DNA from: Desulfobotulus alkaliphilus
GTDB lineage: Bacteria; Desulfobacterota; Desulfobacteria; Desulfobacterales; ASO4-4
NCBI RefSeq assembly: GCF_007830435.1
Contig: NZ_VLLC01000005.1
Span: 26,191-90,190, forward strand
DNA: 64,000 bases
Direction: 5' to 3'
Shown here: positions 1-64,000 of the stretch, one piece after another
Numbering within the stretch: the first letter of the stretch is position 1
Layout: each line of letters begins with the position of its first letter
Notes under the pieces: model-generated
Told to the model about the DNA's origin: nothing
Seen by the model: the letters and a program-made list of their open reading frames with translations, nothing else
Database searches by the model: none
Position numbers and translations under genes: made by a program

Positions 1-61
1 TGTCTATACACCTGATTAAAGGTATTCGATTTACCAAAGGAAAATTGTGATGAACAGTTAC

Positions 62-170
62 GGGGGGGCGTAAAATTCGTAGGGGCAGGCCTTGCGCCTG
101 CCCGTATGAAAGCTCTCACCATGGGCCTGACAACAATCTGAGCAGCAGGCTGTGACTCAAGTCAGGGTCG
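62..170. repeat. Dispersed REP-like repeat, copy 1
   Basis: This non-coding stretch is shared, with scattered mismatches, with 22717-22833. Its core is a perfect palindrome, GGGCAGGC at 83-90 and GCCTGCCC at 96-103, with loop CTTGC. The similarity runs on for about 70 bases beyond the palindrome. No coding sequence was seen. It resembles intergenic REP-type repeats; a role is not evident. Confidence 0.6.
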
Positions 171-186
171 CTCAGACTTCTTAAAG

Positions 187-231
187 GCCCTGCCTTCTGA
201 GCAGGCTGACAGGCAGCTCAGAAGGCAGGGC
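187..231 (-). terminator. Long hairpin downstream of the Fe-S protein gene
   Basis: A 16-bp perfect inverted repeat (187-202 with 216-231) with a 13-base loop lies 9 bases beyond the stop codon at 241. In the minus-strand transcript the stem is followed only by CTTTAAG, so the U-tract is weak. It may terminate the hypB-cbiM-Fe-S transcript or protect its 3' end. Confidence 0.5.
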
Positions 232-240
232 GTAGGTTTC

Positions 241-1371
241 TCAGGCTTCATCTTTCCGGGAAAGAATACCGGCCTTAAGATTTTTCATGGAAAGCATACG
301 CAAAGGTCTGTTTTTTTCCTGCTGCATGCGGTCATACATGTCTTGAGGGTCTGCTGCCACATCCGGCTGAAAGGCCTCCTCACGCTGAACAAGGCAGATG
401 GCTCCGGATGTGCAGGCACTTTTGCACAGACCGCACCCCATACACTTTCCCCTGCTCACCCTTGTTTTTCCCCCTTCTCCTGCGGAAAGGGCACCAAAGG
501 CACAGCGCTCCATGCAGGCACCACAGCCGGTGCAAAGTTCCTGATTGACATTGCACTGCCATGAAGCCCGGACAATCTGACTGTGAAGGTTAAAGCGTGC
601 CACCGTGGAAAAAATACCACAGGAGCAGACGCAGCAGTTGCAGATATAACAGACCTCTTCCCTTGCATTCTGGGTGTGGGCGATGAGGCCTTCTTTTTCG
701 CAGTCTTCCATGAGTTTCAGGGCATCTTCTTTGGAAATAATCTCCGTAGGCATACCCGATTCCAGATAAAATTCAGCAAACTCGTTCAGACTGAGACATA
801 CCCTTAATGAATGGTCACAGCCCCTGTTTTCAGCATGGGCTTTTTTTCTGCAAAGACAGTCACTCACGGCAATGAGCCTTGCCTCTTCAATATAGCGGCG
901 TATTTTTTCATGGGGCATGATGGTCTGGGTATCTTCGATGGCGGTTTCCACGGGAAGTATCCGGAATTGTGAGGTTTTGCTTCCGAAAACTTCCATCCCC
1001 ATGGCATCCATCATATAGCGGTTGTGGGCCTTGTTGTACTCGGGAGAAAGGCGGTTGAGCTGAAATTCGAAGGTACCCACAATATAGGGCATCAGCACGT
1101 AATGGGGTTTATCATCAACTTTTATCCTGAAAAGAAGTCCCCTTTCTGCCATGGCATCCAGCATGGTGGCAGTACTTTGTTCTTCGCTCTTATTTTTTAA
1201 AGCGATGTCACGGACGGTCTGGGCTTCTGGTGTAAGAAGAAGACAGAGTTCTGCTTCTTCAGGTGTGTACATGGTTTTCAGAAGGGTGATATCCGTTCCC
1301 GAAGGGCCTTCGGGGAATCCGCATGGAAGCTGATGCAGGTGCTGCTGCAGTTTACGATAAAGGTCTTCCAT
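241..1371 (-). CDS. 4Fe-4S dicluster protein with N-terminal helical domain
   Basis: This 376-residue cytoplasmic iron-sulfur protein has two typical 4Fe-4S motifs, CTGCGACMERC at residues 280-290 and CMGCGLCKSAC at 310-320. Further cysteine groups lie at about 172-192 (DCLC, then two more Cys) and 241-251 (CYICNCCVCSC), which could bind an extra cluster or metal. The first 100 residues are helical and winged-helix-like. It has no signal peptide. It starts 3 bases after the cbiM stop, so it is the last gene of a hypB-cbiM operon. An electron-transfer or redox-sensing role tied to nickel enzymes is inferred; the partner is unknown. Confidence 0.75.
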   Translation of the reverse strand: MEDLYRKLQQHLHQLPCGFPEGPSGTDITLLKTMYTPEEAELCLLLTPEAQTVRDIALKNKSEEQSTATMLDAMAERGLLFRIKVDDKPHYVLMPYIVGTFEFQLNRLSPEYNKAHNRYMMDAMGMEVFGSKTSQFRILPVETAIEDTQTIMPHEKIRRYIEEARLIAVSDCLCRKKAHAENRGCDHSLRVCLSLNEFAEFYLESGMPTEIISKEDALKLMEDCEKEGLIAHTQNAREEVCYICNCCVCSCGIFSTVARFNLHSQIVRASWQCNVNQELCTGCGACMERCAFGALSAGEGGKTRVSRGKCMGCGLCKSACTSGAICLVQREEAFQPDVAADPQDMYDRMQQEKNRPLRMLSMKNLKAGILSRKDEA

Positions 1372-1374
1372 GCA

Positions 1375-2274
1375 TTATTCTCCTTTGCTTTCGGATCCGG
1401 AGATTTGTTTGAAAAGCATGATTCCGCCCCTGGCAAGAATCTGGCAGATCAGAATACCGGCAAGGCCTGCAGCCATCACCGAGAGACTTTCCGGAAGCAC
1501 AGGAAAGCTGTAGTCGGGCATGGGTGCGTTAAAAAGCAGTATGCCTTCTGGAAGCGCAAAATTTTCTGCCACAAACTCAAGGCCGTCAGGATATCCTGAG
1601 GCAAAGGGCGTAAGGAAAAGGGCAGCTGCCATGGGAAGAATCAGGCGGGGGAAATACCTTGCAGCAGACATCAGAACAAGGGTGAGAAGGGCCTCACCAA
1701 GGGCAATGATGGCATGTACGGAGAGCATGGGGCCAATGATGCCGGAAAGACGGGTATCACTTCCTGCGGCAATAAAAATGCAGCAGAGAAGGGCGGCCGC
1801 CATCACGGATATCCATGCTGCAAAGGCTGTGGAGAGATGGACAGTGAGGGGGCTTTTCCGGCCTTTGATGAGAATAAGCCGCAGAAGTCCGCCAAAACCT
1901 GCTCCCATTCCAGCCATTAAAAGGATATTCATGCCTAAAACGGTCAATCCGCCGTCACCGAAAAATACGGCCTGAACCAAAAGAACCAGGGATATGGAAA
2001 GTATGCCCGCAGGAACCCCCAGAAGTCCTGCGGCCAGCACACCGCCCATGAGATGCCCGGATGTGGCACCGCTGATGGGAAAATTCAGCATCTGAAAAAC
2101 AAAAATCAGGGCCGTGACGGCTGCAAAATCCGCAGGCTCTGTTTTTTTATCCGAATGACCTGTCTTTTTATCTGTTCGTATGGCTTTAAAAGCGGCAATT
2201 CCGATCAGCCCTGCGGCAAGAATGGAAGTAGCCGGACACACAGGACCCGAAATCATGGCATCTGGAATATGCAT
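1375..2274 (-). CDS. cbiM: CbiM-type ECF transporter S component for nickel/cobalt, fused to a PDGLE domain
   Basis: This 299-residue polytopic membrane protein begins MHIPD, the metal-ligating N-terminus of CbiM/NikM. It carries the family motifs SGHLMGG and FGDGGLTVLG. The C-terminal third contains YPDGLE, the signature of the PDGLE domain that replaces CbiN in many transporters. No ATPase (CbiO) or T component (CbiQ) is nearby, so these must come from elsewhere. It lies between hypB and an Fe-S protein gene on the same strand, which favours nickel over cobalt as substrate; that choice is inferred. No cobalamin riboswitch was seen upstream. Confidence 0.85.
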   Translation of the reverse strand: MHIPDAMISGPVCPATSILAAGLIGIAAFKAIRTDKKTGHSDKKTEPADFAAVTALIFVFQMLNFPISGATSGHLMGGVLAAGLLGVPAGILSISLVLLVQAVFFGDGGLTVLGMNILLMAGMGAGFGGLLRLILIKGRKSPLTVHLSTAFAAWISVMAAALLCCIFIAAGSDTRLSGIIGPMLSVHAIIALGEALLTLVLMSAARYFPRLILPMAAALFLTPFASGYPDGLEFVAENFALPEGILLFNAPMPDYSFPVLPESLSVMAAGLAGILICQILARGGIMLFKQISGSESKGE

Positions 2275-2332
2275 GGGAATATCCTTTATTGGATGGATTT
2301 GTTTTTATGTGTGCAGCGGACCGGGGTTTTTT

Positions 2333-3001
2333 TTATTTCTGGAAGGCATTGATTTTATTTTCCAGAGCAGCAATCCAGTTCTGAAGACCTTCTCCGGTTT
2401 TGCAGGATACGGGAATAATGGCAGCACGGGGATTGACCCTGCGGACATGGTCTGTAAAACGTTCCAGACTGAAATCACACAAAGGCTGCATATCCGTTTT
2501 ATTGACAAGGATAATATCACACACGGAAAACATCAGGGGGTACTTAAGGGGTTTGTCGTCTCCTTCCGGAAGACTGGCAATCATCATGTTCAGATGGGCG
2601 CCTGTGTCAAATTCTGCGGGACAGACAAGGTTGCCAACATTCTCAATAAAAATAATATTCAGCTTCTCCAGATCCATTTCATCCAGACCGGATACCACCA
2701 TGGAAGCATCCAGATGGCAGAAGCCCCCTGTGCGGAGCTGGATCACAGGGAGACCGGCAGCAGCCATTTTTTCTCCGTCCACACTGGATTCAATGTCTGC
2801 CTCAAGAACACCCATGGCTGATGTTTCAGAAAGCAGGACCGCCGTTTTAAGGAGAAGACTGGTTTTTCCTGCTCCCGGTGACGCCATCAGGTTGATAAGA
2901 AAAAGGCCCTGCTTTTTTAAACGGGTGCGAAGGTCATCGGCCATGGCCCCGTTGTCCGCCAGAATATCCTCTTTTACATCAATGATACGTACCTGATCCA
3001 T
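2333..3001 (-). CDS. hypB: Hydrogenase/urease-type nickel insertion GTPase HypB
   Basis: This 222-residue SIMIBI-class GTPase delivers nickel during maturation of [NiFe] hydrogenases. The Walker A motif SPGAGKTS is at residues 41-48. The G-domain metal-site residues are Cys95-His96 (GGFCHLDA) and Cys127 (NLVCPAEFD); NKTD supplies guanine specificity. It lacks the histidine-rich N-terminal stretch of some HypB proteins. It is the first gene of the set hypB, cbiM, Fe-S protein, with 58 bases before cbiM. No hydrogenase structural gene or other hyp gene lies in the window. Confidence 0.9.
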   Translation of the reverse strand: MDQVRIIDVKEDILADNGAMADDLRTRLKKQGLFLINLMASPGAGKTSLLLKTAVLLSETSAMGVLEADIESSVDGEKMAAAGLPVIQLRTGGFCHLDASMVVSGLDEMDLEKLNIIFIENVGNLVCPAEFDTGAHLNMMIASLPEGDDKPLKYPLMFSVCDIILVNKTDMQPLCDFSLERFTDHVRRVNPRAAIIPVSCKTGEGLQNWIAALENKINAFQK

Positions 3002-3123
3002 AGGCCTCCTTTTGATTTTTAGGAAATGACTGTCTGTTTTTCATGGTAAAACATCAAAAAGATGACATAATAACAGAGCAATGTCGAGAAAAGAAGCATA
3101 CAAACTATTCCGGAGGATAATTT

Positions 3124-4086
3124 TTGAGACTGCGCCGAAGCCTTCAAAACACCATGCTGGTCATGCTTGTTTCCGTAACAGCGCTGGTGATTTCCTTTTT
3201 CCTTTACATCCGCTGGTTCATGGAGGTGAGGGCAGGGCTGATGGATCTGGCAGGCAACCTGAATCTTGATCTCGACCGGGTGATGGCTCCTGAAACCTTC
3301 AGTGTCATCCTGACACTTTCCGTACTGGTGGGACTTATTCTTGTGGGCCTGAGTGTCATTTATCTCTATTACAGACGGGCCATGTCTCTGTATCGCATGC
3401 AGCGCCGCTTTATCCGCAGCTTTACCCATGAACTGAAAACACCCGTGGCTTCCATCCGGCTGTATCTGGATACCTTTTTAAGGCATGAGCTGCCAAGGAG
3501 TGAGGAGCTTAAGTATCTTGCTTTCATGAAAAAAGACGCCGAACGTCTTTCTGAACAGATTGAAAGAATCTTAAACCTTGCCCGCATCGAAGGGGGGATG
3601 ACGCCGCTTTCTCTGGAATGTACGGATCTTGGAGAGAAAATTCTGTCCATCTACCATGCCAACCCTCAACTGTCCGGACTTTCCCTTCATATACATCCAA
3701 CGGATAAAAAAATTGTTTATCCGCTGGATCCGGGACTTTTTTCCATGGTTCTGGGAAATCTCATGGAAAATGCCATGAAATACAATGATTCAGGGGCACC
3801 TTCCATGGAGATCCATATGGAAAAAAGAAAAAACAGGCTCTTTTTAAGTTTTCGTGATAACGGTCATGGTCTTGATAAAAAGAACGAAAAGAAAATTTTC
3901 AGGAGATTTTTCAGGGTAAATCCCAAGGGTGCCGTTCCGGGTACAGGGCTTGGCCTGCACCTTGTCCACCATGTGATTCGTATGCACAAAGGACGCATAT
4001 GGGCTGAAAGCGAAGGACCGGGAAAGGGCAGTACCTTTATTGTCAGCCTGCCCCTACGGACGGGAGAGTGTTGTGATGTCAAATAA
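3124..4086 (+). CDS. Membrane-bound sensor histidine kinase
   Basis: This 320-residue kinase starts at TTG 3124, supported by GGAGG at 3112-3116. Two membrane helices (about 11-33 and 58-83) enclose only about 25 periplasmic residues, so sensing is probably within the membrane or envelope. The HisKA box FTHELKTP has the phospho-acceptor His102. The ATPase domain shows the N box (LMENAMKYND), the DNGHG box and GTGLGLH. No HAMP domain was recognised. The gene overlaps the response regulator start by 11 bases, so the two are cognate. It is divergent from hypB; the signal is unknown. Confidence 0.88.
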   Translation: MRLRRSLQNTMLVMLVSVTALVISFFLYIRWFMEVRAGLMDLAGNLNLDLDRVMAPETFSVILTLSVLVGLILVGLSVIYLYYRRAMSLYRMQRRFIRSFTHELKTPVASIRLYLDTFLRHELPRSEELKYLAFMKKDAERLSEQIERILNLARIEGGMTPLSLECTDLGEKILSIYHANPQLSGLSLHIHPTDKKIVYPLDPGLFSMVLGNLMENAMKYNDSGAPSMEIHMEKRKNRLFLSFRDNGHGLDKKNEKKIFRRFFRVNPKGAVPGTGLGLHLVHHVIRMHKGRIWAESEGPGKGSTFIVSLPLRTGECCDVK

Positions 4087-4819
4087 AATTTTGCTTATAG
4101 AAGATGATCCCCACCTGCTTGAGGGTATCCGTCTGAACCTTTATCTTGGCGGCCATGAAGTTTTCTGTGCGGTTTCAGGAAAAGAAGGCCTTGCGATCTG
4201 GGAAGAAGCTTCTGTGGATTTTGTCATCCTTGACCGTATGCTTCCGGATATGGACGGGCTCAAGGTGCTTGAAAAAATAAGAAAAACAGACGAAAGTCTG
4301 CCAATTCTGATTCTTTCAGCCAAGGGGGAGGTGGAGGACCGTAAGGCAGGTCTCAGGCGGGGCTGTGATGATTACATGGCAAAACCCTTTGACATGCAGG
4401 AGCTGGAACTGCGCATGGAAAGGCTTCTTCTCAGAGGAAAAAGTATCAAGCGAACAGGGTCCCGGGATTTTTTTTTCGGGGACCACCGTATCGACTGGGA
4501 GCGCAGGGTGGCTGTGGTTGACGGAGAGGATGTCCCCCTCACTGATCAGGAATTCCGCATTTTAAAATATTTTGCAGAAAATCCCGGAAAACCCGTCAGC
4601 AGGGAAGCCATCCTGACCCGTGCCCTTGGATACGCAGCCCCCGTTGCCACCCGCACCGTGGATAATTTTCTTGTGCGTTTCCGCCGTTATTTTGAAAAAA
4701 ATCCCAGAAAGCCCAAATTTTTTAAAAGCATACGCTCCGTAGGCTATCTTTTTGATCCTTTTGGGCAGGAAAAGGATAGCAGACAGAAAAAGGATGAAGA
4801 AAACAGCGATACCCGATAA
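4076..4819 (+). CDS. OmpR/PhoB-family response regulator
   Basis: This 247-residue regulator starts at ATG 4076, inside the kinase 3' end, with GGGAGAG at 4062-4068 as ribosome binding site; an in-frame ATG at 4040 lacks one. The receiver has the acidic pair EDD at 9-11, phospho-acceptor Asp53 (ILDRMLP), Ser81 and Lys103 (AKPF). The C-terminal winged helix ends with the usual RTVDNFLVRFRR recognition region and SIRSVGYLF hairpin. It probably binds direct-repeat promoters when phosphorylated by the kinase encoded just upstream. Targets are not evident. Confidence 0.9.
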   Translation: MSNKILLIEDDPHLLEGIRLNLYLGGHEVFCAVSGKEGLAIWEEASVDFVILDRMLPDMDGLKVLEKIRKTDESLPILILSAKGEVEDRKAGLRRGCDDYMAKPFDMQELELRMERLLLRGKSIKRTGSRDFFFGDHRIDWERRVAVVDGEDVPLTDQEFRILKYFAENPGKPVSREAILTRALGYAAPVATRTVDNFLVRFRRYFEKNPRKPKFFKSIRSVGYLFDPFGQEKDSRQKKDEENSDTR

Positions 4820-4822
4820 GGC

Positions 4823-6253
4823 CTATCCATGAAGTCCCTGTCCCATGCCTTTACATGCCATCTCATAAAATATTTCACTGAAGGTGGGATGGGCATGGAT
4901 GGTGCCTGCCATATCCCTTAAGGTGAGGTTTTTGCTGATGGCCAGGGTGGCCTCGGCAAGAAGCTCTGTGGCATGGGCTCCCACCAGATGGCACCCCAGT
5001 ATCTTCTCACTTTTTTCTTCCGTTACAAAAACAGCCTCACCGCCAAGCTGGCCTGTGGCATGGGCTTTACCGAGGCTTCGCATCAGTACGGATGTGGTTT
5101 TGACACGAAAACCCCTTTCCCTGGCCCTTTCGGCACTCAATCCCACAAAGGCCACTTCAGGCTCCGTAAAAACAGCCGAGGGGATGGCAGTATAGCCCAT
5201 GGTTTTCCTCTGGCCCATGGCATTTGCCACGGCCACCTCTGCTTCTGCCGAAGCCACATGGGCCAGCATGATCCTTTCAGGCCCTGTGACATCTCCAATG
5301 GCAAAAACGCCGGGACAGGCGGTTTCCATGGCATCGTTGACGGGCAGATAACCACGGGCATCCGGATGAAGATGCAGGCTGTCAAGGCCAAGATTCAGGG
5401 TGTTGGGTTTACGGCCCACACAGAGAACAAGGCAGGCAGCCCCGATGGATTCCATCTTTTCATGGTTTTCCGTTGCAGGAGAATTTTTTTTAAGATTTAC
5501 ACGAATTCCATCGGCGTTTTTTTCCAGATCAAGGATGCTGCTGGATGTATGGATACCGATTTTCTGTTTTTTAAATTCCCTTGCCAGCAGTCTGGATGCG
5601 GAGGCATCCAGATCCGGCAGGGGAAGAATCCGGTCTGCCATCTCAACAAGATCCACCTTTGCACCAAGGCCTGAAAGGATGGATGCAAATTCACAGCCCA
5701 CAACACCGGCTCCAATAATCAGGGCTGATGGTGGCAGGGATGCCATGCGCAGAAAATCGTTGGAAGAAAGGCATTGTATTCCATCCGTGGAAATTTTCGG
5801 AAGACCTGCAGGCACGGTACCTGTGGCAATGATCAGGCGGTCCCAGCTCAAAGATGTTTTTTTTCCATCCTGATGTCTGACGGAAAGAAGGCCTTTTCCT
5901 TCAATGCGGGCATCTCCTGAAATAAGCTGCACCCTGTTGTGTCTGAGCAGGGCATCAATCCCTTTCTGCTGGGTGGCAATGACCGTCTGCTGTTTTTTCT
6001 GTAGCGCCTTCATATCCAGAACAGGGGGCGTTTCCAGATGAATACCGGACAGGGCAGCATGGCGTATCTGACGCATGGCGGTGGCTGCACTGACCATAAC
6101 CTTGGATGGAATGCAGCCCCAGTTCAGGCAGGTGCCGCCTAAGGCTTCTTTTTCCACAAGGGTAACTTCTGCACCCGACTGAGCTGCACGGATGGCAGCC
6201 ACATAACCACCGGGGCCTGCGCCAATGACAGAGATTTTAAGGGACATTTGCAC
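4823..6253 (-). CDS. lpdA: Dihydrolipoyl dehydrogenase
   Basis: This 476-residue flavoprotein oxidises dihydrolipoyl groups of 2-oxoacid dehydrogenase or glycine cleavage complexes with NAD+. It has the FAD site GAGPGGY near the N-terminus, the redox disulfide GGTCLNWGCIPSK, the NAD site IIGAGVVGCEFAS and the C-terminal catalytic HAHPTFSE. Its length is normal. The gene stands alone: no E1, E2 or gcv genes are adjacent, and it ends 3 bases from the convergent response regulator. A start a few codons in (MSLKISVIG) is possible. Confidence 0.92.
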   Translation of the reverse strand: MQMSLKISVIGAGPGGYVAAIRAAQSGAEVTLVEKEALGGTCLNWGCIPSKVMVSAATAMRQIRHAALSGIHLETPPVLDMKALQKKQQTVIATQQKGIDALLRHNRVQLISGDARIEGKGLLSVRHQDGKKTSLSWDRLIIATGTVPAGLPKISTDGIQCLSSNDFLRMASLPPSALIIGAGVVGCEFASILSGLGAKVDLVEMADRILPLPDLDASASRLLAREFKKQKIGIHTSSSILDLEKNADGIRVNLKKNSPATENHEKMESIGAACLVLCVGRKPNTLNLGLDSLHLHPDARGYLPVNDAMETACPGVFAIGDVTGPERIMLAHVASAEAEVAVANAMGQRKTMGYTAIPSAVFTEPEVAFVGLSAERARERGFRVKTTSVLMRSLGKAHATGQLGGEAVFVTEEKSEKILGCHLVGAHATELLAEATLAISKNLTLRDMAGTIHAHPTFSEIFYEMACKGMGQGLHG

Positions 6254-6539
6254 TCCTTAAAAACAGGATCGTTTTGATCCGGGGGTTCATCAAATTGTAC
6301 TCCGAAAATCCATCGCTTTTTTAGTCTTGCAAATCAGCTCGGCACACCTGCCTTGGGGGGATGACCGCTACCAGGCAGAGATCATACTGAATCCCTGCCT
6401 GCCTTCAAACAAAAATAAGCGAAAAAAAACTGAAAGCTGTTTTTATGTAAAAGATAAGGCTGCCTTTTTAAAAAGAACATGCTAAAAGGATACGGGCAGA
6501 AGCTGGAAACATTCAAACTGATTGAAGGAGTAAAAAAAT

Positions 6540-6854
6540 ATGGATCAGGCTAAAAATTTTTTTAAATCCCGCAAAGACATTGCCATTCGTCTGCTTTACA
6601 CCATTTTCTTTTTTATTGTTTTTGAATTTTTGAAAACCATCCAGATTTTCCTTTCCTGTGTACAATATATCTGGGTTCTGGTTACGCTCAACCATCTGGA
6701 GCCCCTGCGGACACTGACGGACCGTCTTGCCGTTTTGAGCTACCGCATCCTGAGGTATATCTCCCTCAATGAAAACAAAAAACCTTTTCCTTTTACGGAA
6801 TTCCCGGAATCCGTGGACGTTTCCGAGTCCGTACGTTTTTCTGACAAGGACTGA
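6540..6854 (+). CDS. Small DUF4389-like membrane protein
   Basis: This 104-residue protein is preceded by GAAGGAG 9 bases before its ATG. It has one or two hydrophobic helices (residues 17-35 and 38-52) and a soluble C-terminal tail. The layout and the LSYRILRYISLNENKKPFPF-like stretch fit the DUF4389 family of small inner-membrane proteins, whose function is unknown. It is monocistronic: a strong terminator follows at 6936-6981. The 285 bases before it, up to lpdA, hold nothing recognisable beyond presumed promoters. Confidence 0.7.
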   Translation: MDQAKNFFKSRKDIAIRLLYTIFFFIVFEFLKTIQIFLSCVQYIWVLVTLNHLEPLRTLTDRLAVLSYRILRYISLNENKKPFPFTEFPESVDVSESVRFSDKD

Positions 6855-6935
6855 TTTTTTTTGAGACTGCCGGTCTGATATCATAAACTGGATATTCTGC
6901 CGGAGTCCTTAGGGTGATAAAAAAATGTTACAGGG

Positions 6936-6981
6936 CAAGACCGGTTCCGCTTTTTTTTGCGGAAATGGTCTTGTCTTTTTT
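6936..6981 (+). terminator. Intrinsic terminator between the DUF4389 gene and avtA
   Basis: CAAGACC (6936-6942) and TTCCGC (6945-6950) pair with GCGGAA (6959-6964) and GGTCTTG (6967-6973). The stem has a small internal loop and is followed by TCTTTTTT. It ends 6 bases before the longest possible avtA start at 6987, which argues for a start further in for avtA. Confidence 0.85.
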
Positions 6982-7058
6982 AGTTTATGAATATGAGAAA
7001 AGACCCGATCCTTTCTGAATACTGTTTCGGGGAAAGGTCTGAAAAAAAGGGGAGTATG

Positions 7059-8324
7059 ATGCGTCTTTCCACCTTTGGTGAAAAATTCAGTTCCAAAAGC
7101 GGTATTCTGCAGTTGATGGATGATCTGGGCAATGCACTGGCCGGTAAAGGGGACATGGCCATGATGGGAGGCGGCAACCCCGCCCATATCCCAGAGGTGG
7201 AAGAGGCCATGGCCAGGCGTTTAAAAAAAATCCATGGGGACAATGATGAAATCCGTCGGATGATCGGTATTTATGACCCTCCCCAGGGAGAAAAGAATTT
7301 CATTGAAGGCCTTGCAGATCTTTTGAACAGGGAATTCGGATGGCAGCTCACACCGGAGAATATCGCCCTGACCAATGGCTCCCAGTCTGCTTTTTTTCTT
7401 CTGTTCAACATGTTTGCAGGCCCATGCCCGGACGGTAAAAAAAGAAAAATTCTTCTTCCTCTGGCACCGGAATACATCGGTTATGCGGATGCAGGGCTGG
7501 TCCCTGATTTTTTCACTTCCTTCAAACCTAAAATCGATTTCCTTGAAAGGCCTTTTTTTAAATACCGGATCGATTTTGAAAATCTCCACATCTCCGATGA
7601 TACAGCAGCCATCTGTGTATCCAGACCCACCAACCCCACAGGCAATGTACTCACCGATGAAGAGGTGATCAGTCTGGATGCCATGGCAAAAAAAGCAGAC
7701 ATCCCCCTGATTCTGGACAGTGCCTATGGAACGCCTTTTCCGGATATTATTTTTACCCAAGCCCGCCCTTTTTGGAATGAAAATATTATTTTGTGCATGA
7801 GCCTCTCCAAGCTGGGGCTGCCTGCGGCACGGACAGGGATTGTCATTGCAAGACAGGAAATTGTCCGTGCCCTTTCCCGGATGAATGCGGTGATGAACCT
7901 TGCTACGGGCAGTTTCGGGGCCATGATGACCATGGATCTTGTCAGAAGCGGCGAGATCATTTCCCTAAGCCGGAATGTCATTCAGCCCTATTACAGAAAG
8001 CGGGCAGAAGAGGCCGTGGGACTCTTTGAAAAGGCACTGGAAGGGACGAATTTCTTTATCCATAAACCCGAAGGGGCTATTTTTCTATGGCTCTGGTTCC
8101 CAAATCTCCCCATCAGCAGTCAGAAACTCTATGAAAGGCTTAAGGAAAAAGGGGTACTGGTGGTGCCGGGCCATTACTTTTTCCCAGGCATTGAAGATGA
8201 AAACTGGCCCCACCGCCAGGAGTGCATCCGTGTCAACTACAGCCAGTCTGAAGATGTGGTAAAAAGGGGAATTGCCATTATTGGAGAAGAGGTAAAGCAG
8301 GTATTCAGTCAAGGGTCTGAATAA
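7059..8324 (+). CDS. avtA: Valine-pyruvate aminotransferase
   Basis: This PLP enzyme interconverts valine/2-oxoisovalerate and alanine/pyruvate (also 2-aminobutyrate). From ATG 7059 the protein has 421 residues and begins MRLSTFGEKF, matching the start of E. coli AvtA. Other family blocks are MMGGGNPAHIPE, LTNGSQSAFF, LAPEYIGYADAGL and SRPTNPTGNV; the PLP lysine is in SLSKLGLPAARTG. A longer reading from 6987 is open but starts immediately after a terminator and has no ribosome binding site; GGGGAG at 7049-7054 serves 7059. The 3' end overlaps convergent recX by 20 bases. Confidence 0.92.
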   Translation: MRLSTFGEKFSSKSGILQLMDDLGNALAGKGDMAMMGGGNPAHIPEVEEAMARRLKKIHGDNDEIRRMIGIYDPPQGEKNFIEGLADLLNREFGWQLTPENIALTNGSQSAFFLLFNMFAGPCPDGKKRKILLPLAPEYIGYADAGLVPDFFTSFKPKIDFLERPFFKYRIDFENLHISDDTAAICVSRPTNPTGNVLTDEEVISLDAMAKKADIPLILDSAYGTPFPDIIFTQARPFWNENIILCMSLSKLGLPAARTGIVIARQEIVRALSRMNAVMNLATGSFGAMMTMDLVRSGEIISLSRNVIQPYYRKRAEEAVGLFEKALEGTNFFIHKPEGAIFLWLWFPNLPISSQKLYERLKEKGVLVVPGHYFFPGIEDENWPHRQECIRVNYSQSEDVVKRGIAIIGEEVKQVFSQGSE

Positions 8325-8772
8325 AATCCAGAATATCCGGGGAAGGAAAACCTCTGGAAATAAGAAAACGGTAAAGTTTTGCCTTTCTTTTCAGAGGATT
8401 GTTTTCATGTATGGTGGAAAGTTTACGCAGGGCGGTTCTGGTAAGGATGTTTTCGCCTGATTCTTTCAGGGATTCTTCCAGCATCCTTTCTCCCAGATCA
8501 TCGGGAATACCGCCTTTGCGCAGATCCGCATGGATGCGCCGAGGCCCGTATCCGGAGCGGAGAGCGGACTGAACAATCTGAAAGGCCCTTTCATTTTCAT
8601 CAATGTACCCCCTTTCCATACAGATTGTAAGGACGCTGTCTGCATCTTTTTCCCCAACGCCCTTTTTTAAGAGGCGACGGTGCAGCTCCATACGGCTGAG
8701 GCTTCTCCTGCTGAGCATGGCCAGAGCCATGGCAAGGGCGTTTTTCTGCGAAGCGGATAAATCTTCACTCAC
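8305..8772 (-). CDS. recX: Regulatory protein RecX
   Basis: This 155-residue protein is built of three-helix repeats typical of RecX, which binds and caps RecA filaments. Family blocks include RRSLSRMELHRRL, GYIDENERAF and GYGPRRIHADLR. It starts at GTG, which overlaps the stop codon of the upstream small gene in a GTGA arrangement, so the two are translationally coupled. recA is not in the window. Its end overlaps convergent avtA by 20 bases. Confidence 0.88.
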   Translation of the reverse strand: MSEDLSASQKNALAMALAMLSRRSLSRMELHRRLLKKGVGEKDADSVLTICMERGYIDENERAFQIVQSALRSGYGPRRIHADLRKGGIPDDLGERMLEESLKESGENILTRTALRKLSTIHENNPLKRKAKLYRFLISRGFPSPDILDFIQTLD

Positions 8773-9047
8773 AACTTTTTATTATCTTCAAATAGCTGCA
8801 TATAATAATCAAACTGGGCATTGATAAGCTTTTTGCCAGCACTGCGGCAGGCATTCATACGAAGGCCCAGATCCTGAATCATATCTCTTACTTCCACAGG
8901 GATGGTGTTAAAATCCGTATAAATCAGGGCAAGATTTTTTTCCATCTCTGCCTGCATCATGACAAGGGAGTCAATATAGCGGCCATACACTTTTTTCTGT
9001 TGACGGATGGATGCATGCAAACACTGGGCAATGAGTGGGTGAAGCAT
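8769..9047 (-). CDS. Small helical protein of unknown function, coupled to recX
   Basis: From ATG 9047, preceded by AAAGGAGG at 9053-9060, this encodes 92 residues. A longer reading from 9080 lacks a ribosome binding site. The sequence is predicted mostly helical and amphipathic with no signal peptide or Cys-rich motif, faintly like phasin-type or tail-fibre chaperone helices; I do not recognise a family. Its stop overlaps the recX start. It lies 51 bases after the aminotransferase stop on the same strand. Confidence 0.7.
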   Translation of the reverse strand: MLHPLIAQCLHASIRQQKKVYGRYIDSLVMMQAEMEKNLALIYTDFNTIPVEVRDMIQDLGLRMNACRSAGKKLINAQFDYYMQLFEDNKKL

Positions 9048-9098
9048 GGAAACCTCCTTTGGGCGGAGCCCTGAAAACACAGGACCCCATCTCTCTGA

Positions 9099-10400
9099 TC
9101 ATGCAGAAGCAATATAGTGTTCGATACTTTCCCTCAGGGTTTTCCAGATCCAGGGACGTTTTACATCATCTGTTTCAAGGAGTGTAAAACGGAATCCCTG
9201 TTTTTTACAACAAAAACCCGTCAGAGGCACCACGCAGATTCCCGTGGCCCCCAGCAGATAATAGACAAAACGCTTGTCCACCTCCACATTTTTTACCTTT
9301 TCTTCCACATAGGCTTTGACTTCAGGGTTTTCTATGGGGAGGGTCTGGCCTGCATTCAGTACACCTTCATCGAAAAGAACGGTCATGTAGAATGCACCAT
9401 GGGCCGGAACAAGGGAAATACCTTTGACATCCTTTAAAGCATCATAGGCCTCGTTGGCACGCATCTCAAAGGTTTTTGCCCGTGTTGCCAGATGGTCCTT
9501 ATACCGGGGATCTCCCATGACAAGGGGAATGGAAAACTGGGGCAGACTGGTGGAGCAGACTTCCAGCATTTTTGCATCCCGAATGGTTTTGATATAGGTT
9601 GCAAACATGGGAAAGCGGTCCTGATTAAATACTTCTATCCAGCCGCACCGGCTGCCCGGCCATGGATATTCCTTGGAAATACCCCTGAGAGCCATCCCCG
9701 GAACATCCCGGATAACCTCGCTGAGATGGCAGGTTTCTGAGCCATTGTACACAATGTGGGCATAAATTTCATCGCATATGACAAAAAGGTCATACCGGTA
9801 TGCAATATCTACTATTTTTTCAAGAATTTCTCTGGGATAGACAGCGCCCGTGGGATTGTCCGGATTGATCAGCAGAATGCCCGCAATGGAGTCATTGTAT
9901 TTCACTTTGTTTTCAAGATCCACCAGATCCGGCATCCAGCCATTGGAAGGGTCCAGTTCATAGGTGAGGTGTTCATATCCGGAGTGGGCGGCTTCCGCCG
10001 AAGAGTGGGTTGAATAGGCAGGGGAGGGTCCGATAACACGGGCTTCCCTTTTGAGAAAACCAAAAATCTTGGCAACCGCATCCCCAAGGCCATTAAAGAA
10101 CAGAATATCTTTGGCACAAATCTGGTATCCACCCCGTGCATTCACCTGTGCTGCAAGAAATTCACGGGTCTCCTCGACTCCGGGTGTTGCCACGTATCCG
10201 TAGGTGACATCATCCTTTGTCAGATCATGGACAATATCCTTGATCCACTGGGGAACTTTTTCCCCCTTCTGAATGGGATCTCCGATATTTTCCCAAGTGA
10301 TTTCAACACCCATCTGCCGAAGCTCATGGGCTACGGCCACAATTTCCCGGATTTCATAGGTGAGTTTCCCCGAGCCCACATGAACGATATCTCTACGCAT
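9099..10400 (-). CDS. Class I/II pyridoxal-phosphate aminotransferase
   Basis: This 433-residue fold-type I aminotransferase has the substrate/PLP motifs NPDNPTGAVYP, CDEIYAHIVYNG and the Schiff-base lysine in ISKEYPWPGSRCGW, with a C-terminal Arg region GFRFTLLE. Length and motifs fit alanine/aspartate-like aminotransferases (AlaA/AlaC or aspartate type) found in anaerobic deltaproteobacteria. The exact substrate cannot be set from sequence. It is transcribed leftward towards the small helical gene and recX. Confidence 0.82.
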   Translation of the reverse strand: MRRDIVHVGSGKLTYEIREIVAVAHELRQMGVEITWENIGDPIQKGEKVPQWIKDIVHDLTKDDVTYGYVATPGVEETREFLAAQVNARGGYQICAKDILFFNGLGDAVAKIFGFLKREARVIGPSPAYSTHSSAEAAHSGYEHLTYELDPSNGWMPDLVDLENKVKYNDSIAGILLINPDNPTGAVYPREILEKIVDIAYRYDLFVICDEIYAHIVYNGSETCHLSEVIRDVPGMALRGISKEYPWPGSRCGWIEVFNQDRFPMFATYIKTIRDAKMLEVCSTSLPQFSIPLVMGDPRYKDHLATRAKTFEMRANEAYDALKDVKGISLVPAHGAFYMTVLFDEGVLNAGQTLPIENPEVKAYVEEKVKNVEVDKRFVYYLLGATGICVVPLTGFCCKKQGFRFTLLETDDVKRPWIWKTLRESIEHYIASA

Positions 10401-10584
10401 ACTTCCTTCCTTCGAAACCTGTATCCTGAAATGATTGTAAACGGATCTGCAACCCAGCCCCCCGCGGGATCAGCCGAAATCCGTTATGGATATATCCCCA
10501 TCCTCCGGTCAGAACATCATCGCGTGCCAGAGTAAAAAAGGCAGTTAATTGAATGAGCTTCGTAACAGAGCAGCAGAATATTGT

Positions 10585-10650
10585 AAAGAAAAAGGCTTGC
10601 GCCGTATCTTTTTTAAGAAAACTCCCTTTAAAAAGAAACAGGCGCAAGCC
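10585..10650 (-). terminator. Intrinsic terminator of the EF-G-like gene
   Basis: A 10-bp perfect inverted repeat, 10594-10603 with 10641-10650, encloses 37 bases that can form an inner A/T stem. In the minus-strand transcript the closing stem is followed by TTTTTCTTT. It starts 14 bases after the stop at 10664 and closes the xseA-to-EF-G gene run. Confidence 0.8.
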
Positions 10651-10663
10651 GGTTTAAAGAATA

Positions 10664-12733
10664 TTATGCCGCTGCTTCCTGCCGTGCGGCATCAATGATT
10701 TTCTGGGCAATTTCTCCGGGAACTTCTTCATAATGTGAAAATTCTGAGGTGAAGGTTCCCCGGCCACCGGTCATGGAAGTGAGGTCCGGTGCGTACTTCT
10801 GAATTTCGGCCAAAGGAACCTGAGCATTGATGGTGCCGGTTTTTCCTTCGGTATCCATACCCATGACCCGTCCCCTGCGGGAGTTGAGGTCTCCCATGAT
10901 ATCTCCCATGTAATCACTGGGAGCCTTGACAAAAACATTGTAGATGGGTTCAAGAAGGACGGGCTTTGCTTCTTCCATGCCTTTTTTATAGGCAAGGGAT
11001 GCGGCAATCTTAAAGGCCATTTCCGATGAATCCACGGCATGGAAGGAACCATCGTCGGCGATGGCCTTGAAGTCCACACAGGGAAAGCCCGCCAGAACAC
11101 CTTTGGCGCTGGCCTCCACAAGGCCTTTTTCCACCGCCGGGATGTATTGTTTAGGGATGGAGCCGCCCACAATCTCATCACCGAACTGGAAGCCTTCTCC
11201 CCTGGGCAGGGGTTCAAAACGAACCCAGCAGTCGCCGAACTGCCCGTGACCGCCGGTCTGCTTTTTATGGCGTCCCTGCACCCGCACCTTTCGGGTAATG
11301 GTTTCCTTGTAAGGAATTTTAGGTGTTTTAAGATCCACTTCCACTTTAAATTTCCGCCTGAGCTTTTCCACAATGGTTTCAATATGGACCTGCCCCACGC
11401 CATACACAAGAATTTCACTGGTGGTGGCATTGCGCTCCAGACGGATGGCCTTATCCTCTTCCGCCAGCCTTGCAAGGGAAGCAAACACTTTATCTTCATC
11501 ACCCTTTTTTGCCGCATAGGCAGCAAAACCCATGCAGGGTGCAAGGGGAGATACCTGTGGAAATACAAGGGGCAGGGATTCATCACATAAGGAATCAAAG
11601 GTGCCTGTACTCTTCAGCTTGGCAAAGGCAACTATATCTCCGGGCTGGGCTTCTGTAATGGGTTTCTGCTGTTTTCCGGCCATCTGGTAAAGCTGGGAGT
11701 AACGTTCTTTTTCATCCTTGGAAACATTTAAAAAAGCACCGTCTTTACCCAGAGTCCCCGAAACAACCTTGCAGATGTTGAGAAGACCCGCAAAGGGGTC
11801 CACCACGGTTTTGAATACAAAACCGGAAAAAGGAGCACTTTCATCATAGGAAACAGGAACTTCCCCATCACCTTTCATGGCAGTTCTGGGAGGGTTATCC
11901 AGAGGGCAGGGGGTGGACTGCACAATAAAGTCCATCAGATAATCCATGGCAGCACCGGTAAGGGCAGATCCCATGAGAACCGGTACAAAGACACGGTCTG
12001 TGACAGCCTTTTTAAGGCCTGCAGCCAGCTCTTCTCCACTGAGCTCATCCCCTTCAAGGTATCGTTCAAGGAGAGAGTCATCGGCTTCTGCAATGGCTTC
12101 CACCAGAGCCATCCGCTCCATTTCCACCTCATCCTGAAGATCTGCGGGAATATCCGTTTTTACGGATTTACCGTCTTCTCCGAAAGCATAGGCCTGCAGC
12201 GTCATGAGATCCACAAAACCAGTGCAGACTTCGCCCTCCATCAGGGGCAGCTGTACTTTTACGGGGCGGATGTTTAAAAGGGACTCCGCTACAATGATAA
12301 TATCATTAAAAACCGTACGTTCCTTATCCATTTTATTGATAAAAAGAACAGTGGGTTTCTGCTGTTCAGCAGCACTTTCCATGGCTTCTTCGGTTTTTAC
12401 CCGTATGCCGTCCACAGCGTCCACAACGAGAAAAACAGTTTCTGCAGCCTGCATACAGAGGAGGGTGTCGGAAAAAAAGTTCGCATTCCCCGGAGTATCC
12501 AAAAGCATGATTTCATGCTTTTTCCATGTAAAAGCATGGAGTCCCGTGGAAACACTGCCCCCGCGGGCAATTTCTTCCGCCTCAAAATCCATTACGGTAT
12601 TACCGTCCTCCACGCGTCCCATGCGGGACAGGAGTCCGTTATCGAAGAGAAGACGCTCCGCCAGAATCGTCTTTCCAGATCCGCTATGACCGACCAGCGC
12701 TATATTCCGTTTGAATTTGGCTTTTTCGCTCAT
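10664..12733 (-). CDS. EF-G-like translational GTPase (divergent paralogue)
   Basis: This 689-residue protein has the full EF-G domain order: G domain, domain II, and C-terminal domains III-V. The P-loop is GHSGSGKT (15-22), not the AHIDAGKT of canonical EF-G. Switch II reads DTPGNANF in place of DTPGHVDF, so the usual catalytic histidine is replaced by Asn. NKMD is intact. These features mark the EF-G-2-like group, whose role is distinct from the main translocase and poorly known. It follows tlyA by 36 bases, with AGGAGGAA before ATG, and ends at a terminator. Confidence 0.85.
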   Translation of the reverse strand: MSEKAKFKRNIALVGHSGSGKTILAERLLFDNGLLSRMGRVEDGNTVMDFEAEEIARGGSVSTGLHAFTWKKHEIMLLDTPGNANFFSDTLLCMQAAETVFLVVDAVDGIRVKTEEAMESAAEQQKPTVLFINKMDKERTVFNDIIIVAESLLNIRPVKVQLPLMEGEVCTGFVDLMTLQAYAFGEDGKSVKTDIPADLQDEVEMERMALVEAIAEADDSLLERYLEGDELSGEELAAGLKKAVTDRVFVPVLMGSALTGAAMDYLMDFIVQSTPCPLDNPPRTAMKGDGEVPVSYDESAPFSGFVFKTVVDPFAGLLNICKVVSGTLGKDGAFLNVSKDEKERYSQLYQMAGKQQKPITEAQPGDIVAFAKLKSTGTFDSLCDESLPLVFPQVSPLAPCMGFAAYAAKKGDEDKVFASLARLAEEDKAIRLERNATTSEILVYGVGQVHIETIVEKLRRKFKVEVDLKTPKIPYKETITRKVRVQGRHKKQTGGHGQFGDCWVRFEPLPRGEGFQFGDEIVGGSIPKQYIPAVEKGLVEASAKGVLAGFPCVDFKAIADDGSFHAVDSSEMAFKIAASLAYKKGMEEAKPVLLEPIYNVFVKAPSDYMGDIMGDLNSRRGRVMGMDTEGKTGTINAQVPLAEIQKYAPDLTSMTGGRGTFTSEFSHYEEVPGEIAQKIIDAARQEAAA

Positions 12734-12769
12734 TCAATTTCCTCCTGAAAGTAAAAAGGCTGTTTTCGT

Positions 12770-13627
12770 TTAAACGTCTCCCTCATGCGAACCGGAAGGC
12801 AGGGAGGCTCCAGGGGTTTCACAGACATTGAAACCTGACAGGGACTCCGTAAATTCCGGGGTTTCTTCTTTTTGTTTTGTTTCGGCTCGGGTCCACATGG
12901 GCAGGATAAACTCCTGGTTGCCCTTGGGACCCTGTATGGGGGAGGCAATGGCTCCGCCCACAAAAAAACCTTCTGCGATTAAAAAAATTTCCAGGTCTTT
13001 TAAAACCTTTGCATGAATATCCGGATTTCTTACCACACCTCCTTTACCCACCTCTTCTTTACCTGCCTCAAACTGCGGTTTGACAAGGGCCAGAATACGG
13101 GCGTCTTCCTTTAAAAATTTTCTGCAGGCTGGAATAACCAGCCGCAGGGATATAAAACTTGTATCAATGGTAACAAGATCAACCTTTATGTCTAAAGTTT
13201 CTTCGGTCAGATGGCGGATATTGGTTCTTTCCAATACCAAAACCCTGCTGTCCTGACGAAGGGACCATGCCAACTGACCATAGCCCACATCCACGGCAAC
13301 AACCCGGCTGGCACCCTGACGAAGGAGAAGGTCCGTAAACCCGCCTGTGGATGCCCCCACATCCATGCAGACCATCCCTTCAGGATTCAGGGAAAGCTGA
13401 TCCAGGGCGGCTTTGAGTTTCAGGGCCCCCCGGCTGACATAGGGAAAATCAGGGATTTCCGTCTCGATACGGGCATCCTCTGCAATCTGGGCACCAGCCT
13501 TATCCACCCGCAGGCCGTTGACCTGCACCTTTCCCGCAAGAATCAGGGCCCTGGCCCGATCCCGGCTTTGAACCAGCCCCTTTTCCACCATCATGGCATC
13601 CAGTCTTTTTCTAATCCTGCCTGCCAT
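12770..13627 (-). CDS. tlyA: TlyA-family rRNA 2'-O-methyltransferase
   Basis: This 285-residue protein has an N-terminal S4 RNA-binding domain (residues 5-65, RLDAMMVEKGLVQSRDRAR) followed by an FtsJ-like methyltransferase with SAM motif DVGASTGGFTD and DVGYGQLAW. TlyA proteins methylate ribose in rRNA and are often misnamed hemolysin A. The 3' 45 residues are low-complexity and probably outside the fold. Its ATG overlaps the dxs stop by one base (TAATG), as is usual in dxs-tlyA operons. Confidence 0.88.
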   Translation of the reverse strand: MAGRIRKRLDAMMVEKGLVQSRDRARALILAGKVQVNGLRVDKAGAQIAEDARIETEIPDFPYVSRGALKLKAALDQLSLNPEGMVCMDVGASTGGFTDLLLRQGASRVVAVDVGYGQLAWSLRQDSRVLVLERTNIRHLTEETLDIKVDLVTIDTSFISLRLVIPACRKFLKEDARILALVKPQFEAGKEEVGKGGVVRNPDIHAKVLKDLEIFLIAEGFFVGGAIASPIQGPKGNQEFILPMWTRAETKQKEETPEFTESLSGFNVCETPGASLPSGSHEGDV

Positions 13628-15507
13628 TATGCGGCCACTTTTTTTTGCAGCAGCTGTGCCGTTTCAGCAATGCTCTTTGCATCAAGTCCACAGGCTTTCC
13701 TTAAATCATCAGGGTTACCATGGCTCATGAAGCGATCCGGAATACCCAGCCGCTGCAAAGGAGATAAAATTCCCTCATCCCCATAAAATTCCAGAACCGC
13801 AGAACCAAAACCACTGGCAAGAATTCCCTCTTCAAGGGTAATGACGGGTTTTCCTTCCATGCCGATTTCCCGGAGCAGGGATGTATCCAGAGGTTTAAGA
13901 AAACGGGCATCCACCACCCGGGCATCAATGCCTTTGTCTGCAAGGATTTCCGCCGCCAGCAGGGCTTCATGCACGGGCCTGCCCAAAGCCAGGAGAGTAA
14001 GGTCGCTGCCCTTGCGCAGTACCTCTGCTTTTCCCATGGGCAGGGCAGGGCAGTCCATGTCCACATTCACCCCGACACCGGTCCCCCTGGGATAACGGAT
14101 GGCCGAGGGTCCGGGAGTGTTTTCTGCGGTTTTCATCATGGCCACCAGCTGGGCCTCATCCCTTGGTGCCATGATGGTCATGCCGGGGAGTGTCCTTAAG
14201 AATGCCAGATCAAAGAGACCATGGTGGGTAGGACCATCGTCGCCCACAAAACCTCCGCGGTCAATGGCTAAAATAACAGGGTGACCGTCGAGACATACAT
14301 CATGGACAAGCTGGTCATAGGCCCGCTGCAGGAAGGTTGAGTATATGGCCACCACTGGCCTGAAGCCTTCCGTGGACATGCCCGCTGCAAAGGTGACGGC
14401 ATGCTGTTCGGCAATGCCCACGTCAAAAAAACGGTCTTCAAACTTTTCTGCAAAGGGAGAAAGGCCTGTACCTTCGGGCATGGCTGCCGTAACTGCAATA
14501 ATTTTATTGTTTTTTTCTGCCATATCACAGAGGGTTTTGCCAAAAATCTCCGTATAGGTCGGCGGGGCAGGGGAGACAGGCTTTTTTTCCCCGGTTTTGA
14601 TATCAAAGGGGGGAACACCATGGAAGAAGGTGGGATTTTTTTCCGCGGGGGGATACCCCATCCCTTTTTTTGTGCTTACATGGAGCAGTACCGGCTCTTT
14701 CAACTCTCTTATGTTTTGCAGAATATCAATGAGATGATTGAGCCTGTGGCCGTTAATGGGGCCAAAATAATCAAAATTAAAGGCCTCAAAGAGCATGCCC
14801 GGAGTAACAAAGGCCTTAAAGGATTCTTCGGAACGTTTGGCCAGCTGATAGACATCATCTCCTATTTTAGGGAGAGATTTCAGAAATCTGCCGAATTCCG
14901 CCCGCAGATCCTGCAGGTATCTGGCTGAAAAGGTCCGGCTGAGAAAGGATGAAAGGGCACCCACATTGGGTGATATGGACATGTCATTGTCGTTTAAGAT
15001 CACAAGGAGGTTGCCCCTGGAATCGCCGGCATGGTTCAGCCCTTCGTAGGCAAGGCCTGCGGTCATGGAACCATCCCCGATAACCGCCACAACCTTATGG
15101 GGATCTCCCGCAAGTTTTTTTCCGTGGGCCATCCCCAGACCCGCTGAAATGGATGTGCTGGAGTGGCCGGTACTGAAGGCATCAAAGGGACTTTCACCGA
15201 TACGGGGAAATCCTGAAATTCCACCGGGTTTTCTCAGGGTATCAAAGGCCTGACTGCGGCCGGTGATGAGTTTGTGGGCATAGGACTGATGGCCCACATC
15301 CCATATGAGTTTATCCTGAGGTGTATCAAATACATAGTGAATGGCAAGGGTCAGTTCCACAGCGCCGAGACTTGAGGCCAGATGCCCGCCATTGCGGGAG
15401 GTGACGTCAATGATTCTTGCACGGATCTCACTGGCAAGCCTTGGAAGATCAGACCTGTCCATTTTTTTCAGATCCGCCGGAGAATGGATGGTATCCAGTA
15501 AAGACAA
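13627..15507 (-). CDS. dxs: 1-deoxy-D-xylulose-5-phosphate synthase
   Basis: This thiamine-diphosphate enzyme joins pyruvate and glyceraldehyde-3-phosphate in the first step of the MEP isoprenoid pathway. Motifs include GHQSYAHKLITGR, the TPP-binding GDGSMTAG...NDNDMSI and IAEQHAVTFAAGM. I favour TTG 15507 (AAGGAG at 15516-15521; protein 626 residues beginning LSLLDTIHSP, as in the family). An in-frame ATG at 15549 overlaps the ispA stop (ATGA) but has no ribosome binding site. The gene sits between ispA and tlyA. Confidence 0.93.
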   Translation of the reverse strand: MSLLDTIHSPADLKKMDRSDLPRLASEIRARIIDVTSRNGGHLASSLGAVELTLAIHYVFDTPQDKLIWDVGHQSYAHKLITGRSQAFDTLRKPGGISGFPRIGESPFDAFSTGHSSTSISAGLGMAHGKKLAGDPHKVVAVIGDGSMTAGLAYEGLNHAGDSRGNLLVILNDNDMSISPNVGALSSFLSRTFSARYLQDLRAEFGRFLKSLPKIGDDVYQLAKRSEESFKAFVTPGMLFEAFNFDYFGPINGHRLNHLIDILQNIRELKEPVLLHVSTKKGMGYPPAEKNPTFFHGVPPFDIKTGEKKPVSPAPPTYTEIFGKTLCDMAEKNNKIIAVTAAMPEGTGLSPFAEKFEDRFFDVGIAEQHAVTFAAGMSTEGFRPVVAIYSTFLQRAYDQLVHDVCLDGHPVILAIDRGGFVGDDGPTHHGLFDLAFLRTLPGMTIMAPRDEAQLVAMMKTAENTPGPSAIRYPRGTGVGVNVDMDCPALPMGKAEVLRKGSDLTLLALGRPVHEALLAAEILADKGIDARVVDARFLKPLDTSLLREIGMEGKPVITLEEGILASGFGSAVLEFYGDEGILSPLQRLGIPDRFMSHGNPDDLRKACGLDAKSIAETAQLLQKKVAA

Positions 15508-15545
15508 GGCAGGAACTCCTTTATCAAAACAAAAGGGTATAAGGC

Positions 15546-16451
15546 TCATTTTTTGCGTTCCAGTACATAGGCTGCAAGGGCGCGGAGCGGATCTGCACCG
15601 GGCCCAAAATTATCAAGACTGTCAATGGCGTTTTTTACAAGATTTTCTGCCAGACCCATGGCGGCTTCCAGCCCCAGCAGGGAAGGATAGGTGGCTTTTT
15701 GGCTCTGGGCATCGGATCCTGTGTTTTTTCCCATGACAGAAGGATCGCCTGTGACATCCAGAAGATCATCAGTCACCTGAAAAGCCAGCCCCAGATGCCT
15801 GCCATAGGCGTGCAGGGCAGCCTGCTGTTTTTCACTGGCTTCTGCCAGAAGAGCGCCGCTGTATATGGAAACTTCTATGAGGGCTCCGGTTTTGAGCCTG
15901 TGCAGCCTTTCAAGCATTCCATAATCAATGTTTTTTCCTTCGGATGCAAGATCAAGCATCTGGCCGCCAACCATGCCCGCCGGACCTGCAGCCCTTGCAA
16001 TGGCGCCGATGATATTCAGCCACAGCAGGGGATGGGAAAGGGCCTTTTTTGATGAAGACAGTCTGTCAAAGGCAAGGGTAAGGAGGGCATCGCCTGCCAG
16101 AATGGCTGTTCCTTCATCAAAGGCTTTGTGACAGGTGGGAATGCCCCTGCGAAGGTCATCATCATCCATGGCAGGAAGATCGTCGTGGATGAGGGAGTAG
16201 GTATGGATCAACTCCAGAGCACAGGCCACGTCCCGGCACAGATCCATGGCCTGTTCAAGATTTTCCGTGATGGCCTGTGCAGCACCGAGGCAAAGGATGG
16301 GCCGCAGCCGCTTGCCTCCGGCCATCAGGGAATGGGACATGGCTTCATAAAGGCGGGGGGAGGGGCAGGAAGCCGCATCCAGACAGGCCTTAAGGGAAAG
16401 ATCCACCCATCTGCGGCATGATTCAAGGTGGTCTCCAAGCACAAAGGTCAT
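15546..16451 (-). CDS. ispA: Farnesyl/geranylgeranyl diphosphate synthase
   Basis: This 301-residue all-helical prenyltransferase condenses dimethylallyl and isopentenyl diphosphates. It has GGKRLRP, the first aspartate-rich motif DDLPAMDDDD with RRG after it, and the second motif DDLLD. Length and spacing match IspA. It overlaps xseB by 4 bases and is followed by dxs, a standard gene order that places precursor supply and chain elongation in one operon. Confidence 0.92.
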   Translation of the reverse strand: MTFVLGDHLESCRRWVDLSLKACLDAASCPSPRLYEAMSHSLMAGGKRLRPILCLGAAQAITENLEQAMDLCRDVACALELIHTYSLIHDDLPAMDDDDLRRGIPTCHKAFDEGTAILAGDALLTLAFDRLSSSKKALSHPLLWLNIIGAIARAAGPAGMVGGQMLDLASEGKNIDYGMLERLHRLKTGALIEVSIYSGALLAEASEKQQAALHAYGRHLGLAFQVTDDLLDVTGDPSVMGKNTGSDAQSQKATYPSLLGLEAAMGLAENLVKNAIDSLDNFGPGADPLRALAAYVLERKK

Positions 16452-16687
16452 GGGGTCCCGTCCTCTCTGGAAGCTGTTGCCGGCTGAAAGGGAGGCTCTT
16501 CGCCTGATTCCGTGAGTCTTGTCAGGCGGGCTTCCGCCTCATCAAGGCAGTCATTACAGTATTTTGAAAGCTTCATTCCTTCTTCAAATCTGCGGATGGC
16601 CTTTTCCAGCGGAAGTTCACCGCTTTCCAGTTCTTCCACAATGGCCTGCATTTGTGCAAGTCCTTCTTCAAAGCTTTTTTTTGCCAT
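16448..16687 (-). CDS. xseB: Exodeoxyribonuclease VII small subunit
   Basis: This 79-residue coiled-coil protein has the family pattern FEEGLAQMQAIVEELESGEL followed by LEKAIRRFEEGMKL. It binds XseA to form exonuclease VII, which degrades single-stranded DNA. It overlaps the 3' end of xseA by 20 bases and the ispA start by 4, indicating tight translational coupling. Confidence 0.92.
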   Translation of the reverse strand: MAKKSFEEGLAQMQAIVEELESGELPLEKAIRRFEEGMKLSKYCNDCLDEAEARLTRLTESGEEPPFQPATASREDGTP

Positions 16688-18035
16688 GATCCATTTCCTC
16701 TATACGACAGCGCAGGGAACCCCTTGCAAGCTGAATTTCTATGCTGTCTCCGGGCCTGAGATTTCCGGTTTCTCTGATAATGCTTTTTTCAGGAAGCTTT
16801 CTTGCCACGGCATACCCCCTTTCCAGAACAGCAAAGGGGTTCAGGCTGTTCAGCCGCTGCTGCAGATTTTCAGAGTCAATCCGCTTCCTTCGGATATCTT
16901 CTGAAAGATAAAAATGCAGCATCTTATGCACCTGTGCATGCTGCATACGTTTTTGCTGTAACCATTGAAACAGCGGGGCAGGGGAGAGGGCTTTTTCCGT
17001 CCAGCCGAGCTGTTGCTTTTTCCATGCAATGAGACGTTTGAAACGGCGCAGCAGTTTTTCCTCCGTCTCATCCAGACGTATCCGGCTCAAGCTGAGACTG
17101 CGGCGCGGATGCAGCAGTTTTTCCTGCATATTCAAATTTTTGAGGCGAAGTCGGCTCAGGTGGCTTTTAAATGCAGCACAGAGATGATTCCGGGTGCTGC
17201 TTATTTCCGTTTTCAGTCTTTCTTTGACCGGCACTGCGGATTCTGCCGCAGCCGTTGGTGTGGATGCCCGGTAATCGGCTGTAAAATCAGCAATGGTAAA
17301 GTCTGTCTCATGGCCAACACCTGTAATGACAGGGATTTCAGATTCGAAAACAGCCCTTGCCACATCTTCGCTGTTAAAGGCCGCCAGATCTTCCAGGGAA
17401 CCGCCACCCCTTGCAAGAATAATCAGATCACTCCTGTTCAATGCATTGATTTTTTTTAAGGCTGAGGCAATCTGCCTGTCAGCACCCTCGCCCTGAACAG
17501 GCACAGGAGCCACTTCAATGTGAAGATTGGGATATCTGTTCTTAAGGACCTTCAGCATGTCATGGAGAGCGGCACCATCCGGAGAAGTAACAAGGGAGAT
17601 CCGTTGGGGAAGAAAGGGCAGGGGGCGTTTATGAACAGCATCAAATAATCCTTCGGCTTCAAGGCGGCGCTTCAGTTGCTCAAAGGCCAGCTGAAGGGAA
17701 CCTGCGCCTGCGGGTTCAAGATATTCCAGAATAATCTGATAGCTACCCCTGGGAGGATAAACACTGATGCGGCCAAAGCCCGTAACCTTGAGGCCGTTTT
17801 CCGGCTGAAAACGGAGCTGACGGTTCTGACCCCGGAACATCAGGGCCGCAATCTGGGCGCTATTGTCTTTGAGGGAAAAATAGAGATGTCCGGACGAAGG
17901 CCGTGAAAGGTTGGAGATTTCTCCCACAATCCAGACAAAGGGATAGGCAGATTCCAGGCGGGACCGGATATCCGAGGTTAACTCGGAAATGGTGTGGATT
18001 TTACGGACATCCTTTCCGGAAATCTCTGTCCCCAT
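16668..18035 (-). CDS. xseA: Exodeoxyribonuclease VII large subunit
   Basis: This 455-residue protein has the N-terminal OB-fold (residues 14-110, WIVGEISNLSRPSSGHLYF), the catalytic core with ARGGGSLEDLAAFN and GVGHETDFTIAD, and a C-terminal helical extension that binds XseB. It heads the operon xseA-xseB-ispA-dxs-tlyA. The 478 bases upstream to 18513 contain no gene. Confidence 0.92.
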   Translation of the reverse strand: MGTEISGKDVRKIHTISELTSDIRSRLESAYPFVWIVGEISNLSRPSSGHLYFSLKDNSAQIAALMFRGQNRQLRFQPENGLKVTGFGRISVYPPRGSYQIILEYLEPAGAGSLQLAFEQLKRRLEAEGLFDAVHKRPLPFLPQRISLVTSPDGAALHDMLKVLKNRYPNLHIEVAPVPVQGEGADRQIASALKKINALNRSDLIILARGGGSLEDLAAFNSEDVARAVFESEIPVITGVGHETDFTIADFTADYRASTPTAAAESAVPVKERLKTEISSTRNHLCAAFKSHLSRLRLKNLNMQEKLLHPRRSLSLSRIRLDETEEKLLRRFKRLIAWKKQQLGWTEKALSPAPLFQWLQQKRMQHAQVHKMLHFYLSEDIRRKRIDSENLQQRLNSLNPFAVLERGYAVARKLPEKSIIRETGNLRPGDSIEIQLARGSLRCRIEEMDHGKKKL

Positions 18036-18356
18036 GGAATTCGCTGATGCCTTTCCTTAAGGTTAACAGGGCGGATGTAAAAAAAACAATCCGGTTGATT
18101 GGTACTCTCCGTCATTGATTGTTAGATATTGACGGAAAATGGGCAGATCCTATGCTTTTTTGCAGACTTTGACAAGCGTTTCGCTTGAACCTGACAAATA
18201 TTGAGGCAATATAAAAAACTCATAATGTGCATTATGTAAACTTTTCTTGGATTTTAAAATGCCAGCGCTGTAATCTCACAGACAGTCTGATGGCTCTTCG
18301 TCCGGGTGCCTCTGCATCAGACCCATAAAAAATCGCCACCCTTTTACCGACTTTAC

Positions 18357-18385
18357 TTGATTATCCCTTCATCCTTTCTTATAGT
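18357..18385 (+). promoter_or_regulatory. Predicted sigma-70 promoter for the Bax-inhibitor-1 gene
   Basis: TTGATT at 18357-18362 and TATAGT at 18380-18385 are separated by 17 bases, which fits a vegetative promoter. It would give a leader of about 120 bases before the ATG at 18514. The rest of 18036-18513 holds no gene and no recognised structure; it must also carry the xseA promoter. Confidence 0.45.
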
Positions 18386-18513
18386 ACCAAATTGCAGAGA
18401 CCGCATCCATTGCGGCATTTTATCTGAAAAACGGAAACATCCGCTTTGATGCTTCCACTGGCTCAGGTTTTTCATAAACTTATAAAAATAATTTTAGGGA
18501 GGAAAAAAACAGC

Positions 18514-19203
18514 ATGGAAATGGAAAAAGTCCTTGCATCGAACGAAAAAACCAAAGCCCATGTTAACGGCTTTATCCAGAGCGTGTACAACTGGATGGCC
18601 ATCGGCCTTGCTGTCACGGGCGTCCTGGCTTATCTGGTATCGGAAATGTTTATCGTACCACGGGGACTCTTTTTTCTGCTGGTCATTGTCCAGCTGGGTA
18701 TGGTTTTTGTTCTCGCCAGCAGAATTCAAACCCTTTCCGCATCCACGGCCACGGGCCTCTTTGTTCTCTATGCGGCCCTTAACGGCGTGACCCTTTCATG
18801 GATTTTTCTGGTTTATACCAGTGCATCCATTACCTCCACCTTCTTTATCTGTGCCCTGACCTTTGCGGCTGCCAGCGCCTACGGCATGGTAACGAAAAAG
18901 GATCTGACCAGCTTTGGCGGTTTTCTCATGATGGGCCTCATCGGCATCATTATCGCCACTGTGGTGAATATCTTTTTCCGAAGCCCCATGGTCACAATGA
19001 TTGTCAGTTACATCGGTGTCTTTGTATTCATTGGCCTTACGGCATGGGATACCCAGAAAATCAAGCAGATGGCCCTTTCCCAGCCTGCGGATCTGGACAA
19101 TGCCACCCTCAGAAAAGGTGCCATTTTTGGGGCATTATCCCTTTATCTGGACTTCATCAACCTCTTTATCATGATGCTTCACATCTTTGGAGACAGGGAT
19201 TAA
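18514..19203 (+). CDS. Bax inhibitor-1/YccA family membrane protein
   Basis: This 229-residue protein has about seven hydrophobic helices and the family's conserved stretches (NWMAIGLAVTG near the N-terminus, TAWDTQKIK near residue 185 and GALSLYLDFINLF at the end). The Asp residues of the last helices match the calcium-leak site known in BsYetJ. Bacterial members act in the inner membrane, some on FtsH proteolysis. TTAGGGAGG precedes the ATG. It is monocistronic, bounded by its own promoter and terminator. Confidence 0.88.
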   Translation: MEMEKVLASNEKTKAHVNGFIQSVYNWMAIGLAVTGVLAYLVSEMFIVPRGLFFLLVIVQLGMVFVLASRIQTLSASTATGLFVLYAALNGVTLSWIFLVYTSASITSTFFICALTFAAASAYGMVTKKDLTSFGGFLMMGLIGIIIATVVNIFFRSPMVTMIVSYIGVFVFIGLTAWDTQKIKQMALSQPADLDNATLRKGAIFGALSLYLDFINLFIMMLHIFGDRD

Positions 19204-19235
19204 GCATCTGATGTGAGATAAGATTTAAATTCTGA

Positions 19236-19277
19236 CGAGGCTGTCCCGGCATTCAAGCGAGACAGCCTCGTTTTTTT
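19236..19277 (+). terminator. Intrinsic terminator after the Bax-inhibitor-1 gene
   Basis: CGAGGCTGTC at 19236-19245 pairs perfectly with GACAGCCTCG at 19261-19270 over a 15-base loop, followed by seven T. It acts on the plus strand only; the reverse strand lacks a T-run. It ends 5 bases before the manC stop. Confidence 0.92.
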
Positions 19278-19281
19278 ATCA

Positions 19282-20715
19282 TCAGGAAACCTCTGGTACC
19301 CTTCCATAAACGTCGTCAAAGCGTACAATATCATCTTCCCCAAGGTAGCTCCCGGACTGTACCTCGATGAGATCCAGCGGAATTTTCCCGGGGTTTTCAA
19401 GCCTGTGGGTTGCACCCAGAGGAATATAGATGGATTCATCCTCCCTCAGAAGAATGGACTCTCCATCCCTTTCCACCACAGCCGTACCCCGCACAACAAC
19501 CCAGTGCTCAGCCCTGTGATAATGCTTCTGCGCAGAAAGCTTGGCACCGGGTTTCACGGTAATTCTTTTCACCTGAAAACGATTGTCCATGGCAATGGTC
19601 TCATAACTTCCCCATGGACGGTACACCCGTCTGTGGGAAATGGCCTCTTCCCTTCCCATGAGGCGCATATACTCTACCATTTTCCGGACATCCTGCACCC
19701 GGTCTCTGGGAGAAACCAGCACCGCATCAGGAGTTTCCACCACAATATGATTTTCAAGCCCAACGGCTGCGATCATCCGGCTTTCCGCATGTAAAAAGGA
19801 ATTTCGGACATCGTGGGTCAACACATCCCCATGGGTGACATTGGACTTCAGATCCTTTTTCCCCACCTGCCAGAGGGCTTCCCATGATCCGAGGTCACTC
19901 CACCCGGCTTCCAGAGGAACCATAACCCCCTGCCCTGTTTTTTCCATGATGGCATAATCAATGGAATCGGATGGTGAAGCATGAAAACTTGGGGCATCCA
20001 GGCGGATAAAATCCAGATCCACGATGGCTTTTTTGCGGGCGGCCTCGCAGGCAGACAGAATCTCTGGTACAAGGGAGTGGAACTCCTTTAAAATGGCCGA
20101 GGCCTTAAATAAAAACATGCCGGAATTCCAAAGATATTCTCCGGATGTCACATAGCTTTCTGCCGTTTCAAGGTCAGGCTTTTCCACAAATCTTTTAATC
20201 TGAAAGGCTCCGGAATCAAGGGGGCCTCCCTTTTGAATGTATCCATAGCCTGTTTCGGGCCCGTCCGGAACTATACCAAAGGTAATGAGTCTGCCCTGCT
20301 CTGCCTCCCCTGCCCCTTTTCTTACCGCCTCAGTGAATGCTGACGGATCTGCAATAAAGTGGTCTGCGGGAAGCACCAGCAGAATCGGATCCGTATATCT
20401 GGAAGCCGCTTCTATGCTGCATACGCCAATGGCAGGTGCTGTGTTTCTACCCTCCGGCTCAAGAAGAATGGCGCCGGGTTTTATGCCCACTTCCCGCAGC
20501 TGTTCTGCAACCATGAAGCGATGGTCATCATTGCATATAACAATGGGATCTGCGGCCTCGGAAAGAGAGCTTAAGCGTAAAACCGTTTCCTGAAGCATGG
20601 TCTTTGAGCTGTTCAGGGCAATAAGCTGTTTGGGGTGCAGCTGCCGGGAAAGGGGCCAGAGTCTGGACCCGGATCCCCCGGCAAGAATCACGGGAACAAT
20701 GACATTTTTTTTCAT
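19282..20715 (-). CDS. manC: Mannose-1-phosphate guanylyltransferase / mannose-6-phosphate isomerase
   Basis: This bifunctional 477-residue enzyme makes GDP-mannose for surface polysaccharide. The N-terminal nucleotidyltransferase has GGSGSRLWPLSR and FVEKPDLETA; the C-terminal cupin has KHYHRAEHWVVVRG. I place the start at ATG 20715, for which GGAG lies 7 bases upstream; the first ATG at 20727 has no ribosome binding site. It follows glmM by 30 bases in one operon. ManB/phosphomannomutase activity may be provided by the GlmM relative or elsewhere. Confidence 0.92.
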   Translation of the reverse strand: MKKNVIVPVILAGGSGSRLWPLSRQLHPKQLIALNSSKTMLQETVLRLSSLSEAADPIVICNDDHRFMVAEQLREVGIKPGAILLEPEGRNTAPAIGVCSIEAASRYTDPILLVLPADHFIADPSAFTEAVRKGAGEAEQGRLITFGIVPDGPETGYGYIQKGGPLDSGAFQIKRFVEKPDLETAESYVTSGEYLWNSGMFLFKASAILKEFHSLVPEILSACEAARKKAIVDLDFIRLDAPSFHASPSDSIDYAIMEKTGQGVMVPLEAGWSDLGSWEALWQVGKKDLKSNVTHGDVLTHDVRNSFLHAESRMIAAVGLENHIVVETPDAVLVSPRDRVQDVRKMVEYMRLMGREEAISHRRVYRPWGSYETIAMDNRFQVKRITVKPGAKLSAQKHYHRAEHWVVVRGTAVVERDGESILLREDESIYIPLGATHRLENPGKIPLDLIEVQSGSYLGEDDIVRFDDVYGRVPEVS

Positions 20716-20745
20716 CGGGAACTCCATATTTTTAAACAGTTTAAA

Positions 20746-22101
20746 TCATGCATACAGACCAGCATCGATTTCCATTGCCTTCTGAACCTTATCACAGACG
20801 GCTCTGGCTTCTTCCTCAGATTCTGCCTCCACCATGATGCGGCAAAGAGGTTCCGTGCCGGAATACCGCACAAGAATACGGCCCATATTTCCAAGATGTT
20901 TTTCAGCGGCTTCTATTTCCCTTTGCACGCCGGGGAGTTTTTCTAAAGAAATTTTTTTCTTTACGGGGATATTCACAAGAACCTGAGGGTATGTTCGCAT
21001 ACAGGCAGCCAGTTCATGCAGGGGCTTCTTTTTACAAAGCCTTGCCAGTAGAACCGCAGCAAAGAGACCATCCCCCGTACAGTGGGGACCAAGAAAAATC
21101 AGATGACCTGAATCCTCTCCCCCGATCAGAGCTCCCTTCTCATGCATGCGCTGTAATACCTGTCTGTCACCTACACCGGTCACTTCATGGACAATACCTG
21201 CCTGTTCAAGGCTTTCCTTCAGGCCCAGGTTGCTCATGACCGTACTGACCAGAACTGGCGGGTTCAATTGCCCCTTTTCCATGGCTGACCTTGCAAAAAT
21301 GGCCAGAAGAGTATCGCCGCTGATTTTTTTACCATAAGCATCCACGGCAATCAGACGGTCACCATCTCCGTCAAAGGCAAAGCCTGCATGGGCTTTTTTT
21401 TCAGTCACATGGCGGCAAAGCAGCTCCGTATGCTGGGAACCAACACCCTCATTGATATTCATGCCATCGGGTTCTGCTGCAAGGACATGCACCTCTGCGC
21501 CCAGAGCACGAAAAACCTCTGGAGCTGCCTGATACATGGCACCATGGGCCGTATCCAGCACCAGCTTCATGCCATTAAGGGAGTGGCCCTCCCCTGCTTT
21601 TGTAAGAATGAAGCTGATGTAATCCTGCAAAATATCAGATGCGGGGAGCATGCGACCCATGATGTTTATGTTTTTTTCTGTCCATGTTTTCATGAACAGT
21701 GCGGAGATTTTTTCTTCATCATCATCGCTGAGTTTCATCCCCCTTTGGGTAAAAAATTTTACACCGTTATCGTAATAGGGGTTGTGGGATGCAGAGATCA
21801 CAGCACCGGCACTGGCTTTTCCGCTGCGAACTGCCAGAGCCACCGCTGGTGTCGGGAGAATTCCCCCATCCATGACATCCACCCCCGAATCCATGAGACC
21901 TGCCGCCAGGGCAGCGCTAAGCATATCGCCGGAATTCCTTGTATCCTTTCCAATCAGCACAGAGGGTCTGTCTTTTGTATCTGTGCAACAGCTGCGAAGC
22001 CAGACACCAAAGGCTTTTCCAATACTGGCAAGACCCATGGCATCCATGGGCAATACACCAGCACGGCCCCGGATGCCATCAGTTCCAAAAATATTCTTCA
22101 T
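20746..22101 (-). CDS. glmM: Phosphoglucosamine mutase
   Basis: This 451-residue enzyme converts glucosamine-6-phosphate to glucosamine-1-phosphate for UDP-GlcNAc synthesis. It starts MKNIFGTDGIRG and has the phosphoserine loop SASHNPYYDNGVKFF, the metal loop DGDGDR and the phosphate-binding RYSGTEPL. The start at 22101 is set by family N-terminus and AAAGGAT just upstream; the open frame continues to 22215 but runs into a repeat element whose end is only 27 bases from the start codon. manC follows. Confidence 0.92.
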   Translation of the reverse strand: MKNIFGTDGIRGRAGVLPMDAMGLASIGKAFGVWLRSCCTDTKDRPSVLIGKDTRNSGDMLSAALAAGLMDSGVDVMDGGILPTPAVALAVRSGKASAGAVISASHNPYYDNGVKFFTQRGMKLSDDDEEKISALFMKTWTEKNINIMGRMLPASDILQDYISFILTKAGEGHSLNGMKLVLDTAHGAMYQAAPEVFRALGAEVHVLAAEPDGMNINEGVGSQHTELLCRHVTEKKAHAGFAFDGDGDRLIAVDAYGKKISGDTLLAIFARSAMEKGQLNPPVLVSTVMSNLGLKESLEQAGIVHEVTGVGDRQVLQRMHEKGALIGGEDSGHLIFLGPHCTGDGLFAAVLLARLCKKKPLHELAACMRTYPQVLVNIPVKKKISLEKLPGVQREIEAAEKHLGNMGRILVRYSGTEPLCRIMVEAESEEEARAVCDKVQKAMEIDAGLYA

Positions 22102-22128
22102 GCTGTATCCTTTTGTGTTTAAAATAAT

Positions 22129-22595
22129 GTAATTATTCAGCACCTTTTTCCAAAGACCATACCTGCAAGACAGATGCACAGGCCCCAGGCTATTTGCCCG
22201 TGACGCAACCGGCACTCAAGCTGAAAAACTCAAGCCCTTTACGGGAGCAAAAATGCTTCAAGGATCTTGAGTGCCGGATTCGGGAGCTTCTTGCCCTGTG
22301 CGGAAGCGAAAAAAACCCCCCGCCACAGGCAGGATAAGCTTTTTATTACCATGGCAGGCCTTGGTACGCTGCCTTTGTGGCGGCTCAGACAGTTTGCCGC
22401 TTCTTATTGGCACTCCGGCACTCAACCCTGAAAAAGCTATATTATTTGCATCATAGGCTTTAGGTTTATGGCTTGAGTGCCGGAATCCGAAACGATTGCA
22501 ATGTCACTTGCCAATAGCCACGGAGCCTTGCAGCAGTAAGACGCTGCTGCAACTACAGCATTGGAAGTTCGGAATAAAATATGCTGAATAATTAC
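22129..22595. mobile_element. MITE-like non-coding element, copy A
   Basis: This 467-bp element has perfect 14-bp terminal inverted repeats: GTAATTATTCAGCA at 22129-22142 and its complement at 22582-22595. Inside, CCGGCACTCAAG (22209-22220) pairs with 22266-22277, and CCGGCACTCAA (22415-22425) pairs with 22473-22483. A second copy lies at 56136-56582, with a 47-base identical block (22262-22308 against 56270-56316). It has no open frame worth calling. It resembles a miniature inverted-repeat transposable element or a structured repeat family. Its left end lies in the glmM leader. No clear target duplication was seen. Confidence 0.75.
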
Positions 22596-22716
22596 AAGAA
22601 ATAAAGCATTCTGATTAACACTGTCTTTCAGCCATACAAACCTTCATCATGGAAATTAAATGACAAGATTTTAAGCATGTTCACGGGCACCCGTAAAGGG
22701 TGCCCCTACATAAAAC

Positions 22717-22833
22717 AGGGCCGTAAAAACCAAGCGTTAAGGGCAGGCCTTGCGCCTGCCCGTGTTAAAGCCCGCACCATAGGCCTGGGGCAACAACCTG
22801 ACCAGCAAGTTGTGGCTGAGTCAAGGTAGTAAT
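22717..22833. repeat. Dispersed REP-like repeat, copy 2
   Basis: It matches 62-170 with scattered differences. The palindrome GGGCAGGCCTTGCGCCTGCCC is at 22741-22761. A further small inverted repeat, GGGCACCC...GGGTGCCC, lies just before it at about 22685-22705. It fills the gap between the copy A element and the downstream beta-helix gene; the gap 22102-22848 has no gene. Confidence 0.6.
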
Positions 22834-22848
22834 CAAATAAAGCATTCA

Positions 22849-24048
22849 TTAGAATGTCAATGCTGCCCATGCCTCCCCTGCCCTTTTTTCCGTAATGGAA
22901 TACAGCCATCTGCGGCCCGCATCCCTTTGTTCCGTATTCAGCGATGCAAGGGTTGAGAGATAGTCCTTTTCAAAAATAAAATTATCAAAAAAACGCTTTT
23001 TAAAATGAAGGACTGTCTCATTTTTGCTCTGTTTTTCATCTTCCGAAAGAAGGAGACAGACAGCGTCGGCTTTTTCCATCCACAGGCTGTGCAGGCTGTT
23101 TCTTTCAAAGCATGAAACCCTGGCTGATGCTGCAAGTTTTTCCTTAAGCTGCCGCAGACGTTTGATTCTTTCGGAAATGGCGGATTTCACCTGCTGCAAT
23201 AAGGCATGGTGCAGTTTTTCTGGGAAACGGGGGGAAATCAGTTTGCCCCTGACATGTCTATACCACTGTTCAAGGGCATGGAGATTGGCGATGTAGGTAA
23301 AATTATGATCCAGAATACGGCGTAGCCCCGGATAGTGACCCGCAGACCTTTCAACGTTGCCTCCCCTCAGGCTGGAACCGAAAATGAGCCGGTTTTCCCT
23401 GAGCTCGTCTTTGCGCTGCAGGGTGCCTGCAGCCACTACGGTCCCAAAGGCAAGGCGGCATGGCCCCACAAGCCCTCCCTGCCCTCCCAGAAAAATTGGG
23501 GCTTTATCCAGCATGACACCGGACGGTACATCACCGAGCAGGGAAGCCGTTGCCTTGTCCTGATCCGGCGTAAAGTTAAAATGAATATAACTGCTGCCCA
23601 CCTCTGAATGATCCTGAGGCCCTGTGCCGCCGGTCATGAGAATATCACAGAAGTTAATCAGGCTGCCGAGGGTTACCCATGGAAAAAGGATGGTCTGCTT
23701 GAGTCCCACGCTGTGGGCGATGGAAGCGGATTCTTCAAGAATGCTGCCGCCACGCACATGGCTGCCATTCCCTGCCTTGGCCCCTTCAAGAAAAACGGCA
23801 TCTTTAAAAAATCCGCCTTTCAGGTGTACATGGCGGCCTGTACAGACATTTTCCATAACCACTGGTCCCTCTTCGCCCACTTGACTGCCTGAAAGCAGAA
23901 GGGTTCCTGAACCGGAAATCCGGCATCCCGGATAAAGGGTAACATCCTTTTCTATGTTATCAGGGCTCACATCTTTGGCAATGAAGACCTGGGCCGGGTC
24001 TGGCATTATAACCCCTTTTTCCAAAAGTCTTGCATGAATACTTTTCAT
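22849..24048 (-). CDS. GlmU-like left-handed beta-helix protein
   Basis: From ATG 24048 (GGAG 9 bases upstream) this is a 399-residue protein; an in-frame ATG at 24129 lacks a ribosome binding site. Residues about 15-215 form hexapeptide-type beta-helix turns (VTLYPGCRISGSGTLLLSGS and similar). The C-terminal half is helical with a charged coiled region. The family is usually annotated as UDP-GlcNAc pyrophosphorylase-related, but the nucleotidyltransferase signature is absent, so acyl- or sugar-transfer or a scaffold role is as likely. It is near glmM and divergent from pgi. Confidence 0.7.
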   Translation of the reverse strand: MKSIHARLLEKGVIMPDPAQVFIAKDVSPDNIEKDVTLYPGCRISGSGTLLLSGSQVGEEGPVVMENVCTGRHVHLKGGFFKDAVFLEGAKAGNGSHVRGGSILEESASIAHSVGLKQTILFPWVTLGSLINFCDILMTGGTGPQDHSEVGSSYIHFNFTPDQDKATASLLGDVPSGVMLDKAPIFLGGQGGLVGPCRLAFGTVVAAGTLQRKDELRENRLIFGSSLRGGNVERSAGHYPGLRRILDHNFTYIANLHALEQWYRHVRGKLISPRFPEKLHHALLQQVKSAISERIKRLRQLKEKLAASARVSCFERNSLHSLWMEKADAVCLLLSEDEKQSKNETVLHFKKRFFDNFIFEKDYLSTLASLNTEQRDAGRRWLYSITEKRAGEAWAALTF

Positions 24049-24189
24049 TCTGATATGCTCCGGTCTCTTGCAACTTCGAACTCGCAGTACTGTTATATCA
24101 GCTTCTGACCATTTCCATTTGTCATCCATATAAAGGATGAATCTGGCTCAGCAAACCTTTAGCATAAAATCAGGCAGGGCGTACAGACC

Positions 24190-25818
24190 ATGCAATTTCT
24201 CCAGGATGCGTATCTAAAAAATCTCGCCGGAAAAACATTGACAGACCCCTCCCTGCACATGCGTTTTCTCCTTGAAGATAAGATCCGCTGCCAGCAGCTT
24301 TTTCATCAGGGGGGGGGGATGTTTCTTGATCTTTCCCGTCAGCATCTCTGCTCAGATGTTCTGAATATTTTGATGAAGGAAGCGGATCAGGCAGGCGTTC
24401 AGGAAAAATTTGCGGCAATGATGGCTGGAAAAAAGGTGAATACCAGTGAAGATCGTGCTGCTCTGCATACCGCTGCAAGGAATGCCGATATGCCTGTGCG
24501 GGTCGATGGTCAGAATATTGCCCGGATACTTGGCGATATCCACGGAAAAGCCTTTGAATTTTCCAGTCAGGTGCATGATAAAAAAATTTGCGGATCAAAG
24601 GGAAAGCCCTTCAGCGATGTCCTTGTGCTGGGCATCGGGGGATCCCGTTTAGGAACACAGGCGGTTTATGAAGCCTTAAACGCACGCCATAATTGTTTTC
24701 TTCCTTTACATTTTTTATCTACTGTAGATCCCCATGCCTTTATCGCTCAGACCAGAAAACTGAACCCTGCCAGTACCCTTGTGCTTGTGGTCTCCAAAAG
24801 CTTTACAACCCGTGAAGTGGTTGACATTAACCTGAGTCTGGTGCGCAACTGGCTGGAAAATGCCGAACTCAGACCCTCTGAGCACATTGTTCATATCACA
24901 GGCAAAGGCAGTCCCGGAGACAATGTTTCAGAATCTGCCTGCCTGAGGGTCTTTCATATTTTTGATTTTATCGGCGGCCGCTACAGTGTTACATCGGCTG
25001 TGGGAAGCCTTCCCCTGAGCCTTGCCTTTGGCCCTGATGTAGTGAAAGGACTGCTTGCAGGCTGCAGGGAAATGGATACCCATGCAGCCACATCTCCGGC
25101 AGATCAAAACCTTCCTCTTCTGGCAGCCCTCTGTGATATCTGGAACGGTGATTATCTTGGGTTTCCTGCCTTTGCCATGATTCCCTACGCAGCTCCGCTT
25201 CAGTATTTTCCAGCCCATATGCAGCAGCTCTACATGGAAAGTCTTGGAAAAGGCCTGAGCCTTGCAGGGCAAGCCATTCCCCATGACAAAGGGGCCATGT
25301 TCTGCTTCGGAGATACGGGAACCGATGCCCAGCATTCTTTTTTCCAGATGCTCCATCAGGGAAGACCTCTCCCTCTGGATCTTATCGGTATCCTGCAGCC
25401 ACCACCGGAATGCAGGGCATCCAGTGAAGGAAGCAGGGCCCACGAAGAGCTGTGGACCCACCTCCTCGCCCAGGCCGATGCATTTGCACTGGGAAGAACC
25501 GGGGGGCGGCCGGAACAGCTTTGTCCCGGTAACCGCCCCGTCAGTATCATTACTCTAAAAAATCTGATGGCAGAGGATGTTGGGCACCTGCTGGCTTTCC
25601 TTGAAGCCAGAACCGTGTATACGGGCTTTTTAAAAAATCTGAACCCCTTCGACCAGTTTGGCGTTGAAAATGGTAAAATCATGGCATCAGAGCTGCGAAA
25701 AAGTCTTTCCGAGTCCATTTTTTCATCATCTGGAACAACGGGGCTTTACCTGAAGGCCCTTAAAAAAGGAGACCTTAGTCTTCCGAACCAAAACGGTACA
25801 CAAGACCCGCCCAGGTAA
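24190..25818 (+). CDS. pgi: Glucose-6-phosphate isomerase
   Basis: This 542-residue enzyme interconverts glucose-6- and fructose-6-phosphate. It shows LGIGGSRLGTQAVYEAL, the signature region GGRYSVTSAVGSLPLS, and the catalytic Glu/Lys regions QLYMESLGKGLS and FDQFGVENGK. Length is normal. Its 3' end overlaps convergent fabH by 44 bases. It supplies fructose-6-phosphate to the amino-sugar and mannose routes encoded on the other side of the intergenic region. Confidence 0.93.
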   Translation: MQFLQDAYLKNLAGKTLTDPSLHMRFLLEDKIRCQQLFHQGGGMFLDLSRQHLCSDVLNILMKEADQAGVQEKFAAMMAGKKVNTSEDRAALHTAARNADMPVRVDGQNIARILGDIHGKAFEFSSQVHDKKICGSKGKPFSDVLVLGIGGSRLGTQAVYEALNARHNCFLPLHFLSTVDPHAFIAQTRKLNPASTLVLVVSKSFTTREVVDINLSLVRNWLENAELRPSEHIVHITGKGSPGDNVSESACLRVFHIFDFIGGRYSVTSAVGSLPLSLAFGPDVVKGLLAGCREMDTHAATSPADQNLPLLAALCDIWNGDYLGFPAFAMIPYAAPLQYFPAHMQQLYMESLGKGLSLAGQAIPHDKGAMFCFGDTGTDAQHSFFQMLHQGRPLPLDLIGILQPPPECRASSEGSRAHEELWTHLLAQADAFALGRTGGRPEQLCPGNRPVSIITLKNLMAEDVGHLLAFLEARTVYTGFLKNLNPFDQFGVENGKIMASELRKSLSESIFSSSGTTGLYLKALKKGDLSLPNQNGTQDPPR

Positions 25819-26794
25819 GACCTGCTCCCAGTGCCGTAAGCAGGAGGGTGTCTTTTTTTGTGTCAAGCCTTCCCAGCTCAATGGCTTCATCCATGGCTAT
25901 GGGAATACTGCCTGCTGTGGTATTTCCGTATCTCATGATATTGTGAAACATTTTTTCATCGGCAACTCCCAGCGCTCTCTGGTAGAATTGGTTGATGCGA
26001 AGATTTGCCTGATGGGGAATGATCAGATCGATGTCATCCAAACCCAGCGCTGCCTTTTCCAGAACCTCATGTGTCACTTCCGGGAGACGGCGCACGGCAT
26101 GTTTGAAAACGGTCTTCCCTTCCATGGTGGGGTAATGACGGCCCTGCTCCAGCATTTCTGCGGTGATGCGTTCCGTATATCTGGATGCGGGTGCTTCCAG
26201 CATAAGGCTTGAGGCATGACGTCCCTGGGCGTGCAAGGCTGTGGCAAGGATACCTATTTCCTTCTCCGTTTCCACACCTTCCACACAGGCAACGCCTGCA
26301 CCATCCCCGAAAAGAACCGCCACATCCCTGCCTCGGGTGCTGATGTCAAGACCTGAACTGTGAACTTCAGCACCCACCACCAGTACACGGTTGACCATAC
26401 CCGCTTTGATGTAGGCATCTGCCGTGGCAAGGCCGTAAATAAATCCCGTACACTGCTGACGTATATCCAGAGCCGGGGTTGTTTCCAGCCCAAGCTTATC
26501 CTGAAGCAGGCATCCTGAGCCCGGGAAAAAAATATCCGGACTTAAGGTGGCAAAAATAATCAGGTCTATATCTTCGGCCTTCCACCCCGCACGATCCAAA
26601 GCGATGCGGGAGGCTTCCAGAGCCAGATCCGAAGCACCCACCCCGCCCTCTTCCGGTATCCAGTAGCGCTGCTCTATTCCCGTTCGCTGCTGAATCCATT
26701 CATCCGTTGTATCCATGAAACGGGTCAGGTCCTCATTGGTAACAAGGCGGGGCGGAATATAACGTCCGGTACTGCGTATCAGGCTGCGTTTCAT
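25775..26794 (-). CDS. fabH: Beta-ketoacyl-ACP synthase III
   Basis: This 339-residue thiolase-fold enzyme starts fatty-acid synthesis by condensing acyl-CoA with malonyl-ACP. The catalytic triad is visible: Cys in QQCTGFIYG, His in PHQANLRI and Asn in YGNTTAGSIP. The ATG at 26794 is preceded by AAAGGAG. It stands apart from other fab genes, so a specialised condensation (branched or secondary lipid) cannot be excluded. Confidence 0.9.
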   Translation of the reverse strand: MKRSLIRSTGRYIPPRLVTNEDLTRFMDTTDEWIQQRTGIEQRYWIPEEGGVGASDLALEASRIALDRAGWKAEDIDLIIFATLSPDIFFPGSGCLLQDKLGLETTPALDIRQQCTGFIYGLATADAYIKAGMVNRVLVVGAEVHSSGLDISTRGRDVAVLFGDGAGVACVEGVETEKEIGILATALHAQGRHASSLMLEAPASRYTERITAEMLEQGRHYPTMEGKTVFKHAVRRLPEVTHEVLEKAALGLDDIDLIIPHQANLRINQFYQRALGVADEKMFHNIMRYGNTTAGSIPIAMDEAIELGRLDTKKDTLLLTALGAGLTWAGLVYRFGSED

Positions 26795-27043
26795 GGATAT
26801 CTCCTTTAAGCTTATTCATAGGATTAAAAGAATCTGCATTGTAAACTGCTGATTGCGGAATGCCAGCCCTGCAGGCTTTTCCGGCAAGATAGCAAATGCC
26901 CTTTCAAATGAGAAGCAAAAGCTTTGTGAAATCGGCTCCATTTTTATCCCTTATGCATGGCACCATGGGCAGATATATGATAGGGATGCAGACAGAAAAT
27001 AGTTTATCTGTTTTTACAACCAGCAGCAGCCAAGGGAGGAACA

Positions 27044-27544
27044 GTGGAAGAAAAGATGCAGGCAATTGCCGAATCACTGGTGGCCTATGCCACCCAGAGC
27101 AATGATATTCTTCCTCTGGTGGAAGCTCTTCCAGAGGAAAGTTCCATTGCCGGACCCACGATGGAATATGAGATACGGATGCTGAAAATTCTCTCGGTAG
27201 GCTGGGGGCTGGCTTTTCTTCTGGCTGAACATCCGGCCAAAACGACCCTCAGTGAACTTTTCTGGCAGCGGATATCCCTTCTTTCCAAAGAAATTGACGA
27301 AATATGTAAAAGTTCCGGGACAGAGATTGATTATTTTTCGGCTCTTCGGAAAAGACTGGATATGTATGTTGGGGCCCTTTCCCGTGCCAGCAATCCGGAA
27401 GATCCGGGCAGAGAGGTGGGTGCCTGCTACGCTGGTCTCTGTGGCGATCCAGAGGACAGTTATGCCCTTGTTGCAGGAAGACGGGTTTTTACCGGCGTAT
27501 TATCCAGCCTGCAAAACTATCTGAAAGAAAATATGGATTCATAA
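27044..27544 (+). CDS. Protein of unknown function
   Basis: This 166-residue protein starts at GTG 27044, four bases after GGGAGG. It is predicted helical, acidic and cytoplasmic, with no signal peptide or motif I recognise. Near the C-terminus it has two cysteines (ACYAGLCGD). It ends 20 bases from the convergent nuclease gene. A start at ATG 27056 would be 17 bases from the ribosome binding site. Confidence 0.7.
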   Translation: MEEKMQAIAESLVAYATQSNDILPLVEALPEESSIAGPTMEYEIRMLKILSVGWGLAFLLAEHPAKTTLSELFWQRISLLSKEIDEICKSSGTEIDYFSALRKRLDMYVGALSRASNPEDPGREVGACYAGLCGDPEDSYALVAGRRVFTGVLSSLQNYLKENMDS

Positions 27545-27564
27545 ATACGGCATCAGATGGTTTT

Positions 27565-28221
27565 TTATGGGCATATGGGGTCAGGGAGGCAGTTGCGGGC
27601 CGGTGCATAGCCTGCTGCAAATGCCTCTTCAGCAGAAGCGAAAAATATGCGGTTGCGGGGGCTTATTTTTTTTCCAAAGGCACAGTCTGAAAGGTGAAAA
27701 CGATAGGAGCGTCTGTTACCCACAACGGGCGGTGATTTTTTCATGAATTGCCAGATACCTTTTTTTTGAAATATGGCTGTTTTTTGTAAATCCATCCATT
27801 TTTTCTGATCCTCATCGGGTTTCCCGTGGATATACACCCAGGCCATACCCAAACGGATAAGTTCTGTATTGATGCAAAGCCCGTTTTCAAGGTAAATTTT
27901 TCCAAGGATGCGACCATGACGGTCTTTTCCTGTGGTTTTCAGATAAACTGGCTTTTTTCCTATGAGATTGAGAAGGGCCTTTCTGGCCATATCCCCACCG
28001 CAACTGCCTTTCTGGTTTCCATGACTCATTTCCGGTGCGTCAATGCCCATGAGCCTTATCCATCTTCCATCCCTCAGGCGTACCGTATCTCCGTCGGGAA
28101 TAAATCCAATTTCTACTCTTTCCATGGCATGGGCGGCCATGACCGGGAGAAACAAAAAAACAAGGAGCAAAACGATCCTTGTAATCTTTGTTTTCCTCTG
28201 TTTTTGTTCTGTCTGATCCAT
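27565..28221 (-). CDS. Exported thermonuclease-family protein
   Basis: This 218-residue protein has an N-terminal signal peptide (basic start, hydrophobic 14-25, AHA cleavage site near residue 32) and a staphylococcal-nuclease domain (about 35-165) with DGDTVRLRDG, RLMGIDAPE and the catalytic-type DRHGR. The position of catalytic Glu43 of SNase appears to be Asp (GGDMARKAL), so activity may be altered. A C-terminal segment of about 50 residues (VGNRRSYRFHLSDC, then a late Cys) is a small metal-binding-like add-on common in this family. It probably acts in the periplasm or outside. Confidence 0.85.
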   Translation of the reverse strand: MDQTEQKQRKTKITRIVLLLVFLFLPVMAAHAMERVEIGFIPDGDTVRLRDGRWIRLMGIDAPEMSHGNQKGSCGGDMARKALLNLIGKKPVYLKTTGKDRHGRILGKIYLENGLCINTELIRLGMAWVYIHGKPDEDQKKWMDLQKTAIFQKKGIWQFMKKSPPVVGNRRSYRFHLSDCAFGKKISPRNRIFFASAEEAFAAGYAPARNCLPDPICP

Positions 28222-28424
28222 AAATAATTATCTTTTCTGAGTATCTTTAATTTAATTCTTTTAATTCAGAAGGTTAAAAGTAGACCAATTGCCCATCACT
28301 GATCGAAATGAGTTTTAGTTTTACAACAAGTTACTCTACGGCAAGACACCCTGGCAGGGCGTAAGCTGCTTCTGAGTATCTTCAAAAGTTACTCCTTTAA
28401 AAAATGCCGCAATACTATGTAGGC

Positions 28425-28895
28425 TTATAAAAAAGCGAGATAGGGTCCCAATGCGTCTGTGTGGTTCGAAGACGAAAACTCAAGTCCTATCGTTTTTCCT
28501 CCAAGTATGTTTTTGACAATGCCCTCCCTGTGAATAAGGGGACAGGAGCCACGGTCAAGGCGAAATTCCAGCTCCAGAACATCCCCTGCGGAAAGCTTCT
28601 GTGGAATCAGTATCTGCATTTTCAAACCGGAGCGCGAAATATCAAGAACCGTCATAACTCCTTGGCTTTGAATATTATTTCTGGATTTATACCGCCCCGT
28701 AAAGGAGGTGCTTTTTCTTACAAAGGAACGTCGCTCCAGCAGAACCCTGTACTGATGGCTGCAGTGTTTACAGAGACAACGTATGTGAATTGTCGATTTT
28801 ACATCCATAAAACGGCTGACATCTCTGATGGCTGAAAAACCACAGGCCGGGCATATAAACGTTGCGTTCATATTTTTTACAAAAATTTTTTCCAT
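28425..28895 (-). CDS. Zinc-ribbon PilZ-domain protein
   Basis: From ATG 28895 (AGGAGG upstream) this encodes 156 residues. A CPAC...CLCKHC zinc ribbon occupies about residues 14-47, followed by a PilZ domain with RRSFVRK and DISRSG, the RxxxR and D/NxSxxG elements that bind cyclic di-GMP. It is the last gene of the leftward signalling operon and follows the GspE-type ATPase, so it may tune that motor, as PilZ proteins do in type IV pilus systems. That link is inferred. Confidence 0.8.
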   Translation of the reverse strand: MEKIFVKNMNATFICPACGFSAIRDVSRFMDVKSTIHIRCLCKHCSHQYRVLLERRSFVRKSTSFTGRYKSRNNIQSQGVMTVLDISRSGLKMQILIPQKLSAGDVLELEFRLDRGSCPLIHREGIVKNILGGKTIGLEFSSSNHTDALGPYLAFL

Positions 28896-28921
28896 GTTGC
28901 CCTCCTCGGTTTTTGAGAGGA

Positions 28922-31303
28922 TCAACTGACACAAACACGCCGGACTTCTTCAATATCTGTCAAGCCTTGAAAAACCTTTGCAATGCCATCTTGCATCAGG
29001 GTTGTCATACCTTCTGAAGCACCTTGTAAAAAAATTTCTTCGGTAGGTGCCGCTCTTTTAATCAGCTGTTTGATCTTTGCACTGCCCAGAAGAAGCTCAT
29101 GAATCCCCAGACGACCGCGATACCCGGTATTGCTGCATTCTGGACATCCGGCAGAACGATAGAGGGTCAGGTCTTCCGCATAATGAAGGCCAGCATCTTC
29201 CATTCCCTTACCATAATATGTCTGAATTTCGTCAAATTCTTCTGGTGTAGGATGAAAAGCTTCCTTGCAGTCCGTGCAGAGCCTCCGCACAAGACGCTGG
29301 GCCATAACACCCAGAAAGGCATCGGAAAAGTTCAAGGGATTCAGTCCCATATCCAGAAGACGGGTGATGGTTTCCGGTGCGCTGTTGGTATGCAGTGTGG
29401 AAAAAACAAGGTGACCCGTTAATGAGGCCTCAATGCCCGTGGAAGCCGTTTCATGGTCCCTCATCTCACCAATCATGATCACATCAGGGTCCGCACGGAG
29501 AAAGGCGCGCATGACCCTTGCAAAATCAAGGCCTATTTTTGCCTGACATTCCACCTGACGCAGACCTTCCTGGGATATTTCCACAGGATCCTCGGCTGTC
29601 CATATTTTAATGCCTGGTTTGTTGATTTCCCCCAGTGCTGCATGCAGGGTTGTTGTTTTACCACTGCCCGTTGGTCCAACAACAAGGACAAGGCCATATG
29701 GCTGACGGATAACTCTCTGGAGACAGTCAAGATTGCGTTGGCTCATCCCCATTTTCTCAAGGGGCATGGCACCGGATTCAGCAAGGATACGAAGGACGGC
29801 ATCCTCAAATCCACCCGCTGTTGGAAGTGTTGCAAGCCGCAGTTCAAAGGGCTTAACACCCTTTCTTTTAAACTTGATTTTGCCGTCCTGGGGCATCCGT
29901 CGTTCTGCAATATCAAGGCGTCCCATAATCTTGAGTCTGGATATTAAGGGCTTAGCCGTATGGTTTGGCAGCTGAAGGACTTCCTGGCATACCCCGTCAA
30001 TACGGTAGCGAATACGGGTTTTTTTAGTAATCGGTGAAGGTTCAATGTGGATATCCGAGGCACCTTTTCGATAAGCCGTGACAAGTATCTGATCCACCAT
30101 CTTAACGATATGGCCGGAATTTTCTTCTCCGGTATCTTCCTGGCCCCTGTCGCTATCATCTTCAACTTCTTCAAAGGCAATATCCGCCATATCAAAACCA
30201 CTGGAAGCAGCCTGATTTTGCATGGCATCGTCTTCTTCATGGTTTTCCTTATAGAACAGGTGGATATATGCATCGATATCTTCTTTAAATCCTATAAAAA
30301 GACGTATGTGCGAGGCATTGAGAAGGGTCTGTGCCTGATCTGTTTTAATAATATTTTTGGGGTCATCAATGAGGATGTCCACAGCATTCAGATCCCATGA
30401 AAGGGGCACCCATTTATTTTCAAGAAGAAATGTTTTTTTAAGCTTTTGAACCAGTTCATGGGGAACAGGAATTTTCGGGTCAAAATCCTTAAAGGGCACA
30501 TTGTAGAAAAGTTTTAAGGATTCACTGACATTTGCCTTTGAAATGCGGAATTCTTCCATAAGAACAGATTCCACACTTTTTTTTCTGGTTTTGGCTATGG
30601 CCAGAGCCTGCTGCAGTTTTTCTGCTGTAACAAGATTTTTTTCGAGCAGATAGGCATATCTTGATGAGTATTTCTGAGCCTTCCCAAACTTAGAAAGTTC
30701 AAGGCTGAGTCCGGGATACAGGGGTTTTTCCGTCTTAACCAAAACAAAAAAATCCTCTGCTATTTCAAGCATCTGTCTCTTTAAAAGATCCTGGCCGCAG
30801 GTAAAGATAACATCCAGCCTCAGCTTATCCGAAAGGTCCGATTCTTTAAGAAAAGTATTCAGGGGCTCAAGGATACGACCACCGGGATGGGCAACCAAAA
30901 GACTGTCTACCATGAGATGGGCTGTTTCCTGCAGGGGGGTATCTTTTTTTCCCACAAACTTTATAAATTCCCCCAATGCTTCCTTGTACAGGCCCAATTC
31001 AGAAAAGGCATTTCCACTTTGCAGGATGTCCGAAGGTTTTTCCTGGCTTCCCCAGGTACTACGGATGCAGTCCAGATCCTGGGATGAAAGTACCTGTTTG
31101 TCGATACTTTCCATCTCCTTAATTTTTGATTCAGTTTCCCGGATTCTTTCTGCAATACTGCCTGCTGTTTCAGTATCCAGATAAGATTCTGAAAGGAGCT
31201 TTTCGTAAATCTGACTGGCCTCTTTATACAGACCATGGCGATAATATTCTTCTGCTTCACGGATGCGGATTTCTATTTCTGAAAGCCCGTGGCTGACGGT
31301 CAT
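28922..31303 (-). CDS. GspE/PilB-type secretion/pilus assembly ATPase with TPR-like N-terminus
   Basis: This 793-residue ATPase has a TPR-like N-terminal region (residues 5-45, EEYYRHGLYKEASQIYEKLL), a middle N1E/MshEN-type domain (about 225-310) and a C-terminal GspE motor with Walker A GPTGSGKTTT, the Asp box, Walker B VIMIGEMRD, HTNSAPETI His box and a CxxC...CxxC zinc site. AAGGAG precedes ATG 31303. No pilin, PilC, PilM-Q or Gsp genes are nearby. The motor is therefore embedded in a roadblock/MglA/receiver operon and may act on pili encoded elsewhere. Confidence 0.88.
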   Translation of the reverse strand: MTVSHGLSEIEIRIREAEEYYRHGLYKEASQIYEKLLSESYLDTETAGSIAERIRETESKIKEMESIDKQVLSSQDLDCIRSTWGSQEKPSDILQSGNAFSELGLYKEALGEFIKFVGKKDTPLQETAHLMVDSLLVAHPGGRILEPLNTFLKESDLSDKLRLDVIFTCGQDLLKRQMLEIAEDFFVLVKTEKPLYPGLSLELSKFGKAQKYSSRYAYLLEKNLVTAEKLQQALAIAKTRKKSVESVLMEEFRISKANVSESLKLFYNVPFKDFDPKIPVPHELVQKLKKTFLLENKWVPLSWDLNAVDILIDDPKNIIKTDQAQTLLNASHIRLFIGFKEDIDAYIHLFYKENHEEDDAMQNQAASSGFDMADIAFEEVEDDSDRGQEDTGEENSGHIVKMVDQILVTAYRKGASDIHIEPSPITKKTRIRYRIDGVCQEVLQLPNHTAKPLISRLKIMGRLDIAERRMPQDGKIKFKRKGVKPFELRLATLPTAGGFEDAVLRILAESGAMPLEKMGMSQRNLDCLQRVIRQPYGLVLVVGPTGSGKTTTLHAALGEINKPGIKIWTAEDPVEISQEGLRQVECQAKIGLDFARVMRAFLRADPDVIMIGEMRDHETASTGIEASLTGHLVFSTLHTNSAPETITRLLDMGLNPLNFSDAFLGVMAQRLVRRLCTDCKEAFHPTPEEFDEIQTYYGKGMEDAGLHYAEDLTLYRSAGCPECSNTGYRGRLGIHELLLGSAKIKQLIKRAAPTEEIFLQGASEGMTTLMQDGIAKVFQGLTDIEEVRRVCVS

Positions 31304-31365
31304 TTTATCTCCTTAAAAAATTGTATAGGTGCAGGTAACCGACAAGTTAGAATGAGGCGGAAAAA

Positions 31366-31749
31366 TTAAAAATCAAAGGCTTTTAAAAAACCAAAGGTTT
31401 TTTTTGCTTTTTTTGCCTTTCTCAGCTGAGGCATAAGGGTATCCGATACCAGACGAACCATGTCCGTGGAAGCACTGCGACCCATGACAATAATCATAAA
31501 ATTAGGAGACGCATTTCGAACCATAATTTTTTTATCTGTGAAAAAAAATTCCAGCTCCTGCATCCCTTCAAAACTCTGAACAATTTTTCCAAGCTCTTCA
31601 GTATTACGGAATACAGAACCCCAGTCTTTATTTTCCATCTTTTCTCTGATGTCTGAAGAAAAAGCCCAGGAAATAAGTTCGCCGCCTGAAGAAAGCAGGA
31701 TTACCCCTTCGACATTGTCAAGGGATAAAATTTCAGAAAAAATCTTCAT
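31366..31749 (-). CDS. Roadblock/LC7-like protein
   Basis: This 127-residue protein fits the roadblock/LC7 fold: an initial helix, then strands ILLSSGGELISWAF and KKIMVRNASPNFMIIVMG around a central helix. It ends with a basic KAKKAKK stretch. Such proteins are GTPase-activating or dimerising partners of MglA-type GTPases. It lies between the receiver protein and the GspE-type ATPase on the same strand. Family assignment is by fold pattern, so moderate. Confidence 0.65.
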   Translation of the reverse strand: MKIFSEILSLDNVEGVILLSSGGELISWAFSSDIREKMENKDWGSVFRNTEELGKIVQSFEGMQELEFFFTDKKIMVRNASPNFMIIVMGRSASTDMVRLVSDTLMPQLRKAKKAKKTFGFLKAFDF

Positions 31750-31850
31750 TTATTTCTCACAGTAAAAAATTATAGTATAAATTCGGTATGGTATCCTATT
31801 GATATTGCAATAAAGTCACAAGTATTAGTCGCTATTTCTAACTATGGATT

Positions 31851-32921
31851 TTATGATGGACCTGTCACCAGATCCGGAGGAGGATTAGAAACCAAAAGTT
31901 TAATCACAGCCTCCCTTTTAAAGGAAGACTTCACTGCGATTACCGTATCCTTACCGTCGGGCAGTATGATCGATTCCGAGGCCTCTTCCATATTTACGTA
32001 ACAGGCTTCCATCGGACCCGCTTCAAAAATATCCCCTATAAAGCGTGCATGGAGGAGGAGATCTCTCCATGATGCGTCCTGGTATACACTCTCAATGCCA
32101 GGAGATTGCTCCTCCATAAAGCTTAACCAGTTTTGCACAGGATCCACTTCCTTATCATCGGAAAAGCTTTCCTCTTCCGGAATGAATTCAGGCAAAGCGG
32201 ATTCTATGGCAATGGCAAGATCCTTTTCCTGGTCCATTTCATCCTTGAGGCGCATGGCCTCCATGAGAATGGCCTGCAGATCTGAATGAATGGTCTGAAT
32301 AACAGCTTTGTACTGATTCTCAATCATTAGGGAAACGGGCTGCCATGCCAGTATCTTGTAAGCAGCAGACAATCCATCCAGAGCTTGTTTTCCGGGAAGT
32401 CTTGAATGGATAATTTCTCCATCTTTAAAAAATAAAACCCCGTATCCTCCACTGGGGGGATGCGTTACACGCAGGGTACAGGTTTTTTGTTCCATTTCAA
32501 TCATTTGCGCAAAGGTATCAAGGGATGCTCCATTAAGAGAGCCTCCTTCCTGAATACGACGCATCATTTTTTCAAAGACAGCAAGAAAATCTCTGGCCTG
32601 AAGGGGTTTTCCAAGAAACTCTTCTGCCCCTTTCCGCAACAGTATTTCACGGGTTTTAGGTTTACCATGGGCAGAGATAACGATGGAAGGTATTTCTGGA
32701 AATTCTGCCTTGAGGGTGTCCAACAACCCAAAACCATCAAGATCAGGTAGAAGAAGTTCCGTTATAAGAATAGTAATTGCACAGCTCTTCAGGGTTTCTA
32801 CGGCTTCCACACCACTGCCAACGACCATGCATTTGAATATTTCACCATGATTTTCAATCCAGCCAGCTATACGCTTTGCGTTCTCCATATCCGGGTCTGC
32901 GATTAAAACGTGCAGATGCAT
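31851..32921 (-). CDS. Receiver-DUF4388-type protein lacking the phospho-Asp
   Basis: From ATG 32921 (GGGAGG four bases upstream) this encodes 356 residues. Residues 1-120 form a receiver fold with Ser (VISAHG) and Lys (FLGKPL) in place, but the phospho-acceptor position is Glu55 (LITELLLPDLDG) and the acidic pocket is reduced to ADPD. About 135-230 resembles a DUF4388/PATAN domain (LRVTHPPSGGYGVLFFKDGE). The C-terminal 120 residues are acidic and unassigned. A constitutively active-like or non-phosphorylated adaptor is inferred. Confidence 0.75.
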   Translation of the reverse strand: MHLHVLIADPDMENAKRIAGWIENHGEIFKCMVVGSGVEAVETLKSCAITILITELLLPDLDGFGLLDTLKAEFPEIPSIVISAHGKPKTREILLRKGAEEFLGKPLQARDFLAVFEKMMRRIQEGGSLNGASLDTFAQMIEMEQKTCTLRVTHPPSGGYGVLFFKDGEIIHSRLPGKQALDGLSAAYKILAWQPVSLMIENQYKAVIQTIHSDLQAILMEAMRLKDEMDQEKDLAIAIESALPEFIPEEESFSDDKEVDPVQNWLSFMEEQSPGIESVYQDASWRDLLLHARFIGDIFEAGPMEACYVNMEEASESIILPDGKDTVIAVKSSFKREAVIKLLVSNPPPDLVTGPS

Positions 32922-33132
32922 TGAACCTCCCGCAGTACACTCCATAATATTGATGAATGTCTGCATTGTTGTGGTAAAAATTCTAAGGAATCATCTTCTG
33001 CCAGCAAGGTACAGCAAGTTCGTATGCTGGCACACAAAACCCTTATATTCTCTAAATAAATAAAAGTCGATATCCAACATGTTATGCATGAAGCCTGGAA
33101 GGCATCTGGACTGTATGCAAGGGGAAAAAATA

Positions 33133-34113
33133 TTACTCAGGAAAACGGACCTCCAGATTTGAAAGATACTCTGAGTGTTTTTCCTGCCATTCCTTAAAGA
33201 CAAAATGATATTTTTTTTCTGCATCCGCTTCCTTTATTATTTCAAAGAGAACCCGGGTAACCCCTTCAATCAACTCCCTATTTCCTGTATTACTTTCAAA
33301 GAAAAGCGCCTGATCTTTATAGCTCAGTTCTGCCGCAAAAGGATCAAGAAAGTCATAGATATCGGCCCATTTTATGCACATTCTTCTGAAAAGAATCTGA
33401 AAGTCCTTTTTGCTTCCCTTCATGCCCTGTACAATGCTTTCCGTGTGCTGAATAAGTTCTTCCAACAGGCCAAGCGCCTTATTTGATTCTGCTGTCTGGG
33501 ATTGAAACTCAATTTTACTTTCAACCTCACCCAACAAGACTTCTATTTTTGAAGATCCTTTAAATCTTTCCATAAAATCCGGAAGATCTTCAGGACCCAG
33601 CCACGGTGCCCTGTCTCCTGGGAGACGGAATCCATAGATACGTTTATTTTGAAAAAAAACCCATCCAAGCTGCCTTTTTTTATCACCCTTAATACGAAAG
33701 TAGCCGATATCCGGACGACTTTCATTTTCTTTGTCAAGAACATCAAGCAGCTTGTCAAATCCAAGGGTAACGGGTTTAGCCATGGGGATGGCATGGATCA
33801 GGGAGATCCAGTAATTCAGGGCGTTGGCATCAATGCCATAAACGGAAACCCGGTATTTTTGAACAACCATGCTGGCTTTTAAAAGTTCTGCAGCAGCCAT
33901 GCCAGTTGACCTGCCATTTCCATCGGAAAAAACGGAATCCATAATTTTTTTTTCATCAAAAAACAAAAGGGCTTCCCCGGAAGTTGAACGGAAGTACACA
34001 CAACCGCACCCTACCTCTCCCTGATAATGTTCTATGAGGCGTTTAAGGGATATATAATAACTATTCATTCCCGTAACCAAGGCCGTATCATTGGGAAAAA
34101 GAAATTCAGCCAT
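33133..34113 (-). CDS. Protein of unknown function in the GTPase operon
   Basis: This 326-residue cytoplasmic protein has no signal peptide. The N-terminal part has a strand-rich module (VYFRSTSGEALLFFDEKK) resembling the 'report of surface/ligand' half of DUF4388-like domains; a similar strand pattern recurs at about 150-170 (RQLGWVFFQNKRIYGF). The C-terminal 130 residues are helical. GGAGGG precedes the ATG. It lies between the HAMP sensor and the receiver protein. I do not recognise the family; the region 32922-33132 holds no other gene. Confidence 0.7.
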   Translation of the reverse strand: MAEFLFPNDTALVTGMNSYYISLKRLIEHYQGEVGCGCVYFRSTSGEALLFFDEKKIMDSVFSDGNGRSTGMAAAELLKASMVVQKYRVSVYGIDANALNYWISLIHAIPMAKPVTLGFDKLLDVLDKENESRPDIGYFRIKGDKKRQLGWVFFQNKRIYGFRLPGDRAPWLGPEDLPDFMERFKGSSKIEVLLGEVESKIEFQSQTAESNKALGLLEELIQHTESIVQGMKGSKKDFQILFRRMCIKWADIYDFLDPFAAELSYKDQALFFESNTGNRELIEGVTRVLFEIIKEADAEKKYHFVFKEWQEKHSEYLSNLEVRFPE

Positions 34114-34146
34114 AAAAATAAAACCCTCCTGTCTTAGTTTTTCTGG

Positions 34147-35319
34147 CTAGCGCCTTCTTCTGAGACGTTCAATGGAAAGTTTCAAGCTGTCCTGCATACG
34201 GGAAATGGCATCGGCAAGGTTCCCGATTTCATCTTTGGAACGGACATCGATTTGCATATCCAGTTCTCCGACACTGATTCGGTCAGCAGCATCCGTGAGG
34301 TACTTGATGCTGCGGGTGATCCTGTATCCATAGATGGATATGGAAAGACCGATAATAAAGAGAGAAAAAATCAGAATACCAAAGGTAATGTTTCTTGTGT
34401 GAAGCGCCATGGATCTCGCTTCATTTTCTAGCACCCTTACAGGCTCCGTAAAGTCATCAATGTAGGCCGTTGCCATTACATGGTAGCGGGTTCCCTCCAC
34501 GGGGCTGATGACAGCAAACTTCTGACGCAACTGCCCATCCCTTTCCACCCATGTATAATAGCCTCTGGCTTCTCTACCTCTGGCAGCAACCTCAATGATT
34601 CTACGAAACTCAGGAAAATACTGGGGTCCTAGAGCCTGCTCCAAAGCTCCTATGATAGGTATACCTATAAGCCTTGCATCGGGGTGTGCCCAGATGCGAA
34701 AAGCCTGATCCGTCTCATCAATACCTGGTCGCTCAAATAAGACAGTGTAACCCGATTCTGCCACCCTTTGCACGGCAATGCGGCTGAACTCCGGGTCGTA
34801 GTTAAAATCCATCCTACCCAGTTCCGGATGGCTGCGCAGAAAAATATTTGCCTGCAATCCTACGGAACGGGCCTTTTCAGCAATGATTTCTTCGGCCATT
34901 CCTTGCACAACACGTGTACTTTCACCTGTAATACGGTTTGAAAGCTCATTTAACTGATTTTGAGAAAACAGCCCTGATGCTGTCATAAGCAGCAGGGGAA
35001 CAAAAAGAAACAGAAAAAACATCTTTGTCCGGAGTCCTAAGCCCTGACGCTGTCCTTTCTTTTCCATTTTCTTTTCTTCTTTTTTTTTCTTTTGCTCTTT
35101 TTTTGGGGCAGGAGGAGGGGCTGTCTTTTCAGGTTCTGCAGCAATAACTGGTTCTGCGGGCTTTTCAGGTGTTGCTTCCAGCTGTTCGCGGGTAATCCGC
35201 ATCACATGACCACATTCCCTGCATCGGGTTCTGGCTTCATCTCCGGCAAGCTTTTCCTTGAGTTTTTCGGGGTCCAGGTGATAAATTTTACCGCATTCTT
35301 CGCAAATCAGCGTTGTCAT
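34147..35319 (-). CDS. Zinc-ribbon membrane sensor with HAMP domain
   Basis: This 390-residue protein starts with an MJ0042-type zinc ribbon (CEECGK at 6-11, CRECGH at 33-38), then a Pro/Lys-rich linker, a membrane helix (about 100-118), a periplasmic domain of about 190 residues with Cache-like features (LGRMDFNYDPEF, GYYTWVERDG), a second membrane helix (about 315-335) and a HAMP domain (RSIKYLTDAADRISVGELD). It ends just after HAMP with no kinase or methyl-accepting domain. It would pass a periplasmic signal to cytoplasmic partners of this operon. Confidence 0.8.
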   Translation of the reverse strand: MTTLICEECGKIYHLDPEKLKEKLAGDEARTRCRECGHVMRITREQLEATPEKPAEPVIAAEPEKTAPPPAPKKEQKKKKEEKKMEKKGQRQGLGLRTKMFFLFLFVPLLLMTASGLFSQNQLNELSNRITGESTRVVQGMAEEIIAEKARSVGLQANIFLRSHPELGRMDFNYDPEFSRIAVQRVAESGYTVLFERPGIDETDQAFRIWAHPDARLIGIPIIGALEQALGPQYFPEFRRIIEVAARGREARGYYTWVERDGQLRQKFAVISPVEGTRYHVMATAYIDDFTEPVRVLENEARSMALHTRNITFGILIFSLFIIGLSISIYGYRITRSIKYLTDAADRISVGELDMQIDVRSKDEIGNLADAISRMQDSLKLSIERLRRRR

Positions 35320-35339
35320 AAATGTCTCCTCCGGGTGCC

Positions 35340-35810
35340 TTAATGCGCCATGTCTTTTAAAAACTGAATCATTGCCTGCTGAAATACAACCCGTTTTTCT
35401 TCCCTGGGAATTTGTCTGGCTATTAAATTAACAAGTTCCGGTGCCCGGTCCATCGGGAAACTGCTCCAGGACTCTTCCATAATTTCAATTTCATCTTCAA
35501 TAATCACAGATGCAATGGGACCAATGGCAAGGGACAGATTCTCTTCCAGAAAATTCATAAAATCAGAGGATCCAGCATCCTTATCGTCTTCAATAATTTC
35601 TAAGACTTCTGCATCCAGAAGACGTTTGGCCGCATTAAGGGAAGTCTCTATAGATATACCCGTTTGGGAAGCAATATCAGCAAGATTCCGTTTTCCATCG
35701 ATGAGTGAAAACACCTTGAGCATATCCCGGTCCATGGAAATCTCACGGTCATAACCGTCATCCTTCTGTCTTAAAATTATTGTGGATGGATTCCCTGAAA
35801 AAGTTGCCAT
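35340..35810 (-). CDS. Winged-helix-like protein of the GTPase operon
   Basis: This 156-residue protein has an N-terminal winged-helix-like segment (residues 22-75, FSLIDGKRNLADIASQTG and RLLDAEVLEII) of the type appended to DUF4388 and roadblock proteins, and a C-terminal helical domain. GAGGGAT precedes the ATG. It ends 20 bases before the membrane sensor. DNA binding is possible but protein-protein contact is equally likely. The 299 bases upstream (35811-36109) hold no gene and may carry a promoter. Confidence 0.65.
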   Translation of the reverse strand: MATFSGNPSTIILRQKDDGYDREISMDRDMLKVFSLIDGKRNLADIASQTGISIETSLNAAKRLLDAEVLEIIEDDKDAGSSDFMNFLEENLSLAIGPIASVIIEDEIEIMEESWSSFPMDRAPELVNLIARQIPREEKRVVFQQAMIQFLKDMAH

Positions 35811-36109
35811 GTTTATCCCTCATTTCAAAGCGTCATGAAGACTCACTGCATGTTTTATTCTTGCCCTTTGAAGTTTTTTTAACAATGGAATCATTTTTCT
35901 CGCTTAGCGCAGATATGTTGCATTTAGAACAGGTCTTACACTACGTCATTCTGCCAGCATCAATCTGACCTTCGCAGTAAATACTAATAAAATCGAAACG
36001 CACTCGACAGAATATTTTTTGTGTCAGGCTTAATGACAATAATCAGGTATTTTTATCTACGTCGAGTGGGAAATGATCTTTTTAGTATTTCTCCCATAAT
36101 TAAAAAAGA

Positions 36110-36781
36110 TCAGGGCTGTTTGGGCTGAGCGCTGCGAAGCTCTTCCAGCAGCTCTTTGCGCAGCATGGCGAGTTCTTTACGCACAATGCCACGTATCAGA
36201 GTAACAAGCTCTGTGTTTTTATTTAAAGATGCCTTAGTGACGTCGGCTGATTTACCCGTAATCTGTTTTCGGAATACCTGAAAACGTTCATAGGTCTGGT
36301 TGAAATAAATTTTCTTTTCCTTATCAGACAGACTGTCCTGCATGTCCACAAGAAGACCAAGGCCAGCCTGTATTTCTTGAAGTATTTTCAGGGTATCCTG
36401 ATGGGCATGCACTTTGTGGCGCTTAAGGTAAAGACCAATGGATTCCAGCATTTTTGTAAAATTTATAAAAAACATATCGTCTTTATGAAGTTCCTGAAGA
36501 CGCTGAATTTCAGCGAGGTACTTCGACATAACACTGTCATCAATCTCCCATTCCATGGAAAGCAGAAGGGCATTCAGCCCCCTCATGACCTCTCCACCCG
36601 GCTGCTGAGACTCTGTTGCCTTAAAATTATTGGGTCTGGAGTTTTGCGGCTTGTCTTTCGGGGCAGAAGATTTTTCACTGACCGATGGCTTAGGTTCTTC
36701 AACGTCAAGATTGCCTTCGTCAAAAAGGTCATCGAGACGCTGGTCCAATGCCGTTGAAAGGGCATCCTCTTTATCCGTCAC
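36110..36781 (-). CDS. Unknown helical protein following MglA
   Basis: This 223-residue acidic protein starts at GTG directly after the MglA stop codon, with GGAGG eight bases upstream. The first 65 residues are disordered (Ser/Pro/Lys-rich). The rest is helical and coiled-coil-like, ending in KELAMLRKELLEELRS. I recognise no family. Position directly behind the GTPase suggests an effector or scaffold. Confidence 0.65.
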   Translation of the reverse strand: MTDKEDALSTALDQRLDDLFDEGNLDVEEPKPSVSEKSSAPKDKPQNSRPNNFKATESQQPGGEVMRGLNALLLSMEWEIDDSVMSKYLAEIQRLQELHKDDMFFINFTKMLESIGLYLKRHKVHAHQDTLKILQEIQAGLGLLVDMQDSLSDKEKKIYFNQTYERFQVFRKQITGKSADVTKASLNKNTELVTLIRGIVRKELAMLRKELLEELRSAQPKQP

Positions 36782-37420
36782 TTATTTTTCCTCCAGCTTT
36801 TTTTTGAGGGATCCAATCGTGATGGAGATGATTTTTTTCATGGTTAAGGCAACATTGTCTCCAGTAATGGCGCTGGCTTCCAGATAAGGGGCATTCAGTT
36901 TTGCATTTAAATCCTGCTGCATGGTTTCCAGAGGAAGCAGTGCAATATTATGTGCTGCAAGATCCCTTTTATTGTATTGGAATACGAGGGGTATACGGGA
37001 TAAATCTTTATTAAAGGAGCGGAGATTTTCTTCAAGATTCTGCAGGGAACGGATATTCATCTCACGTCTGAGACCCATGGAATCGGCAACAAAAACAATT
37101 CCATCCACCCCCCGAAGTACAAGCTTACGGGTTGCATTGTATTTTACCTGTCCGGGGACGGTATAAAACTGGATTTTGATATCATATCCATTGATACTGC
37201 CGATATCGAGGGGGAGAAAATCAAAAAAAAGGGTACGGTCACCATAGGTTTTTACCGTAACCATTTCTGCCTTGATACGGGACTTGAATTTTTGATTAAT
37301 ATATTCAAGGTTGGTTGTTTTTCCACCCCGCCCAGGTCCGTAATAAACAATTTTTACCTGAACTTCTTTTTTTTTGGGATTAATCAGCGCCAAAGCAAGC
37401 CTCCGATTTTTTTTATCCAA
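36782..37420 (-). CDS. MglA-type small Ras-like GTPase
   Basis: This 212-residue GTPase has the P-loop GPGRGGKT at 28-35, the MglA-type switch II YTVPGQ, and NKRD for guanine specificity. MglA proteins set cell polarity and control motility or pili; their cycle is driven by roadblock GAP proteins. It overlaps the upstream roadblock gene by 8 bases, matching mglBA order. A second member lies at 48180-48797. Which process it controls here is not known. Confidence 0.88.
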   Translation of the reverse strand: MDKKNRRLALALINPKKKEVQVKIVYYGPGRGGKTTNLEYINQKFKSRIKAEMVTVKTYGDRTLFFDFLPLDIGSINGYDIKIQFYTVPGQVKYNATRKLVLRGVDGIVFVADSMGLRREMNIRSLQNLEENLRSFNKDLSRIPLVFQYNKRDLAAHNIALLPLETMQQDLNAKLNAPYLEASAITGDNVALTMKKIISITIGSLKKKLEEK

Positions 37421-37808
37421 AGAGAGATTCGATTTTTCTTACAGCCTCACTGACCTTCAGGCGAAGAAAACCAAGTGAAACTTCCTTTCCAAAGATAGAT
37501 AGCAAAAGGAGATCGTCGGTTACCTTGCTGAAGTGGATGCTGTCGGTCTCTCCCTTGTGGAAAAGAAGGGAAAACTCCTGTTCCCCGATGAGGTTTGCCA
37601 TGGCACTGACAGCACCGAAGTTGCCTGCTGCAAGGGCCGCCAGAGAATACACATCGTGTTGCGTACTGCCATTATCAAGATTGATAATAACATTGCCCGC
37701 AAGGTCCAGAAGGATAACGTTAATAACACCAAGCTCAATTAGTTCTTCATCCAGAATTTTTTCTATCTTTTCAATTTGCTGCCTGTCTAAATCCAGAGTA
37801 AACTCCAT
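37413..37808 (-). CDS. Roadblock/LC7 (MglB-like) protein
   Basis: This 131-residue protein matches the roadblock/LC7 pattern: VINVILLDLAGNVII, the central helix SLAALAAGNFGAVSAMANLIGE (positions about 55-76) and strand DDLLLLSIFG. It is the probable GTPase-activating partner of the adjacent MglA-type GTPase and heads the leftward operon. GAGGAAGGG precedes the ATG. Confidence 0.85.
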   Translation of the reverse strand: MEFTLDLDRQQIEKIEKILDEELIELGVINVILLDLAGNVIINLDNGSTQHDVYSLAALAAGNFGAVSAMANLIGEQEFSLLFHKGETDSIHFSKVTDDLLLLSIFGKEVSLGFLRLKVSEAVRKIESLFG

Positions 37809-38274
37809 AGTCCCTTCCTCAAATGATTCCTTGGGTAATTAAGTACAATGCACACGCTGAAAAATATAATTCAGATTTTGTTGCTGAACAAAATAAACAA
37901 CCTGCCCTGTCTACTGAAGATTTAATCACAGGTAAGCGGAAGCCCTCCAGCTTTAAATCAGATACTGACCATTGCAGAGAGGCAGTATTTGTCCAGTTAC
38001 AAACTGGGCATTGGAAACCATCGATGCTTATTTTCCTTTAGATCCTTAACTTTCACCTTCTGTACTTTATTGAATCATACAAACACTTAAAATGAAAATA
38101 TAACCTAAAAATTCATTGCTGGCAAACCCAAAGTTCAGGACAATGTTCTTACGGTCTGACTGGGGTTTACTGGGCAAAACATCGAATCTTAAATTGTGGG
38201 TTACTTGACAAGGTCTTTGAGTAACCGTATGTATTGAAACTTCAAAAATAAATTAAATCTAAAATAAGGTAAAA
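37809..38274. other. Intergenic region between divergent transcripts
   Basis: These 466 A/T-rich bases separate the MglB-like gene (leftward) from the periplasmic binding protein gene (rightward), so promoters for both should lie here. CTGAA...TTCAG at about 37857-37874 is an imperfect palindrome containing a TATAAT-like core. I see no gene, no clear -35 box and no repeat. Confidence 0.4.
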
Positions 38275-39492
38275 ATGGTGACGGGAATGATATTAAGAAT
38301 GGGATCAGTTGCTAAAAAAAATTTTTTTTCTGTCTCTATGTGCTTTCTGATTTTTTTTACCATGACAGGACCCGCCTGGCCAGAAGAAAAAAATCTTCTT
38401 CTTTCTCTGGGGGTCAGTCTGCCACTGACGGGACCGAAAAGTACACAGGCTGTCAAATGGCTTCAGGGTATGGAAGCCGCCGTTTCCGCAATTAATTATG
38501 GAGGCGGAGTCCATCAGAGACAACTGCGCATTATTGCCCTTGATGATGGCGGAGACGAAGTGAGACGTCAGAACAATCTTAACCAACTGACAGAAAAGGA
38601 AGATCTTTTCGCCCTTGTATCTGCCTTCGGCTATAATAGTACGAAGGATGCATTGCGTATATCTGAAGAAAAATCAACGCTTTTTTTTGGTTCCAATACA
38701 GGCATAAAAACCTCCGGCTCCCATGCCAAACCCAACATCTTTACCTTAAGACCCGATATGGATCTGGAAATGGATCTTCTGGTCAGCCGATTTATGCAGG
38801 AAACGGGCAAGAGGCGGATCTCTGTCTTATACAGTGAAAATGAAAAGGGTACTGAATACATGAACGGGGTGCGCAGTGCACTGGAAAAAAGACAGCAGGA
38901 ACTGCTGGCTGCAGTACCAGTTACTCCCCAAAATCCAAAAATATCTTCTGCCATAGACAATATTCTGGTAACCAGCCCTGATGCTATCATCATTGCAGCA
39001 GAACTGAATGTGACAACTGATTTTATAAGAGAGCTCAGGCAAAGCCGGGGGGATATCCATCTGATTGCAGTTGGCCACACCGATCCTCTAGAACTGTCAG
39101 AACGACTGATGAACACAGGCTTAGGTGTTGTTATCAGTCAGGCCGTTCCCTTTCCATTTTATAGAAGAATCCCCATTGTCAACGCCTATGCAGCCGATGT
39201 AGAAGCTTTTAAAGAAGAGGATCCTGCTATTGAAATGACCTTTCCAGGCTTTGAAGCTTACTTAAATTTTCAGGCTTTTATTTATATCTTAAAGCAAAGC
39301 CCTTCTTTGGATGCTGCCTCCTTTATCCATACGGCGCAGCAGCAGTTTGAAAGCGATCTCGGCGGTTTCCGCTTTTCATTTTCTGATAAAAAGCATACGG
39401 GTTCCAATCAGATTTTTTTAACGCAGATTGCTCCAGGTGGCTTTGTAGCACCTATCCGGAACTTTTCTGAAGTCTATGAGTATCACCCCTGA
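38275..39492 (+). CDS. Periplasmic ligand-binding protein, branched-chain amino-acid receptor type
   Basis: This 405-residue protein has a signal peptide (hydrophobic 19-33, cleavage near AWPEE) and a type I periplasmic-binding fold of the LivJ/Peripla_BP_6 type (LGVSLPLTGPKST, GFEAYLNFQAF). No ABC permease or ATPase is adjacent. It stands alone between the GTPase operon and the pseudo-caspase gene, so it may serve as a sensory receptor or feed a transporter elsewhere. Starts at 38287 or 38299 are possible. A terminator follows. Confidence 0.8.
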   Translation: MVTGMILRMGSVAKKNFFSVSMCFLIFFTMTGPAWPEEKNLLLSLGVSLPLTGPKSTQAVKWLQGMEAAVSAINYGGGVHQRQLRIIALDDGGDEVRRQNNLNQLTEKEDLFALVSAFGYNSTKDALRISEEKSTLFFGSNTGIKTSGSHAKPNIFTLRPDMDLEMDLLVSRFMQETGKRRISVLYSENEKGTEYMNGVRSALEKRQQELLAAVPVTPQNPKISSAIDNILVTSPDAIIIAAELNVTTDFIRELRQSRGDIHLIAVGHTDPLELSERLMNTGLGVVISQAVPFPFYRRIPIVNAYAADVEAFKEEDPAIEMTFPGFEAYLNFQAFIYILKQSPSLDAASFIHTAQQQFESDLGGFRFSFSDKKHTGSNQIFLTQIAPGGFVAPIRNFSEVYEYHP

Positions 39493-39561
39493 TCTGAAGT
39501 CAGGTCATGACGCCAGACCAGGCCGCATCATTCATCGTCTTTATAAAGTGAACTTGTACTG

Positions 39562-39597
39562 AAAAAAAAGAGGGGGCTAAAAGCCCCCCCTTTTTTT
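39562..39597 (+). terminator. Bidirectional-type intrinsic terminator
   Basis: GGGGGCT (39572-39578) pairs with AGCCCCC (39582-39588) over an AAA loop, with an A-run before and a T-run of seven after. It ends the binding-protein transcript and could also stop leftward transcription arriving from the gene ending at 39756. Confidence 0.88.
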
Positions 39598-39755
39598 ACT
39601 GAACCATCAAGAACCCGCTTAACCCAAGTTTCGCCAAAGTAGTGACCACACTTCTGAAGGCTTCGTTTAAATTGCTAAAAAATGGATATGTAGAACTCAA
39701 AAAAATCACGTCGTTTGATTCCATAGGGTTTTCATAAAAAAATAACGAACTTGGC

Positions 39756-41834
39756 TTAAGGCCGAATCACAAGTCGAAAACCGATATTGGCATAGGCTGC
39801 CGAAGGAGGCATACTATAGCGGTTGGCAACACGGATGGAATCCATATCCGTATCCCATCCACCCCCACGAAGAACACGTCTTTCACCTGTCTCAGGCCCA
39901 AAGGGATTCTGGATCAAGGCATTATGGTTCCCCGGGTATTTTCCATACCAGTCTCTGCACCACTCCCACATATTACCTTGCATGTCCTTCAATCCCCAGT
40001 TATTGGGTTGCAGCGAACCTGTTGGCAGGGGCTTTTGACGAAAAGCACCAACAGCACAACCTGCCCGGAAAGAATTTGCTGCAAAATTGGCCTGATCATC
40101 GGAAAGACAATTGCCGTAGGCATAGGCCGTGCTGCTTCCCGCCCTTGCTGCATATTCCCATTCCGCCTCCGTGGGAAGATCATAGTAAAGCCCTTCTTTT
40201 TCACGAAGCCATAGAATATAATTCTGGACATCATTATAAGATACTGCGCTGACAGGAAGCTCATCCGTGACTTTATAGCCGGGGTTCCTCCAGTTGTAAT
40301 GACGGTCCAGAACCCATCGGAAACCGCTCTCCAGAGCATGGGCGCCAGCACCGGTTTCAGCTTCGCTTTTATATCCCGTGTCCTCAACAAAACGCCTCCA
40401 TTGCCCCACTGTAACTTCATGGACCTGCATCATAAAAGGTTCTGTTATTTCGACTGAAATTCTTTTTTCATCGGGATTTCTTCTGACTTCATCTTCAGGG
40501 CTTCCCATTTCAAAAACGCCGGCTTCTATTGGAATAAAACGCATTGCCAGACTGTTTTCATAGGAAGGCTTAAGCGTTAAAAAAAATTCCTCTTCGGTCT
40601 TCTCGCCAGATTTAATATGGATATCCCGAAGAACTGGCTGATATAGAGGAGCTTCTACACGCAGGCTGTAGCTTCCCGGGGCTAGGGTCATGTCCGGGCT
40701 GTAAGATAATTTTTGAGTCTTAAACTGGATGGAGGCATTTTCCGGAGAGACCCGGATCACAAGACGTCCTTTTTCAGGTTTTCTGATCGCAAGGGTCAGT
40801 TCAAGCCTCTTCTCTTCACCGGGCGCAAGCCGAAATTCCTCAGTAATATTTTCGTATCCGGCAGCCCTCGCTTCTATGCGGTATCTGCCAGCTTCCAGAA
40901 CCAGCCTCTCTAAGGGGGCGCTTCCCTGCTCCTGCCCGTTGATCCGGATCATTGTTCCATCAGCGTTGGAAGCTATGCTGAGCTGTGCTTTGGGTTCTTC
41001 TTTCACAAGAACAGGTTTCGAGACATGTTTTTCTTTTACGGGAAGTGTAAATACAAAATCCTTAGAAAAATCTCTTCCTGTCTTCAAGCTTCGGTATTCA
41101 AAGACAGCTCCACTTTCATGGGTTTTTGAAAGAAGGGCTGAAAACAGTTTTATGCCGGTTAACTGGTTTTCCGTAAGTGATAAACTCCGCATAAGGGCAG
41201 ATACCAGTAAGCCATTTTTTCCACCGGTTTCTGGCGGATCTGTTTCATTTCTACTCTTATAGAGCACAGCGTGGGAAAAGCCCTGTTGATTTTCAGCCGT
41301 TTCTAGCATTCTGCTTTCTGCTACAGGAGAACCGATGGCTGCATCTGGAAAAGGAGCGTCTGAAATTAAAAGCACATTTCTCGCTCCCGTATTGCGCAGT
41401 ATCCTCTGTATGGTGCGAACTTCAAGGTAGCTTTGCAGGTTACCTTTTATGGCATCCGATCCCAGCCACCATCCATAGCCATAAAGCGATTCAACCTCGG
41501 CTGCTCCGGAAAAATATATCAGCAGCGTATCTTCCGGTTCCGCATTTTCACTCAGACTCTGGAGGGCCTTAAGCATGGCAGCTCTGTCCGCAGCCTTGCC
41601 CAAAAGCAGCGTGACCTGAAAACCCAGATGTTTTTCAAGAAATCCAGCAAGTGCCCTTGCATCCTCTTTAGCTGTTGCAGGAAAAGATATGGTCTGATCC
41701 TGATATGCATCAATCCCTATGACCAGCGCTCTGTTCTGGCCCGCAACGGCCGTAATATTCAGTGTAACCATCCATAAGCACAAAAATGCCAGTATGCCTG
41801 TAATGATGGAACAGTAACTTGGGGTTGGTTTCAT
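39756..41834 (-). CDS. Pseudo-caspase / PEGA / formylglycine-enzyme-like fusion protein
   Basis: This 692-residue protein has an N-terminal signal or anchor (16-31) and a caspase-like p20 domain (33-200: RALVIGIDAYQ, DARALAGFLE). The catalytic His motif SGHG is SGAA (109-112), and the Cys motif DACxSG reads DAPFPD with Pro161, so both catalytic residues are missing. Two PEGA domains follow (about 283-350 and 356-422). Residues 430-692 are an FGE-sulfatase/SUMF1 fold (LPTEAEWEYAARAG, GNMWEWCRDWYG, RVLRGGGWD) without the catalytic cysteine pair near the end. It is probably periplasmic and structural or ligand-binding. Confidence 0.85.
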   Translation of the reverse strand: MKPTPSYCSIITGILAFLCLWMVTLNITAVAGQNRALVIGIDAYQDQTISFPATAKEDARALAGFLEKHLGFQVTLLLGKAADRAAMLKALQSLSENAEPEDTLLIYFSGAAEVESLYGYGWWLGSDAIKGNLQSYLEVRTIQRILRNTGARNVLLISDAPFPDAAIGSPVAESRMLETAENQQGFSHAVLYKSRNETDPPETGGKNGLLVSALMRSLSLTENQLTGIKLFSALLSKTHESGAVFEYRSLKTGRDFSKDFVFTLPVKEKHVSKPVLVKEEPKAQLSIASNADGTMIRINGQEQGSAPLERLVLEAGRYRIEARAAGYENITEEFRLAPGEEKRLELTLAIRKPEKGRLVIRVSPENASIQFKTQKLSYSPDMTLAPGSYSLRVEAPLYQPVLRDIHIKSGEKTEEEFFLTLKPSYENSLAMRFIPIEAGVFEMGSPEDEVRRNPDEKRISVEITEPFMMQVHEVTVGQWRRFVEDTGYKSEAETGAGAHALESGFRWVLDRHYNWRNPGYKVTDELPVSAVSYNDVQNYILWLREKEGLYYDLPTEAEWEYAARAGSSTAYAYGNCLSDDQANFAANSFRAGCAVGAFRQKPLPTGSLQPNNWGLKDMQGNMWEWCRDWYGKYPGNHNALIQNPFGPETGERRVLRGGGWDTDMDSIRVANRYSMPPSAAYANIGFRLVIRP

Positions 41835-41976
41835 TTTTTCCTCACATTTTTTCAGGATCCCTCCCTGATACTTCTGCAGGGTTCAGGCACAGCGGTCATG
41901 ATAAAACAAAAACGAAAGGTTTAAAGGCAAGGCTCTACTCAGCGCTTTTTTTCCTTTTCGAACGTCAAAGACCTTG

Positions 41977-43152
41977 CTATTCCGCTGTAAAATGGGGATT
42001 GGCATCCATCACAGACCTGTTTTCTCCTCCGGTGATAATGGAATTTTTCCCACCCGCTCTGTTTTTTCGCCCACCCACAGTTGTAGAAAAATCACCTTCT
42101 GCACGGTTTCCTTCACCACCGATGGCAGAGGATGATCTGCCAGAAACAACATTGTCTGTTCCTGAAACCGCAGCACCATAGGAACCCGTTACCCTGTGCC
42201 CTCTTCCGGAAATCAGGTTGCCGTAGGATGTGCAGGTGTGTCCTTCACCAAGAACAAGATTGTGGGAACCGGTTATTTTTTCCGGATCATTGTACCCGAT
42301 GATAAGATTGCCACTGCCATTGCCTGATGCCGTTGCACCCTCTCCATTCAAAACAACAAGATTGACTCCCTGAAATTCAAGATTCTGCCCCTTCCGCTGA
42401 ACACCTTCAAGGATACGGGTCAGGCGGGCCACCTGGGCTTCCAGAGCGGCCACCCGATGCTGCAGTTGGGCTTTTTCTCCATCAGCCATTGCAATGCCTC
42501 CAACGAGCAGGGGCTGTACAAGGGTAATATCTGCCTTGGCCTCAAGGGCTGCCTGAAGCTCAGAGTGACGGACCAGGGAGGGGTCTATGCGGTCTGAGGG
42601 AATGATGCCCTGAATGTCAGAGATATGATGGGTATGATTTTTCTCTGCCTTTTCAGACAACATCTGTTTCCATCTGCGCTGGGTAAAAACAGGAACACAG
42701 TCAGAAATCCCCATTTCCCTGAAATATCCACAAATTTCAGCATCATCGATGCGTTCATAATCCGCAATTTTTTCAGGTCCTACAAAAAAAAGATAAGGAA
42801 AATTTCTTGGCATTGAGAGGGTAGTATCGCTACGTTCAAACAGTACCAGAGCAATGGCTGGTGTATCCGGAAGAATCATCGCACGGTAGGCTACGGCAGC
42901 ATATTTATCACTAAGATCGATAAAGTCACGGATACCTTCCATGCGGACATTTCTGTTACGTCTGGCCTGACGCTGTACAATCTGTTCATTGGCCTGAAGA
43001 AGAATCTGAGCAACACTTTCTTTGTCTTCAAGCTGAAGTCCCATGGCCACTTCTTTTTCTGTCATTACAGTATCCGCCAGAACTGGCAGGCTGCACAGTG
43101 TCCATGAAAGCAATAAAGTAGCTGCAATTGCAAAATAGGCCCTGCATTTCAT
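41977..43152 (-). CDS. Exported coiled-coil protein with YadA-like head repeats
   Basis: This 391-residue protein has a signal peptide (cleavage near VLADT), a globular part (about 30-175), a coiled coil (about 230-255, HRVAALEAQVARLTRIL) and a C-terminal run of about 14-residue left-handed repeats (SYGNLISGRGHRVTGSYGAA; GRSSSAIGGEGN) like the head of trimeric autotransporter adhesins. There is no C-terminal membrane anchor, so it is probably secreted or held by a partner. It ends 142 bases before the pseudo-caspase gene, on the same strand. Confidence 0.75.
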   Translation of the reverse strand: MKCRAYFAIAATLLLSWTLCSLPVLADTVMTEKEVAMGLQLEDKESVAQILLQANEQIVQRQARRNRNVRMEGIRDFIDLSDKYAAVAYRAMILPDTPAIALVLFERSDTTLSMPRNFPYLFFVGPEKIADYERIDDAEICGYFREMGISDCVPVFTQRRWKQMLSEKAEKNHTHHISDIQGIIPSDRIDPSLVRHSELQAALEAKADITLVQPLLVGGIAMADGEKAQLQHRVAALEAQVARLTRILEGVQRKGQNLEFQGVNLVVLNGEGATASGNGSGNLIIGYNDPEKITGSHNLVLGEGHTCTSYGNLISGRGHRVTGSYGAAVSGTDNVVSGRSSSAIGGEGNRAEGDFSTTVGGRKNRAGGKNSIITGGENRSVMDANPHFTAE

Positions 43153-43241
43153 TTTCCCTCCCCCGTATAAAATAGTTCATGCCCTGCTTCCCTGAAAAGA
43201 AGCAGAGCACAGCAGATCCTGCATGAACACTAAAAAAAGAA

Positions 43242-44561
43242 TCAGAAACTTACCGTCATTTTGGCAGCAAAGAGGAACCAGTTTTCGGAAGTATTGAGAT
43301 TGTTGTTCTTATCGGAGTTGATGTCTTTCATAAGAATGGCCGCACCGTTCATGGCATGGCCTTCCAGTTTAAATACCCAGTTAGGGGTAAGATCAAAGCG
43401 GGCTGTCATGCCAATATCCTTCAGCCAGGCATCATGATCTTTATAGCCGGTATCTTTGCGTGGATTGCTTAAACCCGGAAACCTAGGGTGTTCATCTATA
43501 GTATTTAACTTTCCGCTCCTGTCATCTTTATCTGCATAGTATTCAGAATAGGAAATACCCAGCTCCAGCCAATCCGTAAAACGGTAGGCCATGGCTGCAT
43601 AATATCCTTCCGTATTCAGGGTTCTGGTACCAGCTGCATTAATAAAGTTTGCAAAATCAGAATGCCCCTCTGCTTGGTTGGTAAATTCATAGCGGTTACC
43701 CATGTACTCCGCGGCAAAGGTGAAAGGGCCTCTAAGATATTCCAAAGAGGCCGTGTATGCCCTGGAAACAGTATTTGCCTTAACATTCGCAGAACCTGAA
43801 TCAGGTAAAAAATCCTCTGCTACAGCATTAGTTTCCATATCAAACTCCACAGACCACACAGTGGTGCTAAGACGAAGACCATTGATGGGGGTATACCATA
43901 CAAGGCCACCGGCCATGGAATATTTGGTGTGGGTGGATTGGGGGTCAGACAGGACGCCAGCAAGTCTGGACTGATCTGTAAGGGATGTCACAACCCCGCC
44001 ATCCACTGCAAATTCGGTTTCACCCCCCTGAAACTGGTAGGAAAGGGTACCGGCATTGCCCATGTAGAGGTCACCGTATATTTCAGCACCACTGATGGCG
44101 GATACCGTATCCCTCCAGGCTTCGTTGTAGACACTTTGGGGAAGGAAAATGCTGTTTCTGAGCATATCAATGTCACGGGTGGTATTATAAAGACCGTGAA
44201 CCATTTTCATTTTACCCACCCGGATACCCATCCAGTCTCTCCAGCGGTAATCGGCAAAGCCCCAGTCAATTTCCGGTTCTCCCTCACCGAATTCCCCAAG
44301 ATTCCGGGCAAAAATCTGAAGGCCCACACGGAGGTTGTCGCTGACCTGGCTGCTGATGTTCACCCCGAATTCATTGAATCGGGCACTGCCGTCTTCGGTT
44401 TTGGCAAAGAAATTATTGTTATCACTTAATAAGTATCCCTGGGAAACAAAACCATGGACAGTAACGCCGCCATAGAGGTCATCCCCAAATTCCACAGCCA
44501 TTGCCGGTAAGCCCATGCAGAGCATGCCCAGACCCAGCATCAGTCCTTTTAAGCTTTTCAT
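43242..44561 (-). CDS. Outer-membrane porin-like beta-barrel protein
   Basis: This 439-residue protein has a signal peptide (LPAMA, cleavage near residue 22) and alternating amphipathic strands, and ends in Phe (KMTVSF), the outer-membrane insertion signal. The N-terminal strand YGGVTVHGFVSQGY and the WMGIRVGKMK region are typical of DcaP/OprP-like barrels. AAGGAG precedes the ATG. A PstS-like gene follows upstream in the same direction, suggesting uptake of an anion or small acid. Confidence 0.82.
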   Translation of the reverse strand: MKSLKGLMLGLGMLCMGLPAMAVEFGDDLYGGVTVHGFVSQGYLLSDNNNFFAKTEDGSARFNEFGVNISSQVSDNLRVGLQIFARNLGEFGEGEPEIDWGFADYRWRDWMGIRVGKMKMVHGLYNTTRDIDMLRNSIFLPQSVYNEAWRDTVSAISGAEIYGDLYMGNAGTLSYQFQGGETEFAVDGGVVTSLTDQSRLAGVLSDPQSTHTKYSMAGGLVWYTPINGLRLSTTVWSVEFDMETNAVAEDFLPDSGSANVKANTVSRAYTASLEYLRGPFTFAAEYMGNRYEFTNQAEGHSDFANFINAAGTRTLNTEGYYAAMAYRFTDWLELGISYSEYYADKDDRSGKLNTIDEHPRFPGLSNPRKDTGYKDHDAWLKDIGMTARFDLTPNWVFKLEGHAMNGAAILMKDINSDKNNNLNTSENWFLFAAKMTVSF

Positions 44562-44610
44562 GCAAATCTCCTTATATTCATATGCATTTTAAATAAAATG
44601 GATGAAAATA

Positions 44611-45033
44611 TTATGGTGTAATACCCAGAACCTTCACCTCATCGATACGCGTTCCTTCGGGAACAAAACCAATGGCCCCCTGGGTATTGGCCACATAGGT
44701 GACCATATCTGCAGGCCTGTTCATGGTAGGCGGCATCTGTCCCCTTCCCGTGAAAACCTGTCTTTTCCAGTGCTGATCAAACTGGGCAGGAGACATTCTG
44801 ACATACTCAGACAAAAAGCTGTCCATGACATCCCCCCTGAGAATGGCAAAATTCACACGGCTTCCATCCTCCCAGCGGCTCAGCTGTCCCCTGTAAATAC
44901 GTTCCAGATCACTCTTTGAAACACTGGCCACCGACACTCCCCGGTTGGCAATAATCAGGACATCCGCAAGGGCATGCCCCATAAGGCCCGCAACCATAAT
45001 AAGGACAAGGGCCCCCAATTTTACATGCTTCAT
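44611..45033 (-). CDS. Small PstS-like periplasmic phosphate-binding protein
   Basis: From ATG 45033 this is a 140-residue protein with a signal peptide (cleavage after GHALA). The mature part carries features of the PBP-like phosphate-binding family (VSKSDLERIYRGQ, TYVANTQGAIGFVP), but is about half the length of full PstS. GGGAGAG lies just upstream; the longer reading from 45069 has none. It is transcribed into the porin gene, and such pairs are common in deltaproteobacteria and gammaproteobacteria. Phosphate specificity is not proven. Confidence 0.78.
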   Translation of the reverse strand: MKHVKLGALVLIMVAGLMGHALADVLIIANRGVSVASVSKSDLERIYRGQLSRWEDGSRVNFAILRGDVMDSFLSEYVRMSPAQFDQHWKRQVFTGRGQMPPTMNRPADMVTYVANTQGAIGFVPEGTRIDEVKVLGITP

Positions 45034-45158
45034 CATTCTCTCCCATTGATAAAGTATGAGTTCTGCCACCCCCCATGGGCAGCCTGCGCAATAAACGATG
45101 TTTATCCATGAATCAGTATAAAAAAGAGGTGACCTGTAAAGGATCTCCCCTTGTTTTT

Positions 45159-46049
45159 TTATTTTTTAGAATCGGTCAGAAGTTGCAGAACCTCTTCGTA
45201 CCTGCTTGCGGTTTTAAGAATAATTTCCTCGGGGAGTCTGGGACCGGGAGCCTGCTTGTTCCAGTCCAGTGTTTCGAGGTAATCACGCACAATCTGCTTA
45301 TCAAAACTTGCAGGAGAAAATCCCGGTGCATAGCTGTCCACGGGCCAGAATCTTGAAGAATCCGGTGTCAGCACCTCATCAATGAGAATAATTTCACCAT
45401 CTGCCATACCGAATTCAAATTTGGTATCTGCGATAATAATTCCCCGTTCACGGGCATAATCCGCAGCTTCCGTATAAATGGTGAGGCTCAGATCCCTCAC
45501 CTTTTCTGCTGTTTCCCTGCCCACAAGATTCACTGCTTCTCCAAAGGAAATATTGATGTCATGGTCCCCCACCTCGGCCTTGGTGGACGGGGTGAAAAGG
45601 GGTTCGGGCAGTTTTTCAGACTCCTGCAGGCCTGCAGGAAGATGGATACCGCAAACGGTCTGATCTTTTTTATAGGATTTCCAGCCGGAGCCTGAAATAT
45701 ACCCCCGGACAATGCATTCAATGCTCAAGGGTTCTGCTTTTTTCACCCACATGCTCCGGTCCCGGAGATAGTCTGCATGGGGACGGCAAACGTCAGGGAA
45801 ATCCTCTACCCTGCCACTGATAATATGATTCCCCACAAGCCGCTTCATGCGTTCAAACCAGAAAAGGGAAAGTGTTGTTAAAACCCGCCCCTTTCCTGGA
45901 ATGGCATCGGGCAGGACCACGTCAAAGGCAGACAATCGATCCGATGTTACCATGAGATAGGAATCGCCCAGATCATAAATATCCCGAACCTTACCACTCC
46001 GAAGCCGGTTAAGACCTTCAAGTTCCATATTTTCTGAAGATGTAATCAT
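45159..46049 (-). CDS. purC: Phosphoribosylaminoimidazole-succinocarboxamide synthase
   Basis: This 296-residue enzyme joins aspartate to CAIR in purine synthesis. It has [11 protein letters not shown] at the N-terminus, the ATP site region [10 protein letters not shown] and the conserved [12 protein letters not shown]. Length matches the longer yeast-like SAICAR synthetases. No other pur gene is adjacent; the YfcE-type gene lies 51 bases upstream. Confidence 0.93.
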
Positions 46050-46100
46050 AAATTTAACAAAATCCTTTCAGAGAAAGAAAAAATGAAGAAAATTATTTTC

Positions 46101-46616
46101 CTACAAAGAAACGGGTACGATATCTCCGCTGATATCTCCATTGGGAAAAATTGTCAATATCCCCACCGTATGCGGCCATGGACCCTTACGGTTATCTGAG
46201 TAGCTGCCGGGATTGAACATCAAAACATCATCCAGTTTGTGGCATTCCGGGACATGGGTGTGACCGAAGACAACGGCATCTACCCCTTCAAAGGCATTTT
46301 TTGCCCGCATCATGACACCGCTGCGTTCACCCCATCCGTGGATAAGCCCTACACGCACAGGTCCTATGGGCACAATACGGGAAACAGGGTGATGTTCCCT
46401 GACATCCGGGCCATCACAATTACCGCAGACAGCAAAAACATCCACATCATAAAATGCATCCAGCACAGAGAGACGGGTCATATCCCCTGCATGGAGAATC
46501 ATGGAAACATCTGAAAACACGCCCTGCCTGAGGGAAAACAATGTATCATCCGCCGCCTGCATGTGGGTGTCGGACAAAACCCCTACGCGTATGGCCTCTT
46601 TATGTCTGTTGTTCAT
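46101..46616 (-). CDS. YfcE/MJ0936-family metallophosphoesterase
   Basis: This 171-residue protein has the binuclear metal motifs in order: SDTHMQ, HAGDMT, GNCDGPD, HGWGE and GHTHVPE. The family comprises small phosphodiesterases; the natural substrate is unknown. It lies between a PilZ gene and purC on the minus strand. A link to cyclic di-GMP or other nucleotide turnover in the nearby PilZ/GTPase cluster is only a possibility. Confidence 0.85.
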   Translation of the reverse strand: MNNRHKEAIRVGVLSDTHMQAADDTLFSLRQGVFSDVSMILHAGDMTRLSVLDAFYDVDVFAVCGNCDGPDVREHHPVSRIVPIGPVRVGLIHGWGERSGVMMRAKNAFEGVDAVVFGHTHVPECHKLDDVLMFNPGSYSDNRKGPWPHTVGILTIFPNGDISGDIVPVSL

Positions 46617-46633
46617 GGAATACTTTTCTGTAT

Positions 46634-46993
46634 TTATTCGGATTCAAATTGTTCAATGAAAAGGGAAAGAAGCTTTGCCTTGGGACCTGTCATGGGCAAA
46701 AAGGAAAGTCCTGCATAGATGGTGTTCTTTCCCGAAGGCCGGGCATGGGCCACAACGGCATCCAGATCCAGTACATCATCTCCCATGCCCATGGAGAGCT
46801 GCACCTTTTTTCCTTCAGGAACAGGGGCGTGAATTTCAAGGAGTACACCCCCAAGGCTGATATTCAGGGTTCTTCCCATACCCTGCATGGTAATGGCCCC
46901 CTCCTCCCCAAGGACGGTGAAATGTATCAGGTTACGGGTTTCAGGACGAAAGGGGAACCGTCTTTTTTCAGCAGGATTCTTCGTCTGTATCAT
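46634..46993 (-). CDS. PilZ-domain protein
   Basis: This 119-residue protein is a single PilZ domain with the RxxxR element (RRFPFRPETR) and NISLGG, both needed for cyclic di-GMP binding. It starts inside the end of the DUF4388-cNMP gene (26-base overlap) with GGGAG five bases before the ATG, so the two are coupled. It is the last gene of the second GTPase module. Confidence 0.82.
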   Translation of the reverse strand: MIQTKNPAEKRRFPFRPETRNLIHFTVLGEEGAITMQGMGRTLNISLGGVLLEIHAPVPEGKKVQLSMGMGDDVLDLDAVVAHARPSGKNTIYAGLSFLPMTGPKAKLLSLFIEQFESE

Positions 46994-48155
46994 TTTTTCT
47001 CCCTTTAACGTCTATGGCCTCCTGAATCAGTGCCAGTGTTGTCTGTATGGAACTGAGGGAAAAGCCGAGCATTTTCCGGAAAGTAGGCGAGAGTCTGTCC
47101 CAGAGCATACCCGCATCTCCCTTTTCCAGCGGCTCCAGAAAACTTCCTTCCTCTCCCAGAAAAATCAAACCATTACCATCGGAGGCTTTTTTTTGCATGG
47201 GATAGGCAAAAACACTTCCCTCAGGAAAGGATGCCAGCTCCAGAAACGCATCTTCCTTCTGCCATGCAAGCAGAATTCTGCCACCGCCTGCTGAAAAAAA
47301 AGTGGCAGAAAGGTGGTCTTCCGGTACCCTGATTTTCTGGTAAGATGCAGGCGTTTTTGCAGGCAGTCCTGAAGATATCCGAAGAAGGGCAAGGGTTTCT
47401 CCAAGCTGGGTCAGTTGTCTGTCCACTCCCAGAACAAGATCCTGAAGGACTGTGGAAAAGGTAGTGAATTCTCTGGCCAGCCGCTGGGCATCCAGCACTC
47501 CCAGAAGAGCTTCACCCACAACCTGAACGGAAGCACTCCGGGGGCGGTTCATCATGACAAAACTTGCCGCACTTCCGATATAGGCCCCTTTACCAAGGCA
47601 AAAAAGGGGAACACTGCGTCCCCCGACTTCCTTATGCAAGCGTACCTGTCCTTCCAGAATCACCCATAACCACGATCCAAAACGCCCCTGTCGTACCACC
47701 ACACTGCCATCTCTATGAAATTCCTCATCCACCACATCGCTGTACTCAATGGCAGGCCCTTTCAGGCAGGGTTCCCTGAGCAGTTCAGGACCTTTTTCCC
47801 TCTGGCTTGCCTGAAGCTCATCCATCTGCCGCAGTGCATCCAGAAGGAGACCCGTCAGATTTCTGTGAATCCTGCGGGGACCACTCCCTTCTCCCGGAAC
47901 AAAAAGAAAACGGCCTTCCTGCCATGTAAAAAGATCATGAAAGGCATCTTCTCCGTTTTTTTCTTCCAGTCTTGCATCAAGTACCTCCCCGTTTTTCATG
48001 AAGATGGTACCTTCTGCACCATTTTCCGCAAAAATACGTATATTTCCAGTGGCAGCAGCTCCTCCGAGAAACTGAAGCAGTTCCGCAAGGCCAACAAAGG
48101 ACAGTCTCCCAGAAAGAACCTCGGCTATATCCATAGAATTATTCCAGAATGACAC
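46968..48155 (-). CDS. DUF4388 / cyclic-nucleotide-binding domain protein
   Basis: This 395-residue protein has an N-terminal DUF4388/PATAN domain (12-105, GRLSFVGLAELLQFLGGAAATG and GTIFMKNGEVLDA) and a cNMP-binding-like domain (about 130-235, VVRQGRFGSWLWVILEGQVRL). The phosphate-binding cassette is weak (PRSASVQVVGEA retains RSA), so ligand binding is plausible but not sure. The C-terminal part is unassigned. It follows the MglA-type GTPase gene by 24 bases and precedes a PilZ gene. Confidence 0.78.
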   Translation of the reverse strand: MSFWNNSMDIAEVLSGRLSFVGLAELLQFLGGAAATGNIRIFAENGAEGTIFMKNGEVLDARLEEKNGEDAFHDLFTWQEGRFLFVPGEGSGPRRIHRNLTGLLLDALRQMDELQASQREKGPELLREPCLKGPAIEYSDVVDEEFHRDGSVVVRQGRFGSWLWVILEGQVRLHKEVGGRSVPLFCLGKGAYIGSAASFVMMNRPRSASVQVVGEALLGVLDAQRLAREFTTFSTVLQDLVLGVDRQLTQLGETLALLRISSGLPAKTPASYQKIRVPEDHLSATFFSAGGGRILLAWQKEDAFLELASFPEGSVFAYPMQKKASDGNGLIFLGEEGSFLEPLEKGDAGMLWDRLSPTFRKMLGFSLSSIQTTLALIQEAIDVKGRKNDTDEESC

Positions 48156-48179
48156 AGGTTAAAAAAGATACTGGGCAAC

Positions 48180-48797
48180 TTATTTCTGCACCCAGTTCAA
48201 TTCCTGCTGTAAATGCCTCAAAGTACTCTCGATACAAGCCTTAAGGGTCTTTCCAACGCCTTCGCCCGTCACCGCACTTCCTGGAAAAGAAGGTACTTTC
48301 AGTTGCCGGTTCAGATCCCTCTCCATCTGCTCTATCGGCATGACAGGCAATCCTTCTTTGGCCAGATCCCTTTTGTTATACTGCAAGACCAGAGGAATTT
48401 TAGCAATGCTGAGGCCATAGGATTTGAGGTTCTCATGGAGATCTTTTAATGAAAGCATATTTTTTTCTCTGCGTACAGCCAGAGAATCCGCAACAAAAAC
48501 AATCCCATCAGCGCCTTTTAAAACAAGTTTACGTGTCGAAGCATACTGGGGCTGCCCCGGTACGGTAAAAAGCTGTACTTTCACATCACAGCCATGAATT
48601 TTGCCTAAGCCCATGGGCAGAAAATCAAAAAAAAGTGTCCTGTCGCCTTCCGTATCAATGGAAACCAGATCTCCGCTCATATTTTTCCGAAAAAGCTTAT
48701 GTATGGTTTCAAGATTGGTTGTTTTACCACAGCGGCCCGGACCATAATAAACAATTTTACATTCAATGACCCGCTGCTGAATATTAAAAACGGCCAT
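48180..48797 (-). CDS. MglA-type small Ras-like GTPase, second copy
   Basis: From ATG 48797 (GGAGGG five bases upstream) this encodes 205 residues. The P-loop is GPGRCGKT (19-26), switch II FTVPGQ, and NKRD is present. It is clearly related to the GTPase at 36782-37420 but sits in a different module and has no roadblock gene directly beside it. The frame is open back to 48866, but those codons have no ribosome binding site. Confidence 0.87.
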   Translation of the reverse strand: MAVFNIQQRVIECKIVYYGPGRCGKTTNLETIHKLFRKNMSGDLVSIDTEGDRTLFFDFLPMGLGKIHGCDVKVQLFTVPGQPQYASTRKLVLKGADGIVFVADSLAVRREKNMLSLKDLHENLKSYGLSIAKIPLVLQYNKRDLAKEGLPVMPIEQMERDLNRQLKVPSFPGSAVTGEGVGKTLKACIESTLRHLQQELNWVQK

Positions 48798-48862
48798 GAA
48801 GCCCTCCAGAATTCCATTTTTACGGATTTTCCTCCGGTACGACACAATTCGGAAGAAAAATA

Positions 48863-49723
48863 TCACCCTTTAATTTCTATATTCAGACACCAGTCCCCTT
48901 TTTTGGGTCCTGCGTTAATCTGGTGCTTGGATGCCACAACGCCGGAGCTTCTGAATACAGCCACAGGAGAATAACAGCGCATGTCATTTAAGCGTAAACC
49001 CACCTTAAGGTCATCGATGAGTTTTTTATCTTTGCTGGAAATAATCAGACTCACAAGGTTTCCGGATTGAAAGCTCACATCCAGATCCACCTGATCGTTC
49101 AGCTCCTCTGGAACATTTTCAAGACGAATACCCACAGAGCTGACAGGGAGTAAATCCATACTGCTGTCTTCCACGGCTTCCATACCGGAGGTCATACCCG
49201 GAATCAAGCTCTGGAAACGGGCCAGCTGCTTCTGGGAAAAGATTCCCGAAGTTTCCCATTGTCGCAGGAGATCCGCCGCTTCCCCTTCCCTTTGATCTTT
49301 GACCATGGCGGTGATTAAACCGCTTCCCGCATTTTCACCAAATTTTTTATCCTTCAGAATCGCTGAAAAAAGAGCTATTGCCGCAGGATAAGAACCGTAC
49401 CTTGCAAGGAGCCTTGCCTTTTCCAGCCGCATTTCAGCAGGTGTCTCTTCGGTGTCCGGCAGGAGGGTATTGACCAGCTCAGACTCCCGTGCCGTAAAGG
49501 TGCGGTTTTCATTTTTTTCCGATGCAGCAGATATTTTTTCATGCAGCTCAGAAATACGCTGCCGTATATCACTGAGCAGTATTTCTTTGTTTTTCAGTCC
49601 GATTATCGGTTCCACTAGCTTTTCAAGGGCTTCAAAACGGGTAAGGGCCTCGTCAAAAAGACCCTGTGATGAGTAAAGGCGAGCTTCCTTGAGAATAACC
49701 TGAAATTTATCTTTGACGGACAT
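48863..49723 (-). CDS. TPR-like coiled protein heading the second GTPase module
   Basis: This 286-residue protein starts at ATG 49723 with GGGAG five bases upstream. Its N-terminus (EARLYSSQGLFDEALTRFEAL) is a TPR-like helical pair resembling the start of the GspE-type ATPase of the first cluster. A second TPR-like pair is at about 100-130. The C-terminal 100 residues form a strand-rich domain that could be PilZ-like but lacks the RxxxR motif. It has no signal peptide. Function is unknown. Confidence 0.68.
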   Translation of the reverse strand: MSVKDKFQVILKEARLYSSQGLFDEALTRFEALEKLVEPIIGLKNKEILLSDIRQRISELHEKISAASEKNENRTFTARESELVNTLLPDTEETPAEMRLEKARLLARYGSYPAAIALFSAILKDKKFGENAGSGLITAMVKDQREGEAADLLRQWETSGIFSQKQLARFQSLIPGMTSGMEAVEDSSMDLLPVSSVGIRLENVPEELNDQVDLDVSFQSGNLVSLIISSKDKKLIDDLKVGLRLNDMRCYSPVAVFRSSGVVASKHQINAGPKKGDWCLNIEIKG

Positions 49724-49913
49724 GGAATCTCCCAAAAGTAAGCTGACAGTGGCTAATTTAAAAGGATTTTACATTATCAGAAGGCGTATCACAGTACAAT
49801 CATTTCCATTATGTTTTTAATCCAGCTTTTTTAAAACAGCTTTTTTAAGCAAATACCAACAAAATTTTCCATAAGGCCTGCGGTTCGGTCAAGTAGAGGT
49901 AAGATATTTGTGT

Positions 49914-49952
49914 GTAAAAAAAAAACCGGATACAGAGAAAAACCTGCACCCG
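49914..49952 (-). terminator. Intrinsic terminator of the DUF3141 gene
   Basis: In the minus-strand transcript CGGGTGCAG pairs with CTGTATCCG (9 bp, two G-U pairs) over an 8-base loop, followed by G and ten U (A-run at 49916-49925). The gap 49724-50029 otherwise holds only the promoter region of the second GTPase module. Confidence 0.75.
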
Positions 49953-50029
49953 ATTATTTTTTTAACACTTTAAAAGGCATATGGTTAAGCTTGTATCACT
50001 GCAGCGCTCTGTCATGGAAACCATTGCCC

Positions 50030-52237
50030 TTATCCGATATTCATGGCATTGCGCAAACGCTTCAGAAGTTTCTGTTCGGGTTCCGGAAAATTTTCATCGG
50101 CATGGGCAATCTGTTCTGCAATTCCTAAAGCTTCTTCCCTGTCCTTTTTCAGATGAATCAGTTTGGGCAGGGCGTTAAGCGCCCCTTCCCTGTCCACCTG
50201 AAGAATGCGGGACTGCTCCATCACCATTTTTCTGAATGCCTCCCGCTTCATGGTGCTGAGCCTGGGATGCTTTTGGATGATCTGCTGGGCCATGATCATC
50301 TCACTTTTATCATAAATGGCATCTGCACTGACCATGGCGACCATAATCCGCACAAGCCCCTCTTCAAAGCCCCCATCCCCTGTTCTGGAAAGCCAGAGTT
50401 CACGGTCACTTTCCCGCCGCAAAGCCTTGGCCTGTACTTCATCTTCAGGTTTTTTCCCATGGACAAGCCCTTCAATGGCAGGAGCAAAAAAAAGCTTCAT
50501 GGCAGGATTGTCGTAGGTAAGTTTGAAAAGAAACTCGTCTCTTTTATCCCTTGTGTCTCTGTAAAGGTTCAGGCTGTCTTCAATCAGGCGGGATGTATAT
50601 TTTTCCAAACGGGCAAAGGAGTTGCTTTCACGGTCGATGGGTCTGCGTTTTTTTGCCACAATCCGGCCCATTGTTTTAAAGGGAAGCATCATTGGATTTA
50701 AATCGGAAAACACATAGCGCTGAACCCTCAGAGGATGCATTTGCTTGGCAAGCTCTGCCGTATATCTGTTGCTGCACTTCTGCACAAAGGGGCTGACAAA
50801 GACCTTATATAGATAATCGTTGGCCTGGGAAAGGTTAGAAACCGGCACAAAAGCCTCTTCATCTTCAATGCCGTCGTCATATGCAAGAATCTGCTCCACG
50901 CTCCGTTCCTCAAAACGGACCCTGTAGTCATTCATCCAGGGTTTTGACGGTTCCTCTTCTATCACCATTTCATAAAGACCCGGTGCCAGGTAAGGAATCA
51001 TATCCACAGAACCAATAATCTGATTGTGTTCCTTTTTTGCTATGGCACCGGACACAAAAATCCCAAGATGACCAATATCTTTGTGGACAATATAGATAAT
51101 CACCTGTCTGTGGCGTTTCAGATCCTCCGTTGTCTCATATACCCGTGGAATCCAGTTCAGAGCCTGCTGGGGCGGGGTAATGTTGTCTCCATTGGAAGTG
51201 AAAATCACAATGGGATCTTCCAGCTTTTTCAGGTCCAGCACCTGTCCTTCCTGTAGCCAGAGCCTCCCCCGTTCCAGCCGGTTACCCACAAAAAGGTTTT
51301 CCACAATAAAGTGAATTTCTTCACGGGTCATCATGAAAAAACCACCCCACCATTTTTCAAAATCCAAAAATCGTTCTTCTTCTGTATCCACCCTGTCATA
51401 AACATTATACAGCTTGGTCCAGTAGGTATTGGCAGGATTCAGACCCTCAAAATTGGCTACCAGATTGGCCCCGTCAAAGAAACCATTGCCAAGATCGCTC
51501 AGAAGGGAGTTGACCCAGACACCCCCCAGCAGCCCTCCCCGATAACGCATGGGGTTGGCCCCTTCCACGCCGGACCAGTAGGACAGAGGAGAGCCGTTCA
51601 GCACAAGGGGACCTGTGATATCCGGCCTGTCAGCGGCAACGAGTGCTGCAGCCCACCCCGCCTGGCAGTTACCGATAATGGCAGGCTTTTCCGAATCCGG
51701 ATGTCTTCTGTGTACCTCTTCCAGAAAAAGAACCTGAGCCCGCTGCACATCCACCAGGGTCTGGCCTTTGAAGGGTTCCGTATAAAACAGCATAAAATAG
51801 ACAGGATGCCCGTTTTTAAGGGCCATGCCGATCTCGGAATCCTGCTTTGATCCACCAATACCCGGACCATGTCCTGCACGGGGATCAATGATCAGAATCG
51901 GTCTTTTGGGTCTTTTATTCTCTGCTTTTACATCCGGATCCTGTCTGCGCTCTACGCCATCCGGCAGTTTTTCTGAGGGCGCTGAACGGCTGTCAAGGAT
52001 TCGAACCAGAGAAAAATTAACGGGTTTTTCAAAGGTCCGGCCATCCATGATTTTCTCATAGTCAAAGACAAGGACAGGAGGTTGCCCTTTTTCAAGGTGC
52101 TCCAGATAAATATTCCCTCGCTTGCGTAAGGTATCCCAGAAAAGAATCTGCCTCTGGATGGTGTCTACCATATAATCAGTAAAATCCTGCGGATTGACAG
52201 CTTCATTAAACACGGATGTTTTTGCAAATGTATCCAT
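50030..52237 (-). CDS. DUF3141 protein, PhaC-like alpha/beta hydrolase
   Basis: From ATG 52237 (AGAGGA upstream) this encodes 735 residues; an upstream in-frame ATG at 52309 lacks a ribosome binding site. The middle is an alpha/beta hydrolase related to polyhydroxyalkanoate synthases: Cys191 in GNCQAGW stands where PhaC has GxCxG, with later Asp (SNGDNITPP) and His (DIGHLGIF) completing a likely triad. The C-terminal 250 residues are helical, ending in a TerB-like metal/acid region (DAIYDKSEMIMAQQI). A role in polyester or acyl-thioester metabolism is inferred. Confidence 0.82.
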   Translation of the reverse strand: MDTFAKTSVFNEAVNPQDFTDYMVDTIQRQILFWDTLRKRGNIYLEHLEKGQPPVLVFDYEKIMDGRTFEKPVNFSLVRILDSRSAPSEKLPDGVERRQDPDVKAENKRPKRPILIIDPRAGHGPGIGGSKQDSEIGMALKNGHPVYFMLFYTEPFKGQTLVDVQRAQVLFLEEVHRRHPDSEKPAIIGNCQAGWAAALVAADRPDITGPLVLNGSPLSYWSGVEGANPMRYRGGLLGGVWVNSLLSDLGNGFFDGANLVANFEGLNPANTYWTKLYNVYDRVDTEEERFLDFEKWWGGFFMMTREEIHFIVENLFVGNRLERGRLWLQEGQVLDLKKLEDPIVIFTSNGDNITPPQQALNWIPRVYETTEDLKRHRQVIIYIVHKDIGHLGIFVSGAIAKKEHNQIIGSVDMIPYLAPGLYEMVIEEEPSKPWMNDYRVRFEERSVEQILAYDDGIEDEEAFVPVSNLSQANDYLYKVFVSPFVQKCSNRYTAELAKQMHPLRVQRYVFSDLNPMMLPFKTMGRIVAKKRRPIDRESNSFARLEKYTSRLIEDSLNLYRDTRDKRDEFLFKLTYDNPAMKLFFAPAIEGLVHGKKPEDEVQAKALRRESDRELWLSRTGDGGFEEGLVRIMVAMVSADAIYDKSEMIMAQQIIQKHPRLSTMKREAFRKMVMEQSRILQVDREGALNALPKLIHLKKDREEALGIAEQIAHADENFPEPEQKLLKRLRNAMNIG

Positions 52238-52423
52238 ATGGTCCTCTTTAATTGTATTTTTATCCGCTGCTGTTTTATAAGAAATCAAGATACAGTGTCT
52301 TTTTTTCAACAGCCGCCCTTATCCTTCTAAAAAGACGCTTTTACGTAAAGAACCATAAAAGCATATGATGTTAAACATAAGAAATCTTTGCTGCAATGCA
52401 AATTTTATTTTCGGACAATCCTG

Positions 52424-52453
52424 TTGACAAACCAGGTTTAAAGGTGCTATCAG
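52424..52453 (+). promoter_or_regulatory. Possible sigma-70 promoter for tetR-dctPQM
   Basis: TTGACA at 52424-52429 is followed after 18 bases by TATCAG at 52448-52453. The -10 box is imperfect. It lies 44 bases before the tetR start, in the 259-base region divergent from the DUF3141 gene. Confidence 0.4.
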
Positions 52454-52496
52454 GCTGCCTTAATGACCGCGGGTCAAAAAATGAATAAGGGTCACC

Positions 52497-53108
52497 ATGC
52501 CAACAAAACAGCAGTTAAAATCCAGACAGACCCAAGAAGAGCTGATGGCAGCAGCCGTCCGTATTTTTGGAGAAAAGGGCTATTCTGCGGCTACCATAGC
52601 CGAAATTACGGATTATGCGGGCTATGCCAAAGGAAATTTCTACAGATACTGGAAAAGCAAGGATGAGCTTTTTCTTGATATCATGCAGGCAAGGATGCAG
52701 CAGCACAGGGAAGAACGGCAAAGCCGTCTGCAGGAAGCCGGAGACGGAGAAAGCGCCCTCGAAGTGCTGGTGGATTTCCTTGAAGCCCTGATAGCCGATG
52801 ATGAATGGCCCAAGATTTTTCTGGAATTCACGGTTCAGGGTTCCGGTGACCCTGATATACGGGAACGCCTGAATACAAGCATCTACAGACTTTCCAGCGA
52901 TCTTTTTGCAGACATCCTTGCGCCCTACTCTGAAAACTATGGAGAACTCCGCAAGCTGGGTGCTTTGGTAACGGCCATTTTTGAAGGATATCTGATCCAA
53001 AGGCGCATGGGCAGCGAAGTTCTCTCCCTGCAGGATCTTCGCAGAGCCATACTTGCGCTGGGAGCCCCTCTGTTCAAACAGCCACAGAAACCAAACAAAA
53101 CACCATAG
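52497..53108 (+). CDS. TetR-family transcriptional regulator
   Basis: This 203-residue regulator has the N-terminal HTH (residues 14-60, AAVRIFGEKGYSAATIAEIT and KGNFYRYWKSKDEL) and a helical ligand domain. AAGGG precedes the ATG. It is 15 bases from the TRAP transporter genes and divergent from the DUF3141 gene, so it probably represses one or both when its ligand, perhaps the transported acid, is absent. Confidence 0.9.
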   Translation: MPTKQQLKSRQTQEELMAAAVRIFGEKGYSAATIAEITDYAGYAKGNFYRYWKSKDELFLDIMQARMQQHREERQSRLQEAGDGESALEVLVDFLEALIADDEWPKIFLEFTVQGSGDPDIRERLNTSIYRLSSDLFADILAPYSENYGELRKLGALVTAIFEGYLIQRRMGSEVLSLQDLRRAILALGAPLFKQPQKPNKTP

Positions 53109-53123
53109 CAGAAAGGAGGGGCC

Positions 53124-54194
53124 ATGCCCCGGATTTTGAAAGGGATTCTCACAGCCGTTGCCATGCTCTCCATGGGTCATGCAGCCTCAGCCAACAGTGC
53201 ACTGGATGCCTTTAACCCGGATTTCGACCCTTCGGGTGCGCCCTTCCGCTGTATTGTATCCAATGTGTCCCATCCGGTGATCAAGGGGGTTTCCGCAGGC
53301 TTTGTTCTCCGGGACCGGATCTGGGAAAAAAGTGGCGGCCAGATTTATGTGGATTTCAAACCCCTCTCCATGCTCGGCGGTGAGGTGGAGGTTCTTAATC
53401 TCCTTCAAATGGGTGCCATACAGGGTATGGGCGTCAGCTCCGTTGCCGCAACCAACCTCGGCCCCCGTTTTGGTGTTGTGAATCTTCCCTTTCTTGTGGA
53501 TTCCTTTGAAAAACTTGATCAGTTTGTAAATTCCGGTCCCCTTTTTGACCACTTTCTGAAAGCCATGGAGCATCAGGGAATTACCGGTCTTGATATCACA
53601 GCCTATGGCACCTACGGATGGGCCAGCGTGGAGCCCATCACCACCCTTGCAGAGGCGAGAAACGCCAGATTCCGCATTGCTGAGGCTGCGGTCAACCAGC
53701 TGATCTACCGTGAATGGGGGCTCAGGCCCGTTGTCATGCCCTGGCCCGATGTACCCGTCGCCCTGAGACAGGGTGTCATCAATGCCCTGGACCACACTCC
53801 TACGGTCTGTAATATCACCAGAAAGTTTGAAGTAGCAAATCATTTTACCGAGGTCGGTTATGCCCAGGGCCTTTTCATATGGATCTTCAACACCGCATGG
53901 CTGAACAGTCTTCCCGAAGATCTGAGAAAGCTTTTTGAAGAAACGGTAAAAGAAGTGGCCTCTGAAATCAGGAAAGAAGCCGAATCCCAGGAAAACGAAC
54001 AGATCCGGAGGGCAAAGGATGCGGGCATAAAGTTTCACAGACTGCCCGAAAAGGATATGGCAGAGATGAGATCCCGTTCCGTAAAAGTCCATGACCGCTA
54101 TAAAAGGGAAATCAACCGCCTTTACCGCCATGATGACTACCGCCCCGCTGATTACCTCCTTGAGGTACAGAGGTATCTGGAATTTGCACCATGA
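53124..54194 (+). CDS. dctP: TRAP transporter solute-binding protein
   Basis: This 356-residue DctP-family protein has a signal peptide (cleavage near SANS) and the family blocks GGEVEVLNLLQMGAIQG and RIAEAAVNQLIYREWGLRPVVMP; the Arg in the latter binds the ligand carboxylate. AAAGGAGG precedes the ATG. The substrate is a carboxylate, but which one cannot be read from sequence. It overlaps dctQ by 4 bases (ATGA). Confidence 0.9.
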   Translation: MPRILKGILTAVAMLSMGHAASANSALDAFNPDFDPSGAPFRCIVSNVSHPVIKGVSAGFVLRDRIWEKSGGQIYVDFKPLSMLGGEVEVLNLLQMGAIQGMGVSSVAATNLGPRFGVVNLPFLVDSFEKLDQFVNSGPLFDHFLKAMEHQGITGLDITAYGTYGWASVEPITTLAEARNARFRIAEAAVNQLIYREWGLRPVVMPWPDVPVALRQGVINALDHTPTVCNITRKFEVANHFTEVGYAQGLFIWIFNTAWLNSLPEDLRKLFEETVKEVASEIRKEAESQENEQIRRAKDAGIKFHRLPEKDMAEMRSRSVKVHDRYKREINRLYRHDDYRPADYLLEVQRYLEFAP

Positions 54195-54688
54195 AAAGGT
54201 TTGGTCGCTTCCTTGATCTTCTGGAAGAGTGGACCCTTTTTGCCGCCGTTATGGCGGCCCTTGCGGGGCTGCTCATCTCTGTGATTCTGCGCTACGGCTT
54301 CCATGTCACCTTCGCAGGAGCCGACGAGCTGGTACGCAATACCATTATATACACAAGCTTTGTGGGTCTGTCCGTTGCCATACGAAAAGACAGGCTGATA
54401 CGGGTGGATGCCCTTGCCCAGATTTTTCCAAGGCTGAAACGCCTTCTGGCCATGATCAGTCTTGCGGCAGTTGTCTTTTTTGCCCTGCTCATGATCCGTT
54501 TTGGCGGTGAACTCATGATGATGATGTTCAGGACCGGACAATCCACCATCATATGGAATATGCCCCTCTGGATACTCTATGCCATCCTCCCCTTCTCCGG
54601 TCTTCTTATGATCATCCGGGCCGGAGAGCAGATGTGGTGGTTATGGCAGGATGAGGGCCTTGAAAGCATGGAACAGAAAAATACATGA
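54191..54688 (+). CDS. dctQ: TRAP transporter small permease
   Basis: This 165-residue protein has four membrane helices and the DctQ-type pattern ISVILRYGFHVTFAGADELVR. It forms the membrane unit with DctM. Its start overlaps dctP and its end overlaps dctM (both ATGA), so the three subunits are translationally coupled. Confidence 0.88.
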   Translation: MKRFGRFLDLLEEWTLFAAVMAALAGLLISVILRYGFHVTFAGADELVRNTIIYTSFVGLSVAIRKDRLIRVDALAQIFPRLKRLLAMISLAAVVFFALLMIRFGGELMMMMFRTGQSTIIWNMPLWILYAILPFSGLLMIIRAGEQMWWLWQDEGLESMEQKNT

Positions 54689-55977
54689 GTTCACCGGATT
54701 TCATTCTTCTCCTGATACTTCTGGGCGCCATGGCCGCCTATATCCCCGTATTCATCTGCCTCATTTTTGCAGCCCTCGCAGGCTTTCTGCTCTTCACGGA
54801 CATGCCGGTCCTTCTGGTTTTCCAGACCCTTCTCCGGAGTCTTGATAATTTTGCCCTGGTGGTGGTTCTTTTTTTCATCCTTTGTGGCAACGTCATGACC
54901 TCCGGAAAAATTGTAGAAAAACTCATCCGAATCGCCCAGGCTTTTGTGGGTTTTCTCCCCGGAGGGCTGGGGATGGCAGGAATTCTTGCCTGTGCTTTTT
55001 TCGGTGCCATTTCCGGCTCCACCGTTGCCACGGTGGTGGCCATCGGCGGTTTCATGATTCCTGCCCTCAAGGCCCATGGGTATCCTGACAGCTACAGTGC
55101 AGGTGTCATGACCACAGCACCTAACCTTGGTGTGATTATCCCGCCAAGTATCGGCATGATCCTTTACAGCATGATCAGCAATGTTTCCCTGGAAGGGCTT
55201 TTTCTCACGGGTTTTCTGCCGGGCATCCTCATCACTGCGGCCACCTGTTTGTATACGGCCTGGATTTTCCGTAACAATAAAGATCTGCATACTACAAGCC
55301 TCGATACATCTGAAATGCTGGCATCTTTAAAGGATGGCATCTGGGCGCTGCTTCTGCCAGTGATTATTTTCGGTGGGATTTTTTCAGGTGTTTTCACGGC
55401 CAACGAAGCCGCTGTGGTGGCTTCCGCCTATGCCATTTTTGTGGAGGTCTTCATCCATAAGGCCATGAATATGAAGCGTCTGAAGGATGTGGTTGTGGAT
55501 TCGGCCGTCACTTCCGCCGCACTGCTGATTATTGTGGCGGGTGCAACGGTTTTTGGACGCTACATGACCTTGCAGAATATACCGGGACGTATCACGGAAG
55601 CCGTGCTTGCTGGTATCAGCTCCCCCGAGGTACTTCTGCTTCTTCTGAATATTCTGCTTCTTTTTGTGGGCATGTTCATGGATATCATTTCGGCCACCCT
55701 CATCCTCGGGCCGGTCCTTTTGCCCATCATCGCCCATTACGGCATTGACCCCATGCATTTTGGTCTCATTATGACGGTCAATCTGGCCCTGGGCTACTGC
55801 ACACCCCCTGTGGGTGTCAGCCTGTTCATTGCAGGATCCGTGGCCGGCAGAAATCTCCTGTTCATGTCAAAGGCCGTCATGCCTTTTCTCATTATACAGA
55901 TTCTGGTGCTCCTGCTTCTCACCTACTTTCCTACGCTGGTGCTTCTGCTCCCCAGATTCTTCGGATATCATTCCTGA
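54685..55977 (+). CDS. dctM: TRAP transporter large permease
   Basis: This 430-residue protein has about 12 membrane helices and DctM blocks such as GAISGSTVATVVAIGGFMIP, TAPNLGVIIPPSI and YCTPPVGVSLFIAG. It is the sodium-coupled transport subunit. No terminator was recognised in the 158 bases before the repeat element at 56136. Confidence 0.9.
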   Translation: MSSPDFILLLILLGAMAAYIPVFICLIFAALAGFLLFTDMPVLLVFQTLLRSLDNFALVVVLFFILCGNVMTSGKIVEKLIRIAQAFVGFLPGGLGMAGILACAFFGAISGSTVATVVAIGGFMIPALKAHGYPDSYSAGVMTTAPNLGVIIPPSIGMILYSMISNVSLEGLFLTGFLPGILITAATCLYTAWIFRNNKDLHTTSLDTSEMLASLKDGIWALLLPVIIFGGIFSGVFTANEAAVVASAYAIFVEVFIHKAMNMKRLKDVVVDSAVTSAALLIIVAGATVFGRYMTLQNIPGRITEAVLAGISSPEVLLLLLNILLLFVGMFMDIISATLILGPVLLPIIAHYGIDPMHFGLIMTVNLALGYCTPPVGVSLFIAGSVAGRNLLFMSKAVMPFLIIQILVLLLLTYFPTLVLLLPRFFGYHS

Positions 55978-56135
55978 TGAACATTATAATCGAAACGATT
56001 TATTATAAACCTTGATTCCTGATTGATTTGTCTGTCTATGGCACACCTTTCTGACGGATCACTTGAACGGCTCTTTTGTCCAGGAACCCGGAACGCCAAT
56101 GCTTTTTTTTTTGGTGTTCCATTTTTCCAGAAAAC

Positions 56136-56582
56136 GTAACTTTTCAGCACCGTTTTCCAAGTACCATACCTGCAAGACAGATGCATAGGCCCCAGGCTAT
56201 TTGCCCGTGACGCAATCCGGCACTCAAGCTAAAAAACGCAAGCCCCTTTACGGGAGTAGAAATGCCTATGGATCTTGAGTGCCGGATTCGGGAGCTTCTT
56301 GCCCTGTGCGGAAGCGGCAAAAACTCCCCGCCACAGGCAGGATAAGCTTTTTGATTACCATGGCAGGCCTTAGTACGCTGCCTTTGTGGCGGGTCAGACA
56401 GTTTGCCGCTTCTTATTAGCACTCCGGCACTCAAGCCTGTAAAAGTCTATTGCTTTTCTCGCAGGCTTTGGATTTATGGCTTGAGTGCCGTCACTTGCAA
56501 ATAGCCACGGAGCCTTGCAATAGTACAAAGCTGCTGCAATTACAGTATGGGCAGTTCAGAATAAACTGTGCTGAATAATTAC
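56136..56582. mobile_element. MITE-like non-coding element, copy B
   Basis: This 447-bp relative of copy A has TIRs GTAACTTTTCAGCA (left, two mismatches) and TGCTGAATAATTAC (right, 56569-56582). It shares the internal hairpin arms (CCGGCACTCAAG at 56217-56228 with 56274-56285) and long identical blocks, with a roughly 16-base deletion near the right side. It sits between dctM and the old tRNA-Arg terminator. Open frames inside it are not conserved as coding and are left out. Confidence 0.75.
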
Positions 56583-56590
56583 CAGAAAAC

Positions 56591-56621
56591 AAAAAAGGCT
56601 TACAGCTTTATGCTGTAAGCC
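56591..56621 (-). terminator. tRNA-Arg terminator
   Basis: GGCTTACAGC (56597-56606) pairs perfectly with GCTGTAAGCC (56612-56621) over a five-base loop. On the minus strand it is followed by TTTTTT. It lies 11 bases past the CCA of the tRNA fragment, so it is the original terminator of the split tRNA gene. Confidence 0.88.
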
Positions 56622-56632
56622 CTTGATTTTTA

Positions 56633-56680
56633 TGGCGCGCCCGGCACGATTCGAACGTGCGACCTACGGATTCGTAGTCT
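56633..56680 (-). other. Attachment site: 3' fragment of a tRNA-Arg(ACG) gene
   Basis: Read on the minus strand this gives an anticodon loop CTACGAA, the 3' anticodon strand, a variable loop, a T-arm with GCACG-TTCGAAT-CGTGC, a 7-base acceptor strand CGGGCGC, discriminator G and CCA. The 5' half is missing: upstream bases do not pair. This is the usual remnant left when an element integrates in a tRNA 3' end, with the intact gene at the far end. The integrase starts 196 bases away. Confidence 0.85.
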
Positions 56681-56811
56681 AAAAACAACAACCTTCATTT
56701 TTTTCAATTTCTTTCAATTTGACCGATCAAAAATCCTTGTTTTTAAAGATCTTTTGCTCTAAACTCCTTCACAAGACAGGATTTTTTCAAACTTGCAATC
56801 ATGGAATTTTT

Positions 56812-56851
56812 GGTGTTCTTTTGGTGTTCCATTGGTGTTCTTTTGGTGTTC
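56812..56851 (+). repeat. Four 11-bp-phased GGTGTTC repeats, likely integrase arm sites
   Basis: GGTGTTC occurs at 56812, 56823, 56834 and 56845, exactly 11 bases apart, each preceded by TT. Helical phasing just upstream of the integrase and next to the attachment core suggests arm-type integrase or excisionase binding sites. A reverse copy is at 59010-59016 and one more forward copy at 56113-56119. Confidence 0.6.
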
Positions 56852-56875
56852 TGTTTTCAGAGATAAGGAGAGCTT

Positions 56876-58108
56876 ATGGCCCAATTCAAATGGTTCACAA
56901 CAAAGCATAAAGGGTTACGGTATCGAGAACACGAAACCCGGAAACACGGAGTAAGGCGGGATCGCTTTTATCAATACAGACTCATGGAGAACGGGATACG
57001 AGTTCAGGAATCTTTTGGTTGGCTTTCCGAAGGATGGACGGAAGAAGCATGTCTCCTTGAGGTGGCAAAGCTCAAACAGGCCAGAAGAACAGGTGAGGGA
57101 GAAATAACACTTAAGGACCGCAGAAAAAAAGCTCTGGATAAGCGAACCGAACAGGAGCGAAAAGCCATTACCTTTGGGGAGGTATGGGAAAAAAATTACC
57201 TTCCGCAAGCCAAGGCAGACCGGGGTGAAGCCTCCACATTAAGGGAAGAAAACCTTTACGCTCTTTGGATAAAACCAGTTCTTGGGGATAAGCCCATTTC
57301 AGAAATAGTCCCCCTGCATCTGGAAAAAATAAAAAGCAACATGAGATCAGAAGGGAAAGCACAGCGGACAATTCAATACGCCTTGGCCGTTACCAGACAG
57401 GTGTTCAATCACGCCAAAAGACACAGCCTCTTCAATGGAGACAATCCCGTGGGAAAGGTAAAAATACCTTCCGAGGACAACAGGCGAACAAGGTTTCTTT
57501 CCCATGAAGAAGCAGCCTTGCTTCTGGAGGAAATAAAACGCAGGAGTGTTGATGTTTACCAACAATGCCTTTTGGCCCTGCATACGGGCATGAGAGCAGG
57601 AGAAATTTTTTCCCTTACATGGGAATGTGTCGATTTGAAAAATGAAATATTGCTGCTGAAACAAACCAAGAGCGGGAAGGACAGGATGGCATACATGACC
57701 CCGCAGGTAAAAGAAATGCTGCAAAGCCGGAACTCTGCGGACACAGAGCCAGGCAGCTTAGTTTTTCCCGGTAGGAATGGGGTTGAAATAAAACAGGTAT
57801 CCGACACTTTCAACCGGGCCGTTAATGCCTTGGGTTTTAACGAAGGTGTCACAGACCCCAAAGCGAAAGTGGTGTTTCACACCCTCCGTCATACACACGC
57901 TTCGTGGCTTGTAATGAACGGGACAGACCTTTACACCGTGAAGGAACTCCTTGGGCATTCAGATTTTAAAATGACTGCACGGTATGCCCATCTGGGCGAA
58001 AATACCCTAAGGAGTGCCGTTCAAGGTCTGGGGAAGGCCATGGAAGATGAATACTCGAATGTTGTGAATATTGAAAAAATAAGGAGGCACGATGGCAGTA
58101 TCCGATGA
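56876..58108 (+). CDS. int: Tyrosine-type integrase
   Basis: This 410-residue recombinase has an N-terminal AP2-like arm-binding region, a core-binding SAM-like domain (about 95-190) and a catalytic domain with Arg in TGMRAGE, HTLRHTHAS, Lys region KSGKDR, GHSDFKMT and nucleophile Tyr in ARYAHL. AAGGAG precedes the ATG. It lies next to the tRNA-Arg attachment site and should drive integration there. Its 3' end overlaps a 53-residue gene. Confidence 0.92.
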   Translation: MAQFKWFTTKHKGLRYREHETRKHGVRRDRFYQYRLMENGIRVQESFGWLSEGWTEEACLLEVAKLKQARRTGEGEITLKDRRKKALDKRTEQERKAITFGEVWEKNYLPQAKADRGEASTLREENLYALWIKPVLGDKPISEIVPLHLEKIKSNMRSEGKAQRTIQYALAVTRQVFNHAKRHSLFNGDNPVGKVKIPSEDNRRTRFLSHEEAALLLEEIKRRSVDVYQQCLLALHTGMRAGEIFSLTWECVDLKNEILLLKQTKSGKDRMAYMTPQVKEMLQSRNSADTEPGSLVFPGRNGVEIKQVSDTFNRAVNALGFNEGVTDPKAKVVFHTLRHTHASWLVMNGTDLYTVKELLGHSDFKMTARYAHLGENTLRSAVQGLGKAMEDEYSNVVNIEKIRRHDGSIR

Positions 58109-58253
58109 AGAGAAAAAAGCACGAGAGCAAGAGCCTGATTCCCTATTGGCAAAGGCGAAGGATAAAGAGAGGGAGCTTGCGGAATTGCTGGCAGAGGCGA
58201 AGGAAAAGCTCAAGACAGGCGAGGCATACATGAAGAAGATGGGCTGGCTGTAA
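58092..58253 (+). CDS. Small charged helical protein coupled to int
   Basis: This 53-residue gene starts at ATG 58092, four bases after AAGGAGG and 17 bases before the integrase frame ends. The product begins MAVSDEEKKA and is a Lys/Glu-rich amphipathic helix ending KKMGWL. The strong ribosome binding site and overlap make it likely real. Function is unknown; a recombination accessory factor is possible. Confidence 0.65.
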   Translation: MAVSDEEKKAREQEPDSLLAKAKDKERELAELLAEAKEKLKTGEAYMKKMGWL

Positions 58254-58300
58254 GGCCGGAAGTAAGCATGACCACACCTGCTCCATGGGGGTAAGCGTGG

Positions 58301-58699
58301 TTAAGCCTGTGCGTTTTCTTCCAAGTAGGTTGATATGGCTTCAGCAAGCAGACCTGATCGGGTTTTCCCATGCTTGCCCCTGAAAGTGTCAATTTCACGC
58401 AAGAGGCTTTCGGGAATACTGACATTGACCCGCACCGATTTTTCATAGGAGCGCATTATCCTACTATCCAAGATCACCGGGACAACATCTCCCCCGTTTG
58501 TCTGGGACAGGATATTTTCCCTTGGGGATGCCGTGGGTTTTTTGTCCAGGCCAGCCAAGGAAGCAGCCAGGGCATCCGTGGCCATCCTGAAAGCTTCATC
58601 CCAATCCTTTCCAAAGGTGACACATCCGGGGATGTCCGGGAAATAGACTTCCGTAAATCCTTCTTCGCCTACTTCAAAAACTGCATAATAGTATTGCAT
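58301..58699 (-). CDS. hicB: HicB-family antitoxin
   Basis: This 132-residue protein has the N-terminal HicB partial RNase-H-like fold (YYYAVFEVGEEGF, FPDIPGCVTFGKD) and a C-terminal ribbon-helix-helix DNA-binding domain (SVRVNVSIPESLLREIDTF). AAGGAGG precedes the ATG. It follows hicA by 11 bases, the usual toxin-first order, and should bind HicA and repress the operon. Confidence 0.9.
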   Translation of the reverse strand: MQYYYAVFEVGEEGFTEVYFPDIPGCVTFGKDWDEAFRMATDALAASLAGLDKKPTASPRENILSQTNGGDVVPVILDSRIMRSYEKSVRVNVSIPESLLREIDTFRGKHGKTRSGLLAEAISTYLEENAQA

Positions 58700-58710
58700 G
58701 TGGCCTCCTT

Positions 58711-58887
58711 CTATTTTATGCCAGCGGCTTTAAGGATCTTTTCCGCTGTCCCCTTTGGTATATCCCGTGGATTTCTGGGGATTGGGATTCTGGGGAAACC
58801 CTCCTTTGTCCAGATTTCATGAACGCCGCCTTGCTCTTGCTGGAACCCTGCCTTTTTTAAGAGTCTTACCAGTTCACTTTTCTTCAT
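58711..58887 (-). CDS. hicA: HicA-family mRNA interferase toxin
   Basis: This 58-residue double-stranded-RNA-binding-fold protein begins MKKSELVRLLKKAGF, contains the His region GGVHEIWTKEG and ends with the family pattern DIPKGTAEKILKAAGIK. HicA cleaves mRNA. The catalytic His is present (VHEIW), though the usual GSHH is GGVH. Its stop is followed at once by the hicB ribosome binding site. It is a stability module of the integrated element. Confidence 0.85.
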   Translation of the reverse strand: MKKSELVRLLKKAGFQQEQGGVHEIWTKEGFPRIPIPRNPRDIPKGTAEKILKAAGIK

Positions 58888-58946
58888 GGGTGCCAGAATC
58901 CTTTCTTTAAAAAATGATAAGGGCGTAAAAGTAAAAAATCAAATCA

Positions 58947-58968
58947 TTTTTGTGTTTTTACACAAAAA
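58947..58968. repeat. A/T-rich perfect inverted repeat upstream of hicA
   Basis: TTTTTGTGT (58947-58955) and ACACAAAAA (58960-58968) form a 9-bp stem with a 4-base loop. It lies 60 bases upstream of hicA, so it may be the HicB operator or a weak bidirectional terminator. Confidence 0.45.
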
Positions 58969-59061
58969 GTCTTTTCAGTGGGAAATGGTTTATTTTGAGT
59001 ATACCCTTTGAACACCAAAAAAAGCCCATTGCTGCACATGGAAAAATCCCATAAAAAACAA

Positions 59062-59111
59062 GTTTACTTTTTCCTTGACACCGCATCAGGTAAACCGTAT
59101 ATGTAAACCAT
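59062..59111 (+). promoter_or_regulatory. Promoter of the serine recombinase with GTAAAC half-sites
   Basis: TTGACA (59075-59080) and TATATG (59098-59103) are 17 bases apart, a strong sigma-70 fit. GTTTAC lies just upstream (about 59062), and GTAAACC occurs at 59090 and 59103, overlapping the -10 box. Inverted and direct half-sites around the core suggest a repressor operator. Confidence 0.6.
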
Positions 59112-59143
59112 GATCTAAATAAACCAGACAATAAGGGGGAATC

Positions 59144-59776
59144 ATGGGGAACGGGAGCCGGGTGTTTGCATATCTTCGGGCATCGACAGCGGATCAGGAC
59201 GCAACCAGAGCAAAAACAATGCTGGATACCTTTTGCCATGAGCAAGGGGCATCCATTTCAGGGTATTTTGTGGAAAATGCTTCGGGCGCAACTCTGGACA
59301 GGCCGGAATTGATGAGGGCCTTGTCATTCATGCAGGAAGGAGATGTCCTTCTTCTTGAACAGGTGGACCGCCTCACAAGGCTTAAATCTGCGGAATGGGA
59401 GAAGCTCCGGGCCATCATTGAGGGAAAAGGGATTCGTCTGTGTGCGCTGGATCTGCCCTTCACCTTCCCGGTGCTGGAGAAAAAGGATTCTGTTGCGGAG
59501 GATGATTTTCAGCAACGCATCATGGCAGCCATAACGGGGATGATGCTGGATGTTTTGGCGGCGGTTGCCAGAAAAGACTTCGATGATCGCCGGAGAAGGC
59601 AGAAGGAAGGTATTGCTAAGGCGAAGGAGCAGGGGAAGTACGCAGGGCGCAAGAAGGATGAACAAAAGCGGAATCAGATCCTTGTATTGCGGGAGCGGGG
59701 TTTGTCTTATTCTGAGATTGAAGGGCTACTTGGGTGTAGCCGCAGAACCATATCAAAGGCGGTAAGAGGGGTTTAG
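59144..59776 (+). CDS. Serine-family site-specific recombinase (resolvase/invertase type)
   Basis: This 210-residue recombinase has the catalytic domain (1-140) with the nucleophile Ser in YLRASTADQD and Arg in LLEQVDRLTR, and a C-terminal HTH (about 180-208, RGLSYSEIEGLLGCSRRTIS). GGGGGAAT precedes the ATG. The size fits DNA invertases and resolvases. It may resolve dimers of the excised element or invert a segment; no paired invertible sites were recognised here. Confidence 0.88.
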   Translation: MGNGSRVFAYLRASTADQDATRAKTMLDTFCHEQGASISGYFVENASGATLDRPELMRALSFMQEGDVLLLEQVDRLTRLKSAEWEKLRAIIEGKGIRLCALDLPFTFPVLEKKDSVAEDDFQQRIMAAITGMMLDVLAAVARKDFDDRRRRQKEGIAKAKEQGKYAGRKKDEQKRNQILVLRERGLSYSEIEGLLGCSRRTISKAVRGV

Positions 59777-59790
59777 CGGATTATATTCAC

Positions 59791-59812
59791 GGGCAGGCCC
59801 GAAGGTCTGCCC
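59791..59812. repeat. REP-like palindrome after the serine recombinase
   Basis: GGGCAGGCC pairs with GGTCTGCCC (one G-U) over a CGAA tetraloop. It shares GGGCAGGC with the dispersed repeats at 83 and 22741. There is no T-run, so it is not a classical terminator, though it may protect the mRNA 3' end. Confidence 0.5.
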
Positions 59813-59823
59813 GGTATTGGGAA

Positions 59824-60024
59824 TCATTCGGGGTGCATCATGGCCGACTCGCTCAGTTCAAGGAGCGTTTTTATGGTTGAAAAAGCGGCCTGAATGTCGG
59901 TGTAACTGTCAATCCAGTCTTGCTTTGTTTCGGCACGGGCTTCAATCAGCGTGATAATGCTTTGTGCCTGAGAAACCAGGTCTCCCGGATGGGTGTAGTC
60001 TACAAAGATTTTTTTTGTTTTCAT
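59824..60024 (-). CDS. Small unknown protein of the integrated element
   Basis: From ATG 60024 (AGGAGGG eight bases upstream) this encodes 66 residues starting MKTKKIFVDYTHPGDLVSQA. It is helical and acidic. Small proteins with a HPxDLVSQA segment are common accessory genes in P4-like elements, as far as I recall; the function is unknown. The longer frame back to 60180 is unlikely to be translated. Confidence 0.65.
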   Translation of the reverse strand: MKTKKIFVDYTHPGDLVSQAQSIITLIEARAETKQDWIDSYTDIQAAFSTIKTLLELSESAMMHPE

Positions 60025-60395
60025 GCCTTGCCCTCCTGATGGATTGTTTCCCCCACCACCAAAAAGGGCGGCGGGACTGTGCGAGTTACCACAACCGGTA
60101 AGCGACCGGCCCTTCCGAAAAAGGCCCACACAGCCCCGCCATAAAAAGAATGAACGAAACCATAAAAAATGCACCAGCATTCATTTCTGACATGGGCGCA
60201 CATGCGCTTAACTGCGGGGTGGTAATCCCGACCATGGTCTTTTTCCATGGCAGTATGAAACTGGCATTTTTCCGCAGGATCTGCAAGCCTTTTTTCCGTT
60301 TTATAAACGCCCCTCCTGCTTGACATGAAGGAAAGGGTAGATCCCCGGCTTTTTCTCCGTATGCTCCCATAAAAGATAATATCCTGAAAGCTCAC
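60021..60395 (-). CDS. Doubtful ORF, possibly ash/Icd-like, upstream of the 66-residue gene
   Basis: A 124-codon frame ends with ATGA overlapping the next gene's start. Its sequence (CAHVRNECWCIFYGFVHSF) resembles, from memory, the ash/Icd-like ORFs of P4-like satellites, where overlapping frames are common. Two other minus-strand frames are open over the same stretch, and no clear ribosome binding site was seen. The 179 bases at 60396-60574 hold nothing recognised. Confidence 0.35.
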   Translation of the reverse strand: MSFQDIIFYGSIRRKSRGSTLSFMSSRRGVYKTEKRLADPAEKCQFHTAMEKDHGRDYHPAVKRMCAHVRNECWCIFYGFVHSFYGGAVWAFFGRAGRLPVVVTRTVPPPFLVVGETIHQEGKA

Positions 60396-60634
60396 AAACA
60401 GGCTTTCTGGGTGATATTTTTTGAGGTCTGGCCGGATACCTTCGTTTTCTCCTTTTTTTTGCTCCTGAGAAGCTTCAAGCCCTTTGAATTAAAAATATTT
60501 TTGATTTCCGGAAAAAATATTTGCCAGAAAAGAAAACTGGTCGTAAAATAGTGGGGGAGTTCGAGTTTTAGGGAGTGAATGGGGATCGAGAAGACCAGAA
60601 ACACAGAAAACATTTTTACTTGTGGAGGCAAAAA

Positions 60635-61216
60635 TTGAAGATAAACGGGAAGGGATCTAAATTTGTTCACCCGATAACTGATCCGGCAAAAATTGAGGAG
60701 ATCCGGGCCATGCTTCGCAAGAAGAAATCGAGGCGAGACCTTGCCTTGTTTGAATGCGGCCTATCTTGGGGACTGCGAGGGGGGGATCTGTTGGCGTTGG
60801 ATGTGGGCGATGTCAGGGGCATTGAAGCAGGCCAGTCTTTTTCCGTCACGGAGAAGAAAACCCGGAAGGAGCGGCGCATCACCATAAACAACCATATCCG
60901 AAAACTTTTGGACGAATTTTTATCGGAAAGGCCAGATGCCTCAGACGATACCCCGCTTTTCAGCGGGCAGCGTGGGCGCATGAGTACAAGCTGGTTGTGC
61001 AGATTGATAACAGGCTGGTGTAGGGCCGTTGGTCTGAATGAGCTGAACTATGGAAGCCATTCCTTGCGGAAAAGTGCCGGATATCATCGGCGGTTGGCTG
61101 GCTTTAGTCTGCCGGTCCTTTGCCAATGGTATGGCCACAGCTCCGAAGCCTTGACCTTGAAATACCTGGGCATTCAACCACAAGAAATTGCCAAACTTTA
61201 TGAATATGAATTCTGA
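60635..61216 (+). CDS. Short tyrosine recombinase, catalytic domain only
   Basis: I place the start at TTG 60635, six bases after GGAGG at 60624-60628; a GTG at 60575 is less well supported. The 193-residue product has Arg in SWGLRGGDLL, Lys region TEKKTRKERR, HSLRKSAGYH, GHSSEALT and Tyr in LKYLGI. It lacks the N-terminal core-binding domain of integrases. Similar FimB-like short recombinases act as invertases or helpers. It is the second tyrosine recombinase in the element. Confidence 0.82.
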   Translation: MKINGKGSKFVHPITDPAKIEEIRAMLRKKKSRRDLALFECGLSWGLRGGDLLALDVGDVRGIEAGQSFSVTEKKTRKERRITINNHIRKLLDEFLSERPDASDDTPLFSGQRGRMSTSWLCRLITGWCRAVGLNELNYGSHSLRKSAGYHRRLAGFSLPVLCQWYGHSSEALTLKYLGIQPQEIAKLYEYEF

Positions 61217-61543
61217 GTTCTGGGTGTCGGGGGGATTTTTCAGGGACAGGGCATAGTAGTGTACTCCTGCTTGTATCCCTTGCGCATGGTATTGCGCAAT
61301 TCCGGCAAATCAGCGGGGGAACCGCTTATATCAAGGTGCTTCCAAGGTGCGCAGCGAGAGGCAGCGGGGAGAGTGAAAAAGGTGGGCTGATGCCGGAGGG
61401 CGGGACAGGCAATTCAAAAGCATTAAAAAGTACGGATTCCTTGTTCGGCATTTGACATGATATAAAAAAGCAATTAACATCACCACAACATAGGCCATCT
61501 TCTTTGGGTGGTCGATACATCATAGCGCATACGAGCACCATAA
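61217..61543. other. Gene-poor stretch
   Basis: I see no supported gene here. Open frames on the minus strand have no ribosome binding site. The stretch leads into the hairpin at 61544-61593 and could carry the transcription start for the small genes that follow. Confidence 0.4.
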
Positions 61544-61593
61544 GGGCCGATGTGAGTATCCATAGGGGATATTCCGCATCGGCCCTTTTTTTT
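61544..61593 (+). terminator. Intrinsic terminator or attenuator
   Basis: GGGCCGATG (61544-61552) pairs with CATCGGCCC (61577-61585), an inner GTATCC/GGATAT stem closes much of the 24-base loop, and eight T follow. It lies 20 bases before a 34-codon gene with a strong ribosome binding site, so it may end the recombinase transcript or attenuate the next one. Confidence 0.85.
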
Positions 61594-61612
61594 ATCCAAA
61601 GGGAGGTTTTTT

Positions 61613-61717
61613 ATGCAGCAGGGTATTGAAGTTTTTAGTGTGGGGAATGGCGAGGTTTCAGAAACATTTCTCCGGGATCTCTTTTGGCGGCTCCATGCCG
61701 AGATGATCTGGATTTGA
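61613..61717 (+). CDS. 34-codon small ORF after a terminator
   Basis: ATG 61613 follows GGGAGG by six or seven bases. The product starts MQQGIEVFSVGNGEVSE and ends HAEMIWI. A -1 frame overlapping its end continues open to a stop at 61767 (DDLDLNRFPL). Whether it is a leader peptide, a small protein or a decayed gene is unclear. Confidence 0.4.
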   Translation: MQQGIEVFSVGNGEVSETFLRDLFWRLHAEMIWI

Positions 61718-61827
61718 ACCGGTTCCCGCTGGACGGCGGTTCGGTGGAGAACCAAGCTACCAATTAAAAGGGATGAGGACCAGACAGGCCCGACCTTTTG
61801 TTTTTACACAATAAAAGGAGGGTTTTT

Positions 61828-62235
61828 ATGTTTGATTATCAGGATGAAGGACAGTTTTTGGATTCTTTGGATGCACACGGACTGCCAGAGCATTACAAAA
61901 AAGTTTGCGGAAAAGATGCCCCCGCCATGTACATGAAGGTGACACCTGCGGAAGCATTGCGGGATATGCTTTTAGGCTTCCCTACGGCGGCAACCTATCC
62001 CGCAACCGAAGATTTTGTGGAGGCCGTTTCCAAAAACATCTTGAGCCGGATCAGGCAGGGGTTGTCCATGGAGATCATTTCTGAGCCATGGGCCGATGAT
62101 GTCGATGCCCTTCGAGGTGCGGCTTTGAGCGTGCTGGATGCCATTGAAAAAAAAAATTTGAGGAGGAGCAAGTGCATCATCCCTGGTGGGCATGATCCAG
62201 ATAACCATGGGATTTCTGTTTCTCTAAAATCTTGA
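61828..62235 (+). CDS. Unknown acidic protein of the integrated element
   Basis: From ATG 61828 (AAAGGAGGG upstream) this encodes 135 residues starting MFDYQDEGQFLDSLDAHG. It is mostly helical with no membrane segment, signal peptide or motif I recognise. It heads a rightward run of small genes leading to the putative primase. Confidence 0.7.
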   Translation: MFDYQDEGQFLDSLDAHGLPEHYKKVCGKDAPAMYMKVTPAEALRDMLLGFPTAATYPATEDFVEAVSKNILSRIRQGLSMEIISEPWADDVDALRGAALSVLDAIEKKNLRRSKCIIPGGHDPDNHGISVSLKS

Positions 62236-62254
62236 AAATGAAAGGATTTTATAT

Positions 62255-62440
62255 ATGTGCATAAAAGAACGAGTGGGGCGACTTCCGGCTCCTGCCTCCC
62301 GGCGCAGCCGGATCTTGCGGGAGTTGGAAAAGGAAGTTGATGCTGTTACCAGGGCGATGATTAAGGCGGCGAAAGGCGGAGACACCTACGCTGGAAAGGC
62401 CCTTCTTGAAATCTGGGCCGGAAGTACACAAGCACCCTGA
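62255..62440 (+). CDS. Small basic protein of the integrated element
   Basis: This 61-residue gene has AAAGGA eight bases before ATG 62255. The product is helical, with Arg-rich RRSRILRELEKEVDAVTRAM and GGDTYAGKALLEIW segments. It follows the 135-residue gene by 19 bases and is closed by a terminator. Function unknown. Confidence 0.6.
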   Translation: MCIKERVGRLPAPASRRSRILRELEKEVDAVTRAMIKAAKGGDTYAGKALLEIWAGSTQAP

Positions 62441-62454
62441 AAACGTGTCCGGCC

Positions 62455-62510
62455 ATGCCCGTTCAAGGGGGGGATTTTCTGTGAAACCTTCTGTCCGGGC
62501 ATTTTTTTTT
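62455..62510 (+). terminator. Intrinsic terminator
   Basis: ATGCCCG (62455-62461) pairs with CGGGCAT (62496-62502) over a 34-base loop containing an AAGG/CCTT inner stem, followed by nine T. It ends the two small genes before it. The A/T-rich bases 62511-62830 that follow hold no supported gene and probably a promoter. Confidence 0.75.
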
Positions 62511-62830
62511 CAAAAAAAAGTCGAAATTGTTATGCTCCTTTAGTCAAAAATACTCCAAACATGCAGCTTTGTTTCTTAATTGGTATTACCAAAAACAAAG
62601 GCAAAAAAAATCCCGTTGACAGACAAAACAGTCTCGGCAAGCATTGAAAAGTTTTTAAAAATGATGCTCACCGCATCAGTTTTTTTTAGGCATGAAGCAG
62701 CCAAGCCCCCCTTCCGCAAAGGGAGCTTGGCACATAAGGGAAAAATACTTTTGCATAAAAAATAATATATCAAGATTTATTGATATAGCAAGTTTTTTTC
62801 CCGTTTGAAAAAAAACGGAGAACGTTATTT

Positions 62831-63142
62831 ATGTTGGAGAATGTTTTACAAAGCATTTCTATTGGGTGGGATGAGTCGGTCGAAGAAACCCTGCGCAAGC
62901 CCTCCCAAACACACAAATTTTTAGAAATTCACCCCCTCCCAGACTTTGAGGTAGAGGCTTGCAACGAAGCCCTGCTTAGCGAAATTTCCGAAAACTTTTT
63001 TTTAAAAACTTTGGAAGCCCCGCCAAACACCCCCAGATCGATTTTCAAGCGTAGCATTCCCTCACGAAAAAGCCCTGCCCCGCATATGATCCCTGATTTT
63101 TCGGGAATCTTTGCGGGGGGGTGCCACCATGCGAACACCTGA
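62831..63142 (+). CDS. Unknown protein of the integrated element
   Basis: This 103-residue gene starts at ATG 62831, ten bases after GGAG. The product is acidic at first and basic in the last 35 residues (RSIFKRSIPSRKS). No family is recognised. It overlaps the next gene's start by 14 bases, which supports both. Confidence 0.55.
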   Translation: MLENVLQSISIGWDESVEETLRKPSQTHKFLEIHPLPDFEVEACNEALLSEISENFFLKTLEAPPNTPRSIFKRSIPSRKSPAPHMIPDFSGIFAGGCHHANT

Positions 63143-63389
63143 AAAATTTGAAGCTCTGGAATTTTGGAGAAAAGCGGCCAAAAACTGGCCGGAGCTGATC
63201 CTTTGCAAAGATGCAGACCGGGGCATGTTGTCCGGCTTCCCCTACAAAAGAGCTTATTTTCGGAATTTAATCACCGGAAAAGCTGCCTGTGCCGGGCCTG
63301 AAACCTTCCGCATCGGGCGACTGTTGGCCGTAGAGAAGGAATCCCTGATTCAGTGGTTGGCCGACCGCACAAAGGAAGGGGGTGCGTAA
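63129..63389 (+). CDS. Small putative DNA-binding protein (AlpA/Xis-like?)
   Basis: From ATG 63129 this encodes 86 residues. FPYKRAYFRNLITGKAACAG followed by FRIGRLLAVEKESLIQWLA has the layout of a winged helix-turn-helix of the excisionase/AlpA kind, but the match is loose. Its stop overlaps the putative primase start (TAATG). Confidence 0.6.
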   Translation: MRTPEKFEALEFWRKAAKNWPELILCKDADRGMLSGFPYKRAYFRNLITGKAACAGPETFRIGRLLAVEKESLIQWLADRTKEGGA

Positions 63390-64000
63390 TGGGTGATTTT
63401 CCCGTAACCCTGTTTTCTGCCCAATCCCCGAAGGTTTTGACAAAGGGGTATGGATTTCGAGACGGACAGCTCAGCAAAGAACCGGGGGGAAACCTGTCGA
63501 GGGGGGTCGCTGCGGTTGTTAGATTCGGGAGCCTTACAGATTTTGCCCGATGGCTTCCAAGTCTGAAGCACAATCAAGCAGTGAGCTATGGTTTACCCCG
63601 GATTGCCGGGAAAGTGGAAATGCCTGTGCTTTCAAAAAAGCTCTTTGAAAAAGCAGGCTGCCCTGAAGGAACGATTACCCGGTGTGCTGCTAACTTCCAG
63701 TGGCCGGAGGGTGGCGGGCTGATGATGATGGACTACGATCCCCCAGAAAGCCAAGGGGCCTTGTCTCAGGACACCTTGCGGGAAAGCCTGTTCGGGGTTG
63801 TGCCGGGCATGAGCGAGGCCGGGCTTGTGCAGTGGTACAGTGCAAGTTCCTACATTGCCCTGCCGGATGGTGCCCCATACACCGGAGCCAAGGGGCAAAG
63901 GGTTTGGGTGCTTGTTGAGGATGCAAACGACATTCCCAGGGCCGGACAGGTGCTTTTTGACCGCTTGTGGCTTGCGGGACACGGGCGGATAGAGATTTCA
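63389..64000 (+). CDS. Putative primase/replication protein, 3' end outside the window
   Basis: An open frame of 204 codons runs from ATG 63389, sharing a base with the previous stop, to the window edge without a stop. The product begins MGDFPVTLFSAQ. MMMDYDPPES could be the DxD metal motif of an archaeo-eukaryotic-type primase; SASSYIALPDG and GQRVWVLVEDANDIPRAG, LFDRLWLAGHGRIEI resemble the later strands of such primases on integrative elements. The call is by pattern memory; it could be another replication enzyme. Confidence 0.55.
   Translation, partial: MGDFPVTLFSAQSPKVLTKGYGFRDGQLSKEPGGNLSRGVAAVVRFGSLTDFARWLPSLKHNQAVSYGLPRIAGKVEMPVLSKKLFEKAGCPEGTITRCAANFQWPEGGGLMMMDYDPPESQGALSQDTLRESLFGVVPGMSEAGLVQWYSASSYIALPDGAPYTGAKGQRVWVLVEDANDIPRAGQVLFDRLWLAGHGRIEIS

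Follow-up and report, generated by a model that had tools for sequence, protein, structure and literature searches.

A gene-free element upstream of glmM

The window analysed here is a 64,000-nucleotide stretch of the Desulfobotulus alkaliphilus genome. It holds two copies of a gene-free element, one in the leader of glmM (the focal copy) and one 34 kb away. The name glmM is taken from the earlier note on this DNA, and the protein domains are consistent with it. The features are listed below; the inner cassette is delimited from the alignment of copies.

20746..22101, minus strand: glmM, four PGM_PMM domains, downstream of the focal copy
22129..22595, no strand assigned: focal MITE copy, 467 bp, gene-free
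22129..22142, plus strand: left terminal inverted repeat, GTAATTATTCAGCA
22200..22507, no strand assigned: inner palindromic cassette, GTGACG...GTCAC; both optional hairpins present
22209..22277, no strand assigned: optional hairpin 1, arms CCGGCACTCAAG...CTTGAGTGCCGG
22415..22483, no strand assigned: optional hairpin 2, left arm carrying a single change (CCGGCACTCAAC)
22582..22595, minus strand: right terminal inverted repeat, reverse complement of the left
22849..24129, minus strand: upstream gene, product of 426 aa without a Pfam family
56128..56135, plus strand: target duplication CAGAAAAC, left of the second copy
56136..56582, no strand assigned: second copy of the MITE in the window, 447 bp, both hairpins
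56583..56590, plus strand: target duplication CAGAAAAC, right of the second copy

The element that the earlier note had described at 22129–22595, bounded by terminal inverted repeats and copied at 56136, is real, and its ends and coordinates were confirmed. The 14-bp terminal inverted repeats said to be common to both copies are perfect in the focal copy, while the left end of the second copy (GTAACTTTTCAGCA) matches the right one at 12/14 positions. The two copies are 85% identical. A perfect 8-bp repeat (CAGAAAAC) lies on both flanks of the second copy; the focal copy, flanked by AAAATAAT and AAGAAATA, lacks a target duplication. No third copy was found in the window by profile search. The strong internal stems also held up: the focal stretch has a minimum free energy of -184.3 kcal/mol, compared with -134.5 in 100 shuffles (sd 6.2; z -8.1), and its opposite strand folds with z -8.75.

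As had been noted, one end of the element lies only 27 bases from the glmM start codon (ATG at 22101, minus strand). In the two congeners examined (G001 and G002) glmM directly follows the upstream gene, uninterrupted; the alignments of the two genes are 37 bp apart in G002, and in G001 both are adjacent, with blastn covering the upstream gene only in part. The same interval in D. alkaliphilus (G000) spans ≈750 bp and contains the MITE and other GC-rich palindromes. Since the genes are adjacent in both relatives, the insertion split the pair. GlmM is essential in many bacteria, and transcription must therefore pass through the element or restart. An effect of the focal copy on the glmM leader or on glmM expression is possible. 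A scan of the glmM leader gave one promoter-like and one terminator-like site, no more than in shuffled sequences.

Two palindromes lie beside the MITE in the glmM leader, the GC-rich GGGCAGGCCTTGCGCCTGCCC at 22738–22787, which also occurs at 80–129 of the window, and GGGCACCCGTAAAGGGTGCCC at 22685–22705. Near the second copy, a phage integrase (56876–58108) and a C4 antisense RNA (Rfam RF01695; 60064–60146) suggest a prophage-like region starting close to the element. By eye, 56635–56680 resembles part of a tRNA, and ARAGORN calls none there.

Copy number and distribution

In the 4.0-Mb draft genome (95 contigs, 98.12% complete), a BLAST query with the focal copy gave at least 46 pieces (40 of 286 candidates scored). 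The terminal sequence GTAATTATTCAGCA, with up to one mismatch, occurs 223 times (112 + 111) and the reversed pattern not once, which excludes a chance origin. With a profile built from the genome's own copies of 180–356 bp, 69 loci were found on contigs C2, C3 and C6, and 124 on eight contigs (1,544,435 bp), fragments as well as copies being counted. These 124 loci add up to 38,575 bp (2.5%), and the reversed control gave none. Extrapolation from 124 loci in 1.54 Mb gives about 320 copies and fragments for the whole genome. The earlier note had called for a search for further copies, and a family of only two members with no matching transposase would have spoken against its reading; the family is far larger. 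Copies range from 177 to 531 bp in length.

Among 58 genomes searched, including its own, the element was matched in four: D. alkaliphilus, the two congeners, and one other with only a 32-base match (E 1e-3). The end pattern GTAACTGYTCAGCA was counted 102 times in G000, 32 times in G002 and six times in G001. It is present 1–4 times in 22 of the 386 other genomes of the order (25 of 389 in total, three being from the genus), and five genomes contain its reversed control, each a single time. At two of 30 loci examined, from other families, such ends are borne by other short elements (152 bp with 7/8 flanks and 115 bp with 8/8 flanks). Ten proteins taken near ends of this type matched no transposase family, and two of them matched no family at all. 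A scan of genome contigs outside the own genome for a 20-base core gave, among the matches listed, one (L153), in which 20–26 bases are set in unrelated DNA; the core was not found in viral contigs, plasmids or phages.

Target duplications, empty sites and genomic placement

We paired ends on contigs C2, C3 and C6 by their sequence alone, which gave 29 end pairs, including one in which two elements were wrongly joined. The flanks match at 8/8 positions in 15 pairs and at ≥7/8 in 18; a good duplication is absent in 11, the wrong pairing included. A wider list, admitting weak ends with good duplications, had 48 rows, of which seven spanning two elements were dropped to leave 41 copies.

Comparison of 69 element loci in G002 (some counted twice) with G000 gave ten rows sorted as empty in the latter. 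They represent six distinct places and a 62-bp fragment (two rows) that is seemingly present in G000. At the site corresponding to the G002 copy L264 (C2:110694–110701 in G000), the D. alkaliphilus flanks overlap by exactly 8 bases. This overlap is the single, uncopied target of an empty site. At L138 the overlap is 7 bases.

All 41 copies lie between genes predicted by an ad hoc gene finder, overlaps of up to 30 bases being allowed; three run 4–25 bases into a gene end and one holds a weak predicted ORF. The gene finder misplaced the glmM start, and its distances are approximate. The gaps that hold copies are tandem in 23 cases, convergent in 14 and divergent in four, against 393, 72 and 77 for all gaps.

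The copies lack a transposase gene, carry terminal inverted repeats and are interspersed. Target duplication is seen family-wide and for the copy at 56136, and not for the focal copy. The family is a high-copy, genus-specific MITE family of which the focal element is one copy. The MITE reading of the earlier note is borne out by the copy number, the 8-bp duplications and the sites empty in one sister genome, as well as by transposase genes of the IS66 family outside this genome whose ends are the same.

Modular interior and changes at shared sites

Oriented copies consist of an outer frame (two main types), a palindromic inner cassette and two sites for a hairpin of ∼69 bp. Size classes of ∼185, 272–318, 345, 404–413 and 443–476 bp are largely set by the blocks present; lengths are unreliable for four of the 41 copies (248, 250, 305 and 195 bp), which hold runs of N. 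Hairpins as independently mobile units found no support: all 42 exact-arm hairpins in the 1.54 Mb sit inside copies, as did 30 of 30 in a first sample with one mismatch allowed.

Fifteen distinct sites (19 rows) are occupied in both G000 and G002. Lengths at such sites include 179/472, 272/∼462, 348/195 and 411/331 bp (G002/G000). As the blocks differ at sites occupied in both genomes, they change in place. Deletion explains several of these differences, and the inner cassette has been deleted at some shared sites; gain of blocks may come about by gene conversion from other copies.

Orientation was checked at 12 of the 15 sites (all except L072, L150 and L214) and is opposite at three. These are L063, L137 and L076, which correspond to C11:117432, C5:81594 and C2:94471 in G000 and are 95, 90 and 91% identical to them; pairs in the same orientation are 93.5–97.8% identical. 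We considered inversion in place for the flipped pairs, but as two of the three are only 90–91% identical, separate insertions are equally likely.

An extra 58-bp end beginning with GTAACTTCTGAG or GTAACGTCTGAG was seen in three copies, G000:C2:254591–254908, G000:C6:4943–5346 and L028:1436–1966. The first two have matching flanks (7/8 and 8/8, respectively) outside this end, and the G002 relative at the L028 site lacks it. In one and the same intergenic site, only a few bases separate a frame B copy in G001 (L130) from a frame A copy in G000 (C6:133461–133873), suggestive of a target hot spot.

Transposases with matching ends

The MITE end type GTAAYTRTTCAGCACA was compared with the ends of elements that carry a transposase gene, including more distant IS66 genes from 20 regions in 19 genomes. 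An intact 1759-bp element from another genome of the order (L219, genome G191) has a 471-aa ORF of the IS66 family (PF03050, E 9e-47; NCBIfam transpos_IS66). Its ends are GTAATTATTCAGCA, identical to the MITE end at 14/14 positions, and GTAACTATTCAGCC, and it is flanked by the duplication TATAATTT; one end and the 8-bp duplication length are thus those of the MITE. The similar element L236 (1723 bp) has the ends GTAACTATTCAGCG and GTAACTATTCAGCA and the duplication TATAAATA. At L220 one end was found (GTAATTATTCAGCACC), like that of the focal copy, and the remaining regions of the 20 show related ends or none that could be recognised. When the copies were compared with the 20 regions by blastn, likeness to intact IS elements was found only at the ends.

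Eight named plasmid regions were also inspected, six of which show ends with 8/8 duplications. The ends are closely similar in four: ISGka4 from Geobacillus kaustophilus (ends GTAACTATTCAGCCCG and GTATCTATTCAGCCCA, duplication AACTCGTC), pDrdI of Deinococcus wulumuqiensis (ends GTAACTGCTCAGCA, duplication GCCGCTTG), Paraburkholderia caribensis and Candidatus Chlorohelix. They are looser in the Planococcus and Acaryochloris regions, and no such ends were found in those of Oceanisphaera and Deinococcus KNUC1210. The available excerpt on ISDge4 gives the ends GTGACTACTCAGCA and GTAACTGCTCAGCA with an 8-bp repeat, and its authors place the element in the ISBst12 group (PMC12898284). By its ends and single ORF, ISGka4 is probably of the ISBst12 type as well. 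Two IS66 elements with 8-bp repeats are described for Paracoccus in the text accessible to us (PMC3281130), and classical IS66 ends are given as GTAAGCG in an excerpt of another study (PMC12888890).

A transposase matched to the terminal repeats, for which the earlier note had proposed to search the genome, was found in the same order and on named plasmids, with the same kind of ends and 8-bp duplications, but not in the draft genome of D. alkaliphilus itself. No ISBst12-type partner was found in the 95 contigs (98.12% complete). With L219 as query, an element on contig C66 was the only match in G000; none was found in G001, and G002 yielded a 61-aa vestige. An extinct or unassembled ISBst12-type member of IS66 is the likely mover, since single-gene IS66 elements elsewhere carry the same ends and 8-bp duplications.

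Alternative explanations

The C66 element (2927–4832) is the sole IS66 element of G000 and might itself move the copies. It belongs to the same Pfam family as the L219 type, has ends that start GTAACT (GTAACTTCTCAATAAGTG), and two MITE copies carry the extra 58-bp end starting with GTAACTTCTGAG that resembles the C66 ends, with matching flanks outside it. The element has no duplication of its own, and 8-bp duplications are seen among its relatives: nine of 30 loci with the element or relatives combine GTAACWTYTCAA-type ends and 8/8 duplications, and the others have ends without duplications or no recognisable ends. However, the C66 end agrees with the MITE end at only 10/16 bases, against 14/14 for L219, and C66-type relatives in the order retain GTAACWTCTCAA-type ends, and we consider movement by this element quite unlikely. 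Spread by a RAYT (Y1) transposase, as for extragenic palindromes of the REP/BIME type, would fit elements that are intergenic, palindromic and of high copy number. Yet we know of no REPs with terminal inverted repeats and 8-bp target duplications; the MITE has both, and the duplications contradict this reading, which is hardly credible.

The earlier note had offered a structured RNA family as its alternative, in which the interior would be transcribed and retained for its RNA function. The strong folding on both strands agrees with this, and so does the comparison of paralogs (37 of 43 end pairs of 335–360 bp, reduced to 35 when two mis-paired rows were dropped): own frame A copies are 95.6% identical in the inner cassette, 87.2% in the outer frame and 82.8% at the ends, and between frames A and B identity is 95.8% in the cassette and 54.3% in the outer frame. 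In the consensus fold, 4 of 51 pairs are changed on both sides (0.5, sd 0.6, in shuffles), but 3 double-changed pairs remain when the fold is slid by one column. Cells with G-T changes outnumber those with A-C changes (56 to 11), though three pairs supply 48 of the 56, and counted by pairs the two are equally frequent (9 and 10). Four same-orientation copies shared with G002 show 29/751 changes in the inner part, 22/636 in the outer part and 10/320 in the flanks; with a fifth, flipped and poorly aligned pair the counts are 49/906 and 50/762 for inner and outer parts (p 0.35). These vertically shared copies thus show no extra constraint, which disfavours a conserved RNA; the loss of the cassette from some shared sites likewise speaks against it, and the element has no Rfam match at E ≤ 1. 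We regard the RNA alternative as highly improbable. The comparison, small as it is (n = 4), argues that the cassette probably spread recently across frames rather than being under stronger selection. Purifying selection on the cassette, hinted at by the paralogs, was not borne out by the four shared copies; seen in paralogs the cassette had the look of a conserved RNA and lost it once the vertically shared copies were brought in, a trap for analyses of this kind.

A coding peptide was considered as well. In many copies the inner cassette has an uninterrupted frame of 58 codons on its minus strand. However, the variability at codon positions 1, 2 and 3 of this frame, by our assignment of the phases, is 0.017, 0.040 and 0.037, which is not codon-like, and some copies are frameshifted.

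Origin and known relatives

The copies, their ends and duplications, the empty sites, the matching ends on IS66 elements and the block differences were seen directly. As a whole they are very probably explained by an IS66-family MITE of the ISBst12 type, moved in trans and with a modular interior. The ends GTAACTGTTCAGCACA and GTAATTATTCAGCACA would be those recognised by the DDE transposase of a one-gene ISBst12-type element, and such a transposase, absent from the assembled genome, would have moved the copies in trans into intergenic gaps, each insertion duplicating 8 bp of the target. The interior is a long palindrome built of blocks. Internal deletion removes blocks, and they are also acquired or lost at occupied sites, with recombination or gene conversion among copies as the most likely route. 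At the glmM site, insertion together with the neighbouring palindromes turned a gap of ∼37 bp into ∼750 bp and parted glmM from the upstream gene. A bolder scenario, on the unlikely side in our view, has an IS66-type frame outliving its transposase, with cassettes still being exchanged, deleted and perhaps flipped in place among the hundreds of resident copies, one palindromic block homogenised across unrelated frames, and the glmM copy maybe acting as a read-through barrier or attenuator of this cell-wall gene.

ISBst12-type single-gene elements such as ISDge4, as far as described in the excerpt cited above, resemble the MITE in their GTAACTRYTCAGC ends and 8-bp duplication; unlike the MITE they carry a transposase gene, and the likeness is confined to the ends. 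The Chunjie MITE of Geobacter uraniireducens, compared here by its description in the review text available, is likewise mostly intergenic, with size variants and many partial copies, but is 235 bp long with 38 copies with conserved ends and 57 partial ones, against 467 bp and ∼320 loci here (PMC10969869). MITECca01 of Cardinium also derives from an IS and is abundant, its 169 copies making up 3.5% of the chromosome; in the sections available it is traced to an IS982-family element of which intact copies persist (PMC9769881). MITEPye1 of Paracoccus yeei is similarly linked through its ends to an IS family and folds into long stem-loops, but that family is IS1182 and the accessible text gives 1–3 copies per chromosome (PMC11578231).

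No report of an IS66- or ISBst12-derived MITE was found in the portions of the literature that our searches reached. The family is new, ordinary in kind and unusual in its block exchange. A large IS66-type MITE set with both empty and shared sites in a sister species is useful for studying how MITEs change after insertion. The optional internal blocks recall the modular BOX elements of Streptococcus pneumoniae, a likeness by description only.
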